Assembly: GCF_025685415.1 (NCBI RefSeq)
Contig: NZ_JAGSYB010000001.1
Location: 3,472,001 to 3,536,000 of the forward strand
Length of the DNA: 64,000 nucleotides
DNA from: Terriglobus aquaticus
GTDB taxonomy: Bacteria; Acidobacteriota; Terriglobia; Terriglobales; Acidobacteriaceae
Reading direction: 5' to 3'
This document shows, one piece after another, positions 1 through 64,000 of this stretch. Position 1 is the stretch's first letter. Every line of letters starts with the position of its first letter. The notes under the pieces were generated by a model that worked only from the letters and a program-made list of their open reading frames with translations, was not told the origin of the DNA and did not search any database. A program made the position numbers and the translations under genes.

Positions 1-1319
<1,319 letters not shown>

Positions 1320-1339
<20 letters not shown>

Positions 1340-3002
1340 CGGCATGCTCCAGGTTCGTGTCGGCAACGCCGCGCGTCCATCCCAGCCGCAAGTCGCGCAC
1401 GTCTTGCAATTGGAACAGGGGCGTGCCGTTCGCGCGAGGCGCATTCAGCGCAAAGAAGTCCGCGCGCTCTACATCTTGCAAGTAGAACGGCGAGCGCGCA
1501 TCGGGCGCAGCCGTACGCACCTCGATGTGGCTCATTTCCACATTGCGCACGTGCCGCAGAAAGAATCCCGTCGCGGGAATGCGCCCAAACATGCCCGGCT
1601 CCGGATACGCATTCTCTTTCTCCGGAACCGCGATGTTCCGGTCCGCGTCCGTTCCGCCGCCCTCGTTGTGCACGTAAATGTCGCTTAGCTTCACATCCTC
1701 CACTGCGTGACCAGGCACACCGCTCAGGATGGAAGCAATCTTTGAAGCCGAGTTATAGCTTTCGATATTGCTGAACAGAATGCGTGCCGCCGTACCCACC
1801 TTTGTGCTCTCCTTGGGCCCGCGCAAGCGCGCTCCCAGTCGCACAAAAATGGGCGCAGAAACACAGTCGCGCATCGTCGTATTCGTGATGGCGATATCTT
1901 CCATCAGTGCGCCATCCACACTCTCCAGCGCGTAGCCCTGGCAACCCTCGAACACACAATTCGATACGGTGATGTTGATGAATCCGCCGTTCGACTCCGT
2001 GCCGCACTTGATGCGACCGGTATGCGGCACCCCGCGATCCATCTGGCCTTCGCTCGCAACCGTGAACTTTTTGAACGTGCCATCCAGCACACTGCCGAGT
2101 TCATAGCAGCCCGTCACATAGCAATTGGTGATCGTCACATTGCGCGTGGGCCGCGCGTACCCCAGCGCAAAGCTCGATTTGGGGCAGATGCCGTCATCCC
2201 ACGGCGAGTTCACCGTGCAGTTGCTCACGCGTACGTTCTGGCAGCAGTCGATGTCGATGCCGTCGCGATCCGTATCGATCTTGACGTTGTCGACCGTGCA
2301 GTTGTCCACGCCGGTCAGCAGAAATCCGAAGTGGCCGCCCTTCAGGATGCTGAAGTCGCGGAACGTAACGTTGCGGCAGTTCTTCAGCGCGATGGCCTTG
2401 TTGCCCACCCCCGCCTGCTCCGCAACGAACTTGTAACCAAGATCGGTGTGGCTGCGCCCATTCGACAGGCCGCGACCCCAGATCAGGCCGTTGCCGAAAA
2501 TGCCGAAGTCATGGATGTTCTCGCCCCACAGTAGCGAATTGTGCCAATGGTTGTGGCCGTAATCCTGGTAGGCGTCGTAGCTCGTCTTCGGCTCCGCTGC
2601 GTCATAGGTCTCTCCGTTGTAGCCGGTCGCCTCGCCCGGCTTTGGCGAGTCCGCCGCGACGATCGTCGCTCCCTGCTGCAGCCACAGGTCCACGTAGCTC
2701 TGCAGGTGAATCGAGAAGCACAGGTACAGCCCGGCGGGGAAGACCACCGTGCCGCCACCGGCCTTCGCGGCGGCGTCGATTGCGGCATTCACCGCCTTGG
2801 TGTCCAGTGTCTTGCCGTCTCCCGCTGCGCCGTACTGCCGCACGTCAAACAGCAGTGCAGCGCCGCGGCCAGCGTGCGCCGGCGACAGCACAGCGTCATG
2901 GTTCTGTTGTGCGCCAACGGTCAGCGGAGCCGTGGCCCCAAACGCGGCGGCTGCAGCAAAAGGACTTGCCTGCAAAATACGACGGCGTGTTACTTCGTTC
3001 AT
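1320..3002 (-). CDS. GH28 family polygalacturonase-like / rhamnogalacturonan hydrolase, Tat-exported
   Basis: 560 aa. The N-terminus NEVTRRRILQ followed by an Ala-rich stretch looks like a twin-arginine signal. The body is a right-handed parallel beta-helix of the pectin-lyase fold, starting at DVRQYGAAGDGKTLDT (about residue 53). Acidic motifs match the GH28 catalytic face: TDRDGIDID (244-252), SPWDDGICPK (DD at 269-270) and RIK at 330-332. The classical GHG motif is not evident; the equivalent loop reads CYELGSVLDG. It lies 48 nt after rhaB and overlaps the GH106 gene, so the substrate is probably a rhamnose-containing pectin fragment rather than plain polygalacturonate; that is inference. 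Confidence 0.85.
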
Positions 3003-3050
3003 CGGCTCTCTCCCCGCACAACATCATCCTGGCGCCGCACCGCGACATGA

Positions 3051-4514
3051 CTATGCCAGCCGCGACGCCCAGTGGTATACCTCGTCGCGAAACGCCAGCG
3101 AAGACGCACTCGCCTCGCCCTCCAGCGTCGCAAACTGCACCGCAAAGTTGCCCAGCGTGCTCGACTCCGGCGATCCGCAACACACCTGCATGCCGGTGGC
3201 CTGCGCCGTGAGCCGGTTCAGCAACTGATTCTGGCAGCCGCCGCCAACGATGAACACGCGCCGCAGATCTTTCCCGGTCTCTTCGGCAACAACGCGCAGC
3301 ACCTGAGCGTAGCGTGCTGCCAGCGAATGCAGAATGAGCGACGTCAGCGGCGCCGCGCTCTCCGGCGTTTCGGGCAGCGTGGCAGCACCGCGCGCTGCAA
3401 GCTGCCGGTTGATGCGCCGCGGCATCTCGCCCATGCGCATCAAGTCCGGGTCGTCCACATCCAGCAGCACCGCGGGTGCGGGCTCACGCTCTGCCGCCGC
3501 AAGCAGTTCTGCGATGTGCGGCGTGTAGCCCTGCTGCGCCCACGCATCCTGGCACTGCTTCAGCAGCCACATCCCGTTCACGTTCTTATGGAAGCAGTTG
3601 GTCCCGCCCACGCCACCCAGGTTGGTAAAGTTCTCAGCACGCGCCGTTGGCCCATTCACCGCCTCCAGCGTTAGCGCGCCAACCAGCGACCACGTTCCGC
3701 TGGAGATGTAGGCCCAGTCATCGCCTCCCGCCGCGATGCCCGCGATGGCGCTCGCGGTGTCGTGGCAGGCGGGTGCGATGAGCTCTGTATCCGCATAAGC
3801 GGACAGTGAAGCCAGCGGCCCATGGAGCTTCCCAAGCAACGTGCCAGGAGGCACGATGCGCGGCGCACACTCGATTGACAGGCCCGCATCGCGAAAGATC
3901 TCGCGGCTCCACTGATGCGAGTGCGTCTCCACCAATTGCGTATGCGTTGCATTGGTGAACTCCGCAACGGGCTCGGCACCCCAGCGCGCCAGCAGATATT
4001 CCGGCAGATTCAGCCACCGCTGCGGAGGCAAACCCGCAAGCTTGTCGGCATACAACTGATACAGCGTGTTCAGCGGCATCTGCTGAATGCCCGTGATCTC
4101 GCGCATGCGCAATGGGCTCAGCTTTGCATGCAGCGCGCGCTCTGCCGCTTCGTTGCGGGGATCGCGGTAGCAGAACGGTTCGGCTAACGGTTCGCCCTTG
4201 CGATCGAGCCGCACGTAGTCCACCGCCCAGCCGTCCACGGCGATGCTGCGAATGCCTTCGGGTACCAGCTCCGCCGCTTTGCGCAGACCCTCTTCCATGC
4301 CCTGCACAATCTGTTCCAGCGGCCAGTGCAGGCCATCTTCACGCTGCACGGGACCGTTGGCGATGCGGTGCACCAGCGTGTGCTGCGGCACGCCGTCCAC
4401 CCACCGCAAGAGGCTCACGCGGCAGCTCTCCGCGCCCAGGTCCACTGCGACCAAAGCCCGTGTGTCTTTCGGCACACGGGCTTCCGTCTTCGGCTTTGCT
4501 TCAGTGTGGGCCAT
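3051..4514 (-). CDS. rhaB: L-rhamnulokinase
   Basis: 487 aa, FGGY carbohydrate kinase. It phosphorylates L-rhamnulose to L-rhamnulose 1-phosphate with ATP in the cytoplasm. The N-terminal ATPase motif ALVAVDLGAESCRVSLLRW, the sugar-site segment AVDGWAVDYVRLD, YISSGTWSLVG and the C-terminal VFIVGGGCQNQLLNRLTA are characteristic of RhaB. The ATG lies only 2 nt after the stop of the aldolase/dehydrogenase gene, so the two are translated from one message. An N-terminal extension of about 20 residues (AHTEAKPKTEARVPKDTRA) precedes the first conserved strand. Confidence 0.95.
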   Translation of the reverse strand: MAHTEAKPKTEARVPKDTRALVAVDLGAESCRVSLLRWVDGVPQHTLVHRIANGPVQREDGLHWPLEQIVQGMEEGLRKAAELVPEGIRSIAVDGWAVDYVRLDRKGEPLAEPFCYRDPRNEAAERALHAKLSPLRMREITGIQQMPLNTLYQLYADKLAGLPPQRWLNLPEYLLARWGAEPVAEFTNATHTQLVETHSHQWSREIFRDAGLSIECAPRIVPPGTLLGKLHGPLASLSAYADTELIAPACHDTASAIAGIAAGGDDWAYISSGTWSLVGALTLEAVNGPTARAENFTNLGGVGGTNCFHKNVNGMWLLKQCQDAWAQQGYTPHIAELLAAAEREPAPAVLLDVDDPDLMRMGEMPRRINRQLAARGAATLPETPESAAPLTSLILHSLAARYAQVLRVVAEETGKDLRRVFIVGGGCQNQLLNRLTAQATGMQVCCGSPESSTLGNFAVQFATLEGEASASSLAFRDEVYHWASRLA

Positions 4515-4516
4515 GG

Positions 4517-6742
4517 CTAGCGCAGGTACGCCTCGACCAGGCCGCCGTCCACCGGGATAATGTGACCCGTCGTCACGCGCGCTTGCGGTCCGGCCAGGAA
4601 CATGATGGCCTCAGCATTATCCCTCGGATCGATGGGCACGTGCGTCAGCGTGCGCTGCGCATAGAACTGCGCCAGCGCATCGCGCAACTCGTCGTCGCTC
4701 GCCGACTCTTCAAACGGGATCTTGTACTTCGCCAGCGATGCCTTGACGCGGTCACGCGGGAACATCGTCGATCCCTTCACCACCGTCGCGGGAGACACTC
4801 CGTTTACACGCACTAGCGGAGCCATGCCCACCGCGAGTTCGCGCACTAGATGGCTCAGCGCCGCCTTGGAGACGTCGTACGCTTCTGACCCGCGCTTCGC
4901 GACCACGGCATTCGCGGAGCTGGTCAGCACCACCGACGCATCCAGCCCCTGCTTCTTGAAGAAAGCGCTCGCTTCGTCTGCCAGCTTCCAGTTGGCGGTC
5001 ACGTTGATCTCCAGCGTCGTCGCCCACAGGCTATCGTCGATCACACCGGATGGCGTCGACGGGAAGATCGCAGCCGTGTTCACCAGGATGTCGATGCCGC
5101 CGAACTTCTGCACCGTGGCTTCCAGCGCAGCCTTGATTGTGTCGCGCTTGGTGATATCGATGCCCGTAAAGCCAACCGCTTCTTTGCCCGCAATGGCCGC
5201 GCACTCTGCCGCGACCTTCTCCGCACCGGCCAGGTCACGGTCCGCAATCATCACGTGCGCGCCGCGCTCTGCCGCAATCAGCGCCGTCTGATGGCCGATG
5301 CCGGACCCACCACCCACAATCAGCGCAACACGGCGGCTCAACTGCTTCTCGGGTGGCTGCCGGCGAATCTTGGCCTCTTCGAGCGCCCAGTACTCAATGC
5401 GGAAAGCCTCGCTCGGCGGCAGAGCGACATAGTTGTCAAACACCGTGAACTGATCCGCGCTTGCGGCCGGACCGGCCTGCGGAATGTCCTCGCACTTCAC
5501 GCCACCACCCAACGCGCCCGCGCCCTGCATCACGCCGATGGCGTTGATGTAGAACTCGCCGGTGAGCCGTGCCTCCGCCTTGTTCTTGCCAAACGTGAAC
5601 ATGCCCACGCCCGGCAGCAGCACCACCGTGGGGCTCGCGTCGCGCTGCTTCGGTGAATCGGGCAGCGCGTGCCTGGTGTAGTACTCGGCGTATTCCGCGC
5701 GGTACGTCTCCAACGCCTGTTCGATCAGCGCTGGAATCTCCTTCGGGTCACCCGCGGGATTCCACTTCAGAAACATGGGCCGAATTTTGGTGCGGATGAA
5801 GTGATCGGGGCAGCTCGTGCCCAGGTGCGCCAGCTTTTCAGCGTTCTCGCTGTTCACGAACTCCAGCACATTCGGCGCGTCGGTGAAGCTACCAATCCAG
5901 CGTTGTTTGCGGCTGACCGCACCGCGCAGCGACGGCATCACCTCACCCGCGATCTTCGCGCGATCCGCATGTGCCTGGTGCTTCGCTCCGCCGAACACCT
6001 TGTGGCCTTCACGCAGGCCATGCCGCTCAATGAACTGGCCGATCTGGTCGATGATGGTGATCGTGTTCAGGTAGCTCTCACGCTGCGTGTTGCCCCACGT
6101 GAACAGGCCATGGCCGCCCAGCACCACGCCATCGCAGCCGGGAGTCTCTTCGACAATCTTGCGCAGCATCATGCCCAGCTCAAAGCCGGGGCGCTGCCAC
6201 GGCAGCCACGCCAGCTTGTGGCCGAACTCCGCATTGAACTCGTCCATCTTCTGCTTGCCGTTGGCGCTCGCCGCCAGCGCGATACCCCAGTCCGGGTGCA
6301 GGTGATCCACGTGCGGGAACGGCAGAAATCCGTGCAGCGGTGTGTCGATGGAGGCAGCCGTCGGGTTGTTGTTGAACGTGACCAGCGGGTACAGCGCAAC
6401 CATCGCGTCTTCTTCGCTCACGCCCTTGTACTGCTTCTCCAGCGCCAGCAGGCGGTCCAGGTAAAGCGTTGCGAAGCCGCTGCGCTTGATGGAGCCCAGG
6501 TCACCGCCCGAGCCCTTGACCCAAAGCACCTGCACCACGTCGCCAGAAACCGGGTCGACCTCGCTCAGCTTGCTTGATGTGTTGCCGCCGCCGAAGTTGG
6601 TGATGCGCAGATCGCTGCCCAGCAGGTTCGACCGGTAGCGCAGCAGCTCCGGCGCGTCCAGTGTTTGGGCGACTGCGTCGTCCCATTTGTCTTCCAGAAA
6701 CTTCAGCGTGCTGTTCGCCGCGCCTGTTGCATTTGCTGCCAT
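4517..6742 (-). CDS. rhaEW: Bifunctional rhamnulose-1-phosphate aldolase / L-lactaldehyde dehydrogenase
   Basis: 741 aa fusion. The first about 430 residues are a class II aldolase/adducin-like domain (NLLGSDLRITNFGGGNTSSK; zinc-site candidate GGHGLFTWGNTQ). From about residue 475 a short-chain dehydrogenase begins with the NAD motif VALIVGGGSGIGHQTALI and ends AGPQARVTTGHIIPVDGG. The known two-domain family splits rhamnulose-1-P to DHAP and L-lactaldehyde, then oxidises the aldehyde to L-lactate. First gene of the rhaEW-rhaB-GH28-GH106 operon. The ribosome site AAGAGGAC sits just upstream of the ATG, and a palindromic operator candidate lies at 6804-6821. The fusion is a normal family form, not an assembly artefact. 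Confidence 0.95.
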   Translation of the reverse strand: MAANATGAANSTLKFLEDKWDDAVAQTLDAPELLRYRSNLLGSDLRITNFGGGNTSSKLSEVDPVSGDVVQVLWVKGSGGDLGSIKRSGFATLYLDRLLALEKQYKGVSEEDAMVALYPLVTFNNNPTAASIDTPLHGFLPFPHVDHLHPDWGIALAASANGKQKMDEFNAEFGHKLAWLPWQRPGFELGMMLRKIVEETPGCDGVVLGGHGLFTWGNTQRESYLNTITIIDQIGQFIERHGLREGHKVFGGAKHQAHADRAKIAGEVMPSLRGAVSRKQRWIGSFTDAPNVLEFVNSENAEKLAHLGTSCPDHFIRTKIRPMFLKWNPAGDPKEIPALIEQALETYRAEYAEYYTRHALPDSPKQRDASPTVVLLPGVGMFTFGKNKAEARLTGEFYINAIGVMQGAGALGGGVKCEDIPQAGPAASADQFTVFDNYVALPPSEAFRIEYWALEEAKIRRQPPEKQLSRRVALIVGGGSGIGHQTALIAAERGAHVMIADRDLAGAEKVAAECAAIAGKEAVGFTGIDITKRDTIKAALEATVQKFGGIDILVNTAAIFPSTPSGVIDDSLWATTLEINVTANWKLADEASAFFKKQGLDASVVLTSSANAVVAKRGSEAYDVSKAALSHLVRELAVGMAPLVRVNGVSPATVVKGSTMFPRDRVKASLAKYKIPFEESASDDELRDALAQFYAQRTLTHVPIDPRDNAEAIMFLAGPQARVTTGHIIPVDGGLVEAYLR

Positions 6743-6803
6743 GGAGTCCTCTTGGTGAAACTACGCCGATCATGATTCCACAGCAAAGACCAATACGGCA
6801 AAT

Positions 6804-6821
6804 GTTTCCCATTCGGAAAAC
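6804..6821. promoter_or_regulatory. Palindromic operator candidate upstream of rhaEW
   Basis: In the 100-bp gap before rhaEW the minus strand reads GTTTTCCGAATGGGAAAC, an 18-bp imperfect palindrome with GTTT/AAAC ends. It has no T-run, so it does not look like a terminator. Its half-site resembles the GTTTC...GAAAC element at 8977-8992 and the start of the rhaI motif. Closer to the gene, TAGTTTCACCAA (minus strand, 6752-6763) is repeated exactly upstream of rhaI (10287-10298). Confidence 0.4.
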
Positions 6822-6842
6822 TTCGTGCCCGCGATGCCGTAG

Positions 6843-7787
6843 CTACGTGTTGTGCGGATCCACGCTATGGAAGCCGTAGGTCACATAGCCGGTTTGCACC
6901 CGCCCTCCGCGCACCCTGACCTCCATGTACCCCTCGCGCGTTCCCAGCCGCGTACCCTGCCACCAGTTGCCACAGACCGCGCCGCCGGTGATGTACGGCA
7001 CTCCGCGCCAGTCCACGCGCTCCTGAACATGAGTGTGACCCTGCAACACTGCCAGAACGTTGTGGCCTTCGAACAGCGGCAGCACTTCCGCCGAGTTGAC
7101 CACCGCCATCTGGTAGTGCGGCCTCGGTGAGAGGTCACGCTGCAGATAAGCATCCACCGCAGTCACCAGCGGCATGTGCGTTACCACGATTACCGGCGCC
7201 GCTGCTGGCAGCGCGGCCAGATCGGTGCGCAACCACTGCATCTGCTCGGCGTCGATACGGCCCTCATAGTCGCGGTCCGGCGTCATCTGCACCGAGTCCA
7301 GAACGACGAAGTGCACACCCTTGTGGTCGAAGCTGTAGAACGTCTTGCCGATGTGATCGCGATAGTATTTCTTGCCGTAGTCGGGATCGCTCGGGTCCAC
7401 GCCGCTGGCCGGCTTCAACCCAAACACATCATGGTTGCCGAGGGTGTGGTACACCTTCACGCTCAGTTCCTGCTGCGTTTGGTCGTATAGCTCCCACAGC
7501 GAGAGCGAACGCTGCTTGGGCACCGCCAGCGTGTCAAACACGTGATCGCCGCCCTGGATCGCGAAGTCCGCATGCGGGAACATGCGCATCGATCGAAATG
7601 CCATGGCGCAGCCTTTGGCCGCGTTCAACTCCGGCTCCAGGTGCGTGTCGGTAAAGAAGAGGAAGTCGAAATCCTGCACCGCCGGTGCAGCCGCAGCCTT
7701 GCCCGTCGACTGCGCCCAGGCCGAGCCCTGAATCAGCGTGGCTCCAGCCGCTGCGCCCGCCCCTGCGAGAAAAGTACGACGATCCAT
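6843..7787 (-). CDS. Metallophosphoesterase, Tat-exported
   Basis: 314 aa. The N-terminus MDRRTFLAGAGAAAGATLIQ is a Tat-type signal. The calcineurin-like phosphoesterase motifs occur in order: FFTDTHLEP, QGGDHVFD, LGNHDVFG, VVTHMPLV and LQGHTHVQ, which supply the dinuclear metal ligands. The substrate cannot be read from sequence. It lies between the rhamnose regulator and rhaEW on the same strand (100 nt before rhaEW, 58 nt after the regulator gene), suggesting co-regulation with rhamnose use. A strong GAGGAG site precedes the ATG. Confidence 0.85.
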   Translation of the reverse strand: MDRRTFLAGAGAAAGATLIQGSAWAQSTGKAAAAPAVQDFDFLFFTDTHLEPELNAAKGCAMAFRSMRMFPHADFAIQGGDHVFDTLAVPKQRSLSLWELYDQTQQELSVKVYHTLGNHDVFGLKPASGVDPSDPDYGKKYYRDHIGKTFYSFDHKGVHFVVLDSVQMTPDRDYEGRIDAEQMQWLRTDLAALPAAAPVIVVTHMPLVTAVDAYLQRDLSPRPHYQMAVVNSAEVLPLFEGHNVLAVLQGHTHVQERVDWRGVPYITGGAVCGNWWQGTRLGTREGYMEVRVRGGRVQTGYVTYGFHSVDPHNT

Positions 7788-7845
7788 CGGAGATCTCCTC
7801 AGTGACTCAGCGTAGGAATCATGGGTGAATGCAGCGTGAACCGGC

Positions 7846-8934
7846 CTAAGCCCCAGCTGCGTTGGCGCCCCGCACCAGCCGGTGTACCACGTAGTTATAG
7901 GGCGGCACTGTCTGGCCTTTCAGCAGCGCCAGGCCAAGCTGCATCAGGCTCGGCCCATAGCTGCCCACCTCGTGCGAGACCGACGCAATCAACGGCGACC
8001 CCGCCTGATTCATCTCTTTCAGCGCGTCTTCAATGCAGTCCTGTCCCACCACCGCAACATGGCGGTGACGCCGCAACTGCCGCGCTGCATCTACCGCGCC
8101 CAGCGCGCTGGTATCCGTCGCCGCTGCGATCAGGATGCGCTTGTCCTTTGGGTGACGCTGCAGAAAATCACCCACCAGCTTGGCACTTCGATCGCGCAAA
8201 CCGCGGCCGTCCATGCGAACGTACGACTCCACCGGCAGGTCGGGCAGTGCCGACCGCACCGCGTCAAACGCGCCGGACACTCGGCTCTGCACCAGCAAGC
8301 CCGCCTCGGGCAGGTCCAGTCCCAGAACCCAGTCAGCCTGGCCGCCCCAGTTCGCCTGTGCGTGCGCGGCCAGCACTTCACCCGCCTCTGCACCCACCCG
8401 GTAGTTGTCTACCCCAAAGTAGGTTGCATTGGGGTGGGGAATGTCGATCGCGATCAGCGGGATGCCAGCCGCGGCGATCTTATCGCCGATGACGGGCGCT
8501 ACCTGCTGCTCCACGTTGAACTCAATCACCAGGTCGACCCGCTGCTGCACAAACTGCTCCGCGTTGCCCACGGCAGTCGCAGCATCGTACCGGTTGTCCA
8601 GTTCCACGATGTCGACGCCGGCGGCCGAGGCAGCGTCATGCAGGCTGCGGCTCACCTCCTGGCTGAACGGCATGTCCGCGCTCTGCCCGGCAAATCCAAA
8701 CCGCAGCTTCTTGGGTCGCGCCACATGCCGGTAGCTTCCGTCCGGCGCCTGTGCCAGGTAGCCGCGGTGCACCAGCGTTTTCAGCACGCGGTACACCGTC
8801 GTTTTCGACACGCGCGTGCTGCGGTGAATCTGCTCCAGCGACATGGGCTGTCCTTCGCTCTGCAGCAGTTCCAGAATGTCGAGCGCCTTGCTCAACACCG
8901 GAATCAGGTACAACCGCTTCGTGCTCTTCGCCAA
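7846..8934 (-). CDS. Chimeric regulator: IclR-type HTH plus periplasmic sugar-binding-protein domain
   Basis: 362 aa. Residues about 8-65 form an IclR winged helix (LIPVLSKALDILELLQSEGQ, RSTRVSKTTVYRVLKTLVHR). From about residue 75 the protein is a type I periplasmic-binding-protein fold (KLRFGFAGQSADMPFSQEVS ... PLIAIDIPHPNATYFGVDN ... ILIAAATDTSALGAVDAARQ), replacing the GAF-like effector domain of ordinary IclR proteins and resembling the sensor of LacI regulators. It has no signal peptide, so it is cytoplasmic. Position between rhaI and rhaEW makes it the obvious candidate sensor of rhamnose or a derivative. The start used is TTG at 8934; no ATG lies in frame upstream before a stop at 8983-8985. 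Confidence 0.8.
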   Translation of the reverse strand: MAKSTKRLYLIPVLSKALDILELLQSEGQPMSLEQIHRSTRVSKTTVYRVLKTLVHRGYLAQAPDGSYRHVARPKKLRFGFAGQSADMPFSQEVSRSLHDAASAAGVDIVELDNRYDAATAVGNAEQFVQQRVDLVIEFNVEQQVAPVIGDKIAAAGIPLIAIDIPHPNATYFGVDNYRVGAEAGEVLAAHAQANWGGQADWVLGLDLPEAGLLVQSRVSGAFDAVRSALPDLPVESYVRMDGRGLRDRSAKLVGDFLQRHPKDKRILIAAATDTSALGAVDAARQLRRHRHVAVVGQDCIEDALKEMNQAGSPLIASVSHEVGSYGPSLMQLGLALLKGQTVPPYNYVVHRLVRGANAAGA

Positions 8935-8960
8935 GTCTCCGCACCTGTGGCGGGCTGGTA

Positions 8961-8999
8961 GGAAACAAAACGCCCGGTTTCGCTATTGAAACACGGGCG
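8961..8999 (-). terminator. Intrinsic terminator after rhaI
   Basis: On the minus strand CGCCCG-T-GTTTC-AATAGC-GAAAC-CGGGCG forms an 11-bp stem with one bulged base and a 6-nt loop, followed by TTTTGTTTCC. It lies 33 nt after the rhaI stop. The inner part (GTTTC..GAAAC at 8977-8992) also resembles the rha operator candidates, so it may serve twice, as terminator of rhaI and operator of the regulator gene. Confidence 0.7.
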
Positions 9000-9031
9000 T
9001 GCAGGGTTTGGGCATTCGGCGGTATAGCGCT

Positions 9032-10243
9032 CTACGCGTAGCTGCCACCCGATGCCTGGTTGCGCGCGCCACGCTCGGCGCTGATGCGCTCCACATATCC
9101 GCTGGTACGCAGCTCCTGCAGCGGCTCTACAGGCAGGCTTCGCGCCTTACGCCACGCGCGCAGCATCGGACGTACATCCGTCCAGAAGGCGCTGCGGAAA
9201 AGCTCTTCTGCCTCCACCAGCCGGCACTCATCTTGCAACGCGGTAAGCGCTTCCTGATCGACCAGTGCGGCGCGCGCAAACAGCTCCTGCGCGGTCACGA
9301 CGGACTGCACCATCGCTTCCATCTTGCCCTTCAGGTTATGGCTCTGGTCGATCATGTAGGCGATGTTGTCCGTCGTCTCGCCTGGCGTGCTCACAATCTC
9401 GTGGAAGATGCGGAACAGCTGATACGGGTCGATCGATCCCAGCGTCAGGTCGTCGTCGGCGTACTTCCGATCATTGAAGTGGAAGCCGCCCAGCGACTCC
9501 GTGTGCAGCAGCCACGCCACGATCTGCTCAATGTTGGTGCCCTGGTAGTGGTGGCCGGTGTCCACCAGCACTTTCGCACGCGGCCCGGCCACGCGCGCCA
9601 AGTGCAGCGCCATGCCCCAGTCAGCAATGTCTGTGTGGTAGAAGGCGGGCTCGAACGGCTTGTACTCCACCAGCATGCGCTGCGTCTCGTTCATCGCATC
9701 GTGCGTTGCCTTCAGCACCTCTTCCATCCACTCGATGCGGCGCCGAATCGACTGAGAGCCCGGGTAGTTCGATCCGTCCGCAATCCACAGCGAAACATCG
9801 CGCGACCCAAGCGCCTTGCCGATCTCGACCGACTCCAGCAGGTGATCCAGCGCTGCCTTGCGCACACCTGCATCCGGGTTCGCGATCGATCCGAACTTGT
9901 ACTCCTGCGACTGGAACAGGTTCGGGTTGATCGATCCAGCCTTCACGCCGTATTCGGCCTCGAGCCCGCGAATCGTCTCCACGTCCGCCGTTCCGTTGGG
10001 CAGGTCCCACAGCACGTGCAGCGCCACCGTCGGCGCGGCGCCGGTCAACCGGTTCACCTCTCCCGCATCCGCAAACTTCTCCGCAATCGAAGTCGCCGCA
10101 CCGGCCTGCACAAACTTTCCGAAGCGCGTGCCCGTGTTGGCAAAGCCCCACGAAGGCACCTCAATACGAAAGCCGTCCAGCGCGGCAAAGATGCGTTCCT
10201 GCTGATGCTGCAGATCGGATGTGGAGGCTATGGAGGTGCTCAT
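9032..10243 (-). CDS. rhaI: L-rhamnose isomerase, RhaI type
   Basis: About 403 aa from the ATG at 10243 (an upstream in-frame start would add nine residues). It interconverts L-rhamnose and L-rhamnulose in the cytoplasm, the first catabolic step. The sequence is of the Pseudomonas stutzeri-type isomerase (TIM barrel, xylose-isomerase superfamily), not E. coli RhaA: IEVPSWGFANTGTRFGKF, LVEYKPFEPAFYHTD, VLVDTGHHYQGTNIEQI, GGFHFNDRKYADDDLTLGSI supply the metal-binding acids and histidines. It is downstream of lutC, separated by 105 bp that carry a motif shared with the rhaT promoter, so it probably has its own promoter. Confidence 0.95.
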   Translation of the reverse strand: MSTSIASTSDLQHQQERIFAALDGFRIEVPSWGFANTGTRFGKFVQAGAATSIAEKFADAGEVNRLTGAAPTVALHVLWDLPNGTADVETIRGLEAEYGVKAGSINPNLFQSQEYKFGSIANPDAGVRKAALDHLLESVEIGKALGSRDVSLWIADGSNYPGSQSIRRRIEWMEEVLKATHDAMNETQRMLVEYKPFEPAFYHTDIADWGMALHLARVAGPRAKVLVDTGHHYQGTNIEQIVAWLLHTESLGGFHFNDRKYADDDLTLGSIDPYQLFRIFHEIVSTPGETTDNIAYMIDQSHNLKGKMEAMVQSVVTAQELFARAALVDQEALTALQDECRLVEAEELFRSAFWTDVRPMLRAWRKARSLPVEPLQELRTSGYVERISAERGARNQASGGSYA

Positions 10244-10298
10244 GCTTTCGACTCGTCTTTCGGCGCGCACGCCGGCGCGCAGTTCATTGGTGAAACTA

Positions 10299-10314
10299 AC
10301 TCTCTATCGAAAAC
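10299..10314 (-). promoter_or_regulatory. rha-box candidate upstream of rhaI
   Basis: The minus strand reads GTTTTCGATAGAGAGT about 55 nt before the rhaI ATG. The nine bases ATAGAGAGT, in the same orientation relative to transcription, recur upstream of rhaT (13384-13399, AGTTCCAATAGAGAGT). Downstream of it, TAGTTTCACCAA is identical to the sequence preceding rhaEW. Operator function is inference from this sharing. Confidence 0.4.
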
Positions 10315-10348
10315 ACCACATTGCGCAAGTGCCCAGCGGCAACGCAGA

Positions 10349-11008
10349 TTAGCGAACCAGCAGAACGTGCAGAAAACGGGGCCCGTGCACGCCTTTAATC
10401 CGCGTCATCTCGATGTCCGCCGTTGCAGACGGTCCGCTGATAAACGTCGTCGGCAGCTCCGCTGTTGCCTGCAACCGCCGCATCGCTTCCGGCACCGTCG
10501 CCACCACATCCTGCTCGCGCACCACGCACAGGTGAACGTCCGGCACCAGCGTCGCCGCGCGCCGGCCCTGCCCCGGCAGGTTTTGCAGAACCAGCGTTCC
10601 CGTCTCCGCAATCGCCAGCGTGGACCCCGTCAGTACCGCCGTAAACCGGTCCAGTTCGCGCGGAGAGAAGCCCTCGTCCTTCACAAAAGCAACGCCGTCC
10701 GGCAACCATCCCTGGGCGAGCCCCGCCGGTACCAGCACCTCGGTCAAGCCAAGCAAGCTCACGATCTCCCGCACTGTTCCGGCAATCTCCTCCGGCGACA
10801 CGCGATACACCTGTGCGTCGTAGTCGTGCAGGCGATCAATCAACCGGAGCAGCACCGCATCGCGGTCCGCGGCACTCGCAGCGTTGTACGCGCGCGGCAG
10901 CGCAGCCCACTCCAAACCCACAGTGTCAGCATCGCGGGCCTCGCCAACAATGCCGCGCACCCGACTGAGAATCGCCTCACGCGAGCTCATCGCGCTTGAC
11001 TCGGTCAT
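10349..11008 (-). CDS. lutC: Lactate utilization protein C
   Basis: 219 aa, LUD domain. It is the small subunit of the LutABC L-lactate oxidation complex, which converts L-lactate to pyruvate with non-flavin iron-sulfur chemistry. Signature segments are FTAVLTGSTLAIAETGTLVL and LVPDVHLCVVREQDVV. The ATG at 11008 overlaps the lutB stop (ATGA) and is preceded by AGGAG at a 7-nt spacing, so the longer upstream reading is rejected. Last gene of lutABC. Confidence 0.92.
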   Translation of the reverse strand: MTESSAMSSREAILSRVRGIVGEARDADTVGLEWAALPRAYNAASAADRDAVLLRLIDRLHDYDAQVYRVSPEEIAGTVREIVSLLGLTEVLVPAGLAQGWLPDGVAFVKDEGFSPRELDRFTAVLTGSTLAIAETGTLVLQNLPGQGRRAATLVPDVHLCVVREQDVVATVPEAMRRLQATAELPTTFISGPSATADIEMTRIKGVHGPRFLHVLLVR

Positions 11009-12594
11009 CCCGCTTCTCCTGCTGGCGCTCCCTTGCGCTCGCGCTCCTCCCACCACTCACGAAACGTCTGCTGCGGCATGGCGCGCAGATCGCGCACGTT
11101 CGTCCAACCGCCCAGCATGCCCGGCAGCCAACTCACCCACTTCTGCCCCTGCCCGTCGCGCCGCTCCAGCGGGGTCTCACCCATGCGCCCCAGCCGCTGC
11201 GCCGCGCGGAACCGGCCTTCGCTGCGAAAGATGGCGCCCGCCGCCTTCATTGCCATCGCTTCAGGATTCGTGATGGTCTTCAGCCCGCCCGTGTTCTCCT
11301 CGACCACACGCCCGCGCAGGTGTACCAGCACCTCCGGGATGTTGATCTTCACCGGGCATACTTCGTAGCACGCGCCGCACAGGGAACTCGCATACGGCAG
11401 CGACTGCGCATAGTGCATGCCCAGCAGTTGCGGCGTCAGGATCGCGCCGATCGGCCCGGCATACACGCTGCCATACGCATGGCCGCCCGTCTCGCGATAC
11501 ACCGGGCACGCGTTCTGACACGCGCCACAGCGGATGCAGTGCAGCGTCTGCCGCGCCTCCGCATCAGCCAAAACTTCCGTCCGGCCGTTGTCGATCAGCA
11601 CTACATGAAAGTGCTCCGGCCCATCACCGGCGGCATACCCCTTGCCCACGCCGGTCCACACGCTGTTGTACGGGTTCATGCGTTCGCCCGTCGCACTGCG
11701 CGGCAAGGTCTGCAGCAGCACCTCCAGGTCCTGAAAGCGCGGCACAACCTTGTCGATGCCAGCCAGCGTGATGAGCGTCTTCGGCAGCGTCAGGCACATG
11801 CGCCCGTTGCCTTCGCTCTCCACCACGCACACGCCGCCCGTCTCGGCGATCAGAAAGTTGGCGCCACTGATCGCCGTCTCCACGCGCAGAAACTTCTCAC
11901 GCAGGAATCGCCGCGCCGCATCGGCCAGATCCTGCGGCGACTCGCCCAGGTGCTCCAGCTTCATCTCGCGCAGAAAGATTTCGCGAATCTGCTGACGATT
12001 TTTATGCAGCGCCGGCACCACGATGTGCGACGGCTGGTCCTGCCCAAGCTGAATGATCAGCTCCGCTAGATCGGTCTCATACGGGTGAATGCCGACCGAC
12101 TCCAGCGCGCGATTCAACTGGATCTCTTCCGTCGTCATCGACTTGATCTTGATGACCTCTCCCTGCAGCGCGACCCCGTCCGCTGCTTCGCCAGCACCCG
12201 GATGCGTCCCCTGCGGTTCACCCGCCGGTCGCCCTGCAATCGAAGGTGCAGTCCGTCCGCGCGCGATGGCCTCCTGTGCCAGCCGCACCACGATCGCGCG
12301 CGCCTCGGCGGCATCGCGTGCCCAGTGCACATGCCCACCCGCAGCGGTGCAGTTCCGCTCAAACTGCTCCAGGTAAAACGGCAGATTGCGGATGGTGTGT
12401 TCGCGCACGGCACTACCCGCATCGCGCAGCGCCTGCCAGTCCGGCATCTCGCCCACAACGCGCGCGCGCTTCGCCTGGATCACGTCCGTCGCGTGCCGCA
12501 CATTCTTGCGCAACTGCGTGTTGCCCACCATCGCGGTCGCCGCAATGGGGAACGGCGGCGCGGTCTTTGGATTTAGCGCGGTGCCGCCACTCAT
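11005..12594 (-). CDS. lutB: Lactate utilization protein B, iron-sulfur subunit
   Basis: 529 aa. An N-terminal LUD domain is followed by a ferredoxin-like region with two cluster motifs: CIRCGACQNACP (Cys 353, 356, 359, 363) and CGACYEVCP (Cys 406, 409, 413). It is the electron-transferring subunit of LutABC. The start at 12594 overlaps the lutA stop (ATGA); a much longer upstream reading is out of family and lies over lutA. Residues about 112-146, rich in Gly, Pro and Ala, look like an insertion into the LUD domain. Confidence 0.92.
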   Translation of the reverse strand: MSGGTALNPKTAPPFPIAATAMVGNTQLRKNVRHATDVIQAKRARVVGEMPDWQALRDAGSAVREHTIRNLPFYLEQFERNCTAAGGHVHWARDAAEARAIVVRLAQEAIARGRTAPSIAGRPAGEPQGTHPGAGEAADGVALQGEVIKIKSMTTEEIQLNRALESVGIHPYETDLAELIIQLGQDQPSHIVVPALHKNRQQIREIFLREMKLEHLGESPQDLADAARRFLREKFLRVETAISGANFLIAETGGVCVVESEGNGRMCLTLPKTLITLAGIDKVVPRFQDLEVLLQTLPRSATGERMNPYNSVWTGVGKGYAAGDGPEHFHVVLIDNGRTEVLADAEARQTLHCIRCGACQNACPVYRETGGHAYGSVYAGPIGAILTPQLLGMHYAQSLPYASSLCGACYEVCPVKINIPEVLVHLRGRVVEENTGGLKTITNPEAMAMKAAGAIFRSEGRFRAAQRLGRMGETPLERRDGQGQKWVSWLPGMLGGWTNVRDLRAMPQQTFREWWEERERKGAPAGEAG

Positions 12595-13328
12595 GCTTCG
12601 TCTCCGGCCAGGATCTCTGCGATATGCACGGTTTGCACGCCGGTGCGCTGCCGGTGCAGCGCGCCGCCAATGTGCATCAGACAACTGTTGTCGCACGCGG
12701 TCACGCACTCCGCGCGCGTGTTCAACACGGCGGTCGTCTTCTCCGCTAGCATCGCGCTCGACACCTCGGCGTTCTTCACGGCGAAAGTGCCGCCAAACCC
12801 GCAGCACTGCTCCACCTTGTCCAGCTTCACCAGGTCGATGCCGCGCACGTTCGCCAGCAGTGTCTCCGGCCCATCCCCCAGCGCCAGCCCGCGCAGACCG
12901 TGGCAACTGGCGTGGTACGTCACGCGATGCGGATAGTACGCACCCACGTCCTTCAGGCCCAGCTTCTTCGTCAGGAACTCGCTGAACTCCCACACTCGCG
13001 GCAGCAGGGAAGCGACCTCGTCCACGATGCCCGGATGTTCTTTCTCAAGCCGCTGCGCCATACCCGGGTAGTGCTCGCGCATCATCGTCACACAGCTCGA
13101 GCTGGGCACCACCACCGCCTCGGCATGCCGAAACTGCGCGACAAAGCGCGGCAGTAGCGGCAACGCTTCGGCTTGGTAGCCAGTGTTGTAGTGCATCTGG
13201 CCGCAGCAGGTCTGGCCGGCGGGGAACTCCACGGTGTGGCCCAGCCGTTCCAGCACGGCGACCACAGCGCGGCCGGCCTCCGGGAACAGCGTGTCGTTAT
13301 AGCAGGTAATGAACAGCGCAACCTTCAC
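12591..13328 (-). CDS. lutA: Lactate utilization protein A
   Basis: 245 aa from a GTG at 13328, chosen because GGAGG lies 7 nt upstream and the protein then begins VKVALFITCYNDTLFPEAG, as in the family. Two CCG domains are visible: TCCGQMHYNTGY with SSSCVTMMREHYP, and YHASCHGLRGL with QCCGFGG and CDNSCLMHIGG; these cysteines bind the iron-sulfur cluster. First gene of lutABC, divergent from rhaT. In this setting the substrate is the L-lactate formed by RhaEW. Confidence 0.93.
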   Translation of the reverse strand: MKVALFITCYNDTLFPEAGRAVVAVLERLGHTVEFPAGQTCCGQMHYNTGYQAEALPLLPRFVAQFRHAEAVVVPSSSCVTMMREHYPGMAQRLEKEHPGIVDEVASLLPRVWEFSEFLTKKLGLKDVGAYYPHRVTYHASCHGLRGLALGDGPETLLANVRGIDLVKLDKVEQCCGFGGTFAVKNAEVSSAMLAEKTTAVLNTRAECVTACDNSCLMHIGGALHRQRTGVQTVHIAEILAGDEA

Positions 13329-13383
13329 GACCACGCCTCCAGCGGGACAGAGTTCCAGACGAGCGAAGTTCCGGATGAACGAA

Positions 13384-13399
13384 AGTTCCAATAGAGAGT
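13384..13399 (+). promoter_or_regulatory. rha-box candidate between lutA and rhaT
   Basis: AGTTCCAATAGAGAGT shares ATAGAGAGT plus flanking TT.C with the rhaI upstream motif. It lies in the 157-bp gap between the lutA GTG and the rhaT TTG, where one bound regulator could serve both directions. It is followed by TATATTTCCCAAA, resembling the TAGTTTCACCAA element of rhaI and rhaEW. Confidence 0.4.
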
Positions 13400-13485
13400 A
13401 TATTTCCCAAACGCAATTCGCTTCCGGTACAGTGGTTGCGCCTGCTGTAACGGTAGACCGCACCCCTCCACTGAGGCAAAAACGC

Positions 13486-14667
13486 TTGGGCACAAATCCG
13501 TTTCTTGGGATCCTCTATCACTGGATTGGCGGCTTCGCCTCGGCCACCAACTTCATCCCGTTCCGCGGCATCAAGCGCTGGTCGTGGGAGATCTATTGGA
13601 TCGTCCAGGGCTTTGCCGCCTGGATCGTCGCTCCGCTCATCATGGCGTCGCTGCTGGTGCCGAATCTCTGGCACGTCCTCGCCACCTCGCCGCGCTCGGC
13701 AGTCGGCTACGCCATCCTCATGGGCGCGCTGTGGGGCGTTGGCGGCCTCACCTTCGGCCTCGCCGTCCGTTACCTCGGCATCGCCTTGGGTTACGCCATC
13801 GCTCTCGGCCTCTGCACCGCGTTCGGCACGCTCATCCCGCCCATCTACACGGGCGAGATTCACGCAATTATGCACGCCCGCTCCGGACAGGTAGTGCTGC
13901 TTGGCGTCGCGGTCTGCGTGCTCGCCGTGGCGGTCAACGGCTTCGCCGGCTGGTCCAAAGAAAACGAGATCACCCCCACCGAAAAGATCGAGATCGGCGA
14001 ATCTGAGTTCTCGCTGCTCAAGGGCCTGCTCATCGCCATCGGCGCCGGCATCATGAGTTCCTTCTTCGCCTTCGGCCTCAAGGCCGGCGCGCCCATTGGC
14101 GACGTCGCCAAGGCCGAGCTCATCCGCACCGGCCACCTGCCGCTCTGGCAAAACCTGCCGATCCTCATCGTCGTCCTCTGGGGAGGTTTCGCCACGAACT
14201 TTGTCTGGTCCTGCATCCTCATCGCGCGCAACCGCTCGGCCGCGCAGTTTGGCGGCGAACCCGGCGCCAATCCCATGCGCGCCGCGCACGAGACCGGTGC
14301 GACCCTGCAGGACATCGATCCCATGGAGTTCGCCCAGCGCATCGCTCCCGGCGTACTCGTGAAGAACTACATCTTCGCCGCCATGGCCGGCGTCATCTGG
14401 TACTTCCAGTTCTTCTTCTACTCGCTCGGTCAAACGCAGATGGGCAAGTACGACTTCAGCTCCTGGACACTCCACATGGCCTCGATCATCATCTTCGCCA
14501 CGCTGTGGGGACTCGCCCTGAAAGAATGGCGCGGCACCAGCACGCGCACCAAGGCACTTGTCACCGCCGGCCTAACCCTGCTCATCGGCTCCACGCTCAT
14601 CGTCGGCTACGGAAACTACCTGCAATCGCAACAGCCGTCTTCCACGACCACCACCGCGTCTCGCTAA
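13486..14667 (+). CDS. rhaT: L-rhamnose:H+ symporter RhaT
   Basis: 393 aa, ten-helix DMT-superfamily transporter that imports L-rhamnose with a proton. The N-terminal segment FLGILYHWIGGFASATNFIP and IKRWSWEIYWIVQGFAAWI align with RhaT, as do MGALWGVGGLTFGLAVRYLG and VIWYFQFFFYSLGQTQMG. The frame is open from 13309, but TTG at 13486 gives the family length, leaves room for a divergent promoter and has GAGG nine bases upstream. The upstream ATGs at 13309 and 13375 would add about 59 or 37 low-complexity residues. Confidence 0.88.
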   Translation: MGTNPFLGILYHWIGGFASATNFIPFRGIKRWSWEIYWIVQGFAAWIVAPLIMASLLVPNLWHVLATSPRSAVGYAILMGALWGVGGLTFGLAVRYLGIALGYAIALGLCTAFGTLIPPIYTGEIHAIMHARSGQVVLLGVAVCVLAVAVNGFAGWSKENEITPTEKIEIGESEFSLLKGLLIAIGAGIMSSFFAFGLKAGAPIGDVAKAELIRTGHLPLWQNLPILIVVLWGGFATNFVWSCILIARNRSAAQFGGEPGANPMRAAHETGATLQDIDPMEFAQRIAPGVLVKNYIFAAMAGVIWYFQFFFYSLGQTQMGKYDFSSWTLHMASIIIFATLWGLALKEWRGTSTRTKALVTAGLTLLIGSTLIVGYGNYLQSQQPSSTTTTASR

Positions 14668-14682
14668 ACATCGGCTGATCTA

Positions 14683-14701
14683 AGACCGCCTACGGCAGTC
14701 T
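14683..14701 (+). terminator. Weak hairpin after rhaT
   Basis: AGACCGCC-TAC-GGCAGTCT folds with one mismatch 15 nt past the rhaT stop. There is no clear T-run, so Rho-independent termination here is uncertain. Confidence 0.3.
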
Positions 14702-14791
14702 CACTCCAACGAACACCATGCAGTGTCATCCTGAGCGTAGGGAAGATCTGTTTGATCCGCTTCAGCAAGAACGTAAGAGGACGGCAAGCAT

Positions 14792-15664
14792 ATGCAGCAA
14801 CGACGCTCTAAATTAACCCGGCTCCTTCAATCACTAATCGTGCTCGCTTCGGCCACCGTCCTCGCCCAAGCACCGTTGGCCCAAACACCGCCAGCGCCGG
14901 TTGTCAGCACCAACGCCGCTCTCCCGCCTAAGCTCACCGGCATCGCCCACGTCGCCATTCGCGTCGCAAACCTCGACGCCTCCCGCGCCTTCTACGCGAA
15001 GCTCGGCTACGCGCAGCCCTTCACTCTGACCGGCAAAAATGGCGAAGTCACCGAAGCCTTTATCAAGATCGACGACCGCCAGTACATCGAGCTCTATCCC
15101 GGCGATGCCGCGCACGCCCCAGCTTTCCTCCACGTCTGCTTCGAGGCGCAAAACCTGCCCGGGCTCTACCCCACCTACACCGCCAACGGCATTGTCGCGC
15201 CGCCGGTGAAGAAGGCCGGCGCCGGCAACCTGCTCATGGCCTGGAAGGGCCCCGAAGACCAGACCGAAGAGATCACCGAATACCAGCCCGGCTCACGCCA
15301 CTCGAACGACTTCGGCAAGGACCTCGGCGCCGACCGCGTCAGCACCCACATGGTCGGCGCGGTCGTCCCCATGCAGGATCCAAAAGCCGCGGCGCAGTAC
15401 TTCATGCAGCGCATGAACTTCACGAACAGCGGCACACGCGAAGGCGCAGTCCTCACCTCACCACCGGGCCTGCACGACGCCTACTTCGGCTTCCGCTCTA
15501 GCAGCGCGCCGGAACGACTGGCGCTGATCTTCCAGGTCGCCTCCGCCAAGTCGACCCTTCTCCGCCTTCAGCAACTCGGTATCGAAGCTACCGTCCGAAA
15601 CGAACGCGTCCTCACGCACGATCCAGACGGCAACCTTCTGGTCTTCACCAGCGAGAAGCTCTAA
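14792..15664 (+). CDS. Secreted VOC-family (glyoxalase/dioxygenase fold) protein
   Basis: 290 aa with an N-terminal signal peptide (leucine-rich, ending near AQAPLAQTPPAP). Two VOC beta-alpha-beta-beta-beta modules are visible: residues about 49-150 (LTGIAHVAIRVANLDASRAF ... AFIKIDDRQYIELYPGD) and about 185-290 (HMVGAVVPMQDPKAAAQYFM ... NERVLTHDPDGNLLVFTSEK). The His and Glu positions typical of metal binding are present (IAHVAIRV, QYIELYP). The substrate is not predictable. It stands alone between rhaT and the opposite-strand DUF3861 gene. Confidence 0.8.
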   Translation: MQQRRSKLTRLLQSLIVLASATVLAQAPLAQTPPAPVVSTNAALPPKLTGIAHVAIRVANLDASRAFYAKLGYAQPFTLTGKNGEVTEAFIKIDDRQYIELYPGDAAHAPAFLHVCFEAQNLPGLYPTYTANGIVAPPVKKAGAGNLLMAWKGPEDQTEEITEYQPGSRHSNDFGKDLGADRVSTHMVGAVVPMQDPKAAAQYFMQRMNFTNSGTREGAVLTSPPGLHDAYFGFRSSSAPERLALIFQVASAKSTLLRLQQLGIEATVRNERVLTHDPDGNLLVFTSEKL

Positions 15665-15680
15665 CTCAGTTTCTGAGCCA

Positions 15681-16016
15681 CTAGGCCCTCGGCGGGTCCT
15701 GTTGAGGGTGCAACGGCTCGCCAACCGTCGGCACCGCAGCGCGTACCGCTGCCTTGAAGTCACTGATGAACTCGCGAAAGTGCGGCATCAGCTCGGCAAA
15801 GGGCGACTGCTTCCGGTACTTCAGCATCACCTCGCCAAACAGCTTCATGCCGATCGCCAGCGCGGCGGTTTCGTCCGGTTCCATCCCGGGCAGGTGTCGT
15901 GCCCGGCTTGCAATCGCCAGGATGTCGTCGTGATTCTTGGCTTCGAAGCTGAGCAGGTCGTGCCCGCTATCCAGCGGGCCGTCAATTCGTTCCACAGTGA
16001 TGCGAAAGAGTGCCAT
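15681..16016 (-). CDS. DUF3861 domain-containing small protein
   Basis: 111 aa, soluble, function unknown. The body (ALFRITVERIDGP, LLSFEAKNHDDILAIASRAR, ALAIGMKLFGEVMLKYRKQS, ELMPHFREFISDFKA) matches DUF3861. The ATG at 16016 with GGAGAAC upstream is chosen over a longer reading of 161 codons whose extra N-terminus is Arg/Cys-rich and non-conserved. It converges with the VOC gene (16 nt between stops). Confidence 0.82.
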   Translation of the reverse strand: MALFRITVERIDGPLDSGHDLLSFEAKNHDDILAIASRARHLPGMEPDETAALAIGMKLFGEVMLKYRKQSPFAELMPHFREFISDFKAAVRAAVPTVGEPLHPQQDPPRA

Positions 16017-16312
16017 CGTGTTCTCCGTTAGTTCAGGGCGGGAACGGAGCCGCAAACCGGCGCCTGTCCCGGCATGCCGCTGCTGACAGACGCAACGGCG
16101 CGGGTGAGGCGTTGGTTTACGTGAACGCTTACGGTTTGCGCCAGCGACTGCACCGCGGCGGCACAAACATCCGATGCTCAGAAGGTATCAGGGGCACGCA
16201 CTCCAACCAAATCGCGTGATGGCGGAGGTGGCGCCTCCGCCAGAGGCAAAGCACCACTCGATCGCGGCATCTCCTCAACCATTGCTCCGGTCCGGGGCGC
16301 GGGATCGATCAC
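16017..16312. other. Divergent intergenic region with a GC-rich hairpin
   Basis: 296 bp between the DUF3861 start (minus) and the PIG-L start (plus), presumably holding both promoters. GGCGGAGG-TGGCG-CCTCCGCC at 16221-16241 is an 8-bp perfect inverted repeat without a T-run in either direction. I see no convincing gene or tRNA here; the short open frames have no family signal. Confidence 0.5.
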
Positions 16313-17167
16313 TTGCCACCAGAGCCGCTCCAACACGTATTCGCTAAGCTGCGTTCGCCTCAGCCGCCGCGCGTTATCTTCGTGTACGCCCACCCCGACG
16401 ACGAAATGATCGCAGTCGGCGGCCATCTTTCGCTCTTCCGCCAAGCGCTCTTCCTGCAAGTCACCAATGGAGCGCCGGCGGATAACGCCGACGGCAATCG
16501 CCTTGGCTTGTCGCGCGATGAGTACCGGGCCACCCGCGCCTTGGAGCTGCGCGCCGCCTTTGCCGCCGCTGGCCTGCCGGAAGCGCGTCATCGCTGCCTC
16601 AACCTCCCTGACAAGGAGGCGGCGTTCCACCTGCCAGACCTCACGGACCAGATCGCGCAGCTGGTCGCGGCGGAGCCCCCGGACTACATCTTCACTCACC
16701 CCTACGAAGGTGGCCACCCTGACCACGACGCCTGCGCCTTCGCCGTCCACACCGCTGTAGCCGCGCTTCCGGAAAACCGCCCCGTCATTCTCGAGAGCCC
16801 GTTCTACTTCAGTAATGCAGACGGCACCATGCACACAGGCAGCTTCCTGCACGAAGAGCCCGGGACCATCCTCACACTTCCTCTCTCTGCGTCCCAGCAA
16901 CAAAGCAAGCAGGCCGCCTTTGCCGCCTTTCAGACGCAGCGTGACGTGCTCGCCAACTTCCCGGTGGCCGTGCGCGAAGAGCGTTTCCGCATCGCGCCCG
17001 TTTACGACTTCACCAACCCAGCCGCGCCCGGGCCGGCCTTTTACGAATCCTTTGTTCCCGGCCTGACTGCCGCCCGCTTTTCCGCGCTGGCCGCCGAAGC
17101 CCTGCAGCCCCAGGCAGCGTCTGGCGCCCCGAGGCAATCCAACGCAGTCACGAGCTTTGCCGAATGA
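16313..17167 (+). CDS. PIG-L family N-acetylglucosaminyl deacetylase
   Basis: 284 aa. The metal motif VIFVYAHPDDEMIAVGGHL (residues about 21-39) and the downstream FTHPYEGGHPDHDACAFAV define the PIG-L/LmbE deacetylase fold, a zinc enzyme that removes acetyl groups from GlcNAc-containing substrates. TTG at 16313 is the only usual start in frame after the stop at 16217-16219. The gene overlaps the following glycosyltransferase by 4 nt (ATGA) and opens a four-gene cassette, so it probably acts on a glycan or glycolipid intermediate built by its neighbours. Confidence 0.85.
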   Translation: MPPEPLQHVFAKLRSPQPPRVIFVYAHPDDEMIAVGGHLSLFRQALFLQVTNGAPADNADGNRLGLSRDEYRATRALELRAAFAAAGLPEARHRCLNLPDKEAAFHLPDLTDQIAQLVAAEPPDYIFTHPYEGGHPDHDACAFAVHTAVAALPENRPVILESPFYFSNADGTMHTGSFLHEEPGTILTLPLSASQQQSKQAAFAAFQTQRDVLANFPVAVREERFRIAPVYDFTNPAAPGPAFYESFVPGLTAARFSALAAEALQPQAASGAPRQSNAVTSFAE

Positions 17168-18243
17168 GCCTCCGCATCCTTCACATCGCGTACCCCTACG
17201 CCCCCGTCGGTCCACGTACCTGCGGTGGGGCAGAGCAGGTGCTCACCGACCTGGATCGCGCGCTGGTCGCCGCGGGGCATAGCTCGTCCGTCGTTGCCTG
17301 CGAAGGTTCTCGCTCTGCCGGCCACCTCTACAGCGCGCCCGTTCCCCATGGCCGGCTCGACTCCACTGACTCGGACCGCCGCTTCTGGCAAAGCCGCTAC
17401 CAGGGCGCCATCGACCGCGCCCTCAACTCCGAGCGGTTCGACCTGGTTCACATGCACGGCCTGGACTGGCACCACTACCGCCTGCCGGCAAACCTGCCCG
17501 TCCTGGTCACCCTGCACATGCCCATCGCGTGGTACCCGTCCACGGTGTGGGACAAGCGTGGCCGCAATCTCCACTTCCAGTGCGTCTCCACCCACCAGCG
17601 GCAGACGTGCCCTGACCGCGATGCCGCCGTGGTTGAAAACGGTGTCGCTCTGCCGTCGTACGACCCGCGCGCACGCTCCCGGCGCTTCGCGCTGGCACTG
17701 GGCCGCATCTGCCCGGAAAAGAACCTGCACGAGGCCCTGTCGGCCGGCACCATTGCAAACGTTCCTGTACGCGTCGGCGGTCAGACGTTCCCCTACAGCA
17801 CTCACCTTGAATACGAGCGATCTCTGTTCCGTCCTGCGCTGCGCGGCAACGGGCGCATGCGAAACCAGCACCGCTTCCTCGGCCCGCTGCCTCCGCGCCG
17901 GAAGCAACATCTGCTCGCCGCCGCGCGCTGCCTTCTGCACCCCACGCTCGCTCCAGAGACCAGCTCGCTTGTCACCATGGAGGCGCTCGCCGCCGGCACC
18001 CCGGTCATCGCCTACCGTTCCGGCGCTCTGCCCGACATCATCGAACACGGCGTCACGGGCTTTCTGGTCAACAACGTCGCTGAGATGGGCGACCGCATCG
18101 CGGAGGTGGACACGCTCGACCGCAACGCCTGCCGTCGTGCTGCCGAGCAGCGCTTCTCGCTGCAGGCCATGACCCGCGGCTACCTTGACCTCTACACCCG
18201 CATCCTGGAGCAGGGCAGCATGGCGCATCCACGCTATGCCTGA
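17164..18243 (+). CDS. Glycosyltransferase, GT4-like (GT-B fold)
   Basis: 359 aa. It begins LRILHIAYPYAPVGPRTCGG AEQ, with the glycine-rich acceptor loop of GT4 enzymes, then DLVHMHGLDWHHY and VTLHMPIAWYPS. The donor-site region is ALALGRICPEKNLHEAL and LLHPTLAPETSSLVTMEALA with EALAAGTPVIAYRSGALPDI, the E-x7-E signature of nucleotide-sugar binding. It overlaps its neighbours at both ends (4 nt upstream, 8 nt downstream). Cytoplasmic; the donor sugar is unknown. Confidence 0.88.
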   Translation: MSLRILHIAYPYAPVGPRTCGGAEQVLTDLDRALVAAGHSSSVVACEGSRSAGHLYSAPVPHGRLDSTDSDRRFWQSRYQGAIDRALNSERFDLVHMHGLDWHHYRLPANLPVLVTLHMPIAWYPSTVWDKRGRNLHFQCVSTHQRQTCPDRDAAVVENGVALPSYDPRARSRRFALALGRICPEKNLHEALSAGTIANVPVRVGGQTFPYSTHLEYERSLFRPALRGNGRMRNQHRFLGPLPPRRKQHLLAAARCLLHPTLAPETSSLVTMEALAAGTPVIAYRSGALPDIIEHGVTGFLVNNVAEMGDRIAEVDTLDRNACRRAAEQRFSLQAMTRGYLDLYTRILEQGSMAHPRYA

Positions 18244-19276
18244 GCCATCCGGCCAGGGGTCGCGCACCGTTCGGCTGCTCCGCACCACCTCCGACCTCGA
18301 AGCGTTCCTCCCCGCGTGGACGGCGCTGTGGCAATCCGACCCGAACCGCACGCCCTTTCAGCACCCGACCTGGCTTCTTCCCTGGTGGCATCAGTTCGGC
18401 CAGCCGGATCTGCGCGCCGTCGTCGTCTCCGTCGCCGAACAGCCCGTCGCCTTTCTGCCGTTCTACCTCTACCCTGAGCCGGACGGCGGCCCGCGTAAGC
18501 TCCTTCTGATTGGTGCCGGAACCAGCGACTATCTCGACGGCCTGTTTGCGTCCGATTGCACCGTTGAAGACGTAATGGCGGGACTGCAGGCCCTGCTCGC
18601 AGAACCCGGCTTCGACACTCTCGACGCCGTTCAGCTGCGCCCCGAGTCCCTGCTCACCCGAGCACTCCAACACCTTGGTGCTGCCGAGTCCGCTGCCGAA
18701 CCCACTTCGATCATGCCGGCGCTTGCACTCGCCGACCTGCCCACCAAGATCCGACGCAACGCCATGTACTACCGCAACCGCGCCGAACGCGACGCTACCT
18801 TGGAACTCACTTTCGCTACGGAAGCCGACTGCCTCGAGCATTTCGAACAACTCGTCCGGCTCCACGGCGCCCGCTGGCAGGAGCGCGGCGAACCCGGCGT
18901 GCTCGACGACCTCAGCGTTCTCGCCTGGCACCGCGAAGCCCTGCCACATCTCGCCGCCGCTGGCCTGCTCCGCCTGGCGACCCTCACTCGCAATGGTGAC
19001 CCGCTCGGTCTCATGTACGCCTTGGCCGACGATCCCGGCAAAGCCGACGCGAACGGCCAGCCCAACCGTACCCTCTATCTCTACCTTCCGGCCTTCTCGC
19101 TCCAGCACCGCGACCTGCGCCCCGGCACCGTCCTTCTCGCGCTGCTCATCGACCATGCCGCCCGTGAAGGCTTCACCACAGTCGACATGCTCCGCGGCGG
19201 CGAGTCCTACAAGCAACTCTGGCACGTCGCCGAACGCCCCACGGTCGCCCTCACCTTTCGCCCGGAGCGCGCATGA
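18236..19276 (+). CDS. GNAT-type acetyltransferase (BioF2/FemAB-like) of a glycan cassette
   Basis: 346 aa from the ATG at 18236; an upstream in-frame ATG would lie deep inside the GT4 gene. The N-terminal half contains NRTPFQHPTWLLPWWHQFG and VVSVAEQPVAFLPFYLY, typical of BioF2/CelD-like proteins; the central part (ERDATLELTFATEADCLEHF, RLHGARWQERGEPG, LFSL-type AFSLQHRDLRPGTVLLALL) matches the Acetyltransf_6 fold. Such proteins transfer acyl groups in polysaccharide assembly. It overlaps the preceding and following genes. Confidence 0.75.
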   Translation: MPEPSGQGSRTVRLLRTTSDLEAFLPAWTALWQSDPNRTPFQHPTWLLPWWHQFGQPDLRAVVVSVAEQPVAFLPFYLYPEPDGGPRKLLLIGAGTSDYLDGLFASDCTVEDVMAGLQALLAEPGFDTLDAVQLRPESLLTRALQHLGAAESAAEPTSIMPALALADLPTKIRRNAMYYRNRAERDATLELTFATEADCLEHFEQLVRLHGARWQERGEPGVLDDLSVLAWHREALPHLAAAGLLRLATLTRNGDPLGLMYALADDPGKADANGQPNRTLYLYLPAFSLQHRDLRPGTVLLALLIDHAAREGFTTVDMLRGGESYKQLWHVAERPTVALTFRPERA

Positions 19277-20169
19277 ACGTCCCCAACGCCGACCGTCTCG
19301 CCGTCCGCTGGACCATCGGCAGCGTCCGCGATCGCGGCTTTGAGATGCTGCGCCTCTCCATCCACTGCGCAACGCGGCTCTTCGGCCCCGAAGCGGAATA
19401 CCTCGTCTGCGTCAACGAACTCACCGTAGAAGAAGCCCGGCGCCGCACCGGCTCCGTTCCCGACCACGTGCAGTGGCAGGCCGTCACGCGCGCCGACCTC
19501 GCCCCGCAGCTAGCGACCTGGCTTGGCAATGGGGAGCACGGCTACATCGAAGGCATGGGCTGGAAGCTCGCTCCGCTCCGCACCTTCCCCGACCGATACG
19601 AACTCGCCATCGACAACGACGTGATCCTCTGGGACCTGCCCGCCGGCATGCGGCAGTGGCTGTCCGAGCCGGCCTCGTACCTCTTCGCCGAAGACGCCGA
19701 CCGCTGTTTCGGCGCCTTCGACCCGCAACTCGACTCCGCCATAAAGACCCTCGGCGTCCGCGGCCTCAACGCCGGTGTCCGAGGCCTGCCGCCCGGCATC
19801 GACCTCGGCCAGGCGCTCACATTAGCGCTAACGCAGGCCGACAGCGACGCACGCCGCCTCACCTGCAAGCCGCTCGACCTTTCTGGCGAGATTGAGGAGC
19901 AGGGTCTGCAGGCCGCCGCCATGGCCCGCCTGCCCGAACTCCACGGCGGCACCCTCCACCTCGTCCGCCTCGCCGAGGTGAATCTCTCGTCGCCGTTCTG
20001 GCCCAAAACGCCCAACTTCGGCACCTGCGGCGCGCATTTCATCGGGATGAACGCCCGCCACATTCCATGGGACTACTTCGATCGCCCGGCGGACGACTGG
20101 CTCGCTGAGCACTGGGCAAGGTCTCGCCCCACGCTCTACGACCGAGCCGAACTTGCTCTCCCGTCGTAA
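19273..20169 (+). CDS. Uncharacterised protein of a glycan cassette, possible GT-A-like
   Basis: 298 aa, no signal peptide or membrane segment. I do not recognise the family. It contains YELAIDNDVILWDLPAGMRQ (about residue 114), where DND could act like the DxD metal motif of GT-A glycosyltransferases, followed by FAEDADRCFGAFD and LRGLNAGVRGLPPGIDL, an arrangement like an acceptor loop. The ATG overlaps the GNAT stop (ATGA), so it is the fourth gene of the PIG-L/GT4/GNAT unit and probably works on the same product. The assignment as a transferase is inference. Confidence 0.6.
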   Translation: MNVPNADRLAVRWTIGSVRDRGFEMLRLSIHCATRLFGPEAEYLVCVNELTVEEARRRTGSVPDHVQWQAVTRADLAPQLATWLGNGEHGYIEGMGWKLAPLRTFPDRYELAIDNDVILWDLPAGMRQWLSEPASYLFAEDADRCFGAFDPQLDSAIKTLGVRGLNAGVRGLPPGIDLGQALTLALTQADSDARRLTCKPLDLSGEIEEQGLQAAAMARLPELHGGTLHLVRLAEVNLSSPFWPKTPNFGTCGAHFIGMNARHIPWDYFDRPADDWLAEHWARSRPTLYDRAELALPS

Positions 20170-20279
20170 CTTAGAACGCATTTGCAAGTCACCTCGGACG
20201 GCTCTTCCGTCTTGCCGGGAAGCGCGCGTCGGAGCGCGTCTGCGACTTTCGCCGACGCGCACGTTCTTTTTACAAATAT

Positions 20280-20322
20280 GAGTGCGAAGCACTCACTATT
20301 CCTGCATCCTTCCTGCTATGAT
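20280..20322 (+). promoter_or_regulatory. HAIR-like operator and extended -10 promoter of hsp20
   Basis: GAGT-GCGAAGC-ACTC at 20280-20294 matches the core of the HspR-binding HAIR element (GAGT-N7-ACTC). It lies just upstream of, and partly over the expected -35 of, an extended -10 TGCTATGAT at 20314-20322. The arm order is the reverse of CIRCE, so HrcA control is not indicated. hspR itself is not in the window. Confidence 0.5.
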
Positions 20323-20377
20323 CTGCGTCAGATGAAGTGAGCCGATGTGAGTCGGCAGAGATCAAAGGAGGTTCGCC

Positions 20378-20917
20378 ATGACCATCACCCGCCGTTTCGT
20401 CCCCGTCCACGACGCCACCAGCGCCATCCAGAACCGTTTGCTCAACAGCCTGTTCCAGGACTTCGCCCGTCCCGAGGTCACCGGCAGCTTTGTTCCAGCC
20501 GTTGACGTGTACGAGGACGCAAGCAAAATCGTCCTCACGCTGGAAACGCCCGGCATCGCGCCTGAGAACCTGAATATCCGCGTGGAAAACAACACGCTGA
20601 GCATCGAAGGCGAGCGCAAGGCCCAGACCGACCTGAAGCAGGAAAACTACCACCGCATCGAGCGCCGCTTCGGTTCGTTCGTCCGCAGCTTCACCCTGCC
20701 GCAGACGGTCGACACCGAACAGGTGAGCGCTCACTCCGAACACGGCGTGCTGACGGTGGAGTTGCCCAAGAAGGCTGCCGCCCAGCCTAAGCAGATCAAG
20801 GTCAACGTGGCGACGCCGGCCATCGAGCAGGGCTCCGCGCAGGGCAAGACCATGGAAGGCGAGGTCAACCAGCCCGCCAGCCAGCAGAACGCCGAAGTCC
20901 GTCCGGCTCAGGCCTAA
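20378..20917 (+). CDS. Small heat-shock protein, Hsp20/alpha-crystallin family
   Basis: 179 aa, an ATP-independent holdase that keeps denatured proteins soluble. The alpha-crystallin domain spans about residues 45-140: PAVDVYEDASKIVLTLETPG, IRVENNTLSIEGERKA, YHRIERRFGSFVRSFTLPQT and the beta9 motif EHGVLTVELPKK. A Gln/Pro/Ala-rich tail follows instead of the usual short IxI end. A perfect AAAGGAGG ribosome site precedes the ATG. It is monocistronic, with its own HAIR-like promoter and a terminator at 21016. Confidence 0.95.
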   Translation: MTITRRFVPVHDATSAIQNRLLNSLFQDFARPEVTGSFVPAVDVYEDASKIVLTLETPGIAPENLNIRVENNTLSIEGERKAQTDLKQENYHRIERRFGSFVRSFTLPQTVDTEQVSAHSEHGVLTVELPKKAAAQPKQIKVNVATPAIEQGSAQGKTMEGEVNQPASQQNAEVRPAQA

Positions 20918-21015
20918 GCGGAGTCGGGGCGAAATCAGTGCGCCGGCCGGTCCGGGCCGCAGCAGGGAATGCAGCGAGGCTTCCCTGATCAGTGCCCGGC
21001 CGCCGTGCAGCGCGG

Positions 21016-21049
21016 GGGCTGCCTGAGCCAGACTCGGCAGCCCTTTCTC
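21016..21049 (+). terminator. Intrinsic terminator after hsp20
   Basis: GGGCTGCC and GGCAGCCC (21016-21023/21036-21043) with an inner GAG/CTC pairing form a stable stem, followed by TTTCTCC, about 100 nt past the hsp20 stop and immediately before the end of the convergent DUF1275 gene. Confidence 0.65.
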
Positions 21050-21646
21050 CTAAACCGTGGGAGCGAGGCTCTCACGAATCAGCAGGCCGGCTGCCAGCAG
21101 CAGCAGATCGGCAATCCAGAAGCTGCGATCCCCGAAGCGCGGGGCACACCACGCGCCCAGAACCGCTCCGGCCAGGAAGCCTAGGCAGATTACGCCAAGA
21201 TCGCGGAACATACGGCGGCCTCTCTTCCGAATCTGCACGCGCGGTTCTACCGGGAAGAGCATGTCGAATGCGCCGTCAAACACGGCACGCAGGTTGCCGG
21301 TGACAAACGTGGTGTTATAGGCCACATTGCCCAAGCGGCGAAACGCTGTGATCTGCAGGGCCGCTGTCAACGCGACCAGGCCGACAACAGCCTTCGAAGG
21401 CAGGTGCAGGGGAGCGCCCGCGATGGCAAGTCCGGCCATCTCAATCAGCAGGGCAAGCCGCAACGCCGAGGCCGAATGGTACTGCAGCACATATTTGCCG
21501 AGCGACACACCCAGCACGAACGCTCCCAGCGGCGTTACATGCCGCATTACCTGGGCGTAGTCGTGGCTGACCAGGGCGATCGCGAGCAGCACCACGTTGC
21601 CTGTCATAGCGTTGGCGAACACATGGCCGTGGAGCAACCAGACCAC
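21050..21646 (-). CDS. DUF1275 (YoaK-like) membrane protein, start unclear
   Basis: 198 aa from GTG 21646. GHVFANAMTGNVVLLAIALV is the DUF1275 hallmark; five to six membrane segments follow, with VAYNTTFVTGNLRAVFDG as the repeated half. The same frame stays open upstream to a stop at 21776 and encodes TVAAATLLAASGGLLDAVVW, clearly the first membrane helix of the family, but no ATG, GTG or TTG occurs there. Another frame starting at TTG 21819 supplies a plausible N-terminus, so either a non-standard start or a frameshift is likely. Function unknown; it is back to back with clpB. Confidence 0.7.
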   Translation of the reverse strand: MVWLLHGHVFANAMTGNVVLLAIALVSHDYAQVMRHVTPLGAFVLGVSLGKYVLQYHSASALRLALLIEMAGLAIAGAPLHLPSKAVVGLVALTAALQITAFRRLGNVAYNTTFVTGNLRAVFDGAFDMLFPVEPRVQIRKRGRRMFRDLGVICLGFLAGAVLGAWCAPRFGDRSFWIADLLLLAAGLLIRESLAPTV

Positions 21647-21812
21647 CGCATCCAGCAGACCGCCACTGGCCGCCAGCAGGGTTGCCGCCGCAACAGTGCG
21701 AGGTGTCTCCGGCAGCGTCTCAGGCGGCTTTCCGGCGAATCCCGGAACAGGTGCGGGTTGGGCGGCGGCAGCGATTCAAGTTTGGATGAGATCTGAAGTT
21801 CAGGAGTAAACA

Positions 21813-24473
21813 ATGGCAATCAAATGGGACAAACTGACCGTCAAGTCGCAGGAGGCCATCCAGGCCGCTGCGCAGATGGCGGCCGAACACGGCAACCCGG
21901 AGGTGCAGCCCATGCACCTGCTCGCGGCGCTTCTTGAAGATCGCGAAGGCATCGTTCTGCCCGTGCTCGAAAAGATGCAGGTGCCCGCGCAGCAACTGCT
22001 GAGCACCGTCAACGCCGCCATCGGCAAGCTGCCGAAGGTGCAGGGCTCGAACCAGCAGCCCAACGCGGGCGCGGGGTTCAACCGCGTGCTGGAACAGGCC
22101 TTCAAAGAGGCCGACAACTTCAAGGACGAGTTCGTCTCGACCGAGCACCTCCTGCTCGCGCTCTCGCAGCAGCGCAATGAGCCGGTGCAGGCCGCGCTTG
22201 CCGCCGTCGGCGCTACGCACGACGCCATCCTGCGCGCGCTGACTGCCGTCCGCGGAACGCAGCGTGTGACCGACCAGAATCCTGAGGGCAAGTTCCAGGC
22301 GCTGGAAAAGTACGCGAAGGACGTGACCAAGCAGGCCCGCGAAGGCCGGCTTGACCCCGTGATCGGTCGCGACGAAGAGATCCGACGCGTCGTCCAGGTG
22401 CTGAGCCGCCGCACCAAGAACAACCCGGTGCTGATCGGCGAACCCGGCGTGGGTAAGACCGCGATTGTGGAAGGCCTGGCACGCCGGATCGTCAGCGGTG
22501 ACGTGCCCGAGTCGCTGAAGGACAAGCGCGTCATCTCGCTTGACCTGGCCAGCATGCTCGCCGGTGCCAAGTTCCGCGGCGAGTTCGAAGAGCGCTTGAA
22601 AGCTGTGTTGAAGGAAATCGAGGATTCGCACGGCGAGATCATCCTATTCATCGACGAACTGCACACGCTCGTTGGCGCAGGCGCGTCCGAGGGCGCGATC
22701 GACGCGAGCAACATGCTCAAGCCGGCACTCGCGCGCGGCGAACTGCGTGCCATCGGCGCGACCACGCTGAACGAGTTCCGCAGGTACATCGAAAAGGACG
22801 CCGCGCTCGAACGCCGCTTCCAGCAGGTGTACGTGGGCGAACCCAACGTCGAGGACACGATCAACATCCTTCGCGGCCTGAAGGAGAAGTACGAGGCGCA
22901 CCACAACGTCCGCATCAAGGACTCGGCCATCATCGCCGCGGCGGAGCTATCGCACCGCTACATCTCGGACCGCTTCCTGCCCGATAAGGCGATCGACCTG
23001 GTCGATGAAGCCGCGGCCGCGCTCGCGATCCAGATTGGCAGCGTGCCGGAGGAGATCGACGCCCTCGATCGGCGCGCGATGTCGCTCGAAATCGAAGCGA
23101 CCGCGCTGCGCCGTGAGGAAGACGAGAACTCGAAGGACCGCCTCGAAACGGTCGAGCGTGAACTGGCCGAGCTGAAGGAAAAGGCAAGCGGCTTGCGTGC
23201 CCGCTGGCAGCGCGAACGCGACGCCATCGGCAAAGTCACCGAGCTGAAGAAGACGGTCGAGCAACTGCGCTTCGAGATGGACGACCAGACGCGCCGCGGC
23301 AATCTGCAGCGCGCAGCGGAGATCCAGTACGGCGAACTGCCGCGTGCCGAGCGCGAACTTCGCGAGCTGGAGGCCGAGCAGGACGCTCTGAAGTCCGGCG
23401 CCGCACACCGCATGCTCAAGGAGGAAGTCGAGGAAGAGGACATCGCCGAAATCGTCTCGCGCTGGACCGGCATTCCCGTCTCGAAGATGCTCGAAGGCGA
23501 AGTGCAGAAGCTTGTCCAGATGGAGAAGCGACTGCAGGAGCGCGTCATCGGTCAGGACGCAGCGCTGGAGGTCGTCGCTAACGCCATCCGCCGCTCGCGC
23601 GCTGGCCTCAGCGATCCCAAGCGCCCCATCGGCAGCTTCATCTTCCTGGGGCCCACGGGCGTGGGTAAGACCGAGACCGCGCGTGCTCTCGCCGAGTTCC
23701 TCTTCGACGACGAACAGGCGATGGTGCGCATCGACATGTCGGAGTACATGGAGAAGCACGCGGTCGCACGCCTCATCGGCGCGCCTCCGGGCTACGTCGG
23801 CTTTGACGAGGGCGGTCAGCTTACCGAGGCGGTGCGCCGCCGGCCGTACGCCGTGATCCTCTTCGACGAAATCGAAAAGGCTCACCCGGACGTGTTCAAC
23901 GTGCTGCTGCAAGTGCTCGATGACGGCCGCCTGACCGACTCGAAAGGTCGCACCGTGGACTTCAAGAACACGGTGCTGATCATGACCTCGAACATCGGCG
24001 CGCAAAACCTGACGACGGCGTGGGCCAGTGGCGAGGAGGGCTTCAACGATGCGAAGACACGCGTTCTGGACGACCTGAAGAAGCACTTCCGGCCGGAGTT
24101 CCTGAACCGCGTGGACGACATCGTCGTCTTCCATCCGCTGGGTGAGGAGCAGTTGACGCACATCGTCGACCTGCGCCTGCACGACTTGGAGAAGCTGCTG
24201 CGCGATCGCAAGATCAGCATTTCGCTGACCGACGCGGCACGCACGCTGCTCTTCCGGGCAGGCTACGACCGTGCCTACGGCGCGCGTCCGCTGAAGCGCG
24301 CAATCCAGCGCCTCCTGCAGGACCCGCTGGCCATGCGCATCCTGAGCGGCGAGATCCGCAATGGCGACCACGTGCAGATCGATGCCACCGGGGACAAGCT
24401 GACCTTCACGGCCAGTCACCCCGGCGCGCAGCCAGCCGCCGCGAGCAACGCAGCCGAACCCGTGAGCGCGTAA
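21813..24473 (+). CDS. clpB: ATP-dependent disaggregase ClpB
   Basis: 886 aa Hsp100 chaperone that, with DnaK, pulls apart protein aggregates in the cytoplasm. Domains in order: Clp-N repeats (1-145), AAA+ 1 with Walker A GEPGVGKT (209-216), a coiled-coil middle domain about 400-530 ([20 protein letters not shown]), AAA+ 2 with Walker A GPTGVGKT (613-620), and a C-terminal small domain. The pore-loop [13 protein letters not shown] is present. Slightly longer than the usual 860 residues because of an Ala-rich tail. AGGAG precedes the ATG; a strong terminator follows. Confidence 0.97.
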
Positions 24474-24498
24474 CCGCTTACGTTCCGCACTGTCTCGA

Positions 24499-24532
24499 GC
24501 CCACGCTGAAGTTAGCGTGGGCTTTCTTTTTT
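24499..24532 (+). terminator. Intrinsic terminator after clpB
   Basis: GCCCACGCT-GAAGTT-AGCGTGGGC, a 9-bp perfect stem, followed by TTTCTTTTTT, 25 nt past the clpB stop. Confidence 0.9.
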
Positions 24533-24581
24533 GCTAGCCTCGACCGGAATGGTATGGTGTTGCGCATACAAGGAAATACGA

Positions 24582-25508
24582 ATGCAACGCTGTTCTCTTG
24601 CGGTGCTGTGTGCACTCGCTTCTCTGCCTTTGCTGCTGACCGGTTGCGGTTCCGCACCCGCAACGGATTCCGCTACTCCGATCGCCGTTCCGCCTACGCA
24701 AACAGCAACAGTTACCAACCTGCCGATTGACGGTCGTTGGAGCTTCTTGCCCTATGTCGTCGTGCCGGTCGGCAGCGGCACAATCCCGGTTGTTCCGGGG
24801 GCTTCGTTCCAGGGCGCACTGGTGACCAACGGAACCCAGGTGACGGGCGCTGGGCGAATCCAGGTCTCGGCCATCGCATCCGGGTCACTCCAGTGCGCCC
24901 GTCCGCAAGCTGTGTCGCTTCACGGCACGTTCAACGCTGCGCGCCATCTGAGCCTCAGCTCCGATCCTCTGCCGGATGGCGGCGCCTTGCAGATGGAAGT
25001 TGATATCGCACCGGACCCGCATGTTACATCCAAGGGGACGACTAAGCTGACCGGCTCCTGTGCTACCACCGGAACGATTCAGGGGCTTCTGTTCGAGCCC
25101 ATCTCGGGCAGCTTCAGTGGTGGTGTCAGCAGCCTGGACGCAATCACCCGCCTACCGGTCGCGTTGGGCACTGCCGACGCAACCTTCACTGAAACGGATC
25201 CAGACGTCAACGGCCAATCCGTTGTGAGTGGCAGTATCAACCTCAAGTTAAGCGCGTGCAGCACGCAACTGCCGATCAAAGCAGTTCGGTCAGGTGCCAG
25301 TCTTTCACCAGGAGGGCCCTTATCATCGGCTGACTCCAATGTCGAAGTGTTGCTGTCAGAGCTTCCGGATGGCACTCGCGTGAATGCCTCGGTCTTATAC
25401 CTTGGGCAGGATTGCAAACCAGTGGCGCCACCCTCAACTGTCGGCACCAGTTCTACGATTATGTTTAGCTCTGCAAACTCACTCGCAATTACTTTGTCGA
25501 AGCAGTAG
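24582..25508 (+). CDS. Putative lipoprotein of unknown function
   Basis: 308 aa. The ATG at 24582 has AAGGAA upstream and begins a lipoprotein signal (QRCSLAVLCALASLPLLLTG) with the lipobox LLTGC; the mature protein would be lipid-anchored at the cysteine. The rest is beta-rich and Thr/Ser/Gly-rich (VVPGASFQGALVTNGTQVTG, SASGSLQCARPQ, KLTGSCATTGTIQGLLFEPI), with paired Cys residues that could form disulfides. No recognised domain. Its own transcription unit after the clpB terminator. Confidence 0.75.
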   Translation: MQRCSLAVLCALASLPLLLTGCGSAPATDSATPIAVPPTQTATVTNLPIDGRWSFLPYVVVPVGSGTIPVVPGASFQGALVTNGTQVTGAGRIQVSAIASGSLQCARPQAVSLHGTFNAARHLSLSSDPLPDGGALQMEVDIAPDPHVTSKGTTKLTGSCATTGTIQGLLFEPISGSFSGGVSSLDAITRLPVALGTADATFTETDPDVNGQSVVSGSINLKLSACSTQLPIKAVRSGASLSPGGPLSSADSNVEVLLSELPDGTRVNASVLYLGQDCKPVAPPSTVGTSSTIMFSSANSLAITLSKQ

Positions 25509-25599
25509 CACTCGGCGGCTGTGGCCTGCGAATAGGGCACCCGCCGTGACGCTTTCTCGGTATATCGAGGCCAGGGTAGAGCCGCTATGCTGAAGAGGC

Positions 25600-27183
25600 A
25601 TGAACGAAACGCGTCGAGTTAGTTGGCCCTGGATCGCACTCGGCGCACTTGGTCTCGCCTTTAGCTTGTGGCTGCATCTTCGCCTTGGCGACATGGGCTT
25701 TGACGACACGTGGATTCATCTCCGCATCGCGCGCAATCTGCTTGCGACCGGGCATGCCTGGTTCAACACCAACGAGCGCGTAATGGCGACTTCGTCTCCG
25801 CTGTGGACGCTGCTGATGGCTGCGCTGCACGTCACCGCCCGTCCGTCCGTATTGCCTGTGTTGGAGGCATTGCTCTTCTGGGGCGCGTGCGTGCTTGCTT
25901 TCAGCATCGCCCGTCGCCACTTTGCCTTGCAAAGCGAGGCAGTGTGTTCCGCGGCCGGAGCACTTGCGGCGGTGTGCACGGGCGCTCTTCTTCTGCCCAG
26001 TTCTGTCGGGCAGATGGAAACACCGCTGGCCATGGTGCTGTTGCTGGCATCGTGGCGCGCGGCGCAAGCCGGGCTCGGCCTTGCACTCCCCGTGCTCGCC
26101 ATGGCCGCAGTCGCGCGCCTGGAGCTTCTGCCCGTGTGGTTTGTTGCCACGCTCGTTACGCTGCTGTGGTCGCGCCGGCACCGCGTCGCAGCACTGGAGA
26201 GCCTCTGCATCGTTCTGCTGATGGCCGGATGGACTCTCGCGCAGTTCCACGTCTTGCTGCCCAACAGCATGCGCGCCAAGCAGATCTCCTACGACTTCAC
26301 GCTCGCGCAAACGGCCAAGCAGTTTGTAGGCTTCCGCGTGCGCGACGGTGTGGAAGTCCTGCTGTTGTGCGTTCTGGTTGCGATAACGATCAGCCTGTTC
26401 TGGCGCTCGCGCGCCACTCGCCCTGCATGGCAGAACCTGCTGCCGCCTGCGGCTGTCCTCAGCGGCATTCTCATTGTGGTCGAGTACATTGCAAGGCGCA
26501 CAGTTCTCTTCGATTGGTATCGGCCGCTGTACCTGTTGCCGCTCGCGCTTGGTGTTCTGCTCCTCCTGCCTGACACAGCATGGTTTGGCGCCAGCACTCG
26601 CCTGGCATTCGCGACTGCGCAATGCGTGCTGCTCGGTTGGCTGCTCGCGCCGGCGGCGCGGGCCCTGCCGCGCTATCTCCGGGGTGCCATCACGCCGACC
26701 GTGGCCCAGAAGAGCTGGATCGACGGTGGCGACTACGTCCGCGTGCAGGAGTACCTGCAGGTCGGCCGCGTGCTGCAACAGACCTGTCCAGACGCGCGCG
26801 TGCTGGCCTCTGAGATCGGCGGCCTTGGCTGGAGCTTTCCGGGCGAACTGCTCGACGGCTTTGGCATCGCGTCGCCTGCCGCGTTGCGCTTTCAACCGCT
26901 GCGCAACGGCTCGCCCAAGGGTGGCATTCCCGCGGCGTTCGCTCTGCAGGCAGCGCCAGACATCATCGTCAGCTACACCGTCATGGCAGACCAACTCTTC
27001 TACACACCTGAGATTGCGCAACGGTACAGCCTCGTCCTGCTGCCGACCACGCCGCGCGACCATCGCGGCGGTCTGCTCGACATTGCATGGCGCTCCAGCA
27101 CACACCTGAATGTCTGGTTGCGCCGTAACGGAGCGTGCAACTCTGCCGCGGTCGCCACAGCACTACACGCGCAGATCGACTGA
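25600..27183 (+). CDS. Polytopic membrane protein, GT-C-type glycosyltransferase-like
   Basis: 527 aa with about 9-11 hydrophobic segments. After the first helix it carries DMGFDDTWIHLRIARNLLAT and RVMATSSPLWTLLMAAL; the acidic pair in the first extracytoplasmic loop followed by SPLW is the pattern of GT-C enzymes that use polyprenyl-phosphate sugars. The soluble C-terminal part (from about residue 365) would be periplasmic. It converges with the next gene with 3 nt between stops. Substrate unknown; it is beside two other GT-C proteins and a UbiA prenyltransferase. Confidence 0.7.
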   Translation: MNETRRVSWPWIALGALGLAFSLWLHLRLGDMGFDDTWIHLRIARNLLATGHAWFNTNERVMATSSPLWTLLMAALHVTARPSVLPVLEALLFWGACVLAFSIARRHFALQSEAVCSAAGALAAVCTGALLLPSSVGQMETPLAMVLLLASWRAAQAGLGLALPVLAMAAVARLELLPVWFVATLVTLLWSRRHRVAALESLCIVLLMAGWTLAQFHVLLPNSMRAKQISYDFTLAQTAKQFVGFRVRDGVEVLLLCVLVAITISLFWRSRATRPAWQNLLPPAAVLSGILIVVEYIARRTVLFDWYRPLYLLPLALGVLLLLPDTAWFGASTRLAFATAQCVLLGWLLAPAARALPRYLRGAITPTVAQKSWIDGGDYVRVQEYLQVGRVLQQTCPDARVLASEIGGLGWSFPGELLDGFGIASPAALRFQPLRNGSPKGGIPAAFALQAAPDIIVSYTVMADQLFYTPEIAQRYSLVLLPTTPRDHRGGLLDIAWRSSTHLNVWLRRNGACNSAAVATALHAQID

Positions 27184-27186
27184 GGT

Positions 27187-28803
27187 CTAACGCTGCGCGG
27201 GCGCTGCGGCACTCTCTGGTCTGACTACCCGATACAGCACAAACACCTGGTGATCGGGGTCGGGCTGGATGCGGTACCGGGCTACCTCCCGCAGCGGAAC
27301 CAGCCGTTGCATCTCCGCGATCCGCTTCGCGTCCCACGACAGGTATCCGCCGTACCAGGCTGGCTTCTCCTGCGCCACGAGGGCGGGCAGGCCGCCGATC
27401 GGCCACTCCGGATTGGCGCCTTGCACACCCGTGAACAGCGCCACATCATCCGCCGAGGCCGCCAACAGCTTCGGTCTCGCCTCCTGCGGCGTATCGGCTC
27501 GCATCCGCGCGGCAATGTCCTGCGCCGCGCTCCACCACGTGTACTGCGGATGAGCCGCTATGCTGAGCGTCACCAGCAGCATCATCGCGAAAGCCGCTTC
27601 CAGCACCAGCATCGCCGCAGTGTGCGCCATCCGGAGCCGTAGCGTTGCCGTGCCGCGATGCGCCCGTCGAGCCAATGCATGCACGCCGAGCGCGATCGCC
27701 ATCATCATCGGCGCAACGCACGAGAGATAGTAGTGCGGCAGGAACCAGGTGTGCCAGCCGATCCAAGCAATGGGCAGAACCAGCGCCAGTACGGCGCTGC
27801 CGAACAGCGGCACTCGCCACAGCTCGCGCAGGTAGCGCAACGACGCGGCCAGCAACAGTAGCGTCAGCGCCCACAACAGGCCGCCCATCCACGTGGCATC
27901 GCCCACCGCGCGTGCCATCACCTGCAATAGGATGCGCCCATGCGCCTTGCCCGCGTTCACTGCGAACAGGTGGTGGAAGTCCGCGGCATAGTGCGGCCGC
28001 ACGAGCAGCAAGAAGTACAACGCCCACGCACCAAGCGCCACGCCCGCCGCAACGGCCACCGGCACCAGCGCTGAGCGATCGGCGACCGCTCGCCGCAGCG
28101 CACCATGCCACGCTGCCTCGGCCAACTCCGCATCGTCCTGCCGATGAATCCTCGCTGCCTGCCACAGCAGGTAAAGCACCGACGGTGCCAGCAGGACAGC
28201 CGTCGTCTTGGTCAACACGGTGGCCGTTAACACCAGGCCCACACCGCCACTGCGCAGCAGCGATCCGCGACGTGCTGTCGAACGTGGCCACGCCAGCCAC
28301 AACGCCAACAAAAACTCCAGGCTCACCAGCGACTCGGGAAGCGCGAGCCGGTTGAATCCGTAGCAGAACGGGTCGGCCAGTGTCAGCAGCACCGCAGCCA
28401 CCGCCAGCACGCGCCCAGTCAGCGGGCGCAGCAGCGCATACAGCAGCACATTGCTCGCACCAAACATCAGCACCGCCAGCACCCGCGCGCTCACCATGCC
28501 CACGCCGGTCAGAGCGAACCACGCGCGCAGCAGCAGCGGCCACACCGGCAGAGCTACGGCCGGATTGAACCCGTTCGGTGTGAACCACTGTCCCGTCTGC
28601 GCATGGTGCAACGCGGCCCCGCCGTACCAGCCCTCGTCCGTGTAGCGAGCCCAGTCCACCGCCGGCAACACACTTGGGTAGTCCGCGCGCAGGTGGACGA
28701 AGTACATCGCGTACAACAGCGCGCTCAGAACAAGCAGCACCGCAAATACGCCACGTTCCGTGGAGCGGTGCAGCGAGCCGAATCTATCGGTCGCCATCCG
28801 CAT
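27187..28803 (-). CDS. Polytopic membrane protein, GT39/ArnT-like (GT-C)
   Basis: 538 aa with about 11 hydrophobic segments. The first loop VDWARYTDEGWYGGAALHHA has the DE pair expected of lipid-sugar glycosyltransferases, followed by GFNPAVALPVWPLLLRAWF. The C-terminal third (QDIAARMRADTPQEARPKLL onward) is soluble. Its first 20 nt overlap the end of the preceding GT-C gene, so it is the third gene of a UbiA/GT-C/GT-C operon. Probable role: adding a sugar from a polyprenyl carrier to an envelope glycan or protein in the periplasm (inference). Confidence 0.72.
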   Translation of the reverse strand: MRMATDRFGSLHRSTERGVFAVLLVLSALLYAMYFVHLRADYPSVLPAVDWARYTDEGWYGGAALHHAQTGQWFTPNGFNPAVALPVWPLLLRAWFALTGVGMVSARVLAVLMFGASNVLLYALLRPLTGRVLAVAAVLLTLADPFCYGFNRLALPESLVSLEFLLALWLAWPRSTARRGSLLRSGGVGLVLTATVLTKTTAVLLAPSVLYLLWQAARIHRQDDAELAEAAWHGALRRAVADRSALVPVAVAAGVALGAWALYFLLLVRPHYAADFHHLFAVNAGKAHGRILLQVMARAVGDATWMGGLLWALTLLLLAASLRYLRELWRVPLFGSAVLALVLPIAWIGWHTWFLPHYYLSCVAPMMMAIALGVHALARRAHRGTATLRLRMAHTAAMLVLEAAFAMMLLVTLSIAAHPQYTWWSAAQDIAARMRADTPQEARPKLLAASADDVALFTGVQGANPEWPIGGLPALVAQEKPAWYGGYLSWDAKRIAEMQRLVPLREVARYRIQPDPDHQVFVLYRVVRPESAAAPAQR

Positions 28804-30367
28804 TCAACTCCATCAGGCTCGCGCCGGCGACATCACTCAATGCACGCACCGGGGTCGCACGCGCGCGCAGGTCGTCCCCGATCCACTCCCATCCGCTGTG
28901 ATAGTTCAGCAGGAGGGCATCCGGCTCGGCCAGCATCCGTGAATAGGACGCAATGTGCAATGGCGAGAACTGTTGCAGGTTCACTGCGGTCACGGCATTC
29001 GTGTTGTGCCGGAGCCACTTTACTTCGGTGGGCTCGTCATATAACAGCGTGATGCGCTGACGCACCAGCGGGTCCGGGGCGTAGTAGCCATCCAGGAAGA
29101 AGTCCCCCAACGACTGCGTGTAGAGCGGCTTGCCAGGATGCGAAGCCAGTTCATCATGCAGGGACGCCGGCACCGCCATCGCCGCCAAGATCGCATCACT
29201 CTTGCGCTGTTCCGCACGAATCTGGATCGCTCCCAGCGCAACCGCCAGCACAAGTAACGCAGAGATCGTTCCAAGGAAGAATCCGTTCGACCGCAACCGG
29301 CGCTCCAGCAGCAAAGCCAAGCTGACCGCAAACGGAATCAGCGCGGCGATCACGTACCGCACCTCCATCGTGTGCGTCACGAATTCGCCAAACAGGTAAC
29401 CAAAGAAGGGAAGCACCGCGAGCGCAAGCATGGCCGCCCAGAACGCCGGCTTCAAATCGCGCCCCATCCGCTCTTCGCCGGCAGGGTTTGAGCGCACATA
29501 CCGCACCGTCGCCCACACCAGCGCCAACGTTGCCACGGCCAGCATTGCCGCGCACACCTTTTGCGCCGGCAACGGCCACGTGTTGTAGCGCACGAACAGT
29601 TCGCGATACCCCTGCGACACGTTGTGCAGATTGACGGCGCTCGTGTAGTAGTGCCGCTGGTAGGGCGCCAGCGCCGCCTTGCCCGGCAGGATCAGCGCGA
29701 TGCTTGCCATGCCTGCAACCAGAGTTCCCACCACCGGCCAGTCGAACCGCCCACGGCGCAAGCTGCGCACCGCCTCGCCCGTACTCACCGGCAGCAGAAT
29801 CAGCAAGCCGAAGTAGTGACTCGTAATCGCCAGCGCAATGCTGAGCCACAGACCGAGCAGCGCCACGCCGCGCGGCCGGCCCTGCTCACCCCATTCCGCC
29901 GCCACCAGCCAGCACAGCACCGCTGCCGCATACAACCCCAGCAACAGACCGTAGGGACGGCCCTCCACCGCATAGCGGAAGCTCGCGGTACACAGCGGCA
30001 GGCTCATTGCGATCAGGCCCGCACGCCACCCTGCCAGCCGCCGCACCAGCAGAAACAGCGAGAGCTCCAGCAGCAAGAATCCAAACAGCGCAGGCAGCCG
30101 CAGTGCCATGCCGTTGCGTCCCGCAACGTCCATCGAAAGATGACTCAGCAGGTGATAGGTCGGCGGGTCCAGTGAAATGGGCGAGTGCATCTGCACCCGC
30201 AGCACACCGCCTAAAGTCTGAACCGAATCGCTGTAGAACGAGAGAAACTCGTCATTCCACATCAGCCGCGCATGCGACCACAGCAAGCCCAGCACGGCGG
30301 TCAGCAGCAGAACGCCAGCCGCTGCTGCCAGGCCACCGCGATTCCCTCGCGGATTCGCTTCGTTCAC
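28784..30367 (-). CDS. Polytopic membrane protein, GT39-like (GT-C)
   Basis: 527 aa from the GTG at 30367, which overlaps the UbiA stop (GTGA); the longer frame upstream lies over the UbiA gene. After helix 1 the loop reads LMWNDEFLSFYSDSVQTLGG, with the DE pair near the membrane as in dolichyl-phosphate-mannose-type transferases; GMALRLPALFGFLLLELSLF and FRYAVEGRPYGLLLGLYAAA are typical. About ten membrane segments and a soluble C-terminal region. Second gene of the UbiA/GT-C operon. Confidence 0.75.
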   Translation of the reverse strand: MNEANPRGNRGGLAAAAGVLLLTAVLGLLWSHARLMWNDEFLSFYSDSVQTLGGVLRVQMHSPISLDPPTYHLLSHLSMDVAGRNGMALRLPALFGFLLLELSLFLLVRRLAGWRAGLIAMSLPLCTASFRYAVEGRPYGLLLGLYAAAVLCWLVAAEWGEQGRPRGVALLGLWLSIALAITSHYFGLLILLPVSTGEAVRSLRRGRFDWPVVGTLVAGMASIALILPGKAALAPYQRHYYTSAVNLHNVSQGYRELFVRYNTWPLPAQKVCAAMLAVATLALVWATVRYVRSNPAGEERMGRDLKPAFWAAMLALAVLPFFGYLFGEFVTHTMEVRYVIAALIPFAVSLALLLERRLRSNGFFLGTISALLVLAVALGAIQIRAEQRKSDAILAAMAVPASLHDELASHPGKPLYTQSLGDFFLDGYYAPDPLVRQRITLLYDEPTEVKWLRHNTNAVTAVNLQQFSPLHIASYSRMLAEPDALLLNYHSGWEWIGDDLRARATPVRALSDVAGASLMELNADGDR

Positions 30368-31416
30368 TGCGCCGGCACCACTGGAGCAACGATCACGTTC
30401 CGTGCCGGCGCGGCCGGCACCACAATGGTCGTCGGTGCCGTGGTCGAGGGCAGTGTCGGCGCAAACACCTGTTCCACCCATGGCATACGCACAAACAGCA
30501 GCAATGCCATCACCAGCGTGGTCGCGATAAAGCTAGCCATCAGCATCGGTTCGCGGTATAGCTTCTCAGGATTTTGTACGGCGCTCTGCGGCTTGAACGC
30601 GATTTTCAGGTACATCGCCATGGTGAACGCCACCAGCGGAAATCCAAAGATCAGTTCAATGCGGTAGCGGATGATGAAACCGCCGAGGAACAGCATGGCG
30701 GTCGAGGCGTAGAACAGCACACTGACCAGCAGGCTTTCCGGCGTGTACCGCTGAAAGCTCTTACGGTAAGCGCCAGCAACGCTGCGGTCGCCAATCTCGT
30801 TCAGTTCGCTGAACCGTTTCAGCGCCATGAAGTAGCAGCCGATCATCCAGTACGCGACCAGCAGGCTCACCGGTGGCACCAGCACCGCCGTCACTGCGTA
30901 CCACCCCAGCAGCATGCGCAGCGGGTTATTCACGCTCTCCGTCAGCACGTCCAGGTACGGCACGTCTTTGGTGCGCACCGGCGGAAAGTTGTACAGGCAC
31001 CCCATGATCCACAGCACCAGCGCCATCAGCGCAAACATGCGGTTGATCGTCAGGCCGATGCCGACGCCCAGCAGCATCATGACGATCCACTGCACATAGG
31101 CAGCGCCGGTGTGGACGACCCCGCGCGCCGCGGGACGATTGCGCTTGATTGGGTGCAGCCGGTCAAAGGGCGCGTCCAGCACTTCGTTGATTACGTAGTT
31201 GCTGCACGCCACCAGCGTGATCGCCACAAACGCGACCACCAGTGTGACCAGCAGGTGCGGAGACCAAAGAGCCGGGTAGGTGCTGAGCGGGACGATCACG
31301 CCGGGCAGAACGAACAGGTTCTTGATGGAGTGATCGAGGCGCGCGATCTGCACATGCGCCTTCAGGCGTTCCGCCAGCGTGAACGACGGGGTTGGAGTCG
31401 CGGGAACCGTGCTCAA
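30364..31416 (-). CDS. UbiA-family prenyltransferase (decaprenyl-P phosphoribosyltransferase-like)
   Basis: 350 aa with eight to nine membrane helices. The first Mg/diphosphate motif is NYVINEVLDAPFDRLHP followed by IKRNRPAARG, closest in style to enzymes that put phosphoribose on polyprenyl phosphate (N-x-x-x-D plus the HPxKxxRP tail), rather than ubiquinone UbiA. The second motif is less canonical (KDVPYLDVLTESVNNPLRML). A proline/alanine-rich tail ends the protein. Leading two GT-C genes, it likely makes the lipid-linked sugar donor they use. The precise substrate is inference. Confidence 0.75.
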   Translation of the reverse strand: MSTVPATPTPSFTLAERLKAHVQIARLDHSIKNLFVLPGVIVPLSTYPALWSPHLLVTLVVAFVAITLVACSNYVINEVLDAPFDRLHPIKRNRPAARGVVHTGAAYVQWIVMMLLGVGIGLTINRMFALMALVLWIMGCLYNFPPVRTKDVPYLDVLTESVNNPLRMLLGWYAVTAVLVPPVSLLVAYWMIGCYFMALKRFSELNEIGDRSVAGAYRKSFQRYTPESLLVSVLFYASTAMLFLGGFIIRYRIELIFGFPLVAFTMAMYLKIAFKPQSAVQNPEKLYREPMLMASFIATTLVMALLLFVRMPWVEQVFAPTLPSTTAPTTIVVPAAPARNVIVAPVVPAQ

Positions 31417-31519
31417 CTCAGAATCCTTTGCGGCTGCAGTTGTGGGGTTTCAACGTCTCAGTCTAGCAAAGAGGACAATTGTCGACGTCACAGTTCCGTC
31501 AATCCCCAGTTGTCCGCAA

Positions 31520-31556
31520 ACAAAGAACCCCACGGCGACTGCAACGCCGTGGGGTT
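31520..31556 (-). terminator. Intrinsic terminator after the FucP-type transporter
   Basis: AACCCCACGGCG and CGCCGTGGGGTT (31526-31537/31545-31556) form a 12-bp perfect stem. On the minus strand it is followed by CTTTGTTTGC, fitting the transporter ending at 31586; it also insulates the UbiA promoter. Confidence 0.8.
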
Positions 31557-31585
31557 CCGTATGAGCGTGATCAGGGAAGCGGAGC

Positions 31586-32911
31586 CTACAACGGCTCCAC
31601 CGGCCCGCCCGCACGCGGGTCGGTCACCACCACGCGGCGCGCGGCCGCAAAGCCAAATACCGCGATGAACACGTAGCACAGTGCCGGGATCACGAACGCA
31701 TGCTGGTACCCGATGCGGTCCGCCAGCTTGCCATAGATCCACGGCAGGATCGCCCCACCCACAATCGCCTGCACCATCAGGCTCGATCCCTTGCTGGTCA
31801 GGTCGCCCAGCCCAGCCAGGCCCAGTGTAAAGATGCTGGGGAACATGATGCTGTTGAATAGGCCCACCGCCAGGATGCTCCACATGGCAACGGAGCCGGT
31901 CGTCGTCATGCTGGTCAGCACCAGCACCAACGCGATCACTGCAAACAGACCCAGCAGCAAGCCCGTGCGCACCTTAGTCAGGATCGCTGAACCGAGGAAC
32001 CGGCCCACCATGGCGCCGCCCCAGTAGTACGCGACCAGCTTGCCCGCGGTCTGCGCAGACAGGCCGCCCAACTCGGGCCGGCCAAAGTAGCCGATCAGGA
32101 AGCTGCCGATGCTCACCTCAGCACCCACGTACAGGAAGATTCCCACTGCTCCCAGCAGCAGCCATTTCTCCTGCCAAATGCTTCCGCCGAATCCAGCGAT
32201 CGGCCGGTAGTCCACCGTCAGATTCTGGCGGCGCTCCAGCCGGATCGCTGCCAGCGCAACCGCTAGCACCACCAGCAGACCGGCGATCACCAGGTACGGC
32301 ATCGTCACGGTGGAGGCCTGCTGCGTCTGGTAGGCGCCGCGAGCCGCCGGAGACAGTGCCTGGAACTGTGCGGTCGTCAGCTCTGCCGCCGCGCCCAGGA
32401 TCAGGATGGAGCCCAGGTAGGGCGCAACCGTCGTTCCCAGCGAGTTGAACGCCTGCGACAGGTTCAATCGGCTGCTCGCTGTGCCCACCGGTCCGATGCT
32501 GGCAACGTACGGATTCGCGGAAACCTGCAGCATGGTGATGCCCGCCGCCAGCACCACCATGGCGCCCAGAAACAGCGGGTACGAAATGCTGCGGGCGGCC
32601 GGGATAAACAGCAGCGCACCTACCGCGGCCACCAGCAGGCCGATCACCATCGTCTGCTTATAGCCGCGGTGCTCCACCAGCTTGCCCGCGGGCAGTGCGA
32701 AGAGGAAGTATGCCCCGAAGAATGCCGTTTGGATCAGCGCCGCTTCCGCGTTGCTCAACGAAAAAATCGACTTCAGGTGCGGCACCAGAATGTCGTTCAG
32801 CGCGGTGAGGAAACCCCACATAAAGAACAGAACGGTAGCCACCGACATCGCGCGGTAGTCGGTCTTTGCCTGCCCGGGAGCATACGCGGTACTTGCCGCA
32901 GAAATGGCCAT
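31586..32911 (-). CDS. Sugar MFS transporter, FucP/GluP type
   Basis: 441 aa from ATG 32911 (GAGG upstream), 12 membrane helices. LFFMWGFLTALNDILVPHLK and the loop ALPAGKLVEHRGYKQTMVIG are hallmark segments of the L-fucose/glucose/galactose:H+ symporter family; LQVSANPYVASIGP is the conserved middle region. It imports a hexose or deoxyhexose with a proton. Which sugar is not decided by sequence. Divergent from the GT2 gene and followed by its own terminator. Confidence 0.88.
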   Translation of the reverse strand: MAISAASTAYAPGQAKTDYRAMSVATVLFFMWGFLTALNDILVPHLKSIFSLSNAEAALIQTAFFGAYFLFALPAGKLVEHRGYKQTMVIGLLVAAVGALLFIPAARSISYPLFLGAMVVLAAGITMLQVSANPYVASIGPVGTASSRLNLSQAFNSLGTTVAPYLGSILILGAAAELTTAQFQALSPAARGAYQTQQASTVTMPYLVIAGLLVVLAVALAAIRLERRQNLTVDYRPIAGFGGSIWQEKWLLLGAVGIFLYVGAEVSIGSFLIGYFGRPELGGLSAQTAGKLVAYYWGGAMVGRFLGSAILTKVRTGLLLGLFAVIALVLVLTSMTTTGSVAMWSILAVGLFNSIMFPSIFTLGLAGLGDLTSKGSSLMVQAIVGGAILPWIYGKLADRIGYQHAFVIPALCYVFIAVFGFAAARRVVVTDPRAGGPVEPL

Positions 32912-33023
32912 GGTCAACTTGCCTCGAAATCAAAAGAAATGCAGCCTTTCGAGAGTAAACCGTTCCCACTCACAACGTCACCACTCGGCCTTCTCTCTCG
33001 TTCGTGTCGGTACACTGGCTGCA

Positions 33024-33989
33024 GTGCCGACTGTCTCTGTCATCGCGACTGTACTCAACGAATCCGAAACCATCGGCGGCCTGCTCGCGTCCATGCAGAT
33101 GCAGACCCTGGCCCCCGACGACATCGTCATCGTCGACGGTGGTTCCACCGACGGAACCTGGGAGCAGCTGGTCGCAGCGCAGGCAACAATGCCGAATCTG
33201 CTCCCCATTCGCGATGAGACCTGCAACCGCAAGCACGTCATCGGCCCCATCGCCCGCGGCCGCAACGTCGCCATCACCAGCGCCCGCGGCGATCTGATCG
33301 CCTGTGCCGACGCCGGCTGCCTGTACGACTCCACCTGGGTCGACCACATCACAGCGCCTTTGCGATCCGGCACCGCCGATTACACGCTGGGCGGCTCCCG
33401 CCTCGACCTCGCGCAAAGCACTGTATGGGACATCGCCTCTGCTCCCTTCCTCGGCGTGAAGCTCGCACCCACGGAGCCCAGCAAATCCTGCGCGGCGCGC
33501 TCGGTCGCCTTTACCCGCTCCGCCTGGGCACGCGTCGGCGGCTTCCCAGAATCGCTCTTTCACGCCGACGACGTCCTCTTCGACCAGCAGATGCGGGCGG
33601 TCGCGCGCACCGTGCCGGCGGACAACGCCAAGGCCATCTACATTCCGCACCACACCTTCTCGACCGCCGTATGGCAGGTCAGCAGTTACAGCCGCGGCGA
33701 CGGCATCGCCGGCCTGCGCTTCGCGCGGCTCATGCGCAACGTCCTCCGCTGCGTTGCAGAGGTCGCCGCGCTCGCTCTGCTGCCACTCACCATCTGGCCG
33801 TTTCTGTTGGTGCTCGCTCTGGAGATTTACTTCGCCTATCGCCTGGATTGGAAGCACGTGCGCAGTCTCGGCCCACGCGTGCTCCTGGCGCGCCTCGCTT
33901 TTTCGCTGGTCGTGCCGTGGGTGGTCGCGATCAACCAAGTGCGTGGTGCCCTACGCAAGCAGTACCAGACCAATCGGCAGAACGCCTGA
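33024..33989 (+). CDS. Glycosyltransferase family 2
   Basis: About 321 aa from GTG 33024; the frame is open from 32904 but the extra N-terminus is non-conserved and overlaps the divergent transporter start. [20 protein letters not shown] and [18 protein letters not shown] are the GT2 nucleotide-binding signatures; [15 protein letters not shown] supplies a DAG variant of the DxD motif; [16 protein letters not shown] is the acceptor region. Hydrophobic C-terminal segments suggest membrane association. Five nt separate it from the FAD oxidoreductase gene, so the pair is co-transcribed. Confidence 0.85.
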
Positions 33990-33994
33990 GTCCC

Positions 33995-35569
33995 GTGGCT
34001 TCATCGCAGCGCGCCGACGACGCGCACCGCCGCACCGCCGTCATCATCGGCGCCGGTCCTGCAGGTTTGACCGCCGCTCTGGAACTGCTTCGCCGCACAG
34101 ACATTCAACCAGTCGTCCTCGAAGCCAGCCACGCAATCGGCGGCCTTTCCCGCACCGTCGAATACAAGGGCAACCGCATCGACATCGGCGGCCACCGCTT
34201 CTTCTCGCGCAGTGAACGCGTGAACCAGTGGTGGCAGCAACTGCTGCCGTTGCAAACGCAGGCCGGTGCAGACACTAGTTCGATCGACCCTGTTTCTGCT
34301 TGCGAAACCGACCGGCGTGACGTCCTCCTGGTGCGCCCGCGCCAGAGCCGCATCTATTTCGCCCGTAAGTTCTTCGACTACCCGCTCGCACTCAACGCAA
34401 ACACGCTGCGCGGCCTGGGCTTCTGGCGCACCCTGCGCATTGCCGCCAGCTACCTGCGCGTTCGTCTGCGTCCAAACCGCCCCGAGCGCAACCTGGAAGA
34501 CTTCTTCATCAACCGTTTCGGTCGAGAGCTCTACCAGACCTTCTTCCAGAGCTACACCGAAAAGCTGTGGGGCACGCCCTGCGCCGACATCAGCGCCGAC
34601 TGGGGCGCGCAACGTATCCGCGGCCTGTCGCTACTCGCCGCCGTGCGCAACTGCATCCCGGGCCTCGGCGGCGCGAAGCCGAAGACCCGAGCATCACAAG
34701 CGTGCAGCCCAGCCCGCGAAACCTCGTTGATCGACCAGTTCCTCTATCCCAGACTCGGCCCCGGCCATATGTGGCAACGCGCCGGAGACGAGATCCTCGC
34801 CCTCGGCGGCACGATCCACCACGGCACCACGGTCCATCGCCTCTGCGTCCATCGCGACCGCATTCAGGGCGTGGAAGCAGCACAAGCGAACGGCGGAACC
34901 ATGGCTTTCCGCGCTGACTTCGTGTTCAGCACCATGCCCATTCCGCAGCTGATCGACTCGCTCAGCGAGCCCGCCCCGGCCAACGTGCGGGCCATCGCAG
35001 AAGGCCTTCAGTTCCGCGACTTCCTCACCGTCGGCGTGCTCGTGCAAAAGCTCGCACTCACCGAATCCGACGGCTCGCCTCTGCGCGACAACTGGATCTA
35101 CATCCAGGAACCCGGCGTCCGCATGACGCGCCTGCAGATCTTCAACAACTGGTCGCCCGACATGGTCGCGAACGAAGACACCGCCTGGCTCGGCCTCGAA
35201 TATGTCTGCAGCGAGGGCGACGATCTATGGAGCATGCCCGACGCGGCCCTGCAGACCTTCGCCGCGCGCGAACTTGAGAGCATCGGCGTGATTCAGGCTG
35301 GCAGTGTTCTGGACGCCTGCGTCGTGCGCGCACCCAAGGCCTACCCTGCCTACTTCGGCACCTACGAAGGCTTCGGCGAAGTCCGCGACTACCTTGCGCA
35401 CTTCTGCAATCTCTTTCCCATCGGCCGTAACGGCCAGCATCGCTACAACAACCAGGACCACAGCATGCTGACCGCGATGCTCGCCGTCGACCAGATCGTC
35501 AGCGGCACCTTTGACCCAGCCGCGCTCTGGTCCGTGAACGCAGAGCAGGCCTACCACGAATCCAGATAG
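33995..35569 (+). CDS. FAD-dependent oxidoreductase, UDP-galactopyranose mutase/PPO-like
   Basis: 524 aa from GTG 33995. The dinucleotide motif [20 protein letters not shown] is followed by [20 protein letters not shown] and [19 protein letters not shown], an arrangement seen in amine-oxidase/UGM-like flavoproteins acting in polysaccharide pathways. The C-terminal FAD contact is [20 protein letters not shown]. The real start lies just after the GT2 stop; the long open frame from 33425 runs over GT2 in another frame and is not used. Likely modifies a sugar nucleotide or lipid-linked sugar; the exact reaction is unknown. Confidence 0.8.
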
Positions 35570-35596
35570 GCCCGCCCCACCGCGTGCGGCTGCGCT

Positions 35597-36361
35597 CTAC
35601 TTCCGGAAGTCCAGGTATCCCCACTGCTCCGGCACGTGCATGTTCACTACGCCCTGCGGCGACCACACCCAGTTCTCCTCGTGCTCGTGACCGGGCAGCC
35701 ATTCCACGCGGCTGAAGTTGATGCGCCACGTCGTCCCGTTCCCCGGCAACGTCACCTGCTGCCGCGACGCAAACGAGTTCAGCGGCAGCGCGATCTCCAG
35801 CGTCCATCCGCGGTCCGTATCGTCCGGCTGGTTCAGCGTGCCGTTCACATGCACGGCGCTCTTCAAACCCGTTGCCTCCCAGCTATTGTCGGCCTTGCCG
35901 CCAAACCGGTACGGCTTGTTCAGGAACAGGTCCCACGTCGTGTTCAGCGCATTCATCTCGAACTCGTAATACGACTCGCCATCGACCACGGGCTTGATGA
36001 AGAACTCGAAGTCGTCGTCGTGAAAGATGACGGAGTCATGCTCCGTCAGCTTCGCGTGTACGTTCGGCTCTTCCAGTTCAGCGGCAATGTACAGGTTCTT
36101 GTCGTCCCACAGCATCTTCACGCGCGTCTTGTACTTCGGCGTTGGCGCGGAGCCGCCTAAGATGTCCACGAAGTCGCTGGTCCACTCGGCCTTGCTCCAG
36201 GCAGGGTCGTCCAACCTGCCATCCATGGCAGGCGGCGTGCTCACATGATGCACCGCGTAGTGCAGTGGCGGCGGCACCTGCCGAGTCTCCTGTGCCATCG
36301 CTACCGGCGTCACGCTCATCGGCCCAACCAGCGCAAGCGCGCCCAACGTAATCCGATTCAT
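35597..36361 (-). CDS. Secreted carbohydrate-binding protein, CBM9-like
   Basis: 254 aa from ATG 36361 with GAGGAG upstream. A signal peptide (NRITLGALALVGPMSVTPVA) is followed by one CBM9-like beta-sandwich covering the whole mature protein: MDGRLDDPAWSKAEWTSDFV, MLWDDKNLYIAAELEEPNVH, FHDDDFEFFIKPVVDGESYY, WTLEIALPLNSF. There is no catalytic domain. It lies 79 nt after GH35 on the same strand and is probably co-transcribed, helping capture or recognise galactose-rich glycans. Confidence 0.82.
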   Translation of the reverse strand: MNRITLGALALVGPMSVTPVAMAQETRQVPPPLHYAVHHVSTPPAMDGRLDDPAWSKAEWTSDFVDILGGSAPTPKYKTRVKMLWDDKNLYIAAELEEPNVHAKLTEHDSVIFHDDDFEFFIKPVVDGESYYEFEMNALNTTWDLFLNKPYRFGGKADNSWEATGLKSAVHVNGTLNQPDDTDRGWTLEIALPLNSFASRQQVTLPGNGTTWRINFSRVEWLPGHEHEENWVWSPQGVVNMHVPEQWGYLDFRK

Positions 36362-36440
36362 CTGTCTCCTCAACTTCGCCAAACCCGTTCGTCAACCCTG
36401 CCGCTCTGAGTACCCACCACTCCAGCGGAGCCTACGCGCC

Positions 36441-38330
36441 CTACTTCATCGTCGCCGGCCGGATGACCGCACCATCCAGGTCAGGATGATCCAGTCCCCA
36501 CACCTTTACTCCGGGTTGCCCCTGCAAATCCAGCACCACTACTTCGTTCGTGCCTTTGCGCAGCCAAGGCCCCGGCAGGTACAGCGCCTTCTGCGGACCC
36601 ACGTCCCACACGCGGCCCAGGTTGTGCCCGTTCACCCAAACCTGGCCTTTGGTGAAGCCGCTGGTGTCCAGGAACGTGTCGGCCTGCCTGGGAACAGTAA
36701 AGCTCCCGCGGTAAAAGCACGCCCCGCTGCACGCCTGTGCCGTGTACTTGTACTGCGTCGGGTCGGTCAGCGGCAGTGGGAAGTTCTGCCAACCCGTCAC
36801 CGGCCTGCCACCCACGTTCACACCGCCCAGCAGCCCAACACGCTCTCCCGGAATCGCCTTTCCGTAGTTCACGCGGCCCGTGTTCTCCACCAGTATGTCC
36901 AGCACCGCCGGGCCGGCTGGCAGATCCAGCGGCAGAGCGTGCTGGTCGTAGCGGCGGTCAACCGTGCCTATCAGCCGACCGTTCACGTACACCTGTGCAT
37001 AGCTGTGCAGCTTGCCCAGGTTTACCTCGCCCTGCACGGGCCCCTGCATCGTCGTGCGGTACAGCACGTAGCCATACGCCTGGTTCAGCTCTTCCATCGC
37101 CAGCGGCTGTTGCGACGGCACCGGCTTCGGCAACACGCTCCACAGCGGCACCGCGCCCGTCATGTGCACAGGCGCAAACTGCTGCGCTGGCGCTATCGTC
37201 GGCACCGGCGTTGGCGTCGTTCCAGTCGCCTCTGCAATCGTCTTCCGCAGCAGGTCGTACTTCGGTGTCTCGCGCCCGCTCTCATCCAGCGGCGCGTCGT
37301 AGTCATAGCTGGTCACGTCGGGCTGGTAGTTCTTGCCTTCGGAGTTCGCCCCGTCCGCATTCGCTCCGTTCATGAATCCGAAGCTGGTGCCTCCGTGGAA
37401 CATGTACATGCTCACGGAGTAGCCCTGCTTCAGCATCCATCCCACCTCGTCCGCTTCCTCTTGTGGGCTGCGCGTCTCGTGCTTCGCGCCCCAGTGGTCG
37501 AACCACCCGGCCCAGTACTCACCAGACATGAACGGCCCCTGCGGCCGCAGCTTGTGCAGCTTCGCGAACTCGCCCTTCGCCTCGCCCGTGCCGAAGTTGA
37601 TCACCGCCGGCAGCTCCGGCAAGGATCCACGAGTCAACTCATCCGCACCATCGGCCGTGTACAACTGTGCCTTGGTAAAGCCGGCGTCCATCAGCATGTG
37701 GTGAATGTCTTCCATGTACTCGTGGTCGTCGCCGTAAGACCCGTACTCGTTCTCCACCTGCACCGCGATGATGGGTCCGCCATTGCCGATCTGCAGCGGC
37801 GCCACCTCTTTGCCCAGCCGCAGCATCCACCGCCGAGCCGCTTTTAAAAACTTCGGATCGCGTGACCGCACCTTCATATCGGGGTCTTTCAAGAGCCAAG
37901 CCGGGTAGCCGCCAAACTCCCACTCCGCGCACGCGTACGGCCCGGGCCGCAGGATCACGTACAGCCCCTCCTGCTGCGCCTCACGCACAAACTCCGCCAC
38001 GTCGGCATTGCCGCTGAAGTCGTACTTGCCCGGCTCGGTCTCATGCACGTTCCAGAAGACGTAGGTCGTGATCGTGTTCAGCCCCATCGCCTTCGCCATG
38101 CGGAACCGCGACCGCCAGTACTCCCGCGGAACACGCGCGTAGTGCATCTCGCCAGAGATGATCTGAAACGGCTTGCCATCCAGCAGGAACTTGCCGTCCG
38201 CCACGCGAAAGCTGTGATCCGCCGCCGTCTGCGCATGCGCTTGCAGGGCGCCGCACAGCAGCAGTCCCGTGAGCACGAAACAACAACGACCAACAGAACG
38301 AGGGAACCGCGAAAGCCGCTGCTGCATCAT
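36441..38330 (-). CDS. Secreted beta-galactosidase, GH35
   Basis: 629 aa with a signal peptide ending near AHAQ. The TIM-barrel domain (about 40-370) has IISGEMHYARVPREYWRSRF, the acid/base Glu195 in QVENEYGSYG and the nucleophile Glu271 in FMSGEYWAGWFDHWG. C-terminal jelly-roll domains (VYVNGRLIG, WVNGHNLGRVWDVGPQKALY) are typical. It releases terminal beta-galactose, for instance from pectic galactan side chains. Start is the first of two adjacent ATGs. Divergent from the metallo-beta-lactamase gene. Confidence 0.93.
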   Translation of the reverse strand: MMQQRLSRFPRSVGRCCFVLTGLLLCGALQAHAQTAADHSFRVADGKFLLDGKPFQIISGEMHYARVPREYWRSRFRMAKAMGLNTITTYVFWNVHETEPGKYDFSGNADVAEFVREAQQEGLYVILRPGPYACAEWEFGGYPAWLLKDPDMKVRSRDPKFLKAARRWMLRLGKEVAPLQIGNGGPIIAVQVENEYGSYGDDHEYMEDIHHMLMDAGFTKAQLYTADGADELTRGSLPELPAVINFGTGEAKGEFAKLHKLRPQGPFMSGEYWAGWFDHWGAKHETRSPQEEADEVGWMLKQGYSVSMYMFHGGTSFGFMNGANADGANSEGKNYQPDVTSYDYDAPLDESGRETPKYDLLRKTIAEATGTTPTPVPTIAPAQQFAPVHMTGAVPLWSVLPKPVPSQQPLAMEELNQAYGYVLYRTTMQGPVQGEVNLGKLHSYAQVYVNGRLIGTVDRRYDQHALPLDLPAGPAVLDILVENTGRVNYGKAIPGERVGLLGGVNVGGRPVTGWQNFPLPLTDPTQYKYTAQACSGACFYRGSFTVPRQADTFLDTSGFTKGQVWVNGHNLGRVWDVGPQKALYLPGPWLRKGTNEVVVLDLQGQPGVKVWGLDHPDLDGAVIRPATMK

Positions 38331-38395
38331 GCCTGCATTCTAGAAGCTCACCTGAAGTCATAGGCAGCAGGGAAGCGCCGGCGCACAATCAAGGC

Positions 38396-39274
38396 GTGCG
38401 CATCCTTTTGCTCCTTCTGCTCGCCATGCTGCTCGGCACACCGTTGTCCCTCCGCGCCGACCAGGACCCCGCCTGGATCACGCCCATCGCGCCCTTTCGC
38501 ATCGCAGACAACCTTTACTACGTCGGCAGCCTGGACCTCGCCAGCTACCTGATCGTCACGCCCAGGGGCAACATCCTCATCAACGCCAACCTCGCGACGT
38601 CGCCACCGCAGATTCGGGCAAGCGTCGAGCAGCTCGGCTTCCGCTGGCAGGATACGAAGATTCTCCTGAACGGCCAGGCTCACTTCGACCACATGGCTGG
38701 CGCGGCAGAGGTGGTGCGCGAGACCCACGCCAGAAACATGGTCATGGACGGCGATGTAAGCGTCGCGGAGACCGGCGGCAAGACCGACTTCCTCGCTCCC
38801 TCGAACAACGTGCCGAGCTACGCACCCGTGCACGTCGATCGCGTCCTGCACGACGGCGACACCGTCACGCTGGGCGGCGTCACGCTCACTGCGCACAAGA
38901 CAGCAGGTCACACCCGCGGTTGCACCACGTGGACCATGCGGGTGCACATGCCGGGGGACCCCGCGACCGTCCTGCGCGACGTAGTCATCGTCGGTGGCAC
39001 CAGTTTCTGGTCGGAGTACCGCTTCACCGCGACTGCCGGCCATCCTGCCAGTTATCCCGGCATCGCTCAGGACTTCACGCACACCTTCGCCACTCTCCGC
39101 AATCTGCCGTGCGACCTCTTCCTCGGTGCGCACGGCCAGTACTTCCACATGCTCGACAAGCTGCGGCAGTACCCCACAGTTGGACCGCGCGTTTTCGTCG
39201 ATTCGGCCGGCTACAGAGCGTTCGTTGCAGAGGCTCAGACCAAGTTCGAACGAGCACTGCAGCAGCAGCAATGA
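38396..39274 (+). CDS. Subclass B3 metallo-beta-lactamase, B3-Q (GOB-like) type
   Basis: 292 aa from GTG 38396, with a signal peptide (LLLLLLAMLLGTPLSLRA) for export to the periplasm. The fold and ligands are those of subclass B3 lactamases: Gln94-Ala-His96-Phe-Asp98-His99, His172 in TAGHTRG and His246 in GAHGQYF. The first zinc ligand, normally His116 in standard numbering, is Gln, as known for GOB-type enzymes. The family hydrolyses penicillins, cephalosporins and carbapenems; whether this copy does so in the cell cannot be read from sequence. Confidence 0.88.
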   Translation: MRILLLLLLAMLLGTPLSLRADQDPAWITPIAPFRIADNLYYVGSLDLASYLIVTPRGNILINANLATSPPQIRASVEQLGFRWQDTKILLNGQAHFDHMAGAAEVVRETHARNMVMDGDVSVAETGGKTDFLAPSNNVPSYAPVHVDRVLHDGDTVTLGGVTLTAHKTAGHTRGCTTWTMRVHMPGDPATVLRDVVIVGGTSFWSEYRFTATAGHPASYPGIAQDFTHTFATLRNLPCDLFLGAHGQYFHMLDKLRQYPTVGPRVFVDSAGYRAFVAEAQTKFERALQQQQ

Positions 39275-39304
39275 GTCCGCTGACTGCACGCGGCCGAGCA
39301 TATT

Positions 39305-39475
39305 CTTGCTGCACCGGGCCTGCGGGGACGGCCCGCGGTGCGGATCCCGGCAAGGCCACCCGCGGGTGAGTCCACGCACGGCCCGGTGCAGCAGGCTGGG
39401 CGGTGGCTTGTACCGGGCAACCGCCACAGGCCAGAGGCAAGGCCTGCTGCCTTGCTCAAACCCGTTTTGCCCGGA
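39305..39475 (+). ncRNA. Unidentified structured element (riboswitch-like or sRNA) upstream of moeA
   Basis: In the 336-bp gap before moeA several perfect pairings nest: TGCTGCACCGGGCC (39307-39320) with GGCCCGGTGCAGCA (39380-39393), 14 bp; GCGGG/CCCGC inside it; GGCGGT (39399-39404) with ACCGCC (39420-39425); GCAAGGC/GCCTTGC (39437-39443/39449-39455). The loop CCGGGCAA (39413-39420) matches TTGCCCGG (39467-39474), which would form a pseudoknot. GCAGCAGGC (39388-39396) can alternatively pair with GCCTGCTGC (39442-39450), giving mutually exclusive folds. I cannot match it to a known family. The rest of the gap (39481-39610) shows nothing clear. Confidence 0.45.
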
Positions 39476-39610
39476 AAGGACGCGCCGCCCACTCCTGATA
39501 TTCGCCATATATTCGCCCAGCGCAGCGGCCCTGTCCAGTGCAAATCTGCGCCCGGTGGCCACACTTCAATTCCTTCCAGCCAGCTGCATCCCCTGCATCC
39601 AACTGGGTGC

Positions 39611-40885
39611 ATGCAAACGCCAATTCCAGTTCCAGCCGCAGAGATCCTGCTGTCCTGCGCGGAAGCGCTGCGGATGGTTCAGGACACCTTTGCCAGCCAG
39701 CCCACGCCTCCGAACGAAAACATCCCGCTGGAACAGGCGCTGGGCAGGGTTTTAGCCGAAGCTGTCCACGCTGACCGCGACCAGCCACCCTTTCCACGTA
39801 GCACTCGCGACGGCTTCGCGGTTCGCGCCGCGGATCTCGAGTCCTCGCGGACGCTTCGCATTGTTGGTGCCATTCGCGCGGGCGAGGAGTGGACCGGCGC
39901 GCCTCTGCAGCCTGGGGAAGCCCTGGAGATCATGACCGGCGCCCCTGCCCCGGCGGGTGCAGATGCTGTCCTGATGGTCGAGCACGCGAAGCGTGACGGC
40001 GACATCCTGCTTCCCAGCCGGACCCTTTCGCCCGGCGAAAACATCGTTCCGCAGGGTGCCGAAGCTCGCTCGGGGGACATCCTGCTACGGCCCGGCGTCC
40101 GGCTCGGTCCGGCGGAAATTGCTCTCGCCGCCTCCGTCGGCCGGCACCATCTCTCCGTCTACGCCAGACCAACGGTTGCAATTCTGAGCACAGGAGACGA
40201 GCTTGTCTCCGTCGAGCAGACGCCCGGTCCCCAGCAGATTCGCAACAGCAATGCCTATGCCCTCGCCGCGCTGGTTCGGCAGAACGGTGGCGAGCCCAGG
40301 CTCCTGCCGGTCGCGGCAGACACCCGCGAGTCGCTGGAGCGGTCCATCGCTCGCGCCGCCGGCTGTGACATGCTGGTCCTCTCCGGAGGCGTTTCCGCCG
40401 GCAAATATGACCTCGTGGAGCCGGTGCTCGCCTCGCGCGGCGCGCAGTTTCTTTTCACAGGGGTGCGCATGCAGCCGGGCAAGCCTGCCGTATTTGGCCG
40501 CATGACCGATGTCGAAAACCCGCCCGAACCGGCGAGCGCGACCAGGACACAGTGGATCTTCGGGCTGCCGGGCAATCCGGTCAGTGTCCAGGTGACCGCG
40601 ATGCTGTTTGCGCTGCCCATGCTTCGTGCACTCGGTGGCGAAGTGAACCCGCAGCCGGCCTTCGCTGCCGCTCAGCTCACGCAACCGGTGCAGGTCTCCC
40701 CCGGCCTGACCCGGTTTCTTCCGGCCCGGCTCACCGCCGGTCTGGAGGGCACCGTTGTTGAGCCGACAGGTTGGAAGGGCTCCGGCGACCTCCACAGCAA
40801 CGCTCGCGCCAACTGCTACCTCGTCGTCCCACCGGATGCCGTTCAGCTTGACAAAGGCACCCACGTGCAGGTGCTGCTTCGCTAG
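39611..40885 (+). CDS. moeA: Molybdopterin molybdenumtransferase MoeA
   Basis: 424 aa from ATG 39611; 91 upstream in-frame codons lie over the structured element and are not protein-like. It inserts molybdate into adenylylated molybdopterin, the last step of Moco synthesis. Signatures: FPRSTRDGFAVRAADLESS, GEALEIMTGAPAPAGADAVL, ARPTVAILSTGDELVSVEQT, LSGGVSAGKYDLVEPVL and FGLPGNPVSVQVT; C-terminal domain IV is present. It stands alone, away from other moa/mob genes, between the structured element and a convergent hairpin. Confidence 0.95.
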   Translation: MQTPIPVPAAEILLSCAEALRMVQDTFASQPTPPNENIPLEQALGRVLAEAVHADRDQPPFPRSTRDGFAVRAADLESSRTLRIVGAIRAGEEWTGAPLQPGEALEIMTGAPAPAGADAVLMVEHAKRDGDILLPSRTLSPGENIVPQGAEARSGDILLRPGVRLGPAEIALAASVGRHHLSVYARPTVAILSTGDELVSVEQTPGPQQIRNSNAYALAALVRQNGGEPRLLPVAADTRESLERSIARAAGCDMLVLSGGVSAGKYDLVEPVLASRGAQFLFTGVRMQPGKPAVFGRMTDVENPPEPASATRTQWIFGLPGNPVSVQVTAMLFALPMLRALGGEVNPQPAFAAAQLTQPVQVSPGLTRFLPARLTAGLEGTVVEPTGWKGSGDLHSNARANCYLVVPPDAVQLDKGTHVQVLLR

Positions 40886-40931
40886 GCACGGTACCTGACC
40901 GCAGCGCAAGTGATGCAAAAGCAGGAACTTA

Positions 40932-40965
40932 CGCCGAAGTTCTTCCGCACGAGGAACTTCCGGCG
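40932..40965. terminator. Hairpin between convergent moeA and ilvA
   Basis: CGCC-GAAGTTC (40932-40942) pairs with GAACTTC-C-GGCG (40954-40965), an 11-bp stem with one bulge. GGAACTT/AAGTTCC-type words recur several times between 40923 and 41007. No long T-run follows on either strand, so it may stop both transcripts only partly. Confidence 0.45.
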
Positions 40966-41023
40966 AAGCGTCAGCGCAACCTGTTTGCAATGAAGAACTT
41001 ACAAAAATGGCAGGGGGGCGGCT

Positions 41024-42259
41024 TTACTGGACCCGCTCGTAGTGATAGCCACCCTCATCCAGCGCAGCCAGCAGTTCCGCCACCTGCTCAGGACCGCGAG
41101 TCTCCATGGTGATGTCGATCGTCGTGTCGCCCAGGTTCACGCCGTAGTACGACCGGTTGTAGAGCGTGTCCACGATGTTGATGCGGTGCGCTGCAATCAA
41201 CTGGGACAACTCCACCAGCGCACCCGGGCGGTCCAACAGGTGAATGCGCAGCCGAATCAAGCGTCCGTCCTGCACCAGGCCGCGCTCGATCATGCGGCTC
41301 AAGAGCATTACGTCGATGTTGCCACCACACACAAGAACCGCGGTTCGCGCGCCGGTTGGCAGACTCGTCCGCCGCTGCAACAGCGCTGCCAGCGCAGTCG
41401 CACCGGCGCCTTCTGCCAGCATCTTTTCGCGTTCCAGCAGGGTCAGAATCGCGCTGGCGATCTCGTCTTCTTCGACCGTCACAATCTCGTCGACGAACCG
41501 CTCGACCAGCGGCAGCGTCAGCGATCCCGCACGGCGAACCGCAATGCCATCCGCAATGGTCGTCGCGGCTGCCAGTGTTACCGGTGCGTTCTGCGCAACG
41601 GCAGCCTGCATGCTCGGCAGGCGCGCGGTCTGCACGCCAATCACGCGCACGGTCGGCCGCAGCGACTTCACCGCGCAGGCAATGCCGCCGATCAGGCCGC
41701 CCCCGCCGATCGGCACCACCACGGCGTCAAGATCGCTGACCTGCTCCAGAATCTCAAGGCCGATCGTGCCTTGCCCGGCGATCACCTCTGCATCGTCGAA
41801 AGGGTGAATGAACGTCAGACCTTCTGCATCGCGACGCCGCACCGCTTCCGCATACGCCGCGTCGTAGTTCGCGCCGTGCAGCACGACCTCTGCGCCAAAG
41901 CGCCGGGTGGCCGTCACCTTGACCAGCGGCGTTGTTTCCGGCATTACGATCGTCGCGCGGATTCCGCGACGCGTCGCGTGGTACGCAACGCCCTGCGCAT
42001 GATTGCCCGCGCTGGCGGCGATCACGCCGCGGGCGCTCTGCTCCGCTGACAGCGTCAGGATGCGGTTCAGCGCTCCGCGCTCTTTGAACGCGCCAGTCAT
42101 CTGCCGGTTCTCGAGCTTGAGAAAGATTTCCTGGCCGGTCAGGCCGCTCAGGATGGGCGAGCGATCGCATGGCGTGTAGACGACCGAGTCTCGCACACGT
42201 TCGCGCGCGGCCTGGATGTCAGCAAGCGTGACGGCAAGATCTAAGTGTGTTTCAGGCAT
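41024..42259 (-). CDS. ilvA: Threonine ammonia-lyase (threonine dehydratase) with ACT domain
   Basis: 411 aa PLP enzyme. It deaminates threonine to 2-oxobutanoate, the first step toward isoleucine. Lys59 in MTGAFKERGA binds PLP; SAGNHAQGVAYHA and VPIGGGGLIGGIA bind its phosphate. A single C-terminal ACT domain (about 330-411, RIHLLDRPGALVELSQLIAA) could bind a regulatory amino acid; this short form is the TdcB-plus-ACT layout rather than E. coli IlvA with two regulatory repeats. Last gene of the trpB...tyrA operon, 29 nt after tyrA. Confidence 0.92.
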   Translation of the reverse strand: MPETHLDLAVTLADIQAARERVRDSVVYTPCDRSPILSGLTGQEIFLKLENRQMTGAFKERGALNRILTLSAEQSARGVIAASAGNHAQGVAYHATRRGIRATIVMPETTPLVKVTATRRFGAEVVLHGANYDAAYAEAVRRRDAEGLTFIHPFDDAEVIAGQGTIGLEILEQVSDLDAVVVPIGGGGLIGGIACAVKSLRPTVRVIGVQTARLPSMQAAVAQNAPVTLAAATTIADGIAVRRAGSLTLPLVERFVDEIVTVEEDEIASAILTLLEREKMLAEGAGATALAALLQRRTSLPTGARTAVLVCGGNIDVMLLSRMIERGLVQDGRLIRLRIHLLDRPGALVELSQLIAAHRINIVDTLYNRSYYGVNLGDTTIDITMETRGPEQVAELLAALDEGGYHYERVQ

Positions 42260-42288
42260 CGGGTTCCGTTAGCTTACCGGACACGCAC

Positions 42289-43161
42289 CTAGTGAGTGCG
42301 ACGGAAGTTGTTCGCCTTGGTGAACTCGTCGCGTAGCGCGGGCGTGCGCAGGTTTTCGCGCAAATGCTGCAGCCGCTGCTCCAGCATCAGCAGCGTGTGC
42401 GCCAGCGGAGCTTCATTGGTGCGAGCGATGTCGCGCCACATGCTGAAAGGCGACGATCCCAGGCGGGTCATCTCGCGCAGCGCGCGTCCGCCGATGGCGC
42501 GCAGATCCGGATCATCGCCGAACGTGTCTTCCAGCAGAGCGCTCAGTGCGGTGCTGAGCATCTGCGGCAGGTGGCTGACCCACGCGCAGATCTCGTCGTG
42601 GCGGTCCGCTGGCATGTCGATGATCTTGGAGCCGAAGCGCTCCACCCATCCGCGCCACTCCGTTGTAAGTGCCTGTGACGAGCCCGAGAAGGCAACCGCG
42701 GCGGGCGATGTGTCGGGCGTAAAAATCCACGTGGCCCCGCGAAAGAGTGCGGCTTCCGCCAGCGCCGCACCGCCGCTTTCCTTGCCTGCCATGGGATGGC
42801 CTGGCAGAAAGCGGCCAGGCAGAAGGCGGCGCGCGGTCTCCACAATGTTCAGCTTGGTCGAACCCGCGTCGGTAACTAATTGGCCGTCTTGAATGACGGG
42901 CGCAAGCTGCTCCAGCCATTGCAGGATCGCGAGCACGGGCACGGCGAGCACAACGATGTCGGCACGTTGCACCGCCGCGCGCTGCTTTTCCGGAGACTGC
43001 GCCAGGTGCGTAATGGCGCCGCGATCGAGGGCGGTGCGCAGTTCGTCGGCGCTGCGGTCAATGCCGGTGATCAGGCCAGCAAAACCGGCCTCGCGCAGGG
43101 CGAGGCCGATGGATGCGCCGATAAGGCCGGTGCCGATGATCGTGATTCGCTTCGCCGGCAA
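42289..43161 (-). CDS. tyrA: Prephenate dehydrogenase
   Basis: 290 aa from TTG 43161, chosen because GGAG precedes it at a 7-nt spacing and the protein then begins LPAKRITIIGTGLIGASIGL, the NAD(P) Rossmann motif. It oxidatively decarboxylates prephenate to 4-hydroxyphenylpyruvate for tyrosine. Catalytic-region segments are FLPGHPMAGKESGGAALAEA and ICAWVSHLPQMLSTALSALL. No ACT or chorismate-mutase domain is fused; the mutase is a separate gene upstream in the same operon. Thirteen nt separate it from the dienelactone hydrolase gene. Confidence 0.93.
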   Translation of the reverse strand: MPAKRITIIGTGLIGASIGLALREAGFAGLITGIDRSADELRTALDRGAITHLAQSPEKQRAAVQRADIVVLAVPVLAILQWLEQLAPVIQDGQLVTDAGSTKLNIVETARRLLPGRFLPGHPMAGKESGGAALAEAALFRGATWIFTPDTSPAAVAFSGSSQALTTEWRGWVERFGSKIIDMPADRHDEICAWVSHLPQMLSTALSALLEDTFGDDPDLRAIGGRALREMTRLGSSPFSMWRDIARTNEAPLAHTLLMLEQRLQHLRENLRTPALRDEFTKANNFRRTH

Positions 43162-43174
43162 CGTCTGCTCCTGC

Positions 43175-43861
43175 TTACCCGAAGTGCTGCTCGAGGAAGA
43201 GCAACGTACGCTTGTTGGCCAGCGTTGCGGCCTCAGCGCGGTAATGGTTCGGGTCGACGGAGCGCTCGAAGGCGTGACCCGCCCCTTCGTAGACGAAGAT
43301 TGGCACCTCAGGATGCGCGGTTTGAATCGTGTCGCGCGCGGCCTGCGGGATGTACTCGTCATCCGCGCCGAAGTGCAGGATGACCGGGCACTGCGGCTCT
43401 TCATTTGCGAACTGCGCGATTGCTCCGCCGTAGTAGCCGGCAGCGGCGTCGATCTCAAGCCGAGTCGCGGAGAGGAACGCCATGGTGCCGCCGAAGCAGT
43501 AGCCAACGACGCCTACGGGTGCGTCAGTCTCTGCGCGCAGCCACTCGACGGCGGCCTTCACGTCCTTGGTCTGGTCGACCAGGCCTTCGCTGAACTGCTT
43601 CATCAGGCCGAAGCCCTTCTGAAAATCTTCCTGGTTGTACTCGAGATTCACGTTCTTCTCGATACGGTCGAACATGGCCGGCGCAATGCAAAGATAGCCG
43701 TGCGATGCCCACTCCTCGGTCGACTTCTGGATCTGGCGGTTGACGCCAAAGATCTCCTGCACGACAACCAGCGCGCCTTTCGGCTCGCCGTCTGGCCGCA
43801 CCACGTATGCGGCCAACTCGTTGCCGTCCTCTGCCTTCAACTGCACCCACTCGGTGTTCAT
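43175..43861 (-). CDS. Dienelactone hydrolase family protein
   Basis: 228 aa alpha/beta hydrolase. The nucleophile is Cys122 in VVGYCFGGTMA, with Asp167/168 in HFGADDEYIP and His196 in YEGAGHAFERS completing the dienelactone-hydrolase triad. It is cytoplasmic (no signal). It sits between aroF and tyrA with gaps of 15 and 13 nt, so it is part of the aromatic operon, yet none of the known Phe/Tyr/Trp steps requires it. Substrate unknown. Confidence 0.88.
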   Translation of the reverse strand: MNTEWVQLKAEDGNELAAYVVRPDGEPKGALVVVQEIFGVNRQIQKSTEEWASHGYLCIAPAMFDRIEKNVNLEYNQEDFQKGFGLMKQFSEGLVDQTKDVKAAVEWLRAETDAPVGVVGYCFGGTMAFLSATRLEIDAAAGYYGGAIAQFANEEPQCPVILHFGADDEYIPQAARDTIQTAHPEVPIFVYEGAGHAFERSVDPNHYRAEAATLANKRTLLFLEQHFG

Positions 43862-43876
43862 TGTTGCTCCTGTTGG

Positions 43877-44896
43877 TTACGCTACGTTGCGGCCGACGAC
43901 GGGTGCGAGCTGACGCAGTTGGTCGACAAGCTTGTTGAGCTGGTCGGGGAAGAGCGATTGCGCGCCGTCGCTCATGGCCTTGTCCGGATTTGGATGCATT
44001 TCCATCAAGAGGCCGTCCGCACCGGCGGCGACTGACGCCAGCGCCATGGGCGGAACGAACTCGCGCTTGCCCACGCCGTGCGACGGATCGCCGAAGACGG
44101 GCAGGTGCGTCAGCTTCTTCAGCACAGGGATCGCGCTAATGTCCATGGTGTTGCGCGTGTAGGTCTCAAAGGTGCGAATGCCGCGCTCGCACAACATCAG
44201 GTCGTAGTTGCCGCCGCTCAGGATGTACTCAGCCGAGAGCAAGACCTCTTCGATGGTCGCGCTGATGCCGCGCTTCAGCAGCACGGGTTTACGCACGTGG
44301 CCCAGTTCGCGCAGCAGATTGAAATTCTGCATGTTGCGCGCGCCCACCTGGAAGCAGTCGATGTACGGCAGCATGGGCTCGATCTGCGCGATCTCCATCA
44401 CCTCCGTGATGATGAGCAGGCCGGTAATGTCGCCGACTTCGCGCAGGAGCTTCAGGCCTTCGATGCCCATGCCCTGGAAGCTGTACGGCGAGGAGCGCGG
44501 CTTGAAGGCGCCCCCGCGCAGGAACTGTCCGCCCGCCGCCTTCACCTGCTGTGCGGAGAGCAGAATCTGGTCGCGCGACTCGACCGAGCACGGACCGGCC
44601 ATGATGGTCACCTGGTCGCCGCCAACAACCACGCCGTTGGGAAAGGTGATCTTCGTTCCGTCCGGGCGGAAGGAGCGGCCTGCCAGCTTGTACGGCGAGC
44701 TGATGCGATACGCCTCAAAGACGCCGGGCAGTACCTGGAACTCTGCCACGTCAAACTGCGCGGGCGTACCCACGCCGGCCAGCATCATCTGGCCCGCGCC
44801 GCTGGTGCGGTGCACATCGAAACCCAACTCCACCATGCGCTCAATGACGGCCTGGATGTGCTCGTCGTTGGCGTCCTTCTGCATCACTACGATCAT
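43877..44896 (-). CDS. aroF: 3-deoxy-7-phosphoheptulonate (DAHP) synthase, type I-beta
   Basis: 339 aa. It condenses PEP and erythrose-4-phosphate, the entry step of the shikimate pathway. An N-terminal ferredoxin-like domain of about 70 residues (MIVVMQKDANDEHIQAVIER) precedes the barrel, the layout of the B. subtilis/Thermotoga type. Barrel motifs: VTIMAGPCSVESRDQI, FLRGGAFKPRSSPYSFQGMG, QVGARNMQNFNLLRELG, PVLLKRGISATIEEVL, PVFGDPSHGVGKREFV. The N-terminal domain is the usual site of feedback control. Located 47 nt after the chorismate mutase gene. Confidence 0.95.
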   Translation of the reverse strand: MIVVMQKDANDEHIQAVIERMVELGFDVHRTSGAGQMMLAGVGTPAQFDVAEFQVLPGVFEAYRISSPYKLAGRSFRPDGTKITFPNGVVVGGDQVTIMAGPCSVESRDQILLSAQQVKAAGGQFLRGGAFKPRSSPYSFQGMGIEGLKLLREVGDITGLLIITEVMEIAQIEPMLPYIDCFQVGARNMQNFNLLRELGHVRKPVLLKRGISATIEEVLLSAEYILSGGNYDLMLCERGIRTFETYTRNTMDISAIPVLKKLTHLPVFGDPSHGVGKREFVPPMALASVAAGADGLLMEMHPNPDKAMSDGAQSLFPDQLNKLVDQLRQLAPVVGRNVA

Positions 44897-44943
44897 TGCG
44901 TTCTGTCTCTCTTTTTCGCGCGCCGGGTGTGTGGCGCAGGGAA

Positions 44944-45213
44944 TTACGACTGCGGTGTGCGTTTTTGCAGGGAGCGCATCACGTCCATGATGCGTTCGTA
45001 AATGTCGATCAGGTCTTCGTCCTTCAGCGGACCGCTGTTGACCTGCTTTGCGTGCGCGAAGACGGCCTGCTCGCGGTCTGGCTCATAGATGTTGGCGCCG
45101 GTCTTTTGCTTGATTGCGCCGATCTCTGTGGCAGCCCGGGCGCGCTCGTTCAGCAGCGCCACAATCTGCTCGTCCAGTCCGTCGATCTTCTGCCGCCAGT
45201 CTGCGATTTCCAT
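44944..45213 (-). CDS. aroQ: Chorismate mutase, AroQ class
   Basis: 89 aa, all-helical. It converts chorismate to prephenate. WRQKIDGLDEQIVALLNERA, the Lys-bearing IGAIKQKTGANIYEPDREQA and DLIDIYERIMDVMRSLQK match the three helices of the AroQ fold, with the active-site Arg/Lys residues present. No signal peptide, so it is the cytoplasmic biosynthetic form. In the operon 62 nt after trpA and before aroF, an order in which the mutase and DAHP synthase may associate, as in other bacteria with separate AroQ proteins. Confidence 0.93.
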   Translation of the reverse strand: MEIADWRQKIDGLDEQIVALLNERARAATEIGAIKQKTGANIYEPDREQAVFAHAKQVNSGPLKDEDLIDIYERIMDVMRSLQKRTPQS

Positions 45214-45275
45214 CGTTGCCGTACCTCGTTCGTGTTGCTGGGTTCGTGTTTCAGTGTACCGAGCGTGGGTTGCGG

Positions 45276-46046
45276 TTACGCCGTTCCGCTGCGCAAACCT
45301 TGTACAAACTCGCCAACGCGCTGCGCCTCTGTGCCCGGTTCGCTCTGCTCAATCAGGTGAACGATGGCGGAGCCAATGATGGCGGCGTCGGCGAACTTGC
45401 CGACTGCGGCGACGTGTTCCGCGTTGGAGATGCCGAAGCCTACTGCGATGGGCTTAGTGGTGAACTGGCGCAGGCGGCGGACGAGCGACTCGGCATCAGA
45501 CTCAAGCGCGGCCTGCTTGCCGGTGATACCGACTCGGGAGATGGCGTAGATGAAGCCCTCGCTGTGTTCGGCGATGGCGCGCAGGCGGTCGTCCGGGCTG
45601 GTGGGCGCGGCGAGAAACACGGGGGCGAGGCCGTTTGCGCGCATGTGCCGCAGGTAGTCGGCAGATTCTTCCACGATCATGTCGGTCAGCAGAACGCCGT
45701 CGGCGCCGTGCTCCTTCGCCGCCTTGCAGAAGGCCTCAAGGCCCATGCGGACGACCGGGTTCAGGTAGCTGAAGAGGACGATGCCGGTCTCTGGGCGCGC
45801 CTCGCGGATACGCTTGCTTAGAGCGAGCACATCGTGCAGCGAAACGCCGCGGCCCACGGCACGCTCGCTGGCGCGCTGGATCACGGGGCCGTCGGCGAGC
45901 GGATCGCTGAACGGTACGCCGAGTTCGAGCACGTCGGCACCGTTGTCGATTGCGGCGAGAGCGATGTCGTAGGTGATTTCAATCGACGGATCGCCTGCGG
46001 TGAGATAAACGACGAGTCCTAGCTTGCTTTGAAACTGAATCGACAT
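45276..46046 (-). CDS. trpA: Tryptophan synthase alpha chain
   Basis: 256 aa TIM barrel that cleaves indole-3-glycerol phosphate and passes indole to TrpB. Catalytic Glu41 (VLELGVPFSDPLADGPVIQ) and Asp52 match E. coli Glu49/Asp60. GITGKQAAL and VGFGISNAEHVAAVG bind the substrate phosphate. The N-terminus is slightly short compared with the family. Four nt after trpB, the normal trpBA arrangement; trpE, D, C and F are not in the window. Confidence 0.96.
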   Translation of the reverse strand: MSIQFQSKLGLVVYLTAGDPSIEITYDIALAAIDNGADVLELGVPFSDPLADGPVIQRASERAVGRGVSLHDVLALSKRIREARPETGIVLFSYLNPVVRMGLEAFCKAAKEHGADGVLLTDMIVEESADYLRHMRANGLAPVFLAAPTSPDDRLRAIAEHSEGFIYAISRVGITGKQAALESDAESLVRRLRQFTTKPIAVGFGISNAEHVAAVGKFADAAIIGSAIVHLIEQSEPGTEAQRVGEFVQGLRSGTA

Positions 46047-46050
46047 CGGT

Positions 46051-47304
46051 CTAGCGTGTCCCTTTGTTTTCAGCGGGAGCGTTGCCCAGGTGCAGTTCGC
46101 GGCTAAGGATGCCCATGTCTTTGTCGCCGCGGCCGGAGAGGTTGACCATGATGTTCTGGTCCTTGCTCATCTGCGGTGCCAGCTTCATCGCGTAGGCGAC
46201 GGCGTGGGCGGATTCGAGTGCGGGCAGGATACCTTCGGTGCGGGCGAGCGCCTTGGTGGCTTCGAGTGCCTCGTCGTCGGTAGCGCTGGTGTACTCGGCG
46301 CGTCCGGTGTCGTGCAGGTTGGCGTGCTCGGGGCCGACAGAGGCGTAGTCGAGGCCGGCGGAGACGGAGTGCGTCGAAGCGATCTGGCCCGCGTTGTCCT
46401 GCAGCACATAGCTGTAGGTACCCTGCAGAACTCCCGGCAGGCCGCCGCTGAAGCGCGCGGCGTGGTCGCCCAGCGCGGGGCCGCGGCCACCTGCTTCCAC
46501 GCCGATAAGGCGCACATTCTCGTCGGGGATGAACTCGTAAAACGCGCCGATGGCGTTCGATCCACCACCCACACAGGCGACGACGGCGTCGGGGTTGCGG
46601 CCCACCTGCTCGGCGAACTGGCGCTTGGCTTCCTTGCTGATTACGCGATGGAAGTCGCGCACCATGGTCGGGTAGGGGTGCGATCCGAGTGCCGAGCCCA
46701 GGATGTAGAACGTGGTGCGGACGTTGGTGACCCAGTCGCGCATGGCCTCGTTGATCGCGTCCTTCAGCGTGGCGGATCCCGCGCCAACGCCGCGCACATC
46801 GGCACCGAGGAGGCGCATGCGGTAGACGTTCAGCTCCTGTCGGCGCATGTCTTCCTCGCCCATGTAGATGACGCATTCCAGGCCGAACAGAGCGCACACG
46901 GTGGCGGTGGCCACGCCGTGCTGGCCCGCGCCCGTTTCCGCGATGATGCGCTGCTTGCCCATGCGGCGCGCCAGCAGGGCCTGGCCTAGCGCGTTATTGA
47001 TCTTGTGCGCGCCGGTGTGCAGCAGGTCTTCGCGCTTCAGCCAGATCTTCGCTCCGCCAAGCTGCTCGCTCATCCGCTTCGCGTAATACAGCGGCGTGGG
47101 GCGGCCCACGTAATGGGTGAGCAGGTCATTCAGCTCGGCGTGGAACTTCGCGTCCGCCTGCACCTCCACGTAGGCCTGCTCCAATTCGAGCAGCGCGGCC
47201 ATCAACGTTTCGGGAACGTAGCGGCCTCCGTAGGCGCCAAAGCGCCCGGTGCCTAACGACCGCGTGACTTCCGAGGCGGGTTCAAGAAGGTCGAGTGTCG
47301 GCAT
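46051..47304 (-). CDS. trpB: Tryptophan synthase beta chain
   Basis: 417 aa PLP enzyme, TrpB1 type, joining indole and serine to tryptophan. Lys101 in [19 protein letters not shown] is the PLP lysine; [20 protein letters not shown] and [15 protein letters not shown] are the other signatures, and [20 protein letters not shown] is the classical opening. First structural gene of the aromatic operon. AGGAG lies 12 nt before the ATG, immediately after an attenuator-like hairpin. The 121 nt upstream separate it from the leader peptide. Confidence 0.97.
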
Positions 47305-47319
47305 GGTGAAGAAAGCTCC

Positions 47320-47351
47320 TGAAACACAAAGCGCGACCTTGTGGGGTCGCG
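47320..47351 (-). terminator. Attenuator terminator candidate before trpB
   Basis: On the minus strand CGCGACC-CCACAA-GGTCGCG (7-bp perfect stem, 47332-47351) is followed by CTTTGTGTTTC, a weak U-rich tail, just upstream of the trpB ribosome site. Between it and the leader peptide a second hairpin TGAGGC...GCCTCA (47376-47398) occurs. A clean antiterminator pairing is not obvious by eye. Confidence 0.5.
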
Positions 47352-47424
47352 GTGCGGGTGAAACCTGATCTCGGGTGAGGCTGTTCGGTGCTGCCTCAGA
47401 GTGAGAGCGTGTTCGCCGGCGCCG

Positions 47425-47478
47425 CTACTGAAACCAGTAGCGGTAGGTAAAGCGCCAGAAGTACGAAACACGTGCCAT
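47425..47478 (-). CDS. Aromatic-residue leader peptide of the trp/aromatic operon
   Basis: A 17-codon frame on the minus strand, ATG at 47478 to TAG at 47425, encodes MARVSYFWRFTYRYWFQ: two Trp, three Tyr and three Phe among the last twelve residues. It ends 120 nt before trpB. The final codons lie in a perfect hairpin CCGCTACT-GGTTTC-AGTAGCGG (47422-47443), so ribosome position would decide folding. This is the layout of transcription-attenuation leader peptides (TrpL, PheL), here with codons for all three aromatic amino acids, matching an operon that makes all three. No strong ribosome site is visible upstream. Below the size of usual gene calls. Confidence 0.65.
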   Translation of the reverse strand: MARVSYFWRFTYRYWFQ

Positions 47479-47607
47479 GTGGGAACAGCGTACCGCACTT
47501 TCTCTGCAATGGGAAGCAAACCTGCGCCAAGCGACGCCATCCATTGTTCACGAATCGTTCGCCGGAGCCCATCCCCAGGGTGCAGCCGGGCGAACAGGAG
47601 ACAGGAC

Positions 47608-47913
47608 ATGGATCGGAAACGTATTTCGGCAACGGTGGCATTGGCCGCCGTTCTGTTATCGCCGCTGGGGGCCTTTGGGCAGGCGATGTCGCACGCGCGG
47701 GCCAAGCGGCTGCAGGAGGCGCATGATCGCCGCCACCATCACAAGGCCAAAATCGTGGGCAGTTCCGTTGCGGGCGGCGCGGTAACCGGCGCCCTGGTGG
47801 GCGGGCCGGTGGGTGCCGTGGTCGGCGCAGGCGTGGGTGCGGGTGGTGGCATCATCGCCAACAAAATCCGCAAGCATCATGGCATCAAGCACAAGATGCG
47901 TCACGGCTACTAA
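47608..47913 (+). CDS. Small secreted glycine-zipper protein (copy 1)
   Basis: 101 aa from ATG 47608 with ACAGGAG upstream. A signal peptide (ATVALAAVLLSPLGAFGQA) precedes a His/Lys-rich stretch (DRRHHHKAKIVGS), then a glycine-zipper hairpin about residues 52-83 (AGGAVTGALVGGPVGAVVG, AGVGAGGGIIANKIRKHHG) able to form two tightly packed helices, and a basic tail. No known function; similar zippers are found in membrane-associated or oligomerising proteins. A paralogue follows 108 nt downstream. Confidence 0.75.
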   Translation: MDRKRISATVALAAVLLSPLGAFGQAMSHARAKRLQEAHDRRHHHKAKIVGSSVAGGAVTGALVGGPVGAVVGAGVGAGGGIIANKIRKHHGIKHKMRHGY

Positions 47914-48021
47914 GATATTCGCCGTGGAAGTGGCCGAGTGTTCCCGGTCGCTTCAGGGTTATTTAACAAGGCAGGGTCTGCTGGAGCCAATGGCTGCAGC
48001 GGGGAACGACAGGAGCGGAAT

Positions 48022-48342
48022 ATGCAGATGAAGAAAGTTGTTTCGACGGCACTTTTTGCAGCGGTCATGGCTGCTCCCGTGGCAGCGATGGCGCAGACAC
48101 AGGAAGACCACGACGTCGCCAAGGCGCAGGTTGAGGCCAAGGACAAGCATCACCACAACAAGGCCAAGATCGTGGGCGGATCGGCAGCGGGCGGCGCGGC
48201 AGTTGGGGCCGTGGCGGGTGGACCGGTAGGTGCTGTTGTTGGCGCGGGCGTGGGTGCAACCGGCGGTGTCGTTGCGAACAAGATTCGCAAGCACCACTCC
48301 ATCAAAAAGCAGGAGAAAGAGAACGCTGGAGTTCCGCAGTAA
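48022..48342 (+). CDS. Small secreted glycine-zipper protein (copy 2)
   Basis: 106 aa from ATG 48022 with AGGAG upstream. Same plan as the preceding gene: signal peptide (VVSTALFAAVMAAPVAAMAQ), the segment KDKHHHNKAKIVGGSAAGGA, zipper GGPVGAVVGAGVGATGG and VVANKIRKHHSIKKQ. The two differ mainly in the signal peptide and in an acidic linker (QEDHDVAKAQVEAKD) here. A tandem duplication is evident. A bidirectional terminator follows. Confidence 0.77.
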   Translation: MQMKKVVSTALFAAVMAAPVAAMAQTQEDHDVAKAQVEAKDKHHHNKAKIVGGSAAGGAAVGAVAGGPVGAVVGAGVGATGGVVANKIRKHHSIKKQEKENAGVPQ

Positions 48343-48368
48343 AGCGCCGCTTGCGACGCGAATGAAGA

Positions 48369-48393
48369 AGAGCCGGGCATAACGCCCGGCTCT
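48369..48393. terminator. Bidirectional terminator between glycine-zipper genes and kduD
   Basis: AGAGCCGGGC-ATAAC-GCCCGGCTCT is a 10-bp perfect stem. Pyrimidine-rich TCTCTGATT follows on the plus strand and TCTTCATTC on the minus strand, serving convergent genes. Confidence 0.75.
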
Positions 48394-48409
48394 CTCTGAT
48401 TGCGGTGGC

Positions 48410-49204
48410 TTAGCGAGCCAGCCAGCCGCCATCCACGTTCAGCACGGCGCCGGTGATGTAGTTGCTGGCGGGTGAGGCAAGGAACACGGCAGCGGCGGCC
48501 AGATCTTCCGGCTCGCCCCAGCGGCCGGTTGGGATGCGTTCGAGAATTTGGCGGTTGCGGGTCTCATCGGCCTGCAGCGCACTGGTGTTTTCCGTGCGCA
48601 TGTAGCCGGGCGCGATGGCGTTTACCTGTACCCCGCGAGGTGCCCATTCGTTGGCCAGCGCCTTGGTCAATTGCGCAACGCCACCTTTGCTGGCGGCGTA
48701 GGCCGGCACGCGAATGCCGCCCTGAAAGCTGAGTAGCGAGGCGATGTTGATGATCTTGCCCACGCCGCGCTCGATCATGGCCTTGCCCGCAAGCTGCGAC
48801 AGTTGGAAGACGCTGGTCAGGTTCACTTGCAGCACGGTCGCCCAGTCGTCCAGGGGGAACTCGACCGCTTCGTGGCGCGTGATCATGCCGGCGTTGTTGA
48901 CCAGGATGTCGATCTGTCCCAGCGCCTCGACCGCGTGATCGACCAGCACCTGTGCGGATGCGGTGTGCGACAAGTCGGCCGAGAAGGCGAACGCCTGGCC
49001 GCCGGCGCTGTTGATGGTGTCTGCGGTTTCCTTGGCGGCGCGGCGGTTGCCGTGGCAGGCGACAGCGGCTCCAGCCTCGGCCAGAGCGATCGCGATCGCC
49101 GCACCCAGGCCTGTCGCGGAGCCAGTGACCAGCGCCTTCTTGCCGGTGAGTTGAAACTTCTGCAGGATGCTGTGGGCCGGTGCGGATGCGGTTGCGTCGC
49201 TCAT
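48410..49204 (-). CDS. kduD: 2-dehydro-3-deoxy-D-gluconate 5-dehydrogenase, SDR family
   Basis: 264 aa from ATG 49204. NAD motif ALVTGSATGLGAAIAIALAE, NNAG at LVNNAGMITRHEAVEFPL, active-site YAASKGG. The C-terminal block NAIAPGYMRTENTSALQADE and RIPTGRWGEPEDL is characteristic of KduD, which makes 2-keto-3-deoxygluconate from 5-keto products of unsaturated pectin oligosaccharides. Divergent from GH105, whose product feeds this step, so the pair is metabolically linked. Other SDR gluconate dehydrogenases are alternatives, less likely. Confidence 0.88.
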   Translation of the reverse strand: MSDATASAPAHSILQKFQLTGKKALVTGSATGLGAAIAIALAEAGAAVACHGNRRAAKETADTINSAGGQAFAFSADLSHTASAQVLVDHAVEALGQIDILVNNAGMITRHEAVEFPLDDWATVLQVNLTSVFQLSQLAGKAMIERGVGKIINIASLLSFQGGIRVPAYAASKGGVAQLTKALANEWAPRGVQVNAIAPGYMRTENTSALQADETRNRQILERIPTGRWGEPEDLAAAAVFLASPASNYITGAVLNVDGGWLAR

Positions 49205-49288
49205 GCTGGCAAGGGTAGCTGCCGCCCGCAGTGTGTCGCAAATGGATCGTGTTGCGAAGTAAGCGGGCCGTGCTTTGGAATGCGCAGG

Positions 49289-49318
49289 TTGACGGTCGTG
49301 CAATCCGCTTCGTATCGT
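49289..49318 (+). promoter_or_regulatory. Sigma-70-like promoter of GH105
   Basis: TTGACG (49289-49294), an 18-nt spacer and TATCGT (49313-49318) lie 35 nt before the GH105 ATG in the 148-bp divergent region with kduD. Confidence 0.45.
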
Positions 49319-49352
49319 TGGCGCAACTTCGATTATTGCGAGCTCCGAACCA

Positions 49353-50549
49353 ATGCTGCAACGCCGCCTGCTGTCCCGTTCCGCCGCTCTGTTGTGCTCG
49401 GCCATGCTGCTGACGCCGATCGCTGTTTCAGCGCAGGAAAAGCCGATGCCCTTTGACAGCATCAAGGCTGCGGCCGGCGACGAGGACCCAGGCGACACCA
49501 CGATGGCGAAGTTGTCGCCGGCGATGAAGTCTGCGGACATCCGCGCGGCGATAAAGAAGGTTGCGGATTGGCAGGCGGGGCATTCGCAGGCCAAGTTCAA
49601 CCAGGACTGGACGTACGCTCCGCTGTACCTGGGCCTACTCGCCGCCTCAAAGACGACCGGCGATGCGAAGTATCACGACGCCGTCCTGCAGGCCTCGGAG
49701 AAGTTCCAGTGGAAGCTGTGGGCGACGCGGCAGTTTCATGCCGATGATGAGGCGATCGGGCAGGCTTACGAGGCGCTGTATGTGGAGAAGAAGGACCCGG
49801 TTCGCATCGCGGATACGAAGGCGACCTTCGACCGTCTGCTGCAGCGCCCCGACGATCCGCAGAAGGACTTGTGGTGGTGGTGCGATGCGCTGTTTATGGC
49901 GCCCGCGGGCATGGCGCGCATGAGCGCGATCACCGGCAACCGCGCCTACCTGGACAAGATGGACCACGAGTGGAACCTGACCACCGAGCACCTGTACGAC
50001 AAGGGCGAACACCTCTACTTCCGCGACAACAGTTACATCGGCAAAACGGAAAAGAACGGGCAGAAGATCTTCTGGGGGCGCGGCAACGGCTGGGTGCTGG
50101 GCGGCTTGGCGAACACGATTACCGCAATGGATAAGAACGACCCACTGCGGCCCAAGTACGTTGCGCTGTTTCGCGAGATGAGCGAGCGCGTCGCAGGTCT
50201 GCAGCAGCCGGACGGCTTGTGGCACAGCGGCCTGCTGGACCAGCAGGCATACGCGCTGCCGGAGATCAGCGGATCGGCGTTCTTCACCTATGCGTTTGCG
50301 TGGGGCGTGAACCAGGGCATCCTGGATCGCGCAAAGTACGCCCCGGTCGTCGAGAAGGCCTGGGCGGGCATGCTGCAGCATGTGTATGCGGACGGTCGAT
50401 TGGGATGCATTCAGCCGATCGGCGCAGCTCCGGGAGCCTTCGGTCCGACGTCAAGCTACGTGTACGGCGTTGGGGCATTTCTGCTGGCCGGGGCTGAGTT
50501 GGATCGCATGGCGGCTCACGGTGGTGCAGCCGCGAAGCACGGTAAGTAA
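49353..50549 (+). CDS. Unsaturated rhamnogalacturonyl hydrolase, GH105
   Basis: 398 aa with a signal peptide ending at VSAQ. The (alpha/alpha)6 barrel carries DWTYAPLYLGLLAASKTTGD, HADDEAIGQAYEALYVEK, DLWWWCDALFMAPAGMARMS (the catalytic Asp lies in this stretch), FWGRGNGWVLGGLANTI and QQPDGLWHSGLLDQQAYALP, all typical of YteR/YesR-like enzymes. It removes the unsaturated galacturonyl end of rhamnogalacturonan fragments, leaving rhamnose for the island at 1-14.7 kb. Six nt before the DUF2264 gene. Confidence 0.93.
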   Translation: MLQRRLLSRSAALLCSAMLLTPIAVSAQEKPMPFDSIKAAAGDEDPGDTTMAKLSPAMKSADIRAAIKKVADWQAGHSQAKFNQDWTYAPLYLGLLAASKTTGDAKYHDAVLQASEKFQWKLWATRQFHADDEAIGQAYEALYVEKKDPVRIADTKATFDRLLQRPDDPQKDLWWWCDALFMAPAGMARMSAITGNRAYLDKMDHEWNLTTEHLYDKGEHLYFRDNSYIGKTEKNGQKIFWGRGNGWVLGGLANTITAMDKNDPLRPKYVALFREMSERVAGLQQPDGLWHSGLLDQQAYALPEISGSAFFTYAFAWGVNQGILDRAKYAPVVEKAWAGMLQHVYADGRLGCIQPIGAAPGAFGPTSSYVYGVGAFLLAGAELDRMAAHGGAAAKHGK

Positions 50550-50555
50550 GCACCG

Positions 50556-51821
50556 ATGACGACTCGGCGCGGCTTCCTGGTGCGAGGTGCGGGCGCGGCG
50601 ATGGCGGCTTCGCTGCCGGTTACAGGTGCTGCGGCCAGTGCTGTGGCTTTGCAACGCAAAGCGGAGGCGAACGAACGCGAGCAGTGGCTGAGCTGGGTGG
50701 AGCGCCTGAGCGAGCCGGTGCTGTTGGCGCTGAGCGAGCGAAGGCTGCGCGCGACCATGCCAGTGGAGGCGAAGCCGGGATTGCAGGAGCAGCGCGCAAT
50801 CGGGACGCACCTGGAGGCGCTTGGCCGGCTGCTGATGGGCCTGGCTCCATGGCTCGAACTGGAGCCAGGGCAGGGCGAGTCGGCCCGTGAGACGAAGCTG
50901 CGTGAGCGCTATCGCGGCTACGCTCGCGCAGCAATTGCGTCCGCGGTCGACCCGCAATCGCCGGACTACATGCGCTGGAGCGATTCGGCCCAGACTGTGG
51001 TCGATGCGAGCTTCCTGGCACTGGCGCTGCTGCGCGCACCAAAGCAATTGCTCGACACCATGGATGCGGGAACGCGCTCGGGCATGATCGCAGCGATGGT
51101 GAAGGAGCGCCGCATCCTGACCGGGCTGAACAATTGGGTGCTGTTCGCCGCGATGGACGAGGCGCTGCTGTTTCGCCTCGGCGCGGAGTGGGACCGCATG
51201 CGCGTGGCGTATGCATTGAACGAGCTGCAGAGCTGGTACGTGGGCGACGGCATGTACGGCGACGGCCCGCATTTTCACGCGGACAACTATAACAGCTACG
51301 TGATGCAGCCGTACCTGCTGATGCTGATGCAGGTGCTCGGCGAGCAGGAGAAGCCGTGGGCCGCACTGCGCGAGAGCATCACTGCGCGAGCGACGCGCTA
51401 CGCGGCCATTCAGGAACGCATGATCGCTCCCGATGGGACGTTCCCTGTGCTGGGTCGCTCGATCACGTATCGCGCGGGTGCGTTCCACCTGCTGGCCGAT
51501 GCGTCGCTGCGCGGCATGCTGCCTCAGCACATGTCTCCCGCGCAGGTGCGCGGTGCGCTCACCGCGGTACAACAGCGAACGCTGGACGTGCCGGGAACGT
51601 TCGATGTGAAGGGATGGCTTCAGATCGGGCTGGCGGGCCATCAGCCCGATCTGGGTGAGCCGTACATTTCGACCGGCAGCTTGTATCTGTGTTCGGCGGC
51701 GTGGCTGCCGCTGGGCTTACCGCCGTCGCACACCTTCTGGGCAGCGCCAGCGGAGCCGTGGACGCAGAAGAAGGTGTGGGCAGGCGCGAATGCGCCTGCC
51801 GATCACGCAATTGCCGATTAG
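50556..51821 (+). CDS. DUF2264 domain-containing protein, Tat-exported
   Basis: 421 aa. MTTRRGFLVRGAGAAMAASL is a twin-arginine signal. The mature part is DUF2264: ALGRLLMGLAPWLELEPGQ, NNWVLFAAMDEALLFRLGAE, YGDGPHFHADNYNSYVMQPY. DUF2264 proteins are (alpha/alpha)6-barrel carbohydrate enzymes, some placed in a CAZy glucuronidase family; I am not certain which activity applies. Co-transcribed with GH105 (6-nt gap), so a pectin-derived acidic oligosaccharide is the likely substrate. Confidence 0.82.
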   Translation: MTTRRGFLVRGAGAAMAASLPVTGAAASAVALQRKAEANEREQWLSWVERLSEPVLLALSERRLRATMPVEAKPGLQEQRAIGTHLEALGRLLMGLAPWLELEPGQGESARETKLRERYRGYARAAIASAVDPQSPDYMRWSDSAQTVVDASFLALALLRAPKQLLDTMDAGTRSGMIAAMVKERRILTGLNNWVLFAAMDEALLFRLGAEWDRMRVAYALNELQSWYVGDGMYGDGPHFHADNYNSYVMQPYLLMLMQVLGEQEKPWAALRESITARATRYAAIQERMIAPDGTFPVLGRSITYRAGAFHLLADASLRGMLPQHMSPAQVRGALTAVQQRTLDVPGTFDVKGWLQIGLAGHQPDLGEPYISTGSLYLCSAAWLPLGLPPSHTFWAAPAEPWTQKKVWAGANAPADHAIAD

Positions 51822-52799
51822 CTACTGCTGCGGCGTGAAGCCCTGCGGAGCTTGCGCATAACCTTGCTGCTGCGGTGCCGCAACGGCGGCCGTACCGCGA
51901 TGCGTTCCCGCCTTCAGGCCGGCAAGAATCTGCTGCAGAAAATCATTCGCCGCGCCGGGGTTGTTGGGCAGAAACAGCGTATTCGTGCCGCTGCGGATGC
52001 CGATGTCCTTGAGGGTGTCGAAGTACTGCGTCAGCAGCACCAGCGCCATGACGTCTTCGGCGGTCGCGCCTGGAACGGCTTCGCGGAAGTGCTCGATGGA
52101 ACTGCGCAGGCCGTCGATGATGGCCTGGCGTTCAGCCGCGATGCCCTTACCCTGCAGGGCTTTCGACTCGGCTTCGGCCTCGGCCTGCTTCACCTTGAGG
52201 ATTTTGTCCGCTTCGCCGCGTGCCTGCGCCGCAACCTGCGAGCGCTGCGCCGCGTTGATGTCGTTCATCGCGGTCTTCACCTTCACATCGGGAACAATGT
52301 CGGTGACCAGGGCGGTGAGGATGTTGAAGCCGAAGTCATGCATCGTCTGATCCAGCTCGGTCTTCACGGCGATGCTGATGCCGGCCATCTGTTCGAACGT
52401 CTCGTCCAGCGTCAGCTTGGGAACGTGGCCTAGCAGCGAGTTAAAGACGAAGCTTTCGATCTGCTTTTGAGGGCGCGACAGGCGGTAGAAGGCGTCGAAG
52501 ATTTTGTCGTCGAGCACCTGGTACTGCACGCTGACGGGGATCTGCACGAAGACGTTGTCGCGGGTCTTGGTTTCCACGCTGAATTGCGCCTGCTGCACCT
52601 GCAGATCGACAAAGAAGACGCGCTCGCCGTACGGGATGAGGAAGTGCAGGCCGGGCCGCACGATGCGATTGAACTTGCCGAAGCGTTCGACGACCCCCGC
52701 CTGCGACGTGCGCACGGTGTACAGCGTCTTCAGCAGCGTCACGATGAGAATGATGGCAAGGATGACAAGAAAGGCGGTAAACACTGGAGCTAACTCCAT
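51822..52799 (-). CDS. SPFH/band-7 protein, paraslipin (stomatin-like)
   Basis: 325 aa. One N-terminal membrane helix (FTAFLVILAIILIVTLLKTL) anchors a band-7 domain: VRTSQAGVVERFGKFNRIVR, PGLHFLIPYGERVFFVDLQV, ETKTRDNVFVQIPVSVQYQV. A helical Ala/Glu/Lys coiled region (about 195-225, DKILKVKQAEAEAESKALQG) mediates oligomerisation. The Gln/Pro/Ala-rich tail is variable. These proteins form membrane microdomain scaffolds. No NfeD partner gene is adjacent. The stop abuts the convergent DUF2264 gene. Confidence 0.92.
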   Translation of the reverse strand: MELAPVFTAFLVILAIILIVTLLKTLYTVRTSQAGVVERFGKFNRIVRPGLHFLIPYGERVFFVDLQVQQAQFSVETKTRDNVFVQIPVSVQYQVLDDKIFDAFYRLSRPQKQIESFVFNSLLGHVPKLTLDETFEQMAGISIAVKTELDQTMHDFGFNILTALVTDIVPDVKVKTAMNDINAAQRSQVAAQARGEADKILKVKQAEAEAESKALQGKGIAAERQAIIDGLRSSIEHFREAVPGATAEDVMALVLLTQYFDTLKDIGIRSGTNTLFLPNNPGAANDFLQQILAGLKAGTHRGTAAVAAPQQQGYAQAPQGFTPQQ

Positions 52800-52968
52800 G
52801 GCGAGGACCTCCTGGGACCCTCACCTTCAACGATAGTCCTCCGCCGACACGCTTCCTAGTGGATTCGTGAGCTGCTGGGTGCGCTATCGACGGGAGCGTA
52901 CCGACAGCCGCACTTTGTCGATCCCCATCGCCCTTCCAGTGACATCTCACCTGTGCAGGGGCAGTGCG

Positions 52969-54588
52969 ATGCGGCTTGGCTTGATCCGGTGGATGTTCGA
53001 TCGGGAACAGGGCGTGGGCGACCGCTTGATTGCGCGCTGGCTGTTCCTGCGAGCGCTGGGCGTCATCTATTTCGCCGCGTTTCTCGCTCTGGTCTTCCAG
53101 GCTCGCGGTCTCATCGGAACGGCCGGCATCCTGCCTGCGCAGGCTTACCTGCAAAGCCTGCATGGTGCGGGCGTGCTGCGCTTCTGGTACGCGCCCTCGC
53201 TGCTGTGGATCAGCAGCGGCAACGGCATGCTGATGGCCCTCATATGGCTCGGCCTTGCTGCGTCGCTGCTGCTGGTGTGCAACGTCGCACCGCGCTCCAT
53301 GCTGCTCGTCTGCTTCGTGTGCTTCCTGTCGTTTGTCGGCGTGTCGCAGGACTTCGGTGCTTACCAGTCTGACGGCATGCTGCTGGAGGCGGGCCTCCTG
53401 AGCCTGTTCGTAGCGCCGTCGGGCCTCTTGCCGGGATTGGGAGCGCGCTCGCTTCCATCGCGCGCCGCGGTATTCCTACTGCTCTGGGAGTGGTTCCGCA
53501 TCTACTTCGAATCGGGCGTGGTCAAAATTCAAAGTGGCGACCCCACCTGGCGCAACCTGACCGCGATGTATGAGTACTACCAGAACGGCCCGCTGCCCAC
53601 GTGGGTCGGCTGGTACCTGCAGCACTTACCGCACTGGTTTCACATCGGCACGGCGGGACTCACGCTGGTCATGGAGTTCGCCCTGGTGTGGATGGCGTTT
53701 CTGCCTCGGCCGTTCCGCATTGCCTGCTTCGTGATCGTCACTGTGTGGCAGGCCGGCGTCATCGCCACGGCGAACTATGCGTTTCTCAACTACCTGGTCC
53801 TCGTGCTGGCGGTGTTTCTGCTGGACGATGCTCTGCTGCGGCGTTGGGTACCGGCGCGCTTCCGCACCGGTCTTCCTTCAGCGGAGAGCGATGCCCGGCT
53901 GCGCGACGAGAGCGCAACGCAGCAATCACACCAAGCGCATCCGCTGGGCCTGCGGCGCGGAGCCGCCGTACTTGGCACGGCGGTCGTGCTTACGTGGGTC
54001 GGGTACAACACCACGGCGCAGTTGATCCGCATGCTCTTGCCGGACGTGCCGTTACCGCAGGCACCCATCGCTGCACTGGAGCCGTTTCGCGTCGCCAACA
54101 GCTACGGTCTCTTCGCGAACATGACCCCGCACCGCTACGAGATTGAGTTCCAGGGCTCGAACGACGGCACTACCTGGCAGTCCTATGAGTTCCGCTTCAA
54201 GCCGCAGGAGGTGAACGCGCGGCCACCCATCTACGCGCCCTACCAGCCACGCTTCGACTGGAACCTTTGGTTCGCGTCGCTGTCTACCTGGCAGCAGGAG
54301 CCCATCGTTCCGCTAACCGAGGAGCGTTTGCTCGATGGCGACCGCGACGTGCTCTCACTTTTCCGCAGCAGCCCGTTCTCACCGCGGCAGCCGCCCCGGT
54401 ACGTGCGCGCTGTCATCTGGCAGTACTGGTTTAGCACGCCCGTGCAGAAGCGGCTAACAGACGTCTGGTGGACGCGCGCGCTGCTAGGCACGTATGCTCC
54501 GACAATTACAAAAACTCAGGGCGGCCGCTACGCCGCCGTGGACGCCCCCACATGGACCGGCGCGGTCGAGGATCGACCCGTGCCGTAG
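52969..54588 (+). CDS. Lipase maturation factor family membrane protein
   Basis: 539 aa from ATG 52969 (AGGGG upstream). About ten hydrophobic segments: ALGVIYFAAFLALVFQARGL, WEWFRIYFESGVVKIQSGDP, YLQHLPHWFHIGTAGLTLVM. The soluble C-terminal part (PHRYEIEFQGSNDGTTWQSY, QPRFDWNLWFASLSTW, YVRAVIWQYWFSTPVQK) is the LMF1-type domain. Eukaryotic LMF1 aids lipase folding in the ER; the bacterial role is unknown. Stands alone, divergent from the paraslipin gene. Confidence 0.88.
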   Translation: MRLGLIRWMFDREQGVGDRLIARWLFLRALGVIYFAAFLALVFQARGLIGTAGILPAQAYLQSLHGAGVLRFWYAPSLLWISSGNGMLMALIWLGLAASLLLVCNVAPRSMLLVCFVCFLSFVGVSQDFGAYQSDGMLLEAGLLSLFVAPSGLLPGLGARSLPSRAAVFLLLWEWFRIYFESGVVKIQSGDPTWRNLTAMYEYYQNGPLPTWVGWYLQHLPHWFHIGTAGLTLVMEFALVWMAFLPRPFRIACFVIVTVWQAGVIATANYAFLNYLVLVLAVFLLDDALLRRWVPARFRTGLPSAESDARLRDESATQQSHQAHPLGLRRGAAVLGTAVVLTWVGYNTTAQLIRMLLPDVPLPQAPIAALEPFRVANSYGLFANMTPHRYEIEFQGSNDGTTWQSYEFRFKPQEVNARPPIYAPYQPRFDWNLWFASLSTWQQEPIVPLTEERLLDGDRDVLSLFRSSPFSPRQPPRYVRAVIWQYWFSTPVQKRLTDVWWTRALLGTYAPTITKTQGGRYAAVDAPTWTGAVEDRPVP

Positions 54589-54746
54589 CGGCCGTGTGCG
54601 GTGTTGTGTCAGAGCGCACTCCTGCTCCTTGGGCCAGCGTCCGGGGCAGCGTTTGAGAGCCTCCGAAAAAAATTGCGAACCGAGCAATCCGAAGTCTCAC
54701 CCCGTCCGTTGTAGCTAGAAAGCAGTACAACTTCTGAGGGACCCTG
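54589..54746 (+). other. Intergenic region with inverted repeats before the S53 peptidase
   Basis: 158 bp. GTTGTA (54708-54713) and TACAAC (54726-54731) form an inverted repeat just upstream of the peptidase ribosome site GAGGGA, and TTGC/GCAA at 54673-54687 form another. Either could be an operator. No clear terminator for the preceding gene is seen. Confidence 0.3.
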
Positions 54747-56411
54747 ATGACTCGATCGCATCGTTTCGGTGTAGCCGCATTGTCGATGGCGGCTACTTTG
54801 CTGGGCAGTTCTGTTTTTGCGCAAACCCTTACCGCCTGGGCCCCCACGGCAACGCAGGCATTGCCACTCTCCACACTTGTATCCGCAACCGACCTGGGAC
54901 CCTTGCCGGTTTCCACGCCGGTGACGGTACGTCTTGGCCTCGCCGTTCAGAACAAGGCTGCACTGCTGAGTCTGGTCAAGGCGCAGAGCGATCCGAAGAG
55001 CGCCAGCTACGGCAAGTTCCTCACGCCGGCGCAGTTCGCCACCAGTTTCGGTGCACCCGCAGCGCAGGTTTCGGCCGTCGTGCAATACCTGCAGTCGGCC
55101 GGCTTCGGCAACATTAAGGTCGAGCCGAACAACCTGATCGTCTCCGCCGACGGTACTGCTGCCCAGGCGTCCGCGGCGTTCAACACACCGCTGGAGAAGA
55201 TCAGCCAGTTCGGCAAACAGGTCTATGTCAACACGTCTGCAGCGCAGGTCCCTGCTTCGTTGGGCGGCATTGTCACCGCGGTATTGGGCCTGAACACGGC
55301 AGGCCAGATGAAGCCGAATCTCGCACTGCCTTCTACCCCTCTGCCGCAGTATGCGGTGTCGTACACGCCCAAGCAGTTTCAGCACCTCTACTCGGCTGAC
55401 TACGTTGCGCCCGCGAACAACGCGACCATCGCGATCATGGCGGAGGGCGATATGACCGGTGTTCTGTCTGATCTGCGCCTTGCGGAAGCGTCGTTCGGTC
55501 TGCCGCAGGTTCCGGTAGAAGTTGTGCAGGTGGGACTCGCTAGCCCCGATGTTTCCGGCGCCGACGAGTGGGACATGGACACGCAGTACTCGACCGGCAT
55601 GGCTGGCAATGTCAGCAAGTTGTACCTCTACGCAACGACGTCGCTGTCGGACTCGGACCTGGCTCTGGAGTTCTCGCGCTGGGCAACGGACAACAAGGCC
55701 AAGGCGGCAAGTGCGTCGCTGGGTGAATGCGAGGCATTCCCGTATCTGGACGGCTCCATGCTGGTCGACGACATGATCTTCCTGGAAGCCGCGGCGCAGG
55801 GTCAGACCTTCTTCGCTTCCTCGGGCGACACGGGTTCGTTCTGCTCAGTGGGGACGCCGAATGGTGTGCCGGCCGGCGCTCCGCTGGTGGAGTATCCCGC
55901 GGCTAGCCCCTACGTTGTAGGCGTGGGCGGAACCACGTTGCTGGCCAACCAGAATGGCAATTACAACCAGGAGATCACCTGGTACGCGGGTGGCGGTGGC
56001 CTGTCGCAGTTTGAAGGCGCAACCTTCTGGCAAAAGGCGGCCAGCCCGGTTCTGGCACAGTCCAACACGCGTTCCGTTCCAGACATTGCGCTCGATGCAG
56101 ACCCCTACACTGGCGCTTCGGTCTACGTGAACGGCGCTGCCGAAGGCGTGGGCGGAACCAGTCTGTCGTCTCCGTTGGCACTCGGTATCTGGGCGCGTGC
56201 CGTGTCCAGCAATCCCAACCTCGGCTTCGCTCCCATCCGCTTGTACAGCCTGTATGACGGAACGGGTGTTACGGGTGCCTATCCCTATGGTGGCTTCCAC
56301 GACATCACCGTCGGCAGCAACGGCTTGTACACCGCTCTGCCCGGCTTTGATTTCACCACCGGCCTTGGCAGCGTGATCGTCGATCAGCTCACGCTGGCGC
56401 TGTCTCGCTAG
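54747..56411 (+). CDS. S53 family peptidase (sedolisin/kumamolisin-like) with propeptide
   Basis: 554 aa. A signal peptide ends near VFAQ. Residues about 50-190 form the Pro-kumamolisin activation domain (SASYGKFLTPAQFATSFGAP). The catalytic domain has Glu274 and Asp278 (ADEWDMDTQY), oxyanion Asp361 (FASSGDTGSF) and nucleophile Ser472 (GVGGTSLSSP), matching the E-x3-D ... S tetrad. A calcium-site segment near the end (PGFDFTTGLGSV) is present. Secreted endopeptidase, usually active at acid pH, fitting an acid-soil lifestyle. Monocistronic. Confidence 0.92.
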   Translation: MTRSHRFGVAALSMAATLLGSSVFAQTLTAWAPTATQALPLSTLVSATDLGPLPVSTPVTVRLGLAVQNKAALLSLVKAQSDPKSASYGKFLTPAQFATSFGAPAAQVSAVVQYLQSAGFGNIKVEPNNLIVSADGTAAQASAAFNTPLEKISQFGKQVYVNTSAAQVPASLGGIVTAVLGLNTAGQMKPNLALPSTPLPQYAVSYTPKQFQHLYSADYVAPANNATIAIMAEGDMTGVLSDLRLAEASFGLPQVPVEVVQVGLASPDVSGADEWDMDTQYSTGMAGNVSKLYLYATTSLSDSDLALEFSRWATDNKAKAASASLGECEAFPYLDGSMLVDDMIFLEAAAQGQTFFASSGDTGSFCSVGTPNGVPAGAPLVEYPAASPYVVGVGGTTLLANQNGNYNQEITWYAGGGGLSQFEGATFWQKAASPVLAQSNTRSVPDIALDADPYTGASVYVNGAAEGVGGTSLSSPLALGIWARAVSSNPNLGFAPIRLYSLYDGTGVTGAYPYGGFHDITVGSNGLYTALPGFDFTTGLGSVIVDQLTLALSR

Positions 56412-56508
56412 CTGGCGAAGCTACGCCGCGGTTGTCGGGGGATCGCCGCGGCGTCGTTTCGTTGACTTGCTTCACTGAAGTTACTGGACTTACCTCAGGA
56501 GTTGCAGC

Positions 56509-57048
56509 ATGCGTCTTTTTGCTCTCGCGGCGGCAGTTACTCTGTCGCTGATTCCGTCGCTCGCCTCGGCGTCGACGATCTACAACTACACCGGTCAGGC
56601 TTATTCGTCTGCGACCACGCCCTACACCACTTCGGAGTTCGTGACGGGCAGCTTCACCGTGGACACGCCCCTGGCCGCAAACCTGACGAACGGAACGGTA
56701 ACGCCGGTATCGTTCAGCTTCAACGATGGCGTGCAGACCATCACCGACCAGACCGCCTTTAGTTCTTCGTTCGGGGATCTATCAACCGATGCCAACGGCA
56801 ACATCATCGGTTACTACATCCAGATCTATAACCTCGCCCAGGGCTTCATCAAGCTGAGCAACGTGGGTGGCGGCCTGTCCGGCGACACGGTTCGGCTAAC
56901 GGTCGCAACGTCCGGCAGCAACACGGTCGCCGGTGCGTTCCAACCCATAGCAGCCAGCGCAGCCGCAACACCGGAGCCGTCCGGCTTTGTTCTGCTGGGC
57001 ACCAGCGCTCTGGGACTTGTGGGTCTCGTCCGACGGCGTTTGGTGTAA
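56509..57048 (+). CDS. PEP-CTERM sorting domain protein
   Basis: 179 aa. Signal peptide (LFALAAAVTLSLIPSLASAS), a beta-rich Thr/Ser/Gly-rich middle, and the C-terminal tripartite sorting signal: TPEPS, the hydrophobic helix GFVLLGTSALGLVGL and the basic end VRRRLV. Such proteins are processed by an exosortase, which is not in this window, and often relate to exopolysaccharide. The AGGAG site precedes the ATG; a strong terminator follows. Function of the middle part is unknown. Confidence 0.85.
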   Translation: MRLFALAAAVTLSLIPSLASASTIYNYTGQAYSSATTPYTTSEFVTGSFTVDTPLAANLTNGTVTPVSFSFNDGVQTITDQTAFSSSFGDLSTDANGNIIGYYIQIYNLAQGFIKLSNVGGGLSGDTVRLTVATSGSNTVAGAFQPIAASAAATPEPSGFVLLGTSALGLVGLVRRRLV

Positions 57049-57073
57049 GCGCGCCAGCATCACGTTCGCGCAA

Positions 57074-57105
57074 GGGCCTGGCCAAGGGTGGCCAGGCCCC
57101 TTTTT
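57074..57105 (+). terminator. Intrinsic terminator after the PEP-CTERM gene
   Basis: GGGCCTGGCC-AAGGGT-GGCCAGGCCC, a 10-bp perfect stem, followed by CTTTTT. It rules out the RNase R start at 57088, which would lie inside it. Confidence 0.92.
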
Positions 57106-57129
57106 CGTCGCGGCAGTATCCTCAAGAGG

Positions 57130-60084
57130 ATGTCTGGTCACCCGTATCCGCAGACTGATCGCGAACTGCTCCGCCGCATGGAGCGCGGTGGCGGCCGCGC
57201 TACCTACAAGCAGCTCGTGCGCGAGCTTGGCATCGGCGGCGGCCGCGAGCGCCGGCTGCTGCTGGAACAGCTCGCCAAGATGACCGCGCGTGGCGCCCTG
57301 GTGAAGGTGGACCGCGAACAGTGGGCTGTGCCGCGGGCAGACGACAGGGAACAGGGCGGAGGCAGCAGGCCAGGTGGCGGCAACTTCGGCGCGGCTGCGT
57401 TTGCGCCGGGCCGCTCCGGCGGGCGTCGCGGCTTTGCGGCAGAGATGGCGGCGCGCGTGCGCGGCCGGCAGCGGGCTTCGGCTGGCCACCGCGACGACCT
57501 GATGGCGGGCCGACTCTCGCTCCATCGCGACGGCTTCGGCTTTGTGCGGCCCAACGGCGCTGAAGGCCAGGACAGCGACATCTTCATCCCGCCGCATGAT
57601 CTGAACAGTGCCATGCAGGGCGACCAGGTGCTGGTGGATGCCGGACCTCCCACGCGTGAGGGGCGCCGGGCCGGCCGCGTGGTCCGTGTGCTCACGCGCC
57701 GCAATCCGACCGTGGTCGGCATCTTCCATGCCTCGGGAGCGCGCGGTCGCTCGTCCGACTTCTTCGAAGGCAGCGATCCACGCTCGCGTGGTGCTTACGT
57801 TGTTCCGTTCGACACGCGGGTGGCGCGCGTCGTGCTCATCCCTGACGAACACGATCTGCCCGCCGCTGCCATTACGCCGCACCGCACGCTGGGCGAAGAG
57901 GCGATGAAGCAGGAGCATCGCTGGGATGGCACGGCTGAAAATCTGACCGGTCTCGCTGTCGATGTCGAGATCACGCAATTCCCCACCGAGCATTCGCCCG
58001 CGCGCGGCCGCGTGATCGAGGTTCTGGGCGATCCCAATGGGTTTGGCGTCGACGTGGAGATCGTCATCCGCAAGCATCACCTGCCCCACGTCTTTCCGGC
58101 GGAGGTGCTGGCCGAAGCGCAGGAGGCCGCGCAGTGGAACGTGGCCGCTTTGCTGGAAGAGCAGGGATCTGGCAGCACGGAACAGGGCACAGAGGCCGCA
58201 GGCCGACGCGACTTCCGCGACGAGCCGATTGTGACCATCGACGGCGAGACTGCAAAGGACTTCGACGACGCCGTTCTGGTTCGCGCGTTGGACGACGGCA
58301 CGTTTGAATTGCAGGTACACATCGCCGACGTCGCCGAGTATGTCGCGGATGGCACCGCACTGGATTTGGAAGCGCGCCTGCGCGGCAACAGCGTCTACTT
58401 CCCGGATCGCGCAATCCCGATGCTGCCGCAGGAACTGAGCAACGGCGAGTGTTCGCTGCGTCCCGATGAGGACCGGCTGGTGCTCAGTTGCGTCGCCCAG
58501 ATCGATTCCCAGGGCAACGTGCTCGGCTATGAAGTGTGCGAGGGCATGATCCGTTCGGCTCGCCGCATGACTTACACGAAGGTGCAAAAGATCCTGGACG
58601 GCGACGCCGAGCTGCGCGAAGAGTACGCGCCCTTTGTCGCCGACTTCGAGCTGATGCTCGACTTGGCAAAGCGGCTGAACGGCAAGCGCGTTCGCCGGGG
58701 CTCTATTGACTTCGATCTGCCGGAGCCGGTGATCGAGTTCGACGAGCGTGGAGCGATGCGGGGCGTCGTGCGCAGCGAGCGCGCATGGGCCAATCGCCTG
58801 ATCGAAGAGTTCATGCTCTGCGCCAACGAGTGCGTAGCCCGCTGGGTTGAGGCGCAGGGCGTCCCCGGTATGTACCGCATTCACGAGCAGCCCGACGCGA
58901 AGAAGATTGTCGAGTTCGAAGATCAGGCGGCGGAGTTCGGCTACACGCTCGGCGTGGGGCCGCTGCCGGTGCAGGTTGTGAAAACCAAGGGCGACAAGCG
59001 CGAGGCACATCGCCGCAACGAGCGCGACCGGGATCGCGGCCGCTCGGCGCATCGTGAGGCGCGAGGCCACCAGGTTGTTGGCGCAATCGATGTATCGCCG
59101 AAGCTGTACCAGCGGCTGACGGAGAAGATCGCGGGCAAGCCGGAAGAACGCATTCTCAGCTACCTGATGCTTCGATCGCTCAAGCAGGCGAAGTACTCGG
59201 CCGACAACGAGGGCCACTTTGCGCTAGCCGCGCCCAGCTACACGCACTTCACCTCGCCCATTCGCCGCTACCCCGATCTTGTGGTGCATCGCGTGGTGAA
59301 GACGCTGCTGCGCGAAGGCGCTTCGCCCATCGGTGAGGCCGAGGAGACCGCCTCGCAAAGCGCGCGCAACCTCGTCGCCAGGGAGCGATCGCACGGCCGC
59401 TCGTATACCCGCAACAACCAGGAGTACGCACCGCCCTACGCGCACGATGAGATCGCGGCCATCGCTCAGGAGTGCAGCGAAACCGAGCGCCGCGCCGCCG
59501 ACGCCGAACGCGAACTCATCGAACTTAAGAAGCTGCAGTTCATGGCAGACCGCGTCGGCGAAGAGTTCGACGCCATCGTGCTCAGCGTGACCAAGTACGG
59601 CTTCTTCGTGGAGCTCAACGATCTCTTTGTCGAAGGCCTGGTGCCCATCTACACGCTGCAAGGTGACCACTTCACTTATCGCGAGACGCAGCGCGAGATC
59701 AAGGGTGGTGCGACCGGTTTTGTCTACCGGCCCGGCATGCGGGTCCGCGTCCTGCTGGACCGCATCGACCGCGAAAACCGCCGCCTGCAGTTCGCGGTCG
59801 TAGATGATGAGGCCGAGCCTTCGGTAAAGCCGGATCAGCCCGCGAATAGATCTTCCGAAGCGCCTGCCGGGACCAAGAAGTTCGTATCCAAGAAGGGCAA
59901 AGCCTCTGCGAAACAGGTCGGCGCGGCTGCGCGCGATACGGGTGCCTCGGCCAGGCGTCCGGGCGGCAAGTCGAGCAAGTCCGCCCTGCCCTCGTGGGTG
60001 CCGGAGGAAATCGCACATCCGCGGAAGAAGTCCAACAAGCAGCGCTCTGCAGAAGCGAAGCAGAAGAAGCGAAAAAAGCGGTAA
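57130..60084 (+). CDS. rnr: Ribonuclease R
   Basis: 984 aa from ATG 57130 with AAGAGG upstream. A 3'-5' exoribonuclease that degrades structured RNA. Domains: N-terminal winged helix (about 1-75), cold-shock RNA-binding domains (about 115-300), RNB catalytic domain with Asp371, Asp377, Asp379 and Asp380 (IDGETAKDFDDAVLV), an S1 domain (about 815-895, FDAIVLSVTKYGFFVELNDL) and a Lys-rich tail. Compared with E. coli (about 813 aa) it is longer, with a Gly/Arg-rich linker near 85-115, a charged insertion at about 618-650 inside the RNB domain, and an extended tail. Confidence 0.95.
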   Translation: MSGHPYPQTDRELLRRMERGGGRATYKQLVRELGIGGGRERRLLLEQLAKMTARGALVKVDREQWAVPRADDREQGGGSRPGGGNFGAAAFAPGRSGGRRGFAAEMAARVRGRQRASAGHRDDLMAGRLSLHRDGFGFVRPNGAEGQDSDIFIPPHDLNSAMQGDQVLVDAGPPTREGRRAGRVVRVLTRRNPTVVGIFHASGARGRSSDFFEGSDPRSRGAYVVPFDTRVARVVLIPDEHDLPAAAITPHRTLGEEAMKQEHRWDGTAENLTGLAVDVEITQFPTEHSPARGRVIEVLGDPNGFGVDVEIVIRKHHLPHVFPAEVLAEAQEAAQWNVAALLEEQGSGSTEQGTEAAGRRDFRDEPIVTIDGETAKDFDDAVLVRALDDGTFELQVHIADVAEYVADGTALDLEARLRGNSVYFPDRAIPMLPQELSNGECSLRPDEDRLVLSCVAQIDSQGNVLGYEVCEGMIRSARRMTYTKVQKILDGDAELREEYAPFVADFELMLDLAKRLNGKRVRRGSIDFDLPEPVIEFDERGAMRGVVRSERAWANRLIEEFMLCANECVARWVEAQGVPGMYRIHEQPDAKKIVEFEDQAAEFGYTLGVGPLPVQVVKTKGDKREAHRRNERDRDRGRSAHREARGHQVVGAIDVSPKLYQRLTEKIAGKPEERILSYLMLRSLKQAKYSADNEGHFALAAPSYTHFTSPIRRYPDLVVHRVVKTLLREGASPIGEAEETASQSARNLVARERSHGRSYTRNNQEYAPPYAHDEIAAIAQECSETERRAADAERELIELKKLQFMADRVGEEFDAIVLSVTKYGFFVELNDLFVEGLVPIYTLQGDHFTYRETQREIKGGATGFVYRPGMRVRVLLDRIDRENRRLQFAVVDDEAEPSVKPDQPANRSSEAPAGTKKFVSKKGKASAKQVGAAARDTGASARRPGGKSSKSALPSWVPEEIAHPRKKSNKQRSAEAKQKKRKKR

Positions 60085-60108
60085 GCGAGCGCGGTTCCAG
60101 TCGTCCGA

Positions 60109-60966
60109 TCAAGCTTCGGAACGTCGCGCCGTCACCTGCAGATATTCGTTCGGCACAAGCATGTGGTGCTCGGGGTTCGGCGCGGTGTTTGCGCCAGACC
60201 ACAGTTGGATCAGGTCGGCCGCAAAGGCCTCCTGCCGCGCTGCGTCCAACCGCTGAAAGGCGGCCTGCGTCGGTCCGAAGTAGCGCCGGAAGTGCTCCAC
60301 GGTTTCGGCCGCGCTCATCGGCATGTCAAACATCAGCCCGATCCGCTCTGTCCGGATGTCGCAGAAACGCCCGTCCAGCCGCTGGTGCACGGTGATCGGA
60401 TCGCCCCACAGCACTGGCGGCGGCAGCGGCACACCGTCCGGTCCTGGCGGTGGCGGAGCGTGCCTGGAGCCCACGGCGAACATGTGGCCGGCGAAACCAC
60501 CGGGCGTCCAGTTCGCCATCGCCAGCGTTCCACCCGGTCGCAACACGCGCGCCAACTCCGCCGCGACACGCTCCGGGCGCGGCGCGAACATGGCACCGAA
60601 CATCGTAACCACCGCGTCAAAGCTCGCGTCCGGGTAGGGCAATGCCTCGGCGTCGCCCTCGTCAAACTGGACTGTGAGACCCTCTGAAACCGCTCTCTGA
60701 CGCGCCTGCTCCAGCAGGTTGGGGGCGATGTCCACGCCGGTGACGATGGCGCCTGCCCGAGCGATGGGCAGAGCAAGGTTGCCGGTACCGGTGGCCACGT
60801 CCAGCACGCGGGCTCCCGCTGGGAATGCAAGCCGCTGTGCGAATGCGATGGCATCGTTCTCGACGGTGTGCGCGATCACACCGAAGTCGCCTGCCATCCA
60901 CGCGGCGCGCATGCCTGCTTTAATCTTCTCGAACCCTGTGTCTTGCTTAGGATCTGACGCGACCAT
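60109..60966 (-). CDS. Class I SAM-dependent methyltransferase
   Basis: 285 aa, cytoplasmic. Motif I is RVLDVATGTGNLALPIARAG, followed by acidic loop VTGVDIAPNLLEQARQ, motif II FDEGDAEALPYPDASFDAVV and motif IV LRPGGTLAMANWTPGGFAG, the UbiE/Methyltransf_11 class. The acceptor-binding C-terminus is not informative, so the substrate is unknown. Converges with rnr (24 nt between stops). Confidence 0.85.
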   Translation of the reverse strand: MVASDPKQDTGFEKIKAGMRAAWMAGDFGVIAHTVENDAIAFAQRLAFPAGARVLDVATGTGNLALPIARAGAIVTGVDIAPNLLEQARQRAVSEGLTVQFDEGDAEALPYPDASFDAVVTMFGAMFAPRPERVAAELARVLRPGGTLAMANWTPGGFAGHMFAVGSRHAPPPPGPDGVPLPPPVLWGDPITVHQRLDGRFCDIRTERIGLMFDMPMSAAETVEHFRRYFGPTQAAFQRLDAARQEAFAADLIQLWSGANTAPNPEHHMLVPNEYLQVTARRSEA

Positions 60967-61053
60967 GTATCGTCCCCTTTTTGACTGCGGACAGAATCAG
61001 CCGCGGTTCAGAGGACGTCAAGCAAAACTTGCTTCCGAATCTTCTGTCAACAG

Positions 61054-62214
61054 TTACGCTGCCACTGCGTCGCGCCGCTCCAGGCGAGCTGCGATCAGCA
61101 CCGCCAGCAGCACTACGGTCGTCACAGCCGCGCTCGCATAACTCAGCCGGCCGTAGCCGAATCCGCGCGTCAGCACCAGGCCGCCCAGACTGGCGCCCAA
61201 CGCATTGCCCAGGTTGAACGCGCCCTGATTGAGCGTGCTCGGCAGATTGGGCGCGCCTTTCGCTTGTTCCACGATGCGCGCCTGCAGCGGTGCTCCAGCG
61301 GCGAAGTTCACCATCCCGAAGGCGCACACAGCAATCACGCTGGGCACCACGCTCCGCACGGCAAACGGCAGTGTTAGAAAGATCGCCAGCAGCGTTCCAT
61401 ATCCAATCCACAGAGCCGGGATCTGCCGCCAATCGCTCAGCCGCGCGCCGACCAAGTTGCCGATTGTGATTGCGACTCCGAAGATCACCAGCACCTTGGT
61501 CACCGCATGTGGCGTCAATCCCGTCACGTTTTCCAGCAGAGGCGTAATGTACGTCAGGACGCAGAACATCGCCGTGCTCGAAAGAGTGCTCATTGTCAGA
61601 ACGACTTGCACACCGGGCCGCAGTACCGTGCGGAACTCGCTGCGGAGGTCGATCGTCTCCGGCCACTGCCGCGGCACAAACGCCAGGAGCCCCGCGCCAG
61701 CCATAAGCCCGATCGGAATCAGTGCGGCAAACGACATGCGCCACCCGAAGTGCTGACCCAGCGCCGTTCCCGCCGGCACTCCCAGCACATTCGCCAGCGT
61801 CAGCCCGGTAAACATGAGCGCAATCGCCTGTGCTCGCTTTTCTGGTGGAACCAGGCCCGCTGCAACGATGCTGCCAATTCCGAAGAACGCACCGTGCGAC
61901 AGCGCCGTCAGGATGCGCGCCCCCAGCAGCAGGCCGTAGTTCGGTGCCAGCGCGCACAGGGCGTTGCCGACTACAAACATGCCCATCAGGAACACCAGCG
62001 CTCGCCGCCGCTCCCAGCGGCTCACCAGCAGCGCGATCCACGGCGATCCCAGGGTTACGCTCAGGGCGTACGCCGTCACCAGCGTTCCCGCCTTTGGAAT
62101 CGACACGGAAAAGTCCCGTGCCAGGTCCGGCAGCAAGCCCAGGATGATGAACTCGGTCGTGCCGATGCCAAACGCGGCAACCGCCAGCGCCAGCAGCGCG
62201 CGATTCTTCAGCAT
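61054..62214 (-). CDS. MFS transporter, DHA1 (AraJ/YdhP-like) efflux family
   Basis: 386 aa from ATG 62214, whose first base is the last base of the purF stop; a longer frame would overlap purF. Twelve membrane helices: LALAVAAFGIGTTEFIILGL is the hallmark opening of this sugar-efflux/drug-resistance group, and SRWERRRALVFLMGMFVVGN is the loop 2-3 motif. Export substrate unknown. The coupling to purF suggests co-expression with purine synthesis, possibly for export of a purine compound (inference). Confidence 0.87.
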   Translation of the reverse strand: MLKNRALLALAVAAFGIGTTEFIILGLLPDLARDFSVSIPKAGTLVTAYALSVTLGSPWIALLVSRWERRRALVFLMGMFVVGNALCALAPNYGLLLGARILTALSHGAFFGIGSIVAAGLVPPEKRAQAIALMFTGLTLANVLGVPAGTALGQHFGWRMSFAALIPIGLMAGAGLLAFVPRQWPETIDLRSEFRTVLRPGVQVVLTMSTLSSTAMFCVLTYITPLLENVTGLTPHAVTKVLVIFGVAITIGNLVGARLSDWRQIPALWIGYGTLLAIFLTLPFAVRSVVPSVIAVCAFGMVNFAAGAPLQARIVEQAKGAPNLPSTLNQGAFNLGNALGASLGGLVLTRGFGYGRLSYASAAVTTVVLLAVLIAARLERRDAVAA

Positions 62215-63689
62215 CAGGCGCTTGCGACAGCAGGCAGGATCTCGTCCACATCCACCCACTGTGTCGGGTAATCGCCCGTGTAGCATGCCGTGCAGTAGCG
62301 CACTGGCTTCTCATCCCCGATCGTGCAGGCGTGAATCAAGCCGTCCAGCGACAGATACGCCAGCGAGTCCGCTTCGATGAAGCGTGTGATCTCTTCCAGA
62401 GAGTTGTTCGCCGCGATCAGGTCGCGCTTGTGCGGGGTGTCCACACCGTAAAAGCACGGCGACACCGTCGGCGGACAACTAATGCGCAGGTGCACTTCTT
62501 TCGCGCCCGCTGCGCGCACCATGCGCACGATCTTGCGGCTGGTCGTGCCGCGGATGATCGAATCATCGATGAGCATCACGCGCTTGCCTTCCAGCAATGC
62601 GCGAACGGGATTGAGCTTCATGCGCACGCCAAAGTCACGCACGCGCTGCTCCGGCTGAATGAATGTGCGGCCCACGTAGTGGTTGCGGATCAGGCCGAAG
62701 TTGAACGGCACGCCGCTCTCCGATGCATAGCCAAGCGCAGCGGTCACACCGCTGTCCGGCACGGGCACGATCAGGTCCACCGGCACCGCGGACTCGCGTG
62801 CAAGCTGCCGGCCCATCTCCTCACGGCTCTTCTGCACCCAGCGGCCGAAGATCTTCGAATCAGGCCGCGCGAAGTACACGTGCTCAAACACGCAGCTTGC
62901 CTGCTTCGTCTCGCGGTTGAAGTAGCGCGACGTTACGCCGTCTTCACTGACCATGACCAGTTCGCCCGGCTCCACATCACGCTCGTATTTTGCGTGCAGC
63001 AGGTCAAAGGCGCACGTCTCGCTGGCAAAGACGAACGTGTCAGGCTTACCGTCTGTACCAGGAATGCGGCCCATCGAAAGTGGGCGGAAGCCATGTGGAT
63101 CGCGCGCCGCAAAGATGCGGTTGCGCGTCATCATGACGATGGAAAACGCGCCGTCCACTTGCGACAGGGAATCGGCAATGCAATCCACGAGCGTGGTCTC
63201 GCTGGAGTGCGCAATCAACTGCACAATGATCTCGGAGTCGCTGGTGGTCTGGAAGATCGCGCCGTCCCGTTCCAGTCGCTCGCGCGCGGTGCCCAGGTTC
63301 ACCAGGTTGCCGTTGTGCGCAATCGCGATCAGGCCCTTGGTCGATTCCACCTTGATTGGCTGCGCGTTCAGCAGCGCGGAATCACCGGTGGTGGAGTAGC
63401 GCGTGTGCCCGATGGCAAGGTTGCCAGGCAGCTTCGCGAGTACGGGGTCGGTGAAGATTTCACTCACCAGGCCCATGCCCTTCAGGTCATGGATGTCTTC
63501 GCCATCGGCGGTAGCGATGCCGCCCGACTCCTGGCCGCGATGCTGCAGCGAGTACAGGCCCCAGTAGGTCAGCCGCGCCGCGTCCGGGTGGTTGTAAATG
63601 GCCATGACGCCGCACTCTTCGCGCAGCTTGTCAAAGTGGTCGTCGGCCTCGTGCGCCTGCATGTCGAGTGGTTCCATTTCGTCGATCAT
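62214..63689 (-). CDS. purF: Amidophosphoribosyltransferase
   Basis: 491 aa. It makes phosphoribosylamine from PRPP and glutamine, the first committed purine step. Cys26 in REECGVMAIYNH is the N-terminal nucleophile after propeptide removal; GLYSLQHRGQESGGIATADG and IAHNGNLVNLG complete the glutaminase domain. The PRPP site is VMLIDDSIIRGTTSRKIVRM. C-terminal cysteines (CTIGDEKPVRYCTACYTGDY) suggest the B. subtilis-type with an iron-sulfur cluster. The start overlaps the purL stop (ATGA). Confidence 0.96.
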   Translation of the reverse strand: MIDEMEPLDMQAHEADDHFDKLREECGVMAIYNHPDAARLTYWGLYSLQHRGQESGGIATADGEDIHDLKGMGLVSEIFTDPVLAKLPGNLAIGHTRYSTTGDSALLNAQPIKVESTKGLIAIAHNGNLVNLGTARERLERDGAIFQTTSDSEIIVQLIAHSSETTLVDCIADSLSQVDGAFSIVMMTRNRIFAARDPHGFRPLSMGRIPGTDGKPDTFVFASETCAFDLLHAKYERDVEPGELVMVSEDGVTSRYFNRETKQASCVFEHVYFARPDSKIFGRWVQKSREEMGRQLARESAVPVDLIVPVPDSGVTAALGYASESGVPFNFGLIRNHYVGRTFIQPEQRVRDFGVRMKLNPVRALLEGKRVMLIDDSIIRGTTSRKIVRMVRAAGAKEVHLRISCPPTVSPCFYGVDTPHKRDLIAANNSLEEITRFIEADSLAYLSLDGLIHACTIGDEKPVRYCTACYTGDYPTQWVDVDEILPAVASA

Positions 63690-64000
63690 GCCAGCACCAC
63701 CTCTGCTTCCAGCGCCTCGTGCAGCGCGCCTTCTGTGATAGCCTTCAACTCCGCCAACGACGCGTCCAGAAAGTGTCCGCCCGGCGTGTTTACTTCCAAG
63801 CGGTTGCCGCCGGTTTTGCCAAGCGGGTAGCTCATCAGGCCAGCGTCAGTCACCAGCTTCTCCACCTTGCCGAGATTGTCAGGGGAGCAGGTGACCAGCA
63901 GATTGCCGTCTTCCAGGAAAGAATTTGCCAACGCTGCGGCGGGCGGTTCACCCGGGAACTGGATGCGAACGCCGATGCCGTTCGTAAGCGCACACTTCGC
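63686..64000 (-). CDS. purL: Phosphoribosylformylglycinamidine synthase subunit PurL (C-terminal part)
   Basis: Only the last about 104 residues are visible; the gene continues past the right edge. The segment reads KCALTNGIGVRIQFPGEP, SFLEDGNLLVTCSPDN, VEKLVTDAGLMSYPLGKTGG and ends EVVLA, matching the final domain of the small-type PurL, which makes formylglycinamidine ribonucleotide with PurQ and PurS. It overlaps purF by 4 nt, giving a purL-purF-MFS operon. Confidence 0.85.
   Translation of the reverse strand, partial: AKCALTNGIGVRIQFPGEPPAAALANSFLEDGNLLVTCSPDNLGKVEKLVTDAGLMSYPLGKTGGNRLEVNTPGGHFLDASLAELKAITEGALHEALEAEVVLA

Follow-up and report, generated by a model that had tools for sequence, protein, structure and literature searches.

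A predicted transcription attenuator with a Phe/Tyr/Trp leader peptide upstream of trpB in an acidobacterial genome, and its family of related leaders

Transcription attenuation governed by a translating ribosome is a textbook mechanism, and in the trpL leader of E. coli it combines an upstream open reading frame (uORF) carrying control codons with three helices, 1:2, 2:3 and 3:4, in which a ribosome at the stop codon blocks region 2. The ilvGMEDA and thr leaders of E. coli mix branched-chain or Thr/Ile codons, and the enterobacterial pheA and pheST leaders are Phe-rich, precede Phe genes and read mainly a single control amino acid. The leader described here lies upstream of trpB in a window of 64,000 nucleotides (the whole stretch of DNA that was analysed) from Terriglobus aquaticus. 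It shares with trpL the control-codon uORF, the three helices and the predicted blocking of region 2 at the stop; however, its codons cover three aromatic amino acids, not just Trp, it is probably leaderless, and has trpB as its first gene. As in ilvGMEDA and thr, several related amino acids would be read by one leader, but here the set is aromatic, the phylum is another, several pathway genes are preceded and the codon sets differ; the likeness to pheA and pheST lies in a Phe-rich leader before Phe genes. The initial annotation of this DNA had contrasted its three-residue mix with classical leaders, said to carry one control amino acid; the mix is borne out, but mixed leaders are familiar elsewhere.

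Excerpts of PMC7298713 describe the trpL/rnTrpL attenuator RNA of Sinorhizobium meliloti as having the ATG of the leader peptide frame at its 5' end, a property predicted for the present leader too, whereas that Trp leader has 14 residues, belongs to the Alphaproteobacteria and has trans-acting roles, one of them reported for peTrpL. In Acholeplasma the uORFC-13-1 motif precedes aroF and, as outlined in part of PMC8632094, likewise places a predicted uORF ahead of a terminator and DAHP synthase, but it has a ribosome site, is described as a Phe element only, comes from another phylum and has a single target gene. A general attenuation model is given in the portion of PMC1183508 drawn on here, and in the relevant section of a 2010 survey (PMC2965389) almost no predicted attenuators in the phylum had a function. 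Within the parts of the open full-text literature covered, with most subscription papers and the proteobacterial surveys cited in PMC1262725 outside that scope, neither a leader mixing Phe, Tyr and Trp nor an aromatic attenuator from Acidobacteria was found. The mechanism is known; what is new is that aromatic codons are combined, and how the combination relates to the gene behind the leader.

The initial annotation had proposed a 17-codon Trp/Tyr/Phe frame, a hairpin holding its last codons and stop, a TGAGGC/GCCTCA hairpin and a 7-bp stem with a U-rich tail before trpB. The frame was confirmed at 47478-47425 on the minus strand and all of the structures were located, as follows:

47510..47515, minus strand, weak -35 candidate TTCCCA with a 17-nt spacer, read from the sequence
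47487..47492, minus strand, -10-like box TACGCT, its 3' end 8 nt 5' of the ATG
47425..47478, minus strand, leader uORF MARVSYFWRFTYRYWFQ, 17 codons, ATG at 47478, stop TAG at 47427-47425
47434..47451, minus strand, control codons F10 T11 Y12 R13 Y14 W15, columns -2 to +3
47418..47456, minus strand, 1:2 hairpin, inner helix CCGCTACTG/CAGTAGCGG, outer helix GGCGC/GCGCC
47421..47425, minus strand, region 2 core GCGGC, the 5' half of the antiterminator core, invariant in 20 genus leaders
47376..47398, minus strand, middle hairpin TGAGGC (47398-47393) / GCCTCA (47381-47376)
47345..47352, minus strand, region 3, the terminator 5' arm and alternative partner of region 2
47332..47351, minus strand, terminator stem-loop CGCGACC-CCACAA-GGTCGCG with a 7-bp stem
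47321..47331, minus strand, U-rich tail CTTTGTGTTTC, modest and interrupted
47316..47320, minus strand, AGGAG, likely trpB ribosome site, read from the sequence

The inner hairpin, CCGCTACTG-gttt-CAGTAGCGG (47443-47422, minus strand), encloses the final uORF codons and the stop. An antiterminator, which had not been obvious by eye, does exist: GCGGC in the uORF pairs with the terminator 5' arm, as GCGG/CCGC in the window and as GCGGC/GCCGC in 19/20 genus leaders (one with a G-U). It forms a long arm in which GCGGC/GCCGC is followed by short helices, e.g., GGAA/TTCC and TCTC/GAGA, with a variable hairpin at the tip; the middle hairpin lies within this arm and differs in sequence between relatives. 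The window copy is atypical in that its region 3 reads CACC (CACCGC) where relatives have AGCC (AGCCGC), and in its interrupted U-run, which agrees with the modest tail first described. Folding of the leader was better than in dinucleotide shuffles on the minus strand (z -3.0, 0/200 equally good), but the plus strand folds nearly as well (z -2.8, 2/200 as good); since both strands beat shuffles, folding energy alone is weak evidence and was set aside.

Downstream of the leader lies the following row of genes:

46051..47304, minus strand, trpB, ATG at 47304 (TIGR00263 above cut-off)
45276..46046, minus strand, trpA (TIGR00262 above cut-off)
44944..45213, minus strand, chorismate mutase (TIGR01807 above cut-off)
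43877..44896, minus strand, DAHP synthase (PF00793; TIGR01361 above cut-off)
43175-43861, minus strand, hydrolase-like gene between DAHP synthase and prephenate dehydrogenase, whose sole match, the YghX family, is weak and below cut-off
42289..43506, minus strand, prephenate dehydrogenase frame, tyrA (PF02153 and PF20463)
41024-42259, minus strand, threonine ammonia-lyase with an ACT domain, last of the row

The true start of tyrA is probably further downstream, as homology starts near residue 119. The spacing of the genes from trpB onwards suggests a single transcript, and the predicted leader ORF carries codons for products of the pathway.

The strong evidence for the element is comparative. 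An aromatic uORF was found upstream of trpB in 19/19 genomes of the genus, all of which possess trpB, and its first base lies 169-262 nt upstream of where the TrpB alignment starts. All 20 genus leader peptides contain Phe, Tyr and Trp; in the alignments the ATG comes soon after a TA box, GCGGC is invariant inside the uORF, and its complement AGCCGC is near-invariant at the terminator 5' arm, the window being the deviating copy. Among 95 related leaders, read as far as region 2, aromatic residues make up 39.3% in the frame of the uORF, vs 5.6% and 12.1% in the other frames. The twentieth leader (L060, G003:C23:4-1318) precedes a second trpB fragment in one genus genome, to be explained by duplication or by mixing in the assembly.

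The element at trpB is one of two that a covariance model detects in the genome and a member of a class-wide family. A covariance model built from the 20 genus leaders (model 1) gave matches in 132/300 family genomes at E up to 0.01, and the second copy in the window genome (L092, G000:C1:1725024-1725179, peptide MAVQFTFASFAYRYWWPVAAQATVARNDCHTQ) lies upstream of shikimate kinase; in second copies from 17 genus genomes, the first recognised gene was aroK in 17/17. The ORF checked after shikimate kinase at L092 encodes an AI-2E family transporter. A model rebuilt on 60 leaders (model 2) matched 117/349 class genomes at E up to 0.001 and 30/297 phylum genomes at E up to 1e-6, both draws including the genus. 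Four of these 30 genomes lie outside the class, and all four matches have aromatic uORFs: L175 (...RFYFYFYF...) and L177 (...FYFAFTYRFFF...) precede prephenate dehydratase, L176 (MTHSRRFFPFSFRTSG..., Phe only) precedes a chorismate mutase-prephenate dehydratase protein, and L178 (MNTGRQYFYFYYFYLK; YFYFYYFY, Phe and Tyr only) precedes DAHP synthase, each gene being confirmed by Pfam. The first recognised gene after the 95 leaders was trpB in 33, aroK in 25, DAHP synthase in 23 and chorismate mutase in 14.

Overall, an aromatic uORF was present in 138/144 examined model matches, the 20 training leaders included (95/96, 0/4, 39/40 and, outside the class, 4/4). The four third matches, L154-157 (E 3e-6 to 4e-5), had neither an aromatic uORF nor a target gene and were rejected, as was L152 (5e-6, stretch cut at a contig end) for the same lack; genuine leaders L151 and L153 occur at similar E, so the cut-off is not clean and the tallies at loose cut-offs (132/300 and 117/349) include some false matches. 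No such leader was seen in the 400 nt upstream of trpB at 40 non-genus loci among the first 61 genomes; aromatic ORFs upstream of trpB in other genera at L027 and L051 proved unrelated to the leader, and trpB leaders in other genera surfaced later via the covariance model. In the window genome, the ~560 nt upstream of trpE and pheA, with gene starts set by eye, held no comparable leader; the ORFs listed there were dissimilar, none having more than 4 aromatic residues in 12. When named genomes were scanned by pattern, a single locus came up, in an Acidobacteria gp1 MAG. At gathering scores no Rfam family, Trp_leader for one, was matched in the window, nor was any matched in seven leader loci with E allowed up to 0.1, and the T-box riboswitch covariance model matched neither the window nor the seven loci.

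To characterise the helices, paired and changed cells were counted in the 20 genus leaders. The 3:4 terminator had 90.9% of cells paired and 11 two-sided changed cells (shuffle mean 4.0), the 2:3 antiterminator 80.0% and 17 (shuffle mean 7.5), and the 1:2 hairpin 81.8% and 14 (shuffle mean 4.4); helices slid by 1-3 columns were only 20-60% paired. In 60 leaders, whose alignment had been adjusted to the structure, 85 two-sided cells were counted over 1:2 and 3:4 combined, vs 35.4 in shuffles. The covariation of the antiterminator is mixed: its number of pairs with two-sided change did not exceed shuffles in the 20 leaders (4 vs 3.3, 186/500), sliding it by +1 gave 16 two-sided cells vs 17 unslid, and further pair types were not above shuffles for either 2:3 or 3:4 in these leaders; the percentage paired, the covariation score and the invariant core speak for it. 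As judged from structure prediction and pair counts, the three helices would be mutually exclusive.

The initial annotation had listed the want of a strong ribosome site before the uORF as a weak point. Shine-Dalgarno-like words are indeed scarce there, preceding the uORF in 4/82 non-redundant leaders drawn from the 95 (shuffle mean 7.7), but this fits a leaderless uORF. At 71/82 of the main genes at least one candidate start is preceded by such a word, though this was counted loosely, with more than one start permitted per gene. Furthermore, 58/82 leaders (shuffle mean 6.8, sd 2.5) have a TAnnnT box whose end lies 6-12 nt ahead of the start codon, 9-10 nt being the commonest distance, and this spacing together with the scarcity of Shine-Dalgarno words is the pattern expected from a transcript that begins at the AUG or right beside it. 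A sigma-70 consensus scan found no promoter in the window leader. The uORF is probably leaderless, its transcript starting at or adjoining the AUG.

The effect of a stalled ribosome was computed for the 95 leaders as the chance that the terminator 5' arm is paired with region 2 while the 3' arm has yet to be made, the RNA being masked to 10 nt beyond the A-site codon, an assumed footprint. The mean probability of the antiterminator was 0.48-0.72 with the A site at columns -8 to -3, 0.83-0.84 at -2 to +2, 0.70 at +3, 0.22 at +4, and no more than 0.05 from +5 onwards. When the ribosome was placed at the stop, the antiterminator exceeded 0.5 in 0/95 leaders and the terminator in 92/95; with no ribosome, the antiterminator exceeded 0.5 in 29/95. 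As computed, stalling at the control codons would free region 2 and a ribosome at the stop would block it. In the full transcript at equilibrium the terminator was favoured even when the ribosome was stalled (0.66-0.81 at columns -2 to +3); because equilibrium favours it at every position, the switch model needs co-transcriptional trapping. Outside the class, L175 reached 0.83 and L177 0.82, L176 never exceeded 0.28, and L178 was left out since its region 2 is unaligned.

In the proposed mechanism, RNA polymerase would start at or adjoining the uORF AUG, and a ribosome would load onto the leaderless RNA and translate the aromatic codons. When a cognate aminoacyl-tRNA is short, the ribosome would stall over region 1, leaving region 2 free to pair with region 3; the 2:3 antiterminator would preclude the terminator, and trpBA-chorismate mutase-DAHP synthase-tyrA would be transcribed. 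Under good supply the ribosome would reach the stop, its footprint would cover region 2, and 3:4 would form, ending transcription before trpB. If translation fails, 1:2 would hold region 2 in most leaders, including that of the window, making termination the default. The start site, termination, amino acid response and operon co-transcription are elements that we infer. The conserved uORF, the exclusive helices, the control codons placed in the permissive stretch and the recurrence before aromatic genes point to a ribosome-mediated transcription attenuator sensing aromatic aminoacyl-tRNAs, which on sequence and modelling grounds is very probably what the leader is. This agrees with the reading first offered: the peptide, stems, antiterminator and terminator recur in the homologues, so that a conserved aromatic frame and stem do exist there.

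It is conceivable that the uORF and its structures instead govern ribosome access to trpB, or reinitiation there, and leave transcription untouched. Such translational coupling would draw on the position of the window terminator stem, which ends just 11 nt 5' of AGGAG, and on the interrupted U-run; however, the ribosome site lies outside that stem, at least 4 T occur within 9 nt of the last stem base after 95/95 3:4 stems, and in the 20 genus leaders anything between 18 and 105 nt separates the terminator from the start of the TrpB alignment. Coupling is a highly unlikely explanation. An intrinsic terminator is predicted before the first gene, with an interrupted U-run in the window copy, in keeping with transcription attenuation.

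The control codons of the attenuator were then considered by column. Aromatic residues occupy columns -2, 0, +2 and +3 in 89, 88, 88 and 66% of the 95 leaders, respectively, and the conserved Phe, Tyr and Trp codons coincide with the A-site columns that most favour the antiterminator, -2 to +3; column +4 is aromatic in 61% despite lying at the edge of the permissive stretch. Phe stands at column -2 in 84/95 leaders and Trp at +3 in 58/95. A leader that senses Trp only, with Phe and Tyr codons as decoration or by-products of RNA structure, would be in line with trpB as the first gene, with Trp in every trpB-preceding leader (33/33 in the first set, 4/4 held out), and with conserved Arg and Ala codons in the hairpins, which imply that conservation of the peptide is partly driven by the RNA. 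Yet Tyr and Phe replace one another at columns 0 (58 Tyr, 25 Phe) and +2 (63 and 21 of 95), keeping an aromatic residue despite the base change, and chorismate mutase/pheA leaders retain Phe and Tyr, mostly without Trp. Moreover, the modelled probability of the antiterminator in the window is 0.83 at F10, Y12 and Y14, 0.48 at W15 and 0.28 at W8, so that the Phe and Tyr codons appear better placed than the Trp codons, with a clear modelled effect against a weak one. A Trp-only sensor is about as improbable as coupling to trpB translation. In two of the 33 trpB leaders (L002 and L005) no Trp codon exceeds 0.5.

The codons were also compared with the target gene. All three aromatic residues occur in 33/33 trpB-first, 25/25 aroK-first, 19/23 DAHP synthase-first and 1/14 chorismate mutase-first leaders, and Trp itself in 79/81 of the trpB/aroK/DAHP synthase-first leaders vs 1/14 chorismate mutase-first ones. 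The prediction concerning Trp was formed on these 95 leaders and fixed before 40 further matches were fetched, among which Trp was found in 6/21 chorismate mutase/pheA-first leaders vs 17/19 others (Fisher p 1.2e-4, uncorrected for kinship). Combined, the counts are 7/35 chorismate mutase/pheA-first vs 96/100 trpB/aroK/DAHP synthase-first, among leaders that are related and with phylogeny uncorrected; the association holds as a tendency, not a rule. Exceptions in the first set are L144, which has Trp although chorismate mutase comes first, and two DAHP synthase-first leaders without Trp (L147 and L167); held out, they are L183, L188, L190, L191, L192 and L200, with Trp before chorismate mutase/pheA, and L194 (no credible uORF) and L216, without Trp before other genes. 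L178, outside the class, is a further exception, and L201 was scored as DAHP synthase-first although its uORF resembles that of L188, which is chorismate mutase-first. A refinement made after the held-out test was restricted to those Trp codons that are effective in the stall model, giving 0/14 vs 64/81 in the first set and 3/21 vs 17/19 held out.

By family, Trp in the first set was found before chorismate mutase vs other genes in 0/5 vs 69/70 (f1), 1/6 vs 5/6 (f7, where the two target types sit in different genera) and 0/2 vs 4/4 (f5). Prephenate dehydratase follows chorismate mutase in 3/3 Pfam-checked operons and in 15/20 held-out operons, two of the five without it (L192 and L198) having under 1 kb of sequence; at L163, where Trp is present, DAHP synthase comes first and prephenate dehydratase next. 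Since chorismate mutase operons often also carry DAHP synthase, the codons are linked to the first gene and not to the whole operon. The family would supply a function for attenuators of this phylum and provides a natural series, mostly Phe and Tyr before chorismate mutase/pheA, and Phe, Tyr and Trp before trpB, aroK and mostly DAHP synthase, with which to ask how three amino acids are integrated by one leader and in what way sensitivity is set by which codons are used and where; the leader is also a likely leaderless test case.

TnaC is a nascent-peptide arrest sensor, and on that model FT[YF]R[YF]W could arrest the ribosome and sense a free amino acid, as Thr at column -1 in 61/95 leaders, with a varying third base and outside the modelled helices, might suggest; but a constraint on the RNA could account for the AC of the Thr codon, and two leaders from outside the class lack the motif, having Phe/Tyr alternations (RFYFYFYF and YFYFYYFY), which leaves this the least probable of the explanations. 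A bolder view, in which FT[YF]R[YF]W is selected beyond its codons and the nascent or released peptide acts, by arrest or in trans as reported for peTrpL, as a further layer above a phylum-wide regulon of aromatic attenuation with codon sets retuned for each target, is unlikely, if less remote than the rivals above. For aminoacyl-tRNA sensing, codon choice may itself matter: the Phe codon at column -2 (47449-47451 in the window) is TTT in 83/84 leaders with Phe there, and Phe codons in nine window ORFs (five identified genes of the row and four unverified ORFs, the window genome only) comprise 31 TTT and 88 TTC. According to the part of PMC1183508 that treats the theory, the sensitivity of an attenuator depends on the choice of regulatory codon; the preference for TTT as a slow synonymous codon would fit this theory, or it may reflect an RNA constraint on TTTAC.
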